DNA of 34,041 nt from Chloroflexota bacterium (GTDB lineage Bacteria; Chloroflexota; Dehalococcoidia; GIF9; UBA5629). The DNA lies in NCBI GenBank assembly GCA_026389715.1, contig JAPLHK010000094.1:21129-55169 (forward strand), written 5' to 3'. Positions 1 to 34,041 of the stretch are shown in pieces (the first letter of the stretch is position 1; the number at the start of each line of letters is the position of its first letter). The position numbers were made by a program, and so were the translations under genes. A model generated the notes under the pieces. The model was not told the origin of the DNA. It saw only the letters and a list, made by a program, of their open reading frames with translations, and made no database searches.

Positions 1-1904
1 GGCACACGACTGAAAAATGGCCATACCACCGCTCCCTGGCTGCTGTTAAAAAGTCGCTGGAATGCGCAATGGAAGCAGGTTTCGACCTGCTGCATATCGA
101 CCCCACGGTTGACCGCGAACTACAGCCCGGCCGGGAGCTCGACGTAAACACCATCATTGAGAGGACCGTCCTGCTGATAAAAAGCTGCGAGGCTTACCGT
201 ACAAAAAAGGGGCTGCCCATTATCGCCTATGAGGTTGGAACTGAGGAGGTCCACGGCGGGCTGGCCAACGAGGATATGTTCAATGCTTTCCTCGCAGGAC
301 TGCGCAAAAGGATGAACGAGGAAGGGTTGGCCGATGCCTGGCCATGTCTTATCGTCGGCAAGGTTGGCACTGACCTGGATACTACCATGTTCAGCCCGCA
401 GATAGCAGCGGAGCTTTATAAAACCGCCAGCCGCTACGGCATGGTGCTCAAGGGGCACTATACCGACAACGTGGAAAACCCTGCCGCCTACCCGGCCAGC
501 AAAATGGGCGGCGCTAACGTAGGCCCCGAGTTTACCGAGGTTGAATGTGATGCCCTTTTTGAACTGGAATCAATGGAATCAGCACTGTTGAAAGAAGCGG
601 CTACCAGCTCTTCCCATTTCAGGGAAACCCTGATGGATGCGGTAATCCGCTCCGGGCGCTGGGAAAAATGGCGCCACCCCGATGAGATGGGGAAATCATT
701 CAGCGAACTCTCAGTCGAGAGGCAAAGCTGGCTGCTCAAGACCGGGGCGCGTTATATCTGGACGGACCGTGCGGTGCTGGCAGCCCGCCAGCGGCTTTAC
801 GCGAATGTGAAAAAGGACGGCTTTGACCCCCACGGGTTCGTAGTCGGCCGCATCAGGCAACAGATATTGAAATATTGCCGGGCTTTCAATTTATACAGCA
901 CCATCCCCACACTCGAGGCCGAGTTCGAACGGCGCAGGAAATTGCCCTTTTGGGGAGAAGGACAGGTGCTGGCTGCGGGGGAGATGATAGTGGAGTTGAT
1001 GCGTCCCGCAGCCGGTCAACCGCTTGACGTCACGGGAGAATTTAAAGGTCCTTACCCCAGCGGCGCGCCGGCCAATTTTGCCGATGCCTCCGCCAGGATA
1101 GGCAAACGCACCGGTTTCGTCGGCTCAACCGGCCAGGACAGCTTCGGACAACTGCTGCGCGACAGGTTTAAACGTGACCATATAGATAGCAAGTTAATTG
1201 CTTCCGTAAAAAGAAAAACAACCGGCTGTGCTTTCGTTGCCTACGATAAACAAGGAGGCCGCAAATTCATCTTCCATATTGCCGGCACAGCCTCAGACAG
1301 GCTGCCACCGCCTGCCCGGGCTGCCCGCTATGCCGGATCGTTCCGCCACCTGCACCTGATGGGCTGCTCGCTGGCGGTCAGCCGCTTAATGCGCGAAACC
1401 TGCATAGCCATGGCCCAGGCTGTAAAAAAGGCAGGAGGCAGTGTCAGCCTGGACCCCAACCTCAGGCCAGAACTGCTTTCGGCCGAGGAATGCCGGGGCA
1501 TCCTGCTCCCCGTGGTCAGGCTATCGGATATCGTGCTGCCTAGCAGCGGGGAGGCCAGCCTGCTGGTACATGAAGCGGACAGCGAGAAAGCCTGCCTCCG
1601 GCTTTTAGAGATGGGCGTGAAAGTGGTCGTGCTCAAGCTGGGCGAAAGCGGCTGCCGCGTATTTTCCGCGGACCGCGCCATCGATGTTCCCGGCTTTAAA
1701 GTTAAGGCTGTTGACCCCACGGGAGCGGGGGACTGCTTCGATGCCGGGTTTATCAGCGGCTATATTGATAACCTGACGCTGTACGATACTGCACGCTTGG
1801 CCAACGCCATGGGCGCGCTGGCCACCTCGCGCATGGGCCCTATGGAAGGCGCGTTTAGCCTGCGAGAGGTATTGGCCTTTATGAAAGAGCAGGAACAATA
1901 TTGA
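1..1904 (+). CDS. Partial CDS: GatZ/KbaZ-like tagatose-bisphosphate aldolase subunit domain fused to a PfkB-family sugar kinase
   Basis: ORF 69..1904 stays open in frame upstream to the window edge (HTTEKWPYHRSLAAVKKSLECAMEAGFDLLHIDPT), so the real start lies outside. N-terminal half resembles GatZ/KbaZ (YEVGTEEVHGGL, KGHYTDNVENPAAYP). C-terminal half is PfkB (PSGAPANFA, GFVGSTGQDSFG, DPTGAGDCFDAGF). Confidence 0.85.
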   Translation, partial: HTTEKWPYHRSLAAVKKSLECAMEAGFDLLHIDPTVDRELQPGRELDVNTIIERTVLLIKSCEAYRTKKGLPIIAYEVGTEEVHGGLANEDMFNAFLAGLRKRMNEEGLADAWPCLIVGKVGTDLDTTMFSPQIAAELYKTASRYGMVLKGHYTDNVENPAAYPASKMGGANVGPEFTEVECDALFELESMESALLKEAATSSSHFRETLMDAVIRSGRWEKWRHPDEMGKSFSELSVERQSWLLKTGARYIWTDRAVLAARQRLYANVKKDGFDPHGFVVGRIRQQILKYCRAFNLYSTIPTLEAEFERRRKLPFWGEGQVLAAGEMIVELMRPAAGQPLDVTGEFKGPYPSGAPANFADASARIGKRTGFVGSTGQDSFGQLLRDRFKRDHIDSKLIASVKRKTTGCAFVAYDKQGGRKFIFHIAGTASDRLPPPARAARYAGSFRHLHLMGCSLAVSRLMRETCIAMAQAVKKAGGSVSLDPNLRPELLSAEECRGILLPVVRLSDIVLPSSGEASLLVHEADSEKACLRLLEMGVKVVVLKLGESGCRVFSADRAIDVPGFKVKAVDPTGAGDCFDAGFISGYIDNLTLYDTARLANAMGALATSRMGPMEGAFSLREVLAFMKEQEQY

Positions 1905-1971
1905 CTTACAGGAGATGGTAAATGGAAAAGGTTAAGGGAGAACGCCTCCTGGCAAAGAGGTCATAACAGCT

Positions 1972-2967
1972 ATGAAACAAAAGAAATACGATTTGGTAAC
2001 CTTCGGCGAGGCCATGGTCCGTCTTTCCCCACCCCACTTTCAGCGACTTGAGCAGGCCAATAATCTCGACATCCAGGTGGGAGGCGGTGAATTCAATGTG
2101 GCAGTGGCCGCCTCCAGGCTGGGTCTTAAATGCGCCTGGGTATCAGCGCTGCCCGATAATCCTCTCGGGCGCATGGCACGCAATAAAGCGGCTGAGCAAG
2201 GCATGGATATCTCCCACGTTATTATGCGCCCCAAAGGCCGCCAGGGATTGTATTTCCTGGAGTTCGGCGCCTCCCCGCGGGCAAGCCAGGTGCTCTATGA
2301 CCGCAGCAACTCGTCCATCAGCCTGATTCAACCAACGGATGTCAAGTGGGATAATGTATTAAGCTACTCTGGTGCATTCCACGTCAGCGGTATTACTCCG
2401 GCCCTGAGCAAGTCTGCTGCTGACACAACATTGACAGCGTTGCAAGCTGCAAAAAGAAACGGCTGTGTTGTCAGCTATGATTTAAACTATCGGGCCAAAC
2501 TATGGTCCACTGCCGAGGCACAAAGGTGCCAGACGCCTCTGATGAAGTACGTTGACATTCTCATCACCACTGAGGAAGACACGGACCGGATATTTGGCCT
2601 AAAGGGGAAAAACTTCGATGAAACAGCACGCCGATTGGCGGAAAGCTTCGGTTTCAAAATCGTCGCTATAACCCTGAGGGGTGACCTTTCGGTATGGCGG
2701 AACACCTGGACGGCCATTGCAGCCTCCGGCGGCAAAATTTACCGCGACCGTACCTACGAGGTAGAGATAGTAGACCGGGTAGGCGCCGGCGACTCTTTCG
2801 CAGCCGGTTTCTTATACGGCTATCTGACCTCTGGAATCAAGAAAGGCCTGCAATTCGGCAATGCCGCGGCCGCTCTCAAACATACTATCCCGGGAGACCT
2901 GAACTGGAGCACGCTGCAGGAAGTGACGGCAGTGGTTGGGGGTTCAGGACTGCGCATAGTGAGATAA
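1972..2967 (+). CDS. PfkB-family carbohydrate kinase, probable 2-dehydro-3-deoxygluconate (KDG) kinase
   Basis: 331-aa ORF; GGGEFNVAVAASRLGL near the N-terminus and DRVGAGDSFAAGF PfkB signature; directly upstream of a KDPG aldolase ORF. Confidence 0.85.
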   Translation: MKQKKYDLVTFGEAMVRLSPPHFQRLEQANNLDIQVGGGEFNVAVAASRLGLKCAWVSALPDNPLGRMARNKAAEQGMDISHVIMRPKGRQGLYFLEFGASPRASQVLYDRSNSSISLIQPTDVKWDNVLSYSGAFHVSGITPALSKSAADTTLTALQAAKRNGCVVSYDLNYRAKLWSTAEAQRCQTPLMKYVDILITTEEDTDRIFGLKGKNFDETARRLAESFGFKIVAITLRGDLSVWRNTWTAIAASGGKIYRDRTYEVEIVDRVGAGDSFAAGFLYGYLTSGIKKGLQFGNAAAALKHTIPGDLNWSTLQEVTAVVGGSGLRIVR

Positions 2968-2971
2968 GACC

Positions 2972-3673
2972 ATGCCTGATATTGCCGATACGCTTAAAAT
3001 AATCGAAGATTGCGGCCTGGTAGCTGTCATCAGGGCAGGCAGCGCTGAACAGGCCGTGCATATCGCCCTTGCTGTAGCAGCGGGAGGCGTACTGCCCATT
3101 GAGATAACCATGACCGTACCTGGCGCCATAGACGTTATCAGGCAAGCAGCTAAAAAACTGCCGGGCGATATCCTGCTGGGAGCCGGCACGGTACTCGACG
3201 TCAGCACCGCTGTCATGGCAATCAGAGCCGGGGCCGAATTCATCGTAAGCCCATCACTGGAACCCGATATCCTCAAAGTATGCAGGAAAATGGGCAAGGT
3301 TGCCATACCAGGTGTTTTCACCCCAACTGAAATCGTTGCTGCCATCCGCGCCGGCGCAGACATAATCAAGCTATTCCCGGCCTCAATCGGGGGACCTGAC
3401 CTGATCAAAGATCTGCGCGGGCCTTTCCCTGAACTTAAACTGATGCCAACCGGCGGCGTAACACTTGAAAACGCCGGAGATTTTATCCGGGCCGGGGCGG
3501 CGGCGGTAGCCGTGGGTGGTAACCTTGTGAATAAGCAGGCTCTAGCGCAGGGAGATTACGCAACCATAACCGAAACCGCCCGTAAATTTACTGCCGCCAT
3601 TTTGGAAGCCCGGAGACTGACGCCCGGTTTAAATCTGACGGCCCAGACGGATCAGGCGGGCAATTCCGGATAA
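2972..3673 (+). CDS. Bifunctional KDPG/KHG aldolase family
   Basis: 233 aa: GLVAVIRAGSAEQA, PIEITMTVPGA, LGAGTVLD, IVSPSLEPDILKVC, IPGVFTPTEI, IKLFPAS, MPTGGVTLENAGDFIRAGA. Confidence 0.9.
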   Translation: MPDIADTLKIIEDCGLVAVIRAGSAEQAVHIALAVAAGGVLPIEITMTVPGAIDVIRQAAKKLPGDILLGAGTVLDVSTAVMAIRAGAEFIVSPSLEPDILKVCRKMGKVAIPGVFTPTEIVAAIRAGADIIKLFPASIGGPDLIKDLRGPFPELKLMPTGGVTLENAGDFIRAGAAAVAVGGNLVNKQALAQGDYATITETARKFTAAILEARRLTPGLNLTAQTDQAGNSG

Positions 3674-4974
3674 ATCGCCCCACCCTGGGGGAAAATAATT
3701 ACTTTCGCCTTCGGGTAAATCGCGGCTGCTGTCTTTAACGCCTCGTCGAAATCGCTGAAGAACTGTACACCCGGCAGCATCCCTCGAACCTGGCCGGCGA
3801 TAGTGGGGGCATAGATAAACATCCTGTTCCGCAGCAACGCCCTCAGCATAAAGTAGGTCGAGAAGCGTTCCTCAGGCGAAACTCCCGGCGTCGATATACG
3901 TGAAACCAGCATCCCCAACAACCAGACGATGGGTTTCCAGATAAACGCCGGCAGGCCGGAGAGCCTGAGGTGGGGCACCTTCATATTGCCCAATCCCTCC
4001 TCGCATTTGAGGGCGGCGATAATCACCCCGCCCGGCCTGGCTGAAAACAGCACGTTGGCGGCCGCTTTGATACCCTGCCTGAGATCGATATCCATGGGGA
4101 ACGAGTCAGTGATGACCACATCGGCCTGGGCCGGTATCTTAACTCGGAAAACCTGCCTGGCCAAAATAACTCCCTTCCGGTGAGCACCGATGGGGTCACC
4201 GGCCACAATTCCCACTACCTGCATGCCAGCATTCAGAACCGTGTTAACAATGAAAGTATCACCCTTTAGCATTCCGGCGGCCTGCTCTAAATCAGAGCGC
4301 ATGGGGTTGCTGTCAGGGTCCGTGCCCAAAAGGAAGAAGTACCTGGGATCGGCGCAGATGGCATGGTTACGTGATATGCTTTCCACCCCAGCTACCCCGG
4401 GCAAGATGTTTTTGAGCCCTCCGCCGAAACCGGCATGCGGGTGGGGTTCTATCGTACCTATCAACACGCGAAAATCAGCTTCAGCCACCGTCCTGTTTAT
4501 GTAAACAGGAGTCCCTCTATCTGTTTTGCCTAAGTAAACCATCCGTGCGCCGTCGCGGCAGTCATGGCTCTCCCATTTAACCCTTGCCAGCGCTTCTTTG
4601 CCCACTTTCTTCCCCATGTCATCCAGTTCCATTACCCGGTGCAGGCCTGGAGCGGCAACTAATGTTATATCTTCGCGGTTAACGCCAGCGCTCTCAAGAG
4701 TATCCAGTATCTTGCCGACCAGCAGGTGGGCAGGGGTGGGCCTCGATACGTCATCCACCACGATGGCCACCTTCTTCTTCCCCCTTGCGGCCACATCAAG
4801 GGGCTGGCTGCCGGTTGGCTGAGAAAGCGCTTTTTCCAGAGCCTCAGAGACTTGCGCAACCGGAGTCAATGAGGCCGGGGTAAACCTGCCCATCAATTCC
4901 CAGCCTTCGGGAAGGCTAAAGGCCAGCAAATCCGCCGCACCCCACGGTATTTTTTGCAAATTCGTATCCGACAT
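3652..4974 (-). CDS. LarA-like (DUF2088 / lactate racemase family) protein
   Basis: 440 aa: VDDVSRPTP, APGLHR, GTIEPHPHAGFGGGLKNILPGVAG; family-typical His residues and a Lys in the GGxK motif are present. Confidence 0.8.
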   Translation of the reverse strand: MSDTNLQKIPWGAADLLAFSLPEGWELMGRFTPASLTPVAQVSEALEKALSQPTGSQPLDVAARGKKKVAIVVDDVSRPTPAHLLVGKILDTLESAGVNREDITLVAAPGLHRVMELDDMGKKVGKEALARVKWESHDCRDGARMVYLGKTDRGTPVYINRTVAEADFRVLIGTIEPHPHAGFGGGLKNILPGVAGVESISRNHAICADPRYFFLLGTDPDSNPMRSDLEQAAGMLKGDTFIVNTVLNAGMQVVGIVAGDPIGAHRKGVILARQVFRVKIPAQADVVITDSFPMDIDLRQGIKAAANVLFSARPGGVIIAALKCEEGLGNMKVPHLRLSGLPAFIWKPIVWLLGMLVSRISTPGVSPEERFSTYFMLRALLRNRMFIYAPTIAGQVRGMLPGVQFFSDFDEALKTAAAIYPKAKVIIFPQGGAIYPELPA

Positions 4975-4990
4975 GGTTTACCTGTCCCGA

Positions 4991-5677
4991 CTAAATTACG
5001 CAGGTTGACCCGGGCTCCAGCACTGCCAGCTTCGCCGACAATTTGATTGACCTCAGTGTTTTGGAATCGAGCACCTTGCCTTTTACCTGGTAGTGCACCG
5101 GCACCACAACTTTCGGTTTTAACTCCTCAGCGAACCTGATGACATCCAGAATCTCCATACCATCCTTACCTATGAAGGGATAGTTGGAACAGGCAACCTG
5201 CAAGAAAGCAACATCAATCTCAATGCCGGTCAGGGCTTTCCTGATAAGTGGGGTATAACGCGTATCGCCACAGAAATAAAAGGTCTGTTCCCCATTGACC
5301 ACAAACCCGATGGCATCCGGGGCGAAGGGATGATCCGCAGGCACAGCCAGTATTTTCAGTCCTTTGTATTCACAGGATTCTCCGGGCAGAAGAGCTTTCA
5401 GATTCTTCAGTCCACGTTTTCTCGCTCTTTCCACGGCTTTTTTCGAGCCGATTATCTCGCTGCCCAGCCTGGCTGCCAGCTTGATAGCAGGGTCCGACCA
5501 GTGGTCGATGTGATTATGAGAGACCAGCATCAAATCCAGGTTATCTATTTTTTCAGGATCCATGGACACCGGCACCGCCCTGATAAACTCGAATTGACCC
5601 CACCAGGGATCAGTCATCATACTGATACCGGACATACGAATAAGCAATGTGCTCTGGCCGATTAAACTGACTTCCAT
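4991..5677 (-). CDS. MBL-fold (UlaG-like) metal-dependent hydrolase
   Basis: 228 aa with SHNHIDHW (HxHxDH), FCGDTRY and VPVHY motifs. Confidence 0.82.
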   Translation of the reverse strand: MEVSLIGQSTLLIRMSGISMMTDPWWGQFEFIRAVPVSMDPEKIDNLDLMLVSHNHIDHWSDPAIKLAARLGSEIIGSKKAVERARKRGLKNLKALLPGESCEYKGLKILAVPADHPFAPDAIGFVVNGEQTFYFCGDTRYTPLIRKALTGIEIDVAFLQVACSNYPFIGKDGMEILDVIRFAEELKPKVVVPVHYQVKGKVLDSKTLRSIKLSAKLAVLEPGSTCVI

Positions 5678-5687
5678 GCTTTATACC

Positions 5688-6827
5688 TCACGGTGTTATT
5701 ATAGCCTTCATATAAACGTCCGACAGCAGTGCCTCGCCGGCCTGTTCAATTTTATAGCTATGCGTAACTATTTTTTCCAGTGGAATGCCCCTTTTCATGG
5801 CAAGCTCCATCAACTTCAGCGCATTATCGAACGACTGGGGAGGGCACGACCACTGCCCGACCAGGATAACGTCTTTAAAGCAGAGGTGCATAAAAGGATT
5901 TATCGTAGTAGTGCCTGTATCAAGGAAATTACCCAGCTCAACGAACGTACCGCCGCGGCGCAGCATGCTTAGCCCCTGCGGTACAGCATGAGGAGATCCG
6001 GTACAGTCCACCACCATGTCCGGGCCGACCTCGCCCGGCGTAAGAGAAAGCACATAAAACGCACGCTCATCCGCATCCGGCATTTCTTCGATGTTGACGA
6101 TATGGTCAAAGACACCCAATTCTCCAGCCAGTCCTAATCTCTCCTTTATGCCTCCCACAAGTATCACGCGATAAGCGCCTGCCAGCCGCGCGGTAATCCC
6201 GGCTGCCATGCCAATCGGCCCGGAACCAAGGATAACCGCAGTATCTCCCGGTCCAAACCCCTCTTTGAGAACGGGATAGGGCATCATACCCTTGCGAACG
6301 CCGATAGTGGCTGCAAATATGTCGGTGAGCACAGCCACTTTATCCGGCATATCATCCGGGATTTTATATACCCATACTCCGGGCAGCAAGTAGCAGTACT
6401 CAGCATAACCGCCGAAAAGATGCGGCGGATCGGCCGCGCACATGTTCTGGCCATACCCTTTGGCATTAGGACAGAGCGTGGCCGCGTGATTGGACGGCAG
6501 GAAGCGGCAATACCAGCACTCCCCGCAGGGGATTCCTGCATACCAGGTCACACGGTCACCGACCTTGATCTCTCCACCCTGCACGGCCATTTTCCTTTTA
6601 GCTTCGTCACCTATCTCTTCGATGATGCCGAGGTTTTCATGGCCGAGTATCAAAGGACGTTTCACAAAAAGCGGAGCGGGCGGCAGGCCGTGAAAAAGGT
6701 GCTTATCCGTGCCGCAAATGCCGCACATCTTCATCTTTACCAGTGCACTATCTTTAGTAGGAAACGATTGCACCTCAATTTTTTCGAACTCCGTCATAAC
6801 GGCGGCTTTTACTTTATCTGCGGGCAT
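5688..6827 (-). CDS. Zinc-dependent alcohol dehydrogenase (MDR superfamily)
   Basis: 379 aa: CGICGTDKHLFHG, LGHENLGIIEEIG, structural-Zn cysteines CGECWYC...C, VILGSGPIGM Rossmann motif. Confidence 0.88.
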   Translation of the reverse strand: MPADKVKAAVMTEFEKIEVQSFPTKDSALVKMKMCGICGTDKHLFHGLPPAPLFVKRPLILGHENLGIIEEIGDEAKRKMAVQGGEIKVGDRVTWYAGIPCGECWYCRFLPSNHAATLCPNAKGYGQNMCAADPPHLFGGYAEYCYLLPGVWVYKIPDDMPDKVAVLTDIFAATIGVRKGMMPYPVLKEGFGPGDTAVILGSGPIGMAAGITARLAGAYRVILVGGIKERLGLAGELGVFDHIVNIEEMPDADERAFYVLSLTPGEVGPDMVVDCTGSPHAVPQGLSMLRRGGTFVELGNFLDTGTTTINPFMHLCFKDVILVGQWSCPPQSFDNALKLMELAMKRGIPLEKIVTHSYKIEQAGEALLSDVYMKAIITP

Positions 6828-6857
6828 GGATATTAACCTCCTCTGCTATAAATCCTG

Positions 6858-7829
6858 TTACGTATTGGACTTTTTCTTCATCTGGTACTCATAGGCTGCA
6901 ACGGAAGACTGAATGTCGTCTTTGGCCGGCTTCCAGCCCAGCATATCTTTGGCTCGCGAATTGTCAAAGACATAGTCGCGCAGTGCTATTTCCAGATGCT
7001 GGGGTTCTATCGGAGAAACATGCAAAGCAGCTAATACTGCGACTATCGCCCGCGCCACTGCGGCATTTATGATTATGAATTTGGGCGGCTTCCCTGCATG
7101 TTTATAGAGGGCTTCCGCCATAGCTTTTAAAGTCGGAACGTTATCACTGCCAAGGTTCATTATCGCGCCTTTTGACCGTGGATTTTCCAGGGCAAGGAAA
7201 AATGCGTTTGAAACGTCATCAACGTCTACCATCTGCAACCTGGTACTGCCGCCGCCGGGCAGCAGTGTGGCCTTTCCCAGCGAAATCCCCTCCATCTGTG
7301 AGACAAGGAAGGGCTCGTTTTGACCCGGACCGTTGATAGTGGGCGGCCGGAAGACCGTAATGTCCAGGCCCCTTGCTAAATAATCCCGGCAAAGATTCTC
7401 GCTTTCAACTTTATCCCTGCCGTACTGGCAGACCGGTGCAATGGGCGCTGCCTCTGTGCAGGGAACGGGTACAGCTATTCCGTAAACCTCCACAGAAGAA
7501 GTATAAATGAACTTCTTTACCCCGCTCTCCAGTGCGGCCGCCAGCGCATTCTCAGTGCCGCGAACATTCACATCGTGCATCCGCTTCTCGTCCCGCTCGA
7601 ACTGTGCCAGTGCAGCGGCCAGGTGAAATACCGCCCGGCAACCGGCCGTGGCCTGTTTAACTGTGTTGAGATCCGTAACATCACCTATATATTCCCTGAA
7701 GGCAGCATCGCTTATTCCGGAACCTGTGATATCCAACCCGGCAACCTCATGCCCTCTTTCTATGGCAGCCCTGACCATATTCCGGCCGAGGTATCCCGAG
7801 CTCCCCGTTATAAGTATTTTCATATGCAA
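6858..7829 (-). CDS. NAD-dependent epimerase/dehydratase (SDR family)
   Basis: 323 aa: ILITGSSGYLGRNMV (GxxGxxG), YTSSVEVYG, YGRDKVESE (YxxxK). Confidence 0.88.
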   Translation of the reverse strand: MHMKILITGSSGYLGRNMVRAAIERGHEVAGLDITGSGISDAAFREYIGDVTDLNTVKQATAGCRAVFHLAAALAQFERDEKRMHDVNVRGTENALAAALESGVKKFIYTSSVEVYGIAVPVPCTEAAPIAPVCQYGRDKVESENLCRDYLARGLDITVFRPPTINGPGQNEPFLVSQMEGISLGKATLLPGGGSTRLQMVDVDDVSNAFFLALENPRSKGAIMNLGSDNVPTLKAMAEALYKHAGKPPKFIIINAAVARAIVAVLAALHVSPIEPQHLEIALRDYVFDNSRAKDMLGWKPAKDDIQSSVAAYEYQMKKKSNT

Positions 7830-7893
7830 CTCCTTTTGCGTCGATGCAACACTACGAATTTGTAAACAGGTAGCTTATATCCGGGAAATGGTC

Positions 7894-9192
7894 TCAGGCT
7901 TCAACTTCAAGTTGAACCTTCTCAACCTTGTTGAAATCACGCACATAGAAAAAGGATGCGGCAAAAAATAGCCCTGCTGAAACAACAAGAAATATAGGAA
8001 GCGTCAGCATGGCCGTCTGAAGATTCGAAGCGTCTGAAATCGAACCTATCACGATGGGCCCCAGTGAGCCACCCAGCAGGTTCATACACAGCACTGCAAT
8101 GGCGTAGGACATGCCCCGCAGACCGGGATGTACCACTTCCTGTACCACGGCCAAACCGGCCGGCGCAAAGGTAGTGATCATTACTCCCATAACAATAAGT
8201 ACTGCGTACTGCGCATCGCCGGTTAAGGAGAATGCGGCGAATACCAGCAATGCGGAAATGAGTGTGGTTATGGCGGCAAAGAGCGGGCGGGAGTTCAGCT
8301 TTTTCTTTACCCAGCTGTCCGAAAGGAACCCGCCTATAAAGAAACCCACCATGGAGAGTACCAGCACCAGGCTGGCCCTCAGGCTGGCCTGGTCCTGCGG
8401 CATGCCGCTTATGCGGTGAAAATAGCTGGGGAGCCAGGTAGATATCGCCGTGACTACAAAGATCACACCTGCAAAACCAAGGTAGGTGAGTATCAGAGTC
8501 GGCGTGCCCAGGAATTCTTTTGCCACGTCCTTCGGCTTCATCCTGAACTTGGAAGCCGCTTCAGTGCCGGACCCGGCAACCGTTTTCTCCAGGGGCACCG
8601 ACTTATAGTCCTTGGCAAAGAAGAAAAGGATGGCCGCGATCAAGCCGGGTATGGCAACTATACCGAAGGCGTGCCGCCATCCCAGGTTTACAGCTATGAT
8701 ACCGCCGAGCGCCACACCGATCGCCATGCCCAGCGGCTGCGCCGCATTCCAGATGCCGAATATCCGCGCCCGCTTTTCAAGGGGATAAAGCCAGGAAAGC
8801 ATGGCTGCGCCCGCCGGGCCATAGCCGGCTTCACCGACTCCGATGATCGTCCTGGTGGTGAGCAGTTGCCTGAAATTGAGAACGAAGGCGCCGGCAAACG
8901 AAGCTAAGCTCCAGATAATCGAGAGGATGCCTATACTTTTCTTACGGCTCCAGCGGTCGACCAAAATCGACGCAGGTAAAACGCAGATAACGGCGGCCCA
9001 GTAAAACATTGAGATCAACATACCGCACTCAAAATCGGAAATACCCCAGTCCTTCTGGATATAGGGGAAAAGCGAGGAGATCACCATTCTGTCCGCCTGA
9101 TCACACAGCATCAATATGAATAGAAGAATGAATATATAGTTCCTCTGGCCGTTGGTCACCGTTTGTTCAGTCGCGACTTTATTGTTGTCCAT
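7894..9192 (-). CDS. MFS transporter (anion:cation symporter / hexuronate-type)
   Basis: 432 aa, multiple hydrophobic segments, DRWSRKKSIG loop, GVGEAGYGPAGAAMLSWLYPLEKRARIFGIW. Confidence 0.85.
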   Translation of the reverse strand: MDNNKVATEQTVTNGQRNYIFILLFILMLCDQADRMVISSLFPYIQKDWGISDFECGMLISMFYWAAVICVLPASILVDRWSRKKSIGILSIIWSLASFAGAFVLNFRQLLTTRTIIGVGEAGYGPAGAAMLSWLYPLEKRARIFGIWNAAQPLGMAIGVALGGIIAVNLGWRHAFGIVAIPGLIAAILFFFAKDYKSVPLEKTVAGSGTEAASKFRMKPKDVAKEFLGTPTLILTYLGFAGVIFVVTAISTWLPSYFHRISGMPQDQASLRASLVLVLSMVGFFIGGFLSDSWVKKKLNSRPLFAAITTLISALLVFAAFSLTGDAQYAVLIVMGVMITTFAPAGLAVVQEVVHPGLRGMSYAIAVLCMNLLGGSLGPIVIGSISDASNLQTAMLTLPIFLVVSAGLFFAASFFYVRDFNKVEKVQLEVEA

Positions 9193-9268
9193 TTAGTAAA
9201 CCTACCTCTCTCTTCGGATTATTACTATTGTTACCGGCATATCACAGATTGGGTCTATAACCTTTCGT

Positions 9269-9297
9269 AAGCTATGAATAGTGTCATTTTATGTCAA
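9269..9297 (-). promoter_or_regulatory. Candidate sigma70 promoter for the MFS gene
   Basis: On the minus strand TTGACA (9297-9292), 17-nt spacer, TAGCTT (9274-9269), about 75 nt upstream of the MFS start; perfect -35 but poor -10. Confidence 0.35.
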
Positions 9298-9301
9298 CTA
9301 C

Positions 9302-10930
9302 TCAGTTGTCAGCTACCGTTACCACGCAGCCCTTATCAGCTTCCGAAACCATTGCCGCATATTTCCTGAGGTGTCCGCTCAACTTCCTTTGCGGCGGCTT
9401 CCAGGCAGCTTTACGGGCGTCCATATCTTTCTTCGGCACATCCAGGTCGAGCCTGCGGTTGGGGATATCTATTTTAATCATGTCGCCTTCTTTAACCAGG
9501 GCCAGCGGGCCGCCGCTGTAAGCCTCGGGTGTAACATGCCCGATAGCCGGGCCACGGCTGAAGCCAGAAAAGCGCCCGTCGGTGACCAGCGCCACCGATT
9601 CCGCCAGGCCAAGCTGGAATAGCAGTTCGGTTACGGTCAGCAACTCGCGCATGCCCGGACCACCCTTCGGGCCTTCATAGCGGATAACGATAACCTCGCC
9701 GGCTTTGAATCCCTTTTCCATGGCGACCTCTATAGCCTCCTCCTCACTGTTGAAGACGCGCGCTGGACCTGAGAAGGCCAGCATATTTTCAGGCACGCCG
9801 CTGCTTTTTACGACAGCCCCCGTGGGCGCCAGGCTTCCGTTCAGGATTGCCAGGCCGCCTTCCTTATGATAGGGATTATCGAGGTTGCGTATCACATCGT
9901 CGTCCGAGCAGATGACGGCCTTGTTGTTCTCGCGCAGCGATTTGCCGGTGACCGTCATGGCATCATATTTCAGCAAACTTTCAAGTTTGTTCAATAAGGC
10001 CGGTAAACCGCCCGCTTTGTACACATCAAGCAGGAAGTAATTGCCCGATGGATATACCCCCAGCATATGCGGAACCTGCCGCGACACACGGTCAAAATCG
10101 GCCAGACTCAGCTTGATATTCAATTCACTCGCCAGGGCCAGCAGGTGTATGGTGGTGTTAGTCGAGCAACCCGCAGCGGCGACAGTTACCAGCGCATTAT
10201 GAAAAGCGTCGGCGGTGAGTATATCCGACGGCCTTATATTTTCGTTGACCAATTCAACAACCCTTTTGCCGCTCTCCTTGGCCATGATATGTTTCATGTG
10301 ATGCACGGCATGGGTCACCGCGCTGTTGGGCAGGGAAAGCCCCATGGCCTCAACCAGGAACTGCATGGAGTTGGCTGTCCCCATCCCGCTGCAGGCGCCG
10401 GGACCCGGGCAGCTTATCATGGAGACTATCTGCGGCGTATCTTTTGGCGCAAAAGCATCGAAAGGCAGCATGGGGCCGCCTGTAACGAAAATGCAGGGTA
10501 AATTCAACCTGGCCGCCGCGATAAGCTGGGCCGGCACTATTTTGTCGCACCCCGACAGGAATACCAGTCCGTCCAGGCAATGCGAAAGCGTCATGGTCTC
10601 GATAGCATCAGCGATGATATCGCGCATGGGCAGTATATACTTCATGCCCGGCAGCCCGTTGGAGTAACCGTCGCAGGGCGCAACCGTATTAAATTCCAGG
10701 GGGATACCCCCACCCATCAGCACTCCATCTTTGACAGACCTGGCTACATCCCTCAGATGCAGATGCCCGGGTAATAATTCGTTCCAGGAATTCACAATGC
10801 CGATCAGCGGCTTCTGCTCGAGGTCAGCGGATGTAACGCCACAGGCCTCGACCAGGGCTTTTCTGACAATAGCCGTGAACAGCTTATCCGTATACTTCAG
10901 CAGGTTTTTGCTTTCGGGTTTTCTTACCAT
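9302..10930 (-). CDS. IlvD/Edd family dehydratase (dihydroxy-acid or sugar-acid dehydratase)
   Basis: 542 aa: GIVNSWNELLPGHLHLRD, FLSGCDKIVPAQL, PGPGACSGMGTANSMQ, GCSTNTTIHL, GPKGGPGMRE, TDGRFSGFSRGPAIGHVTPEAY. Confidence 0.92.
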   Translation of the reverse strand: MVRKPESKNLLKYTDKLFTAIVRKALVEACGVTSADLEQKPLIGIVNSWNELLPGHLHLRDVARSVKDGVLMGGGIPLEFNTVAPCDGYSNGLPGMKYILPMRDIIADAIETMTLSHCLDGLVFLSGCDKIVPAQLIAAARLNLPCIFVTGGPMLPFDAFAPKDTPQIVSMISCPGPGACSGMGTANSMQFLVEAMGLSLPNSAVTHAVHHMKHIMAKESGKRVVELVNENIRPSDILTADAFHNALVTVAAAGCSTNTTIHLLALASELNIKLSLADFDRVSRQVPHMLGVYPSGNYFLLDVYKAGGLPALLNKLESLLKYDAMTVTGKSLRENNKAVICSDDDVIRNLDNPYHKEGGLAILNGSLAPTGAVVKSSGVPENMLAFSGPARVFNSEEEAIEVAMEKGFKAGEVIVIRYEGPKGGPGMRELLTVTELLFQLGLAESVALVTDGRFSGFSRGPAIGHVTPEAYSGGPLALVKEGDMIKIDIPNRRLDLDVPKKDMDARKAAWKPPQRKLSGHLRKYAAMVSEADKGCVVTVADN

Positions 10931-10942
10931 GTCTTTATTACC

Positions 10943-11650
10943 TCACAGTTTCCCGTATTTCTTATAAACATCCAGCAGGGACATGCCGTTGCGTATCTCC
11001 TGGCGCGACCTGCGCTCGGCCGCCACGATCTCCTCCGCTTTAACAACGACTTCCTCAAGATCGACGTCCTGCACCGGTATGACAACTACACCATCCCTGT
11101 CGGCAAAGATGATATCACCAGGTTTAACGGTAACACCGCCGCAATAGATAGGGCTGCCTACTCCCACCAGGTCGGTCCGGCCGATCGAGTCGGTTGGTAT
11201 ATTTCCTCTTGCCCAGACGGGGAACCCGATTTCCAGAGTACGCCGGATATCGCGGACAGGGCCATCGACAACCGCCGCCTTAACCCCGCCGACATACTTT
11301 GAGGTGGTGGCCATCAGCTCCCCAAAAGCGCCTGCTCCCCAGAAGCCGTTGGTACTGACCGCGATCACCTGTCCCTTCTGCATACTCCCAAAAACGGCTG
11401 ACAGCGCCTGCGCAACAAAAGCAGGATCGTATTCTGCAAGTTTGGTTGACTTCCTCGTCCTGGCCTCCTCGATGGTATAAGCAGGTCCGGCCACTACTGC
11501 ATCCGTGATAATAGACACAAACCCGGACTCCATGCTCTGGTGCATAAACCCCATATCATCCAGGACATCTGCTGCTGCAGGAGTATAGGTTTTTTCCAAC
11601 CTCCCGCAAAAAAGCAACACCTCTTCATGATTGTATTGGTTCGGCATCAC
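10943..11650 (-). CDS. RraA-like / HMG-aldolase family protein
   Basis: 235 aa: AVVDGPVRDIRR, GVGSPIYCGGVTVKPGDIIFADRDGVVVIP; GGAGGT ribosome-binding site upstream of GTG-ATG. Confidence 0.85.
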   Translation of the reverse strand: MMPNQYNHEEVLLFCGRLEKTYTPAAADVLDDMGFMHQSMESGFVSIITDAVVAGPAYTIEEARTRKSTKLAEYDPAFVAQALSAVFGSMQKGQVIAVSTNGFWGAGAFGELMATTSKYVGGVKAAVVDGPVRDIRRTLEIGFPVWARGNIPTDSIGRTDLVGVGSPIYCGGVTVKPGDIIFADRDGVVVIPVQDVDLEEVVVKAEEIVAAERRSRQEIRNGMSLLDVYKKYGKL

Positions 11651-11723
11651 CCGCTACCTCCGGTACGTTTTTATATCATAACCCTCATATAATAAAGCCA
11701 TTGTAACATGACAAATCAAGGCA

Positions 11724-11749
11724 GCGGGCGCACTCGAAAGTGCGCCCGC
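11724..11749. repeat. Perfect 11-bp GC hairpin with a TTCG/CGAA tetraloop, intergenic
   Basis: GCGGGCGCACT-CGAA-AGTGCGCCCGC; minus-strand loop is TTCG. Lies 29 nt downstream of the ligase stop and about 75 nt upstream of the RraA-like start; no clear U-tract. Confidence 0.7.
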
Positions 11750-11777
11750 GCCCTTATCTTAACTGTAAACTGCTAAC

Positions 11778-13475
11778 CTATTTGTCGGCCTTACCCTTCG
11801 CCAGGTGCTCTTCCTGCAGCACACGCCGCAACACCTTGCCCACCATGGTCTTGGGCAGGGCATCGCGGAACTCCACGTGTTTGGGTATTTTATAGGCGGT
11901 CAGCTTATCGCGGCAAAAGACCTGGATCTCTTCAACGGTGCACTGTTGTTCCGTCCTCAATACTACCCAGGCCTTGACGGCCTCGCCCTGTGCGGCGTCG
12001 GGCACACCGGCTACACCCACCTCAAGCACCGCCGGGTGCTGTGAGATGATCTCCTCTATCTCGACGGGGAAGACCTGATGGCCGCTGGGCTTGATTAGGT
12101 CCTTTTTGCGCGAGGTGATGAAGAGGTAGCCGTCCTCGTCCAGGTAGCCGATATCACCCGTATACAGCCAGCCGTCGCGCAGCATCTCGGCTGTAGCTTC
12201 GGGACGATTCCAGTAGCCCTGCATGATGTGCGGCCCGCTGGCTATGATCTCGCCGGCCTCTCCAGCTTTCATCTCCTGCTTACCGGTCTCGATATCGACA
12301 ATTTTGATTACCGTATCGGGGGTAGGCATGCCCACGGCGCCTTCCTTCCATTTGCCCAGGAAAGGTCCCATGGCCAGCACGCCCGATTCAGTCAGGCCGT
12401 AGGCCTCAACGATTTTGCCGCCGGTGACCGCCTCCCACTGCCGCTTGGTTTCGGGCAGAAGGGGCGCGGCCGCCGCCACGGAGGATTTCATGGTCTTGAA
12501 ATCGATCTTGCCCGATTTTACCTCCGGCCTGTTCATCAACCCGATGAAGATTGCCGAGATAGCCGGAAAGAAGGCGGGCTTTACCTTTTTTATGGTAGCC
12601 AGCACATCCGGCACCTCGCGGGGGTTGGCTATCAATGCAGTCGGGTAGCGGCCGGCGATGGCGGTGGACAGCAGTATCACATTACCGTACACATGGAAGA
12701 AGGGCATCAATAGAACGAGCGTATCCACCCAGTCTGTGGCCAGAGGCTTCGACCAGCAGTGTATCTGCCGCCCGTTCATAAATATGGACTCGTGGCTGAG
12801 CATGACGCCCTTGGGAGTGCCGGTGGTGCCGCCGCTGAAGAGCAGCAGGCCGGTATCCTTGCCGGTTACCTTAATATCAGGTTTCCTGTCACCCGCGTGT
12901 TTTTTCATCAGGTCCTGTAGCCAGATATCGTTACCCTGCACCCTACCCAGGTATTGTCCAAGCTTCTTTTCCATCAGCAGTGTGAACATGAATTTCATAA
13001 ATGGCGCCAGGTATTCCTTGATGCTGGTAGCGATAAGCAGCCGCAGGCTGGTGCGTGGCTGTATCTTCTTCACCACATCATAGTATGCGGTAAGCACTAT
13101 CGCCACTTCCGCGCCACATTCTTTGAGCGCAAACTCCAGTTCGCCTTCACTGTAAAGCGGATTGATAGGTACGGAGATGGCCCCGGCCTTCCAGATAGCG
13201 AGTTGACCGATGACTACATTCGGGCAATTCGGCAGGAGCATGGCTACCCTGTCACCCTTCTTTACACCAACTGCCACCAAACCAGCGGCGAGCACATCGC
13301 TCAGGTGGTCTATCTCCTTGTAAGACATCCACCTGCCCTTGAACCAGATCATGTGATGTCCAGGCTTCTCTTTTGCCACATCAGCCACATCCTCGAATAG
13401 TGTCTTATCGCGATAAGGCACAAGCGTGTGCGGAACACCTGGATCGTAATGTTTAAACCACGGATAATCTGCCAA
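11778..13475 (-). CDS. Acyl-CoA synthetase (AMP-binding ligase), array copy A
   Basis: 565 aa: LLLFSGGTTGTPKGVMLSH, EAYGLTESG, GWLYTGDIGYLDEDGYLFITSRKKDLIKPSGHQV, PKTMVGKVLRRVL; AGGAGG ribosome-binding site before a TTG start. Confidence 0.92.
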   Translation of the reverse strand: MADYPWFKHYDPGVPHTLVPYRDKTLFEDVADVAKEKPGHHMIWFKGRWMSYKEIDHLSDVLAAGLVAVGVKKGDRVAMLLPNCPNVVIGQLAIWKAGAISVPINPLYSEGELEFALKECGAEVAIVLTAYYDVVKKIQPRTSLRLLIATSIKEYLAPFMKFMFTLLMEKKLGQYLGRVQGNDIWLQDLMKKHAGDRKPDIKVTGKDTGLLLFSGGTTGTPKGVMLSHESIFMNGRQIHCWSKPLATDWVDTLVLLMPFFHVYGNVILLSTAIAGRYPTALIANPREVPDVLATIKKVKPAFFPAISAIFIGLMNRPEVKSGKIDFKTMKSSVAAAAPLLPETKRQWEAVTGGKIVEAYGLTESGVLAMGPFLGKWKEGAVGMPTPDTVIKIVDIETGKQEMKAGEAGEIIASGPHIMQGYWNRPEATAEMLRDGWLYTGDIGYLDEDGYLFITSRKKDLIKPSGHQVFPVEIEEIISQHPAVLEVGVAGVPDAAQGEAVKAWVVLRTEQQCTVEEIQVFCRDKLTAYKIPKHVEFRDALPKTMVGKVLRRVLQEEHLAKGKADK

Positions 13476-13511
13476 GTCAAACCTCCTGATTTGGTATCAT
13501 AATATCTTGAC

Positions 13512-13576
13512 GTCATTGCGAGGCGCCGCGGCAATCTCATTATCGCAGTAGATTGCTTCGCTTCGCTCGCAATGAC
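13512..13576. repeat. Nested palindromic dispersed-repeat element (MITE/REP-like), full copy
   Basis: GTCATTGCGAG (13512-13522) pairs with CTCGCAATGAC (13566-13576); inner GCAATCT (13531-13537) pairs with AGATTGC (13550-13556). Related partial copy at 30403-30438. Confidence 0.8.
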
Positions 13577-13579
13577 ATG

Positions 13580-15241
13580 TTAACCCTTCTTTTTAGCTTT
13601 CTCCTCTTCCTGCAGCACGCGGCGCAGTATCTTGCCTACCAGCGTCTTAGGTAACGCCTCCCTGAATTCGATAAACTTAGGCACCTTGTAAGCTGTCAGC
13701 TTATCTTTACAGTAATTTTGCAGGTCTTCTTCAGTAACCTTCTCTCCCGGCCGCACTATGACCCAGGCCTTGACTGCCTCAACCTGTTTTTGGTCCGGTA
13801 TCCCCGCCACACATGCCTCAACCACGGCGGGGTGGGTGGCCAGCACTTCCTCCACCTCCTTGGGCCAGACCTGGTGGCCGCTGGGCTTGATCAGGTCCTT
13901 CTTGCGCGATGTCAGGTAGAGGTATCCATCCTTATCCATGTAGCCGATGTCCCCGGTATAGAGCCAGCCATCCTTTAACATCTCGGCCGTCCCCTTAGGG
14001 TTGTTCCAGTAGCCCTGCATGACCTGAGGGCCTTTGCCGACCACCTCGCCCTCCTCACCGTAAGGCAGGTCTTTATCCGGGTCAGCCGCATCGACAAACT
14101 TAATTATCACATCGGGCAGGGGCAGTCCGACGGCGCCCTCCTTCCATTGCCCTTTCATCGGGCCAATAGTAAAAACCACGGTGGACTCTGTCATACCATA
14201 GGCCTCAAGTATAGGCGCGCCGGTCATGGTCTCCCATCTCTGTTTGGTTTCAGCCATCAGCGGGATGGCACCGGAGATACAATATTTCAAACAGCTAAAA
14301 TCCACCTTGCCCGCCTTCACCTCGGGACGCTCCATCAGGCTTATGAACAACGTCGGTACGCTGGGCATCGAAGCCGGCCGGACCTTATTGATTGTGTAAA
14401 TTACATCATCAAGGTCCCGCGGATTGGCCACAATGGCCAGCGGGCTGCGCATGCCGATTGAGCTACAGATAACACCGTTAAAACCGTAGGCATGGAACAT
14501 GGGCATAAGTGCCATGGTATAGTCATTGTGTGACATCATGCCCTGCTTGTTCCACTCGATGCTCTGCAAGCCAACCGCCAGCATGTTCCTGAAAGACAGC
14601 ATCGCACCCTTGGGCGCCCCGGTGGTGCCGCCGCTGAACAGGATCAGGGCAGTATCCTCTCCGCTGCGCTTGACCTTGGGCGCAAGGTCCTTGGCATGCT
14701 TTGCCATCATTTCATCCATCCACATATCGCCCTTTTCCAGTTGCATGGTATGTGGTTTCTTGGCCTCGGGCAGCATGTAATCTTCCAGTGACGTGGCGAT
14801 AACCAGGCGCAGCTTGGTACGGGGTTGCACCTTCTTTACACTGGCATAAAGCAGGTCCCAGACAACGATGACCTCGGCATCCACCGTAGACAGCGTATGC
14901 ACAAGCTCATCCTCGTTGTACAGGGGATTAAGCGGCACATAGATGCCGCCGGCTTTCATGGCGCCGAATGCGGCGATGAGCTGCTGCGGGGTGTTCAGCA
15001 GCATGCTGGCCACACGGTCTCCCGGTTTGACCCCGTTGGCAATCAACGCCGCGGCCAGGACTTCAAAAAGTCTACTGGCCTCCCGGTAGGGAAAATACCT
15101 GTCCTTGAAGTACATGAAAGTATGTTCGGGCATCTCTTGCGTTGTCTGGGCAATAACATCCAGCAATGTGATTTTCGGGTATGGCTCCAGTGAATGTGGT
15201 ACACCGGCATCATAGGATTTGTACCATGGATAATCCGCCAT
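13580..15241 (-). CDS. Acyl-CoA synthetase, array copy B
   Basis: 553 aa: LILFSGGTTGAPKGAMLSF, EAYGMTEST, GWLYTGDIGYMDKDGYLYLTSRKKDLIKPSGHQVWP, PKTLVGKILRRVL; GAGGAGG ribosome-binding site. Confidence 0.92.
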   Translation of the reverse strand: MADYPWYKSYDAGVPHSLEPYPKITLLDVIAQTTQEMPEHTFMYFKDRYFPYREASRLFEVLAAALIANGVKPGDRVASMLLNTPQQLIAAFGAMKAGGIYVPLNPLYNEDELVHTLSTVDAEVIVVWDLLYASVKKVQPRTKLRLVIATSLEDYMLPEAKKPHTMQLEKGDMWMDEMMAKHAKDLAPKVKRSGEDTALILFSGGTTGAPKGAMLSFRNMLAVGLQSIEWNKQGMMSHNDYTMALMPMFHAYGFNGVICSSIGMRSPLAIVANPRDLDDVIYTINKVRPASMPSVPTLFISLMERPEVKAGKVDFSCLKYCISGAIPLMAETKQRWETMTGAPILEAYGMTESTVVFTIGPMKGQWKEGAVGLPLPDVIIKFVDAADPDKDLPYGEEGEVVGKGPQVMQGYWNNPKGTAEMLKDGWLYTGDIGYMDKDGYLYLTSRKKDLIKPSGHQVWPKEVEEVLATHPAVVEACVAGIPDQKQVEAVKAWVIVRPGEKVTEEDLQNYCKDKLTAYKVPKFIEFREALPKTLVGKILRRVLQEEEKAKKKG

Positions 15242-15291
15242 TTGTCTGCCTCCTCACAAATTTTTTATACACTATATTAATATATTCGGCT

Positions 15292-15559
15292 TTATTTTTC
15301 CTGTTTGCCTTTCTCCTCTTCCTGCAGGACTCTGCGTAGCACCTTGCCCACGAACGTTTTGGGCAAATCCTTGCGGAATTCGATAAACCTGGGGACTTAA
15401 TAACCGGTCAGCTTCTCCCGGCAGAATTTCTGCAGCTCCCCGGGGCTAACGGTTTGTCCTCCCTTCAGTACAATCCAGGCCTTGACAGCTTCCATCTGCC
15501 TGGGATCGGCTATGCGGCACACCCGGGTCATAGCTTTTGTACCATAGATAGTCGGTCAT
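15292..15559 (-). pseudogene. Acyl-CoA synthetase remnant: N-terminal 16 codons joined to about 75 C-terminal codons
   Basis: Minus strand reads MTDYLWYKSYDPGVPH from 15559, then in another frame IADPRQMEAVKAWIVLKGGQTVSPGELQKFCREKLTGY*VPRFIEFRKDLPKTFVGKVLRRVLQEEKGKQEK*. Internal stop at 15397-15399. Confidence 0.88.
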
Positions 15560-15573
15560 TTCAGTGTCCTTAC

Positions 15574-15605
15574 AGCCGCCGCCTGCCAGTCAGCAGGCGG
15601 CGGCT
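15574..15605. repeat. Perfect 12-bp GC-rich inverted repeat, intergenic
   Basis: AGCCGCCGCCTG-CCAGTCAG-CAGGCGGCGGCT; lies between array copies C and D; no T-tract. Confidence 0.75.
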
Positions 15606-15642
15606 ACTTGATTCAGTCAGCCTTTGAGATCTTATGCAATTA

Positions 15643-17369
15643 TTATTTCTTGGCCTTTTCTTCCTCAACCAGGACACGGCGCAGCACCTTGCCCACCATG
15701 GTCTTGGGCAATTCACTGCGAAATTCGATGAATTTGGGTATCTTGTAGGCCACGAGCTTATCCTTACACCAGGCCTGAATATCTTCCGGTGTGATCTTTT
15801 TGCCTGATTCCATTACCACCCAGGCCTTGACAGCTTCTCCCTGCTTGGCATCCGGGATACCGGCCACGCAAACCTCGGCCACATCCGGGTGGGAACTGAT
15901 AGCCTCCTCCACCTCACGCGGCCATACCTGGAAGCCGCTGGGCTTGATGAGGTCTTTCTTACGCGAGGTAATGAAAAGGTAACCGTCCTCGTCCAGGTAT
16001 CCGATGTCACCCGTATACAGCCAGCCGTCCCTGAGCATATCGGCAGTTTCCTCGGGCTTGTTCCAATAGCCGACCATAAGCTGGGGCGCTTTGACGACGA
16101 TTTCCAATAGCCGACCATAAGCTTGGGCGCTTTGACGACGATCTCGCCCTCTTTGCCGGCCGGCAGATCGCCTTCACCTGTCTCGATATCTCCGATCCTG
16201 ACGACGACATCCGGAAGCGGCATGCCGGTGGAACCTTCCTTCCACTTGCCCAGGTACGGTGTGACGCAGGAAGCCATGGTAGTCTCGGTAAGAGCATAGC
16301 CTTCCACGATTCGGCCGCCGGTTAATGCCTCGAAGCGTTTCTTGGTGTCAGCCAGCAGGGGCGCCGCACCCGAGACACAGAACTTCATCGACTTGAAATC
16401 TATTTTCCCGGCTTTGACCCACGGGTGCTCAAGCAGCCCTATGTACAGGGCAGGCACCGCGGGGAAAAAGGTGGGTCTGTCGTGTTGAATGGTCTTAAGC
16501 AGGTCTTCGCGGTCGCGCGGGTTCGGCACCAACGACATGGCCACGTGGCCTACAACCGCTGTACTCATGACTCCGAAAGTTGAGTATGAATGAAACAGCG
16601 GCAGGAGAGTCATAATTATATCCTTGTAACTCTCTATTAAGGTGCCAAACCAGGCCATATACTGCAGCCCCGTGACAACCTGGGAATGGTGTGTGCCGAT
16701 TACGCCCTTGGGCGTCCCTGTCGTGCCGCCGCTGAACAGGATCAGCGCATAATCAGACGGCAGTACCTTTAAATCAGGCCTTTTGGCCCCGGCCTTTTGC
16801 TTTATCAAATCAAGCATCCAGTAATCGCCTTTTGCAAGCTCGATGTAGTGTCCTTCCTTCTTTTCCTTAACCAGTGTAAACAGCACATTGAGCACTGGCG
16901 GAAGGTAGTCTTTGATACTGGTGGCAATTACCAGCTTGACCTTGGTGCGAGGCTGCAGCTTCTTAAACTGATTGTAGAACATAGTCATTACGACCACTGT
17001 TTCGGCGCCACAGTCGTTGAGCGCGTGTTCCATCTCAGCATCAGTATACATAGGGTTCACGTGGACCAGTATGGCTCCCGCTTTCCAGACGCCCCAGCGG
17101 CAGATAATAGCCTGTGGTATATTCGGCATTATCAGCGCCACACGGTCTCCCTTCTTTACTCCCTTCTCCACCAGCGCCGCAGCGAATTCATCGCTCCACT
17201 TCTGCACTTCAGCATAGGAAATCTTGCGATTTTTAAAATAAAGCATGGGGTAGTCAGGATGTTCTTTGGTCGATTCATCAACATAATCGATGAGCGTCTT
17301 CTGCGGGTAGGGTTCCAGTGTCTTTGGGACTCCGGGATCGTAATTCTTTAACCATCGGTATTCTGCCAT
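15643..17369 (-). pseudogene. Acyl-CoA synthetase, array copy D, frameshifted by a 41-bp tandem duplication
   Basis: N-terminal part in ORF 15813..17369 and C-terminal part in ORF 15643..16107. Total span 1727 nt; minus 41 nt = 1686 nt = 562 codons, a full-length ligase frame. Confidence 0.88.
16061..16142. repeat. 41-bp imperfect tandem duplication (2 copies, one mismatch)
   Basis: Copy 1 16061-16101 ttccaatagccgaccataagctggggcgctttgacgacgat; copy 2 16102-16142 differs only in ctgggg versus cttggg. Confidence 0.95.
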
Positions 17370-17465
17370 GCAACAACCTCCAAGCGATTTTATTTTACGA
17401 TGGAATCGATTATACCATACTGCCCCCGGCCAATCAGGACCGGGGGCAGCTTACTACCGGTTATC

Positions 17466-19157
17466 CTATTTTTTGTTTTTAGCTGTCTCTTCTTCCTGCA
17501 GCACTCTTCTCAATACTTTGCCAACCATGGTCTTGGGCAGATCGCTACGGAATTCCACATACTTGGGTATCTTATAGGCTACTAATTTCTCCTTGCACCA
17601 GGCCTGAATCTCCTCGGCTGTGGCCGTTTTGCCGGCCTCCAGCACAATCCAGGCTTTGACTGCCTCGCCCTGCTTGGCATCGGGTATGCCCGCCACGCTG
17701 ACCTCGGCGACCGCCGGATGACTACTGATAACCTCTTCGACCTCCCTTGGCCAAACCTGGAAGCCGCTGGGCTTGATAAGGTCCTTCTTGCGGGAAGTGA
17801 TGAACAGGTAGCCATCGTCATCCATGTAACCCACGTCGCCTGTATAGAGCCAACCATCCCGCAGCATCTCTTTGGTCTCCTCCGGTCTATTCCAGTAGCC
17901 TACCATAAGCTGCGGGGCCTGGAAGATGATCTCTCCTTCTTTGCCGGCAGGCATTTCACCTTCGCCGGTCTGAATATCGCCGATGCGGATAATGACGTCG
18001 GGCAGCGGCATACCCACCGAGCCCTGCTTCCACTGACCCCGGTAAGGGGTGCAGGTGCAGGCCATGGTGGTCTCGGTAAGCCCGTAGCCCTCCACGATGC
18101 GCCCACCGGTGATGTCTTCGAACCTCTTCTTGGTTTCATACAACAGTGGCGCCGCGCCCGAGTTGCAGCATTTCATTGAGCTGAAATCAACCTTGCCTGC
18201 CTTGACTGCCGGGTGCTCCAGAAGCGCGATAAACATTGCCGGAACCGCCGGGAAATAGGTAGGTTTATCGTGCTGAATCGTGGCAATGACATCGTCCCGG
18301 TCACGCGGGTTGGGCACCAGCGACATCGCACTATGGCCGATGATAGCCGTGCACATCACGGCGTAGGTCGCGAATGAATGGAACAGCGGTAAAACAAGCA
18401 TCATCACGTCCTTGTAGGGCTCGGCGATCTCGCCAAACCACCTGTTGAACTGCAAGCCGGTGATGACCTGTGAATGGTGGCTCCCCACCACACCCTTGGG
18501 AGTGCCGGTAGTGCCGCCGGAGAAAAGTATCAGCGCGTTATCGCCGGGCAGGACCTTAACATCGGGCCGTTTGGCCCCTGCTTTCTCTTTTATAAGATCC
18601 GTCAGCCAAAAATCACCGGCCTGCAATACGATGCGATGACCCTCTTTCTTCTCCATGGCCAATGTGAAGAGCACCTTGAGCACCGGCGGGAGATAGTCCT
18701 TGATACTTGTGGCGATTACCAGCTTAACCTTGGTACGCGGTTGCAGTTTCTTAAACTGGTTGTAAAACATGGTCATAACAACCACCGTTTCTGCGCCGCA
18801 GTCGTTGAGCGCATGCTCCATTTCCGCCTCAGTGTACATCGGGTTCATATGCACCAGGATAGCGCCGACCTTCCAGGCGCCCCAACGGCAAATGATAGCC
18901 TGCGGTATATTCGGCATGATCAGCGCCACGCGGTCGCCCTTCTTTACACCTTTGGCTGCCAGCGCCGCGGCGAACTCATCGCTCAACTTCTGGATCTCGG
19001 CATAGGACATCTTCCTCTTCTTGAAAAGCACCATGGGGTAATCGGGGTGCTCCTTGACAGCCTCATCAACGTAGTCTACCAGGGTCTTCTGCGGATAGGG
19101 CTCCAGGGTCTTGGGAACGCCTTTGTCATAGTTATTTAACCACCTTTTGTCAGACAA
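17466..19157 (-). CDS. Acyl-CoA synthetase, array copy E
   Basis: ORF track gives 17466..19196, but AGGAGG followed by TTTTAAC and TTG supports a TTG start at 19157 (LSDKRWLNNYDKGVPKT), matching paralog N-termini. LILFSGGTTGTPKGV; PKTMVGKVLRRVL. Confidence 0.88.
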   Translation of the reverse strand: MSDKRWLNNYDKGVPKTLEPYPQKTLVDYVDEAVKEHPDYPMVLFKKRKMSYAEIQKLSDEFAAALAAKGVKKGDRVALIMPNIPQAIICRWGAWKVGAILVHMNPMYTEAEMEHALNDCGAETVVVMTMFYNQFKKLQPRTKVKLVIATSIKDYLPPVLKVLFTLAMEKKEGHRIVLQAGDFWLTDLIKEKAGAKRPDVKVLPGDNALILFSGGTTGTPKGVVGSHHSQVITGLQFNRWFGEIAEPYKDVMMLVLPLFHSFATYAVMCTAIIGHSAMSLVPNPRDRDDVIATIQHDKPTYFPAVPAMFIALLEHPAVKAGKVDFSSMKCCNSGAAPLLYETKKRFEDITGGRIVEGYGLTETTMACTCTPYRGQWKQGSVGMPLPDVIIRIGDIQTGEGEMPAGKEGEIIFQAPQLMVGYWNRPEETKEMLRDGWLYTGDVGYMDDDGYLFITSRKKDLIKPSGFQVWPREVEEVISSHPAVAEVSVAGIPDAKQGEAVKAWIVLEAGKTATAEEIQAWCKEKLVAYKIPKYVEFRSDLPKTMVGKVLRRVLQEEETAKNKK

Positions 19158-19220
19158 GTTAAAACCTCCTAATGATTTGATTTTATCGTCAAGCATTATA
19201 CGCCTAACTAACCCATTGGC

Positions 19221-20927
19221 TCACGGTTTGGCAGCCGCCTTTTGCTTAGCCAGCTCTTCCTCTACAAGCACCCGTTTCAATATTTTACCCACCAGGGTCT
19301 TGGGTAATTCCGCCCTGAATTCAACATGCTTGGGCACCTTGTAGGCCGTCAGCTTCTCTCTGCAATGCAACTGAATTTCCTCGGCGGTAGCCGTTTCCCC
19401 CTGGCGCAGCACCACCCAGGCCTTGACTGCCTCGACCTGGTATGGATCAGGTATTCCTGCCACTCCAACCTCGGAAACCTTGGGATGCATGCTTATTACC
19501 TCTTCAACTTCCCTCGGCCAGACCTGGAAGCCGCCGGGCTTGATCAGCTCCTTTTTACGTGAGGTGATAAACAGGCAACCCTCATCATTCAGGTAGCCGA
19601 CATCCCCTGTATGCAGCCAGCCGCTGCGTATCATATCGGCGGTGGCCTCAGGCCTGTTCCAGTAGCCCTGCATCATCTGCGGGCACTGAGCAATTATCTC
19701 GCCCTCCTGGCCGGCAGGCATATCCTTCTCACCGGTTTCAACATCAACGATACGCAGTATAACATCCGGCAGAGGCACCCCAGCCGAACCCGGGGTCCAT
19801 TTACCCTCCACCGGTCCCAGCGTGATGGCAGCTGTAACCTCCGTCATACCGTACCCCTCAATAAGCTTGCCGCCAGTCAGTTCCTCAAAGCGCCGCTTGG
19901 TTTCGGGCAGCAATGGGGCCGCTGAGGCCACGCAAAGCTTCATCGATTTAAAATCGACTTTGCCCGCCTTTACCGCCGGGTGCTCCAGCAGTGCAATAAA
20001 AAGCGTCGGCACGGCCGGGAAGTAAGCCGGCCTGACGGTCTTGATTGTCTTTACCAGGTCATCACGGTCGCGCGGGTTGGGCACCACGGCCAGCGGGTTG
20101 TGCCCCATGATAGAAGTGCCCATCACGCCGGCAAAGCCGTAAACATGGAATAGCGGCATGATCATCATCACCACATCATCCCACTCGGTCAATACACTAT
20201 CGTTCCACACCTTGAGCTGCCAGGCCTCGGCTATCAGGCATTTGTGCGTGAGGATAACGCCCTTGGGCACGCCCGTAGTGCCGCCGCTGAAAAGCAGCAA
20301 CGCCACGTCGCCCGGCAACGGCTTATTGACGGGCGCGGCATGCCCGGCATGCTTGAGCATAAGGTCGGCTAAGTAAACATCATTCTGTGTAAGCTTTATG
20401 CGGTGACCTTCTTTTTTCTCCTTTAGCAATGTGAACATCAAGGCCAGGAAGGACGGCAGGTATTCCTTGATATTGACAGCTATCACCAGGCGCAGGCTGG
20501 TGCGCTCCTGTATCTTCTTCACCGTGGCATAGAAGGGTGTCAGCACCACCGCCACCTCCGCGCTGCATTCTTTCAACACATGTTCCAGCTCATACTCAGT
20601 GTACACGGGGTTGAGCGGCACGGGGATGGCTCCCGCTTTCCAGGCGCCGAACGACGCGATGAAACCCTGAGGGCAATTGGGCAGGAGGATGGCTACACGG
20701 TCTCCTTTCTTCACGCCGTTAGCCTGCAGAGCTGCCGCGAATACATTAAATAGCCTGACCATTTCACCATAAGTAACTGTATTTCCCTTGAAGAACAGGA
20801 AAGGATGGCCGGGCTTCTGCTTTGCGGCATCTTCCACGACGTCTAAAAATGTCACTGCAGGATACGGTTCCAGGGTATGCGGAACCCCTTTATCGTAGCT
20901 TTTAAACCACGGGTAATCAATGGCCAT
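19221..20927 (-). CDS. Acyl-CoA synthetase, array copy F
   Basis: 568 aa: LLLFSGGTTGVPKGVILTH, EGYGMTEVT, GWLHTGDVGYLNDEGCLFITSRKKELIKPGGFQVWP, PKTLVGKILKRVL. Confidence 0.92.
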   Translation of the reverse strand: MAIDYPWFKSYDKGVPHTLEPYPAVTFLDVVEDAAKQKPGHPFLFFKGNTVTYGEMVRLFNVFAAALQANGVKKGDRVAILLPNCPQGFIASFGAWKAGAIPVPLNPVYTEYELEHVLKECSAEVAVVLTPFYATVKKIQERTSLRLVIAVNIKEYLPSFLALMFTLLKEKKEGHRIKLTQNDVYLADLMLKHAGHAAPVNKPLPGDVALLLFSGGTTGVPKGVILTHKCLIAEAWQLKVWNDSVLTEWDDVVMMIMPLFHVYGFAGVMGTSIMGHNPLAVVPNPRDRDDLVKTIKTVRPAYFPAVPTLFIALLEHPAVKAGKVDFKSMKLCVASAAPLLPETKRRFEELTGGKLIEGYGMTEVTAAITLGPVEGKWTPGSAGVPLPDVILRIVDVETGEKDMPAGQEGEIIAQCPQMMQGYWNRPEATADMIRSGWLHTGDVGYLNDEGCLFITSRKKELIKPGGFQVWPREVEEVISMHPKVSEVGVAGIPDPYQVEAVKAWVVLRQGETATAEEIQLHCREKLTAYKVPKHVEFRAELPKTLVGKILKRVLVEEELAKQKAAAKP

Positions 20928-21002
20928 TATTCAGCCTCCCCAGATATTTTATAGTCATCAGCAATGGATATCAGTTTAATACCACCTTCAGTTAAACGCC
21001 GC

Positions 21003-22703
21003 TTACTTCTTATCGTCAGTATCCCCGGCCTTTTCCTCCTCAAGTAAAACACGCCTGAGTATTTTGCCTATCTGCGTCTTGGGCAGCGCGTCGCGGAACT
21101 CTATCCGGCGCGGTACCTTGTAGGCCGCCAGCTTGGCCTTGCAGTGCTCCTTCAATTCATCGGCGCTGCAGGTCATGCCTGCGTTTAAGACTACCCAGGC
21201 CTTTACGGATTCGCCCTGATACTGGTCGGGTACGCCGGCCACGCCTGCCTCCATGACAGCAGGATGCTCATGTAAAACTTCCTCGATCTCGCGCGGCCAA
21301 ACCTGGAACCCGCTGGTCTTGATGATCTCCTTCTTGCGGCTATGCAGGAAGAGGTTCCCATCTTCGTCCAAATAACCGATATCGCCTGAATACAGCCAGC
21401 CGTCCCGCATCATGTCCGCGGTTTCCTGCGGCTGGTTCCAGTATTCTTTCATCAGGTTGGGCGCCTGGAAGCATATCTCGCCAAGCTGACCGGGCTTCAT
21501 GCTGCCCCGGCCGGTCTCGGCATCGGCAATCCTTATCACCACATCCGGCAGCGGCATGCCGACCGAGCCTTCCTTGTTGGCGCCAATTACGGGGTTAACC
21601 GTAGCAGCCTGCATGCACTCGGTCATGGTGTAACCTTCCAGCAGCCTTCCGCCAGTCATACTTTCAAAGCGTTTCCTGGTCTCCGCCATCAGCGGGGCAG
21701 CGCCCACGATGCAGAGCTTCATGCTCTCCAGCGTGACCTTGCCCGATGTCACCAGCGGGTGGTTCATAATGCCGATGTAGAAAGTCGGCACGCCCGGCAT
21801 GAAGGTCGGCTTATATTTCTTTATGCTCTTGACCACGTCCGTGAGGTCGCGCGGGTTGGGTATAATGACACATGAGGAGTGGTTAACCATGGCTGTGCCC
21901 ATGGCGCCCACACAGCCAAATACGTGGAAAAGCGGCATGGTCAGCGCCACTTTATCTTCCCATTGCTCAAGCACCGGGCTCAGCCAGGCACAGATCTGCA
22001 TGGCCGTCATAACCAGCGCCTGGTGAGTCCCCACAGCTCCTTTAGGCGTCCCTGTCGTTCCCCCACTGAAGAGGATGACTGCCGGGTCCGAGGGTTTCAC
22101 CTCAATGGCCGGTCGCCTGGCATTCCTGTACTTCTTAAGTACATCCTGGAACCACGCGTCGCCATGTTTAAGGCCGATGCGGTAGCCCTCCTTTTTCTCC
22201 CTGGCCAGCGTGAAAAGCAAGCGCAGGGGCTGAGGCAGGTATTCCTTGATATTGGTGGCGATAACAAATTTGACCCTGGTCTTGCCCTGGATATTCTTAA
22301 CGGCGTTATAGAACGGGTTAAGGACGATCACCGCCCGGGCATCGACCTCGTTCAAAGCGTGTTCGATCTCATGTTCAGTGTAAAGCGGGTTGACCGGGAC
22401 GGCTATGGCGCCCGCTTTCCAGATTGCCTGGAAACCAAGTATCATCTGGGGACAATTGGGCAAAAGCATAGCCACACGTTCGCCTTTCTGCACGCCCATG
22501 GCAACCAGCGCAGTGGCCAGCGCATTGCTCTGGCGGATAAAGTCCGCATATAGCACTTTGGAACCCTTGAAATACAACATGGCGCGGTAGGGTTTAGCTT
22601 TGGCGGATTCATCGACGATCTCGATCATCGTCTTTTGCGGGTAAGGTTGAAGCGTCAGGGGCACGCCCTTATCGTAATTCTTCAACCACGGATAGTCCGT
22701 CAT
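21003..22703 (-). CDS. Acyl-CoA synthetase, array copy G (first in the direction of transcription)
   Basis: 566 aa: VILFSGGTTGTPKGAVGTH, EGYTMTEC, GWLYSGDIGYLDEDGNLFLHSRKKEIIKTSGFQVWP, PKTQIGKILRRVL. Confidence 0.92.
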   Translation of the reverse strand: MTDYPWLKNYDKGVPLTLQPYPQKTMIEIVDESAKAKPYRAMLYFKGSKVLYADFIRQSNALATALVAMGVQKGERVAMLLPNCPQMILGFQAIWKAGAIAVPVNPLYTEHEIEHALNEVDARAVIVLNPFYNAVKNIQGKTRVKFVIATNIKEYLPQPLRLLFTLAREKKEGYRIGLKHGDAWFQDVLKKYRNARRPAIEVKPSDPAVILFSGGTTGTPKGAVGTHQALVMTAMQICAWLSPVLEQWEDKVALTMPLFHVFGCVGAMGTAMVNHSSCVIIPNPRDLTDVVKSIKKYKPTFMPGVPTFYIGIMNHPLVTSGKVTLESMKLCIVGAAPLMAETRKRFESMTGGRLLEGYTMTECMQAATVNPVIGANKEGSVGMPLPDVVIRIADAETGRGSMKPGQLGEICFQAPNLMKEYWNQPQETADMMRDGWLYSGDIGYLDEDGNLFLHSRKKEIIKTSGFQVWPREIEEVLHEHPAVMEAGVAGVPDQYQGESVKAWVVLNAGMTCSADELKEHCKAKLAAYKVPRRIEFRDALPKTQIGKILRRVLLEEEKAGDTDDKK

Positions 22704-22758
22704 TAGTCTGCTCGAGCCTGCTCAGGCAACACGGTATTGCGCCCGATTTTTGGGTATT

Positions 22759-22809
22759 TCAATCGTTGATTGATTGGTCAAATTGTATCACAGTGACTCG
22801 TAAAGTCAA
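22759..22809 (-). promoter_or_regulatory. Candidate sigma70 promoter with overlapping inverted-repeat operator upstream of the ligase array
   Basis: Minus strand TTGACT (22809-22804), 16-nt spacer, TACAAT (22787-22782); inverted repeat TCAATC-GTT-GATTGA at 22759-22773 sits at the predicted start site. Confidence 0.55.
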
Positions 22810-22835
22810 GTTGCCCTGCCACCGCGGTCACAGCT

Positions 22836-23903
22836 TCATTTTATTCGTAAATCACCCTGCCCCGTCAGAGCCTGCCGCCGCAGTTGCCCGCAGGCCGCCT
22901 CAATCCCCTCCCCGCGCTGCTCCCTCTGTGTCACAGTGATACCGGCCTCTTCCAGCACGCGGCGGAAGTTAGTCACGCGAAACGTTTCAGGCGGATAGAA
23001 ACCACTGCCGCTGACCTTATTAAACGGTATGAGGTTTACGTGGCAGTTCAACCCCTGCAACAGCACGGCCAGCTTGGCGGCATCGGCCTGCCCGTCGTTG
23101 ACCCCTTTCAACAAACAGTATTCGAAAGTTACGCGCCGCCCTGTTTCCCTGAAATAGTGCTTGCAGGCATCGGCTATCTCCTGGAGCGTGTAGCGCGTCA
23201 TGCCGGGCACCAGCTTCCTGCGCAGGGCATCATCGGCCGCGTGCAACGAGACCGCCAAAGTCAACTGCAGGTCCTCGCCGGCCAGCCTGTAAATGCCGGG
23301 CACATAGCCGATGGTGCTCACGGTGATGTTGCGCATGCCGATGGCTAACTCGCCGTTGATCAGGTGCACTGCCGCCAGCGTCGCGTCATAATTGAGGAGC
23401 GGTTCGCCCATGCCCATAAAGACCACGTGGCTGACCCTGCCGTCCGCTGCCAGCAGCTTCCCTTTTATAGCAGCCTCACCGACAGTCATCACCTGGTCAA
23501 CTATTTCCCCGGCCGACAGGTTGCGCTTAAACCCTCCCGTGCCGGTTGCGCAGAAAGCGCAGCCGATGGGACAGCCTACCTGGGTGGATACGCAGCAGGA
23601 GAAGCGGCCTGCATAGGGCATTCCCACCGTCTCCACCAGTTCCCCATAGACGGGTTGTAAGAGCAGCTTGAAGGTGCCGTCCTTTGACTTGCTGATCTTT
23701 TTTACCTTGGAGCGGCCTATCTGATAGCCCTCTTCCAGCTTCGCCTTGAAGGCAACAGGCAAAGTGGCCATCCCGCTTATCTCGCGGCAACCCTGCCGGT
23801 ATAGCCAGTCGGCGACCTGCTTACCGCGGAACTCCTTTTCACCCAGCTCTTTAGCCAGCAGCTTCAATTTAACTGTGGACATGCCCAGCAGTAGCTTTTT
23901 CAT
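22836..23903 (-). CDS. rlmN: 23S rRNA / tRNA adenosine-C2 methyltransferase RlmN
   Basis: Radical SAM CxxxCxxC within STQVGCPIGCAFCATGTGGFKRNL; VVFMGMGEPLLNYD; SLHAADDALRRKLVP; C-terminal RGEGIEAACGQL. ORF track start is a TTG at 23924; ATG at 23903 looks likelier. Confidence 0.92.
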   Translation of the reverse strand: MKKLLLGMSTVKLKLLAKELGEKEFRGKQVADWLYRQGCREISGMATLPVAFKAKLEEGYQIGRSKVKKISKSKDGTFKLLLQPVYGELVETVGMPYAGRFSCCVSTQVGCPIGCAFCATGTGGFKRNLSAGEIVDQVMTVGEAAIKGKLLAADGRVSHVVFMGMGEPLLNYDATLAAVHLINGELAIGMRNITVSTIGYVPGIYRLAGEDLQLTLAVSLHAADDALRRKLVPGMTRYTLQEIADACKHYFRETGRRVTFEYCLLKGVNDGQADAAKLAVLLQGLNCHVNLIPFNKVSGSGFYPPETFRVTNFRRVLEEAGITVTQREQRGEGIEAACGQLRRQALTGQGDLRIK

Positions 23904-23969
23904 TTTCTTAGTTTCCCCGACCAATTATGTATTAGTGGCGGGCAGACTGCAAGCATTAACACATTCGGT

Positions 23970-23998
23970 TTGACCGCCCTGTTTTTTAGGAGTAGCAT
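23970..23998 (+). promoter_or_regulatory. Candidate sigma70 promoter of the orphan + strand unit
   Basis: TTGACC (23970-23975), 17-nt spacer, TAGCAT (23993-23998). Confidence 0.6.
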
Positions 23999-24004
23999 GA
24001 AATT

Positions 24005-24297
24005 GAGGGTAATAAACAAGACTAACCCTCGCGGAGGTGGTTAATGGTCAAAAAACAGGCCATGTTAGTTGAATGGCACTTTCCTTGGTCACGCTCTCAC
24101 CTGCGCGAGGAGCAGAGGTAAGCTCCCCGGGTGCAGGCATTGAGAGCAGGTAAAACTCCCGAGCTCTCCGGTACGTAGCAAAAGAGCTGCGGAATAAGGG
24201 ACATAGCAGATAAATCGGGCTTACCTGAATGGGAGAGTAGGGAGGAAAATGGATCCGAAAGATCTAAGGGGCTTCGCGGCGCGAAGCCCCTTTATTT
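24005..24297 (+). ncRNA. Putative structured RNA / orphan leader-type transcript, family not recognised
   Basis: Promoter to terminator unit between divergent rlmN and the convergent activase gene. Stems: TAACCCTC/GAG(GT)GGTTA (24023-24043); GCTCTCA CCTGC / GCAGG (cat) TGAGAGC (24093-24147) with inner GGAGC/GCTCC; CCGAGCTCT/AGAGCT(g)CGG (24159-24192); long-range AGGTAAGC (24116-24123) with GCTTACCT (24219-24226). 5' end inferred from the promoter. Confidence 0.55.
24044..24121 (+). CDS. Putative 25-aa small ORF / leader peptide MVKKQAMLVEWHFPWSRSHLREEQR
   Basis: ATG preceded by GGAGGT with a 5-nt spacing (GGAGGTGGTTAATG); stop codon falls in the 24114-24121 hairpin loop. Confidence 0.4.
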   Translation: MVKKQAMLVEWHFPWSRSHLREEQR

Positions 24298-24300
24298 ATT
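24266..24300 (+). terminator. Intrinsic terminator, possibly bidirectional
   Basis: AAGGGGCTTCGC-GGC-GCGAAGCCCCTT (24266-24292) followed by TTATTTATT. Also 24 nt downstream of the activase stop on the minus strand. Confidence 0.85.
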
Positions 24301-24316
24301 CCGATTTCGCCGTCAT

Positions 24317-25273
24317 TTAATACCCGGCGGTGGCATCCAATCCTTTAGCCTTGAATATCCCGATTATCCCGCTCAGGCGCTCTTCAGTTAGAGGCGTGCG
24401 CCCGCTCAACTGGTAGGCCCTGCCCAGCGACTGGTACTTGGCCCTGCCCCACTCGTGGTAGCCCAGCAGTGATACTTTCTCGGCCTTCATGCCCTGCAGC
24501 CTTCCGGCCAATTCCTGCATATAACGGTCACTGTCGTTGTAGCCAGGGATGACGGGCACTCTTATCCAGATCCTGGACATATTGGCCGCCATTAACTTCT
24601 CCAAATTGGAGAGGATAAGCTTATTGTCGGTTCCGGTGCCGTCGCGGTGCTCCTCACTGTCGATATGCTTTACATCGAAAAGCACCAGGTCTGTATATGC
24701 CAGCGCTTTCTCCAATGTTTCCCAGGGTACCTGTCCGCAGGTGTCCAGCGCTGTTCTGAAACCGCGCTCTTTGAGATTGCGGAGTAACTCCAGGGCAAAA
24801 TCGGCCTGTAGCAAAGGTTCGCCGCCCGACAGTGTGACGCCTCCTCCCGAGTTGCGGTAGAAGAGTTCATCCTTTGAGCATTCCTCAATCACTTCATCCA
24901 CGGTCATCTGCCGGCCGGCCAGCTCAAGTACGTCCTCCCAGCAGGCTTCGACGCATTTCAGGCAGAGGTCACATTTAACCCTGTCTAAACGCAGACCGCT
25001 GGCAGCCAGGGATAGCGCGCCCGGCGCACATACCTTGATGCAGCGGCCGCAGCCATTGCAGCGGGTTTCCCTGACCATCAACTCCGCAAAGGTATTAATC
25101 GATTCCGGGTTTGAGCACCACTTACAGCGCAGGGGGCAACCCTTGAAAAAGACCGTGCTCCTGATGCCGGGCCCGTCATGTATGCTGTAGCGCTGGATAT
25201 TGAAGACCACGCCTTTATTACCGGCGCTGCCCTTCTCCCCGCTGCCTGCAGACTCTCTGGAGTCTAAAAGCAC
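24317..25273 (-). CDS. Glycyl-radical enzyme activating protein (radical SAM, extra ferredoxin-like domain)
   Basis: 318 aa: IHDGPGIRSTVFFKGCPLRCKWCSNPES; CNGCGRCIKVC and CDLCLKCVEAC clusters; GGGVTLSGGEPLLQ; DTCGQVPW. Overlaps the end of the glycyl-radical enzyme ORF by 10 nt. Confidence 0.93.
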   Translation of the reverse strand: MLLDSRESAGSGEKGSAGNKGVVFNIQRYSIHDGPGIRSTVFFKGCPLRCKWCSNPESINTFAELMVRETRCNGCGRCIKVCAPGALSLAASGLRLDRVKCDLCLKCVEACWEDVLELAGRQMTVDEVIEECSKDELFYRNSGGGVTLSGGEPLLQADFALELLRNLKERGFRTALDTCGQVPWETLEKALAYTDLVLFDVKHIDSEEHRDGTGTDNKLILSNLEKLMAANMSRIWIRVPVIPGYNDSDRYMQELAGRLQGMKAEKVSLLGYHEWGRAKYQSLGRAYQLSGRTPLTEERLSGIIGIFKAKGLDATAGY

Positions 25274-27660
25274 TGCGGCGTCCTGGCTATTATCGAGTCC
25301 TGGATATTGCGGTCCAGGTCGATAAAGTAGGCAGCGAAGCCGGCCACCCTGACCATCAGTGTGGGGTACTTTTCAGGATGCTCCTGCGCATCCTCCAGCG
25401 TCTCCCTGTTTACAGTGGAGAACTGAATATGGTGTATGCCCATATCGGCAAATGTCTTAAGGTACTGCGCGAAGACCCCGGCATTATGCCCCACCAAAAA
25501 CTGCGGCATGAAGCTCTGGTTGAAGAGGTGGTTCCAGCTTATCAGCGGGTCCACCTTGGCCACGGAGCGCAGCACTGCGGTCGGACCCTTCTTGTCGCGC
25601 CCGGCCATGGGCGAGATAGTCCCATCGTTGAAGGGGTCGCCCAGCATCCGGCCGTCCGCGGTCGCGCCGCAGACCCTGCCAAAGCTCCACCAGGCAGTCG
25701 CAGCCGTCCCGTCAACATGCACCGAGGTGCCCCAGTTGGTCTTGCACTTAGCGGTCTCCTCCTCGATGCGTCGAGCTACGTCACGGGAGGTCAGATCGGC
25801 ATAATCGTCATCATTGCCAAACTTGGGAGCGCGCAGGCACATCTGCCTTATCTCCTCGAAGCCTTTCCAGTTGTTTTTGAGCGCATCCACGAGTTGCTTC
25901 ATGGTAACCTTCTTATCGTCGAAAACCACCTTTTTGACCGCGGTCAGCGAATCCGCCACAGTGTTGAGGCCGAAAAGCGTCACATCGCGATAATCGGGCA
26001 TATAGTTCCAATCTCGCACGTCCTGCGCCCTGCTGATGCAGTCGTCAATGACCGAGGACAGGAAGGGACGAGGCGCCCACTCTTTATAGAGGGCGTCGGC
26101 GATGTTGGCGATGCGCACCAGCCGGTGTATGACCAGCCGGTAGTTCTCCATGGTGGCATCGAAAAGTTCATCCATCGAGGTTATTTTCTCGGGATCAAGC
26201 ACCTTATTGCCCGCCTTCTTGTAGATAGCCAGCGGGTCGATGCCCAGCGCCTGGTTGAGACAGAGGGGAGCGGGCACGCCGCTAGCCCAGGCGGAAATAT
26301 GGCTGAAGTTCTTGCCCGGTATGGTGGGCACCATACAGTTATTGATGGAGTAGTTGCGCGCATCCTCGAGCGGGGTGCCCAGGTTGACCAGCCTCAACAC
26401 CACGACCTTGTCATTGAATATGGCCGGCTGTGGCATGCCTGACGCCAGGCATTCAATGGCCTTGTCCACCAGCTTCGGGGGTATGCCATCATGCCAGCGC
26501 AGGGCCAGCGGCGGGACGATGGCGCGCACGGTCATGGTAGCATCGAGTATGATAAAGCTCATCTCGTTGGTTACATCACTGCCTTTAGAATCGACGCCGC
26601 CGATCGTCACGGTCTGGAAACCCAGCGCGCCTCCGCCAAAGCCGGACCAGATAGGCGCATGCAAGAAGCCTGTCTCCTGAAATTTCACAAAGAGGAACTC
26701 CACCAGCTCCTGGGCAGATTCGCGGGTAGTTTTGCCGGCGGCCAAATCTTTCTCATAGAAGGGGTTGAAGACAACATCGAATCTTATACCGGAGCCTACC
26801 TGCGGCATCTCCAGGAAATTCACCACCAGATGGATGAACCAGTATGACTGGATCGCCTCGTGTAGTGTACGCGCGGGTTCCTCGGGCACGCGGTCGCAGA
26901 CATCAGCAATATTCTCGAGTTCCACCTTGCGCAGCACCTCTTTCTCGGATTTGGCCAGACTGCGCGCCAGTGCCGCATACCGCTTGGACCACCTGCTGAC
27001 GGCCTCCAGCGTGATGATAGCGCCCTGCAGGAAATCCTTCTTTTTTACGAAATCAATGCCGTTGATAGTCTCTGCCATATATTCTTCATCGAGCTTTTTG
27101 AGGCGCTCCCTGGCTTCCTCCAGGACGCCTTTCAGCCCGATGGACAGTATCTTATCGTAGTTGGGCGTGGCCGACTCCCAGTTGAATATCCAGAATTGCT
27201 CGGCAAGCTCCTTTGTCAGGTACTTCTTGGCCATGTGGTGAATGGAGCGGTCGCCCCAGTATTCACCTATCTCCTTGAGTTCCTTCCTGCCCTCATCGGT
27301 GAGCATGCTGGCGTAAACCTGGCCGGGGGCGGTTTCCCTGGCTATCCACTTCCAGGCAAGCTCGGGATAGAAGGGTACGGAATCGCTGTTGGACGCGTAG
27401 TTGCCCACGATCATTTCGTCCGGCCGGATATAAATTGTCATGTTATCGAGAAGGTGCGCCAGCGCCCGTGCGCGGCGCAGAGAAATGGGCTGCCCCTCGG
27501 TCTGTTTATAGGATTGGGTTACCAACCTAGCACGCTCCAGGTCCAGCGACCAGATAAAGCCCGGCCTGGTTGCCCTGGCATCAGCACTGAGCGCCTCAAG
27601 TGCCACCTGCTGCGCCTTGATAGGCGTCTTCACCATTAACTCCTGCGTTCTGGTTGTCAT
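25264..27660 (-). CDS. Glycyl-radical enzyme (pyruvate formate-lyase superfamily), substrate unknown
   Basis: 798 aa; C-terminal glycyl loop RVAGFAAYF (Gly774); active-site Cys candidate NNCMVPTIPGKN (Cys442, codon 26335-26337); activase immediately downstream. Confidence 0.9.
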   Translation of the reverse strand: MTTRTQELMVKTPIKAQQVALEALSADARATRPGFIWSLDLERARLVTQSYKQTEGQPISLRRARALAHLLDNMTIYIRPDEMIVGNYASNSDSVPFYPELAWKWIARETAPGQVYASMLTDEGRKELKEIGEYWGDRSIHHMAKKYLTKELAEQFWIFNWESATPNYDKILSIGLKGVLEEARERLKKLDEEYMAETINGIDFVKKKDFLQGAIITLEAVSRWSKRYAALARSLAKSEKEVLRKVELENIADVCDRVPEEPARTLHEAIQSYWFIHLVVNFLEMPQVGSGIRFDVVFNPFYEKDLAAGKTTRESAQELVEFLFVKFQETGFLHAPIWSGFGGGALGFQTVTIGGVDSKGSDVTNEMSFIILDATMTVRAIVPPLALRWHDGIPPKLVDKAIECLASGMPQPAIFNDKVVVLRLVNLGTPLEDARNYSINNCMVPTIPGKNFSHISAWASGVPAPLCLNQALGIDPLAIYKKAGNKVLDPEKITSMDELFDATMENYRLVIHRLVRIANIADALYKEWAPRPFLSSVIDDCISRAQDVRDWNYMPDYRDVTLFGLNTVADSLTAVKKVVFDDKKVTMKQLVDALKNNWKGFEEIRQMCLRAPKFGNDDDYADLTSRDVARRIEEETAKCKTNWGTSVHVDGTAATAWWSFGRVCGATADGRMLGDPFNDGTISPMAGRDKKGPTAVLRSVAKVDPLISWNHLFNQSFMPQFLVGHNAGVFAQYLKTFADMGIHHIQFSTVNRETLEDAQEHPEKYPTLMVRVAGFAAYFIDLDRNIQDSIIARTPQCF

Positions 27661-27698
27661 ATTAAGCCTCCTAAATTAGACCTCTATCATTAACTGTA

Positions 27699-30344
27699 TC
27701 ACACCCTGATGGACAGGTCATCCAGCGGGTAGCTCATACAGGGATGGATATAGCCGAATTTTTGGTCGGCCTGGCGGTAATGCACGCGGGCCGGGGCAAA
27801 GACCTTACCAGATATCAGCCTGGTGCGGCAGGCCGTGCATTCTCCCGACCGGCATACGGCGGGGACCACGATGCCGGCACGTTCAAGCGAGTTCATCAGC
27901 GGCTCACCGGCTTTAGCCTTGACCTTCTTCCCGCTCCTAACCTCGGTAATCACGAACTCCTTTGAGGCCTGTATACCCGGCCAGGCCGGGTCTTTAGTAA
28001 CATCCTGAGGCGGACCGTAGGCCTCCTGTTTCCGGCGCCTGGCCGGTACGCCCAGCTTGACCAACGCTGCTCCGCAAAGCTCGTACATCAGAGCCGGGCC
28101 GCAGGTAAACACCGTCTTGCCCCTGAGATCTCCTGACAGCGAGAATATGACCTTGTCATCAAGTAAGCCTGTGGCTCCTTTCCAGCCGGATGGAGGCTCA
28201 CTTATCACGTAATCAACTTTTATATTCTTGTGCTTGCCTGCAAGCTGCTGTAATTCTTTATCAAAGATTATGTCGTCCGGCGTGCGGCTGCCGTAAATGA
28301 GGTGGATATTCAATTTGGACTTTTTCTCCACCATTTCACGGATGATGGACATGAAAGGCGCGGCGCCGCTGCCGCCGGCCAAAAAGACGAGGTCGGTAGA
28401 ATCGATCAGAGGCTCATAGTAGAAATAGCCGCTGGGGCCAGTCGATTCGAAGCTGTCGCCCACCTTGACCTTATCGAGCAGGTAGGACGATACAAATCCA
28501 CCCCCTACCCTGCGTACTGTAATATCATAGTAAGACTTGCCGGGCGCCGAGGAGATGCTATAGGGACGCGAGGTCTTCACGCCACCGATATCCACAAAAA
28601 GGTTGATGTATTGCCCGGCGCGGAACCATGGTAGCTTGCCGTCTTTTGATTCCAGCCTGAAGGTCTTGGCGCTGGCCGTTTCTTTAATGATCTCTTTAAC
28701 TTTCAGCTTCAGCCTACGCGGGTGAATCGCGGCAACAGCCTTTTCCTGCGGGGTAATGGTGTCCTTGAGCTCCCCTGGCTTTACCTTCTGCTTTTCCAGT
28801 GTATCCTTGATGCCGGGTATCACCTCGGTATCCCAGGAGCCCTTCTCCATGTCCTTCAGCACCTCGCGTGAAGCCATGGCACCTGTGGCAATGCAGGTCT
28901 CAAAGCCGCCGCCGATATTCACCCAAGCGTTGGCAAAGTAAAGACCTTCCAACGGGCCCCTCATGGGCATATGCAGAAAACCCGTGCCGGTAAAGTTCTC
29001 GTCGAACCCGATGATGCTGCCGCGCGGGTTTCCCGTGTAGCGCATGTTGGTCAGCGGCGTGGCTATCTCGATCACCTCGATATGGTCCCTCAAGCCGGGG
29101 GCCGCCTTTTCCGCCAACTTAAGTGAATTTTGGGCCATCCTATTCTTGGCCTCAACATATTCCGATGGGGATAGTTTCAACCAGTGATCGTCGTAGGCAA
29201 TCTGGGTAACTACCACCGAGGCCGTTCCTTTGGGCGATACGGTTGGGTCGACCACATTGTATGCCACCACTAGGTTGAAATCCGGCCCGACATGGACCGA
29301 GTGAAGCCCCTGCTCGTACTGCATGTCCAGGTCATAACTTGTGTTAACAAAATTCTCGTGGACGTTCAGCCCGACCTCCTGGCACGCGCAATCCAGGCCC
29401 AGGTATATGTTGAAGGTGCTGGCGCCGCCGGTCCAGCCACCCAAACGGTTGAGGTACCAGCCCGGCATGTTATCCCGGCCGATCAGTTCAAGCGCAGTGG
29501 TGACGGGGTTGGCGCTGCAGACGACGTGCTGAGTGGCTATCTCGGTGCCGTCCTCGGTCAGCACACCGCGCACTTTGCCGTCTTTAACTAAAATCTTCTT
29601 TGCGCCGTTGCTGAACCAGGCCTCGCCTCCGTAGGATTCCATGGTAGCTATGAACGCCTGCGAAAGGTTCTGCGAGGTCCCCCTGACATGGGCCGCACCG
29701 AACCTGATGTAGCTGACCAGCGTGATGGCATACATAAGGAATGCTACCTTTGAAGGGGGCTGTGCCAAATAGCCCCAGAGCTGGCCTATGACGGCGCGTG
29801 CCTTCTCATCTGAGACCATGGGGTTGAGGACCTCGGAGAGCGTCTTACCGAAGTAGGCCATCAGTTCGGGGTACTCGGAAGAGTTCTGCATCACGGCTTT
29901 CATACCTACCCGCTGGGCTTTCATGGCCTGGCGGGCAAATTCGAAAATGGTCTGCGTAAACTTCTTTATGCCGTCAGCCTCCCTGGGAAACTGGTTGCAG
30001 AGAGCGTCCTCGTAGTTCTGCCTGCCAATGGGCACCTCAATAGTAAAGTCAGGGAAGATGCTGCGGTAAAAGTCTGGGATATGCAGGATGTCTACCCTGT
30101 CCGAAACGCCGCTATCATGCAATATCTTCCAGACGGACCCCTTGTCTGTTTCGGTCCCATACCCGGAAAGCTGGTGCAGGGCTATCTCGAATTCGAAACG
30201 ACCCCTGAGGAACGAGGTGGCATAGCCGCCCGGCACGTTATGTTTCTCCAGGACAACCACCTTTTTACCGGCCTTGGCCAGGTAGGTTGCCGCGGATAAT
30301 CCACCCAATCCCGCCCCTACGACAACGGCATCAAAGTCCTTCAC
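27699..30344 (-). CDS. CrtI/phytoene-desaturase-like FAD oxidoreductase fused to a ferredoxin-reductase module and plant-type 2Fe-2S domain
   Basis: 881 aa: VVVGAGLGGLSAATYLAKAGKKVVVLEKHNVPGGYATSF; RPYSISSAPG; FLAGGSGAAPFMSII; VFTCGPALMYE; CRSGECTACRTRLISG...HPC. Confidence 0.88.
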   Translation of the reverse strand: MKDFDAVVVGAGLGGLSAATYLAKAGKKVVVLEKHNVPGGYATSFLRGRFEFEIALHQLSGYGTETDKGSVWKILHDSGVSDRVDILHIPDFYRSIFPDFTIEVPIGRQNYEDALCNQFPREADGIKKFTQTIFEFARQAMKAQRVGMKAVMQNSSEYPELMAYFGKTLSEVLNPMVSDEKARAVIGQLWGYLAQPPSKVAFLMYAITLVSYIRFGAAHVRGTSQNLSQAFIATMESYGGEAWFSNGAKKILVKDGKVRGVLTEDGTEIATQHVVCSANPVTTALELIGRDNMPGWYLNRLGGWTGGASTFNIYLGLDCACQEVGLNVHENFVNTSYDLDMQYEQGLHSVHVGPDFNLVVAYNVVDPTVSPKGTASVVVTQIAYDDHWLKLSPSEYVEAKNRMAQNSLKLAEKAAPGLRDHIEVIEIATPLTNMRYTGNPRGSIIGFDENFTGTGFLHMPMRGPLEGLYFANAWVNIGGGFETCIATGAMASREVLKDMEKGSWDTEVIPGIKDTLEKQKVKPGELKDTITPQEKAVAAIHPRRLKLKVKEIIKETASAKTFRLESKDGKLPWFRAGQYINLFVDIGGVKTSRPYSISSAPGKSYYDITVRRVGGGFVSSYLLDKVKVGDSFESTGPSGYFYYEPLIDSTDLVFLAGGSGAAPFMSIIREMVEKKSKLNIHLIYGSRTPDDIIFDKELQQLAGKHKNIKVDYVISEPPSGWKGATGLLDDKVIFSLSGDLRGKTVFTCGPALMYELCGAALVKLGVPARRRKQEAYGPPQDVTKDPAWPGIQASKEFVITEVRSGKKVKAKAGEPLMNSLERAGIVVPAVCRSGECTACRTRLISGKVFAPARVHYRQADQKFGYIHPCMSYPLDDLSIRV

Positions 30345-30402
30345 CTTTTGTAACCTCCTTATTCATGTGTAAGATATTTATTATATCCAAATTGCGACGC
30401 AC

Positions 30403-30438
30403 AGATTGCCGCGGCCACTGCGGCGGCCTCGCAATGAC
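30403..30438. repeat. Partial copy of the GTCATTGCGAG dispersed repeat
   Basis: AGATTGCCGCGGCCACTGCGGCGGCCTCGCAATGAC matches the minus-strand half of 13512-13576 (AGATTGCCGCGGCGCCTCGCAATGAC) with an extra central segment. Confidence 0.65.
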
Positions 30439-30445
30439 AGTATGC

Positions 30446-31186
30446 TCAGCGTCCCTTGAACTGCGGTAAGCGTTTATTGCGGAAAGAGTCCAGCCCTTCC
30501 CGGAAATCCTCGCTGCCCATCAGGAACTTCTGCGCATAAGTCTCGAAGTAAAGCTGCTGTTCAAGGGTATTGATCAGGCCGTTTTGCACAGCGCGTTTAA
30601 TTTGCTTGAGCGCCAGCGGCGGGCCCTGTACTATCCTGTTGGCCAGCGCTTCGGCCTCCTCCATCAGCTTCTCATGCGGCACAACCCGGTTTACCATGCC
30701 GATACGCTCGGCTTCGCGTGCATCGATGGAATCGCCGGTGTACATGTATTCGTAGCAGCGCCCGGTGCCCAGCAGCCGCGGCATCAGGAAGGTACATCCG
30801 CAGTCCGGTATCAGACCCCGCATCACGAAAGCCAGGTTAAAGATCGCTCTTTCGGAGGCGATGCGTATATCAGAGAGCAGGGCGAGGGATACACCACCAC
30901 CCGCCGCCACACCGTTGACGGCAGCGATGACCTCAAGTGTTTCCTGGAGCTTTCCCTCCTCCGCTGCCTGGTTAAAGAGCACTATATCGGCACCGGTGCA
31001 GAAGCCCTTGCCCGCGCCGGTGATGATAAGGGCTCGAACCTCATCATCCTCCTGTATCTCGCGAAAGATACGCGGCATCAGTTCGTTGCTTATCTCCGCC
31101 GTCAGGGCGTTCAGCCTTTGCGGCCGGTTCATGGTCAGGATGGCAACGCGGTTTTTTTTCTCAAGTATCAGGCCTTCATATTCCAT
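30446..31186 (-). CDS. Enoyl-CoA hydratase/isomerase family protein
   Basis: 246 aa: MNRPQRLNALT, ALIITGAGKGFCTGADI, VIAAVNGVAAGGGVSLALLSDIRIAS. Confidence 0.88.
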   Translation of the reverse strand: MEYEGLILEKKNRVAILTMNRPQRLNALTAEISNELMPRIFREIQEDDEVRALIITGAGKGFCTGADIVLFNQAAEEGKLQETLEVIAAVNGVAAGGGVSLALLSDIRIASERAIFNLAFVMRGLIPDCGCTFLMPRLLGTGRCYEYMYTGDSIDAREAERIGMVNRVVPHEKLMEEAEALANRIVQGPPLALKQIKRAVQNGLINTLEQQLYFETYAQKFLMGSEDFREGLDSFRNKRLPQFKGR

Positions 31187-31242
31187 ACGGTTATCCTTGT
31201 CATATTACTCAATCTGACATGACCGGGGTTGGTTGCCCGCCC

Positions 31243-32385
31243 TCAGGCCTTTATGGTCAACCCGGCGGGGAACTTCTCCCCCAGTATCTTTACGGCTCCG
31301 CCGATAATGTCGTCCATGACTTCCTGTGTGCTCCTGACCTTCTTGATCAGCCCGGTAACCTGTCCGGCGAACATGGGGAAGTACTCCGTCTCGCCCTTTT
31401 CCATCATGCCCTGCACCAGATCTGCCATCAGCATGCTCTGCAATGGCATGGGCAACGTCTTAAGCCCCGATTTCTCCCAGGCCTCATCAAGTTTGTTCTT
31501 AAAAGCGCGCGTGGTCTTGCCGCTGTAAATCCGGGTTATCTGTTCCGCTTCCTCGTCCGAATCGATCAGCTTGCGGTAATAGGCGTCAATAGTCGCCCTA
31601 TTTAGCATGCCGAGCTCGACGAAGTCCACGAAGCATTCATGGGTGGCCAGAAAAGCGGTCCCGCACCAGGCGCCGATAGCCCCCAGTGCCAGCGCAGCTA
31701 CCAGGCCACGTCCGTCAGCTATCCCGCCGGCAGCCACCACAGGGGTGGGGGCAACGGCGTCGACAACCTGCGGGACAAGCGCGAAGGTGCCGATCCTGCC
31801 TGTATGTCCGCCAGCGTCATGTCCCTGGGCAATGATGATATCCGCACCCATCTTTTTAAGCTTGACCGAGTTGCGCACGTTGCCGCACAAAGACACGATC
31901 TTGATGCCGGCCTCGTGCGCCTCGGGGATGAGCCAGTCCGGTGTGCCGAGGCCGAGTGCAAAGAAAGGCACCTTCTCCTCTTTGACCACCTGGAACTGGC
32001 TGCGGCCGAACTCCTCAGAGATGGGCCATTCTTTCATACGGGCACCCTCCACCCCGAAATCCCTGGCCATCTTTTGAACAAATGCGGTATGCTCGGGAGG
32101 TATATATTCTTTTATCTTGCCCAGGTCGAAGTCTTTCGGAATGGCCGCGGGGAGCAGGATATCCACGCCGAAAGGCTTGTCTGTCAGTTCACGCGTTTTG
32201 CGTATCCAGGACCGCAATTCGTCGGGCCACAGGAAAGTGGCGCCCAGCATCCCCAGTCCTCCGGCATTGGAGACGGCTGCCGTGAGCGTGTAGCCACCTG
32301 CCGTGCCCATGCCGGCCAGCATCACCGGATACTCGGCACCGAGCATATCGCACAGCGCGGTGCGGAAGACAGGGCGTTTATTCAT
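31243..32385 (-). CDS. Nitronate monooxygenase / 2-nitropropane dioxygenase-like FMN protein
   Basis: 380 aa: YPVMLAGMGTAGGYTLTAAVSNAGGLGMLGA, IIIAQGHDAGGHTGRIGTFALVPQVVDAV, VVAAGGIADGRGLVAALALGA. Confidence 0.88.
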   Translation of the reverse strand: MNKRPVFRTALCDMLGAEYPVMLAGMGTAGGYTLTAAVSNAGGLGMLGATFLWPDELRSWIRKTRELTDKPFGVDILLPAAIPKDFDLGKIKEYIPPEHTAFVQKMARDFGVEGARMKEWPISEEFGRSQFQVVKEEKVPFFALGLGTPDWLIPEAHEAGIKIVSLCGNVRNSVKLKKMGADIIIAQGHDAGGHTGRIGTFALVPQVVDAVAPTPVVAAGGIADGRGLVAALALGAIGAWCGTAFLATHECFVDFVELGMLNRATIDAYYRKLIDSDEEAEQITRIYSGKTTRAFKNKLDEAWEKSGLKTLPMPLQSMLMADLVQGMMEKGETEYFPMFAGQVTGLIKKVRSTQEVMDDIIGGAVKILGEKFPAGLTIKA

Positions 32386-32400
32386 TTCTCTCCTTAATGG

Positions 32401-34041
32401 CTATTTGAACTTACCGCTTAATATGGTTCTGATCTCCCTCTTGAGAATCTTCCCCACTGCGCTGGTGGGTAGCTGGTCGAAGAATTCTATGGTCTTGGGC
32501 ACCTTGTAGGGGGCAACCTTGCCCTTAAGGTACTCGATTATCCTGGCTTTCTCGGCGTCGCTTTTCTCTATGCCGGGCTTGAGAATGATGGCCGAGGCAA
32601 CTATCTCGGTCCCCGGCCTGTCGGGATTATGTATTCCCACAGTGGCACACATATCCACGTCCGGGTGCTCGCAGATTACATCATCCAATTCGCGGGTAAA
32701 CACCTTGAACCCCGAGACGTTGACCATGTCCTTTATCCGATCCACAATGGTTACGAACCCCTCATCATCCATCTTGCCCACGTCGCCCGTGTAGAACCAG
32801 CCGTTCCGCAGCGCGTTGGCCGTCTCGTCCGGTTTTCTGAAATAGCCCTTGGTGAATACCTGCGGCCCCCTCACAGCTATCTCGCCCGGCTCATTGAATG
32901 GCACTGGTTCACCGGTTGCGGGGTCAATGATTTTTATATCGGTATCGGGGAAGGGTATACCCACCGCACCCGGTATCTTCTTGCCATAGCGGGGATTGGC
33001 CGTTATGATCGGGCTGGTCTCGGTCAGGCCGTACACTTCCACCAGCTTGTTCTCACCTACAATTTTCTCAAAATCCTTGATATATTCGGGAGGGAACGGG
33101 GCGGCGCCGCTGGCGAAATACTGGACGTCGCTGAAATCATAGGCTTTGAAGCCCGGCTGTTTGATCAGCTCCAGGTAAACCGTCGGGACGTTGCCGATAA
33201 TACTCGGCCGGTGCTTCTTCATGGCCTTGATGATAAATTGCTGATCGCGCGGGTTGGGCACCGCGACCTGTGTGTTGGCCTTGGCAAATAGCGCCATGCA
33301 TATCACAAGTCCGGCAATATGAAATAGCGGGAACGCCGTCATACCGACCAACTCACCCATCGGGGCATCTAACCAGGTGTTTATCTGGAACATCTGTGAG
33401 GTCATGTTGCGGTGCGTCAGTTCCGCGCCCTTGGGCAGGCCGGTGGTACCGCCGGTGTACTGCATCACGCAGGTATCATCCATACTTACTTTTTCCGATA
33501 CAGGGTCGGCGGGCAGGCTCTTCATGACCTGCTTGAAATCGTATATTTCTATTCCCGGTATAGGCAGCACCTTGCCTGTGGGGATCTTCTTCAGCATTTT
33601 CCCCATGGTGGCCAGCACCGGGGAGAGGTAATCGGCGATGCCCGTAAATACAATGGCCTTAAGCTCCGTGCCTCCGATGCTCTTGATAATTCGCGGGTAA
33701 AGCGCATCGAGGGTCACCAGCACCTTGGCACCGGAATCCTTGAGCTGGTGGTTGAGCTCGTCAGCAGTGAGCAGCGGGCTGACGCCGGTGAGCACACAGC
33801 CTGCCTTCTGTATGCCGACCAGGCCGATGTAATAAGCAGGTAGATTGGGAAGGTTTATACCTACTGTATCGCCTTTCTTCAGACCGATCTTCTTGAGCAG
33901 GTTGGCGAAGCGGTTGGACATCTCGTCCATCTGCTTGAAAGTGAAGGGGGTGCCCATGTAGTACAGCGCCACGCGGTTGGGAAATCCCTTAAAGGCCGGC
34001 TCAATAGCCTCCCAGAACGTTTTATCTGGGTATTGCAGGTT
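32401..34041 (-). CDS. Partial CDS: acyl-CoA synthetase / long-chain fatty acid-CoA ligase-like, separate from the tandem array
   Basis: VMQYTGGTTGLPKGAELTH, EVYGLTETSP, GWFYTGDVGKMDDEGFVTIVDRIKDMVNVSGFKV, PTSAVGKILKRE. Frame stays open upstream to the edge (NLQYPDKTFWEAIEPAFKGFPNRVALYYMG), so the true start is outside the window. Confidence 0.9.
   Translation of the reverse strand, partial: NLQYPDKTFWEAIEPAFKGFPNRVALYYMGTPFTFKQMDEMSNRFANLLKKIGLKKGDTVGINLPNLPAYYIGLVGIQKAGCVLTGVSPLLTADELNHQLKDSGAKVLVTLDALYPRIIKSIGGTELKAIVFTGIADYLSPVLATMGKMLKKIPTGKVLPIPGIEIYDFKQVMKSLPADPVSEKVSMDDTCVMQYTGGTTGLPKGAELTHRNMTSQMFQINTWLDAPMGELVGMTAFPLFHIAGLVICMALFAKANTQVAVPNPRDQQFIIKAMKKHRPSIIGNVPTVYLELIKQPGFKAYDFSDVQYFASGAAPFPPEYIKDFEKIVGENKLVEVYGLTETSPIITANPRYGKKIPGAVGIPFPDTDIKIIDPATGEPVPFNEPGEIAVRGPQVFTKGYFRKPDETANALRNGWFYTGDVGKMDDEGFVTIVDRIKDMVNVSGFKVFTRELDDVICEHPDVDMCATVGIHNPDRPGTEIVASAIILKPGIEKSDAEKARIIEYLKGKVAPYKVPKTIEFFDQLPTSAVGKILKREIRTILSGKFK

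Follow-up and report, generated by a model that had tools for sequence, protein, structure and literature searches.

We propose, at a probability of roughly 0.45, that the unit described here is a gene in its own right whose product is a ~290-nt dual-function RNA, the fold of which would be gated by the translation of its own open reading frame (ORF). The existence and the structure of this unit are strongly supported, one RNA probably performs two linked jobs, and to our knowledge it is the first described member of an RNA family of the class Dehalococcoidia. Because the unit is autonomous, is conserved throughout the class and combines a coding signature with a covarying structure, a dual-function RNA or a trans-acting sRNA fits the data; both options had already been put forward in a sequence-only reading of the locus.

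Organisation of the unit

The window, i.e., the whole 34,041-nt stretch of DNA that was analysed, belongs to a 2.0 Mb assembly which is 93% complete. The setting recognised in the sequence-only reading, between a divergent rlmN and a convergent activase gene, is confirmed by NCBIfam matches to both flanking genes, and the promoter, the 25-codon ORF, the nested stem (borne out by folding and named H1 here) and the strong terminator that it had claimed were all recovered in the window as follows:

22836..23924, minus strand: rlmN (NCBIfam TIGR00048), divergent flank outside the unit
23970..23998, plus strand: sigma70-like promoter, -35 TTGACC (23970-23975), 17-nt spacer, -10 TAGCAT (23993-23998), 9/12
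near 24005, plus strand: transcript start predicted from the promoter
24005..24030, plus strand: 5' hairpin H0 (GAGGGT ... ACCCTC), arms 24005-24010 and 24025-24030, 2 nt 5' of the Shine-Dalgarno (SD) sequence, from folding and covariation
24033..24037, plus strand: strong SD sequence GGAGG, with similar spacing in all homologues
24044..24121, plus strand: 25-codon ORF MVKKQAMLVEWHFPWSRSHLREEQR*, ATG at 24044, conserved portion residues 1-16 (x-x-Q-A-x-L-C/V-x-W-x-F-P)
24093..24147, plus strand: hairpin H1 (GCTCTC ... GAGAGC), 5' arm formed by the C-terminus of the ORF, stop codon in the loop
24156..24169, plus strand: 5' strand of the long closing helix H2 (CTCCC GAG CTCTCC), 96.5-100% of cells paired, two-sided changes
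24174..24191, plus strand: inner hairpin, H3 region, GTAGC.../GGCTGC in the window's family (f1) and GGCTC...GAGC, covarying, in other families; helix 4 88.7% paired
24204..24227, plus strand: H4 hairpin (24216-24227), loop pairing back to TAGC at 24204-24207, likely H-type pseudoknot
24232..24244, plus strand: 3' strand of helix H2 (GGGAGAG TA GGGAG), internal loop GAG/UA nearly invariant
24250..24266, plus strand: small hairpin TGGATC ... GATCTA preceding the terminator, from the minimum free energy fold
24266..24292, plus strand: intrinsic terminator AAGGGGCTTCG-CGG-CGCGAAGCCCCTT, then TATTTATT, from the sequence
24317..25273, minus strand: glycyl-radical enzyme activase (NCBIfam TIGR02494), convergent flank outside the unit

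Judged by these signals, the unit would be an autonomous transcription unit with its own promoter and terminator. The fold of the 307-nt transcript reaches -118.6 kcal/mol, against -91.7 +/- 5.3 kcal/mol for shuffled sequences (z = -5.1; 0/100 shuffles). Two structures proposed from the sequence alone had to be revised. The hairpin said to lie over the ribosome-binding site does exist, but it stops before the SD sequence (24005-24030) and does not cover it. The local stem placed at 24159-24192 needs AGAGCT, a sequence shared by only this genome and two near-identical ones; what is conserved at this place is instead the long-range helix 24156-24169/24232-24244, which closes around two hairpins. 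The small hairpin preceding the terminator reads GGATC-GAA-GATC in the window's family and is a different small palindrome (ATTGAATA...TATTCA) in other families.

Elsewhere in the window, six tandem acyl-CoA synthetase/ligase-like genes occupy positions 11778-22703 of the minus strand and a seventh lies at 32401-33972, forming an unusual cluster of paralogues. One gene of this kind, at 15643-17369, is split over two frames (ORFs 15813-17369 and 15643-16107), and the repeated stretch found at the break (APxLMVGYW.., SSKRPSLWSAIG..) suggests a small frameshifting duplication or else an error of assembly.

Distribution within the Dehalococcoidia

The sequence-only reading had made conservation among relatives a touchstone of its proposal, and homologues are indeed spread over the whole class Dehalococcoidia (Chloroflexota), in sister genera as well as in complete genomes of another family. 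A genome search found the unit in single copy in its own genome, and blastn against 100 relatives recovered it, with 72-97% identity, from 12 members of the genus and family; most of them have one copy, and genome G027 has it at two places. This last genome, a member of the window's family, carries two diverged copies, one beside rlmN and the other elsewhere; the second has kept the 25 codons, with W-x-F-P replaced by W-Q-I-D. A covariance model restricted to the RNA part (R1; 154 positions, the first of them 49 nt past the start codon) retrieved the unit in 28 of the 100 relatives, including a second family of the order. Every R1 hit is preceded by a strong SD sequence and by a start codon, 43-49 nt ahead of the RNA domain, that opens an ORF of 21-28 codons whose product shows the same motif (MTRREAWLCRWMFPDRGFLAT is an example); since the SD sequence and start codon were no part of the search, they provide an independent check.

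A second covariance model (R2), built from other lineages, gave matches in 49 of the 84 genomes of the order (18/26 of the near-complete ones) and in 43 of 393 genomes of the class; when 399 genomes were drawn from the whole phylum, all matches were to members of the class Dehalococcoidia. With the same model, some near-complete genomes of the same order yielded no detectable copy, although gaps in MAGs restrict the weight of such absences. In family f15 the element is present in all three complete, single-contig genomes of 1.4-1.5 Mb of one genus and in none of the eight genomes of the sister genus. A scan of 85,462 named genomes with an exact pattern returned 30 stretches, 27 of which pass the covariance model: 26 come from Dehalococcoidia or Chloroflexi MAGs and one is labelled Candidatus Acetothermia. 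The latter (PUMK01000075.1) holds a typical copy of the element and is probably a misbinned contig, as it stems from the same B1Sed10 sediment series as Dehalococcoidia hits. The three stretches which fail the model, from the unrelated taxa Brachybacterium, an Oscillospiraceae and Nocardiopsis, were set aside as chance matches.

No known RNA family had been recognised when the locus was read by eye, and Rfam 15 agrees, giving at gathering thresholds no match in the window or in 10 homologous loci spanning several families of the class; a permissive Rfam search produced chance-level matches only (E 0.56-6.7), as did blastn against plasmids. We found no description of such a Dehalococcoides RNA in the open-access literature searched, which included few subscription papers.

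The architecture itself is constant. All 38 homologues examined show the order SD sequence, ORF of 21-28 codons, H1 and three-way-junction RNA domain; in 37 of them a promoter motif TTG[AC]-N-TANNNT precedes the start codon, in most cases by 73-93 nt, and 36 have a terminator. A hairpin ending at the SD sequence is likewise found in 36/38, in a crude test that composition-shuffled controls pass in 66% of cases, so that the support for H0 comes from covariation, namely from pairs with two-sided changes in the window's family, and not from this count.

A covarying RNA domain with a likely pseudoknot

Covariation among homologues, on which the proposal had also been made to depend, is present: it supports H1, the long helix and two inner hairpins, and makes an H-type pseudoknot likely. 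RNAalifold returned the same domain from two independent sequence sets. When the 34-pair structure was laid over 23 sequences from outside the window's genus, 92.7% of cells were paired and 18 pairs showed changes on both sides (0/500 shuffles), and the control in which the structure was slid by 1-3 columns gave 40-57% of cells paired. Two-sided changes affect 8 of the 12 pairs of H1 in the set from other families, H2 reads CCCC-GAG-CUCUUC / GGAAGAG-UA-GGGG in the set from other lineages with a nearly invariant internal loop, and the H4 helix is 83% paired. Within H1, the first four pairs hardly vary and the inner pairs covary freely.

Across lineages the pseudoknot would be formed by CGG/CCG, UGG/CCA, CUG/CAG, CAG/CUG, GGA/UCC or UAGG/CCUA, its counterpart in the window's family being AAGC/GCUU. 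The score of matched pairs is 7.3, whereas permuted pairs reach 5.45 +/- 0.41 (0/1000, in a kind of test that relatedness inflates); despite this relatedness, the many independent pair types make the pseudoknot likely.

The sequence-only reading had further suggested two mutually exclusive pairings, as in switches and attenuators. One of them, between AGGTAAGC in the H1 loop, which holds the stop codon, and GCTTACCT in the last hairpin, has 88.5% of its cells paired in the window's family, where it also covaries to some extent; a duplex permutation test supports it within that family (p = 0.013) and not outside it (p = 0.20). This contact may be a family-specific tertiary contact or a switch, and the location of the stop codon within the pairing suggests that a terminating ribosome would block it. 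The other, CAGGTAA+CCCG with CGGG+TTACCTG, has 75% of cells paired, which is no better than shuffles, and we do not retain it. The attenuator idea is thus borne out by half: the overlap of ORF and hairpin holds, but of the two exclusive pairings one fails on covariation and the other is confined to a single family.

We also note that the strand GCTCTC and its complement recur in both H1 and H2, which would in principle allow four strands to swap partners. When the 5' arm of H1 was blocked in silico, most homologues retained the folded downstream domain, and an exchange of strands 2:3 seldom won; the melting of H1 therefore need not rearrange the rest. On the same ground we make no claim to a trp-like 1-2-3-4 strand exchange based on the GCUCUC repeat of H1 and H2, the 3:4 domain persisting in most homologues.

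The short ORF and its overlap with H1

The ORF is probably translated, as judged from its pattern of substitution. Its conserved motif is Q-A-x-L-C-x-W-x-F-P, and in frame, codons 2-16 show a pN/pS of 0.54 in the window's family and 0.46 in family f3 (overall range 0.46-0.60), against 0.78-1.63 for the same codons in the other two frames; none of 200 column shuffles gave a value as low as the observed 0.56. Over codons 17-24 the ratio is 1.0 in the window's family: there the coding signal disappears after codon 16 because this stretch is the 5' arm of H1. The ORF overlaps the 5' arm of the hairpin in every homologue, as it would in an attenuator, and the stop codon falls at position 15-36 of the domain, between the arms of H1, in 37/37 homologues tested. 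Since the stop is always in the H1 loop, a translating ribosome must open H1 in every species.

Searches of five peptides against Pfam and NCBIfam gave nothing above cut-off; the one match, of a homologous peptide to the Tap leader model, is weak (E = 0.07, below cut-off) and probably due to chance. Pairing of the SD sequence with TTTCCT, the codons of F-P, is a weak lead, at -10.8 kcal/mol for a sequence's own partner versus -9.8 for permuted ones in a permutation confounded by relatedness.

Genomic neighbourhood

Apart from rlmN and the activase gene, the neighbours were named by eye from their translations. Upstream of the homologues are found rlmN, a pilin-like gene, a nucleotidyltransferase, an ABC exporter, pheA, tat genes and others, and downstream the activase, arsenic genes, purine genes, secG on the opposite strand, or recN some 400 nt away. 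Among the homologues whose flanks were compared, no same-strand gene follows consistently: there is neither the adjacent regulated downstream gene of a riboswitch nor the regulated gene past the terminator of an attenuator. The earlier remark that nothing is encoded beyond the terminator was correct for this locus, and it extends to the homologues insofar as they have no consistent downstream gene. In three families of the class the element adjoins the secG region, with secG usually convergent and a gatB or SAM hydrolase-like gene beyond it, a neighbourhood more stable than elsewhere.

Discussion

Since the structure covaries, a function at the RNA level is likely. In the dual-function reading that we prefer, the RNA would be a regulator acting in trans, and ribosomes on the ORF would decide whether H1 folds, possibly by pausing near the invariant W-x-F-P just before H1; the state of H1 would then couple the active form or the stability of the RNA to translation of the ORF, and the peptide may have a role of its own. 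A more elaborate version, which we consider rather doubtful, would make the unit attenuator-like but without a gene attached to it at any time: the nascent W-x-F-P peptide would sense translation or a small molecule, and the position of the ribosome on H1 would set the trans activity of the pseudoknotted RNA, one copy being kept class-wide.

Two simpler explanations each discard one half of the unit. If the small protein were the sole product, the structured RNA would be a 3' UTR, there to stabilise the mRNA or to control its translation; the strong SD sequence, the coding signature, the conserved peptide motif and an intrinsic terminator in nearly all homologues are what one would expect, and yet we find this explanation unlikely, given that the coding constraint stops at about codon 16, that conservation and retrievability are higher in the RNA that follows the ORF, and that a junction with a pseudoknot exceeds the needs of a 3' UTR. 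Conversely, the unit might be a structured non-coding RNA (an sRNA or a protein-binding RNA) with an ORF translated weakly or only to melt H1 and an idle peptide. The RNA part being the most conserved, the position of the stop codon varying only within the H1 loop and the C-terminal half of the peptide being unconstrained in the window's family all speak for it; it is nonetheless unlikely in our eyes, to much the same degree, as codons 2-16 are conserved class-wide at the amino-acid level with synonymous change.

The remaining explanations carry far less weight. A leader whose gene was lost, as the sequence-only reading had envisaged, would have been a cis-acting attenuator, and the layout of leader ORF, hairpin and terminator, together with the one alternative pairing that covaries within the window's family, recalls such elements. 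However, the flanks vary by family, the terminator is kept class-wide and is followed by an opposing or unrelated gene, and because no gene consistently follows, the unit does not appear to be such a leader; comparison of neighbourhoods largely refutes this explanation, which is now very improbable. Just as improbable is a highly diverged housekeeping RNA (6S, tmRNA, SRP or RNase P RNA) lying below the Rfam thresholds. The 6S slot does appear empty, with RF00013 matching in 0/7 genomes of the window's genus and finding 6S RNA in 5/14 reference genomes, and a structured RNA with a peptide frame has its classical example in tmRNA; but the tmRNA sits elsewhere in the same genome (162 bits; found in all seven genomes of the genus), in none of its lineages does the element score with an Rfam family, and an ordinary SD sequence and start codon with a three-way junction are unlike 6S RNA. 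As specific candidates, tmRNA and 6S RNA were rejected, the element matching neither RF00023 nor RF00013. The least probable explanation of all is a type I toxin-antitoxin unit or another selfish peptide gene, for which a short ORF, a strong SD sequence and a structured mRNA might plead: the peptide has charged ends and a hydrophobic stretch of about 10 residues, with no membrane helix, the unit is single copy with no association with mobile genes, and an antisense promoter looked for at the unit was not found.

Several known systems share parts of this organisation. In RepY/RepZ and Tap/RepA of IncI and IncF plasmids, leader translation ends inside a hairpin and unfolds it, upon which a pseudoknot or a coupled start can form; termination of leader translation within a hairpin is common to both, whereas these plasmid systems control a downstream rep gene in cis and our unit has no downstream gene. 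The structured RNA of the Downstream-peptide and yfr6 RNAs of cyanobacteria is a glutamine riboswitch. These ~250-nt transcripts also combine a structured RNA with a short conserved ORF (PMC2864571), but their structure is a 5' UTR before the ORF and that of our unit comes after it. The dual-function RNAs VcdRP of Vibrio cholerae, with an ORF of 29 aa (PMC8672173), and SgrS/SgrT (PMC4021124) are similar in organisation, being stand-alone terminated transcripts with a short ORF and an RNA part; they act by base pairing through a short seed, whereas our unit has a long covarying junction with a pseudoknot and an ORF that overlaps the first hairpin of the RNA part. The rnTrpL/peTrpL pair of Sinorhizobium, an attenuator-derived sRNA and its leader peptide which are both reported to act in trans (PMC7298713), likewise consists of a leader peptide and a terminated leader RNA, but rnTrpL precedes trpE(G) and also regulates it in cis, and our unit precedes no gene. 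Finally, the ribosome-dependent leader/attenuator motif ilvB-II of Corynebacterium (PMC10272879) is likewise a conserved RNA motif whose structure overlaps a small, conserved ORF, and differs by its regulated downstream operon and a peptide rich in control codons, neither of which is found here.

It is thus the absence of a downstream gene, combined with a class-wide junction-pseudoknot RNA, that separates the unit from its closest analogues, and a class-wide, single-copy structured RNA that is absent from Rfam is unusual. Dehalococcoides is culturable and is important for the dechlorination of groundwater pollutants. As the peptide is co-conserved and the overlap between the ORF and the RNA fold is fixed, leader-type sensing of translation in the absence of a downstream gene would be directly testable.
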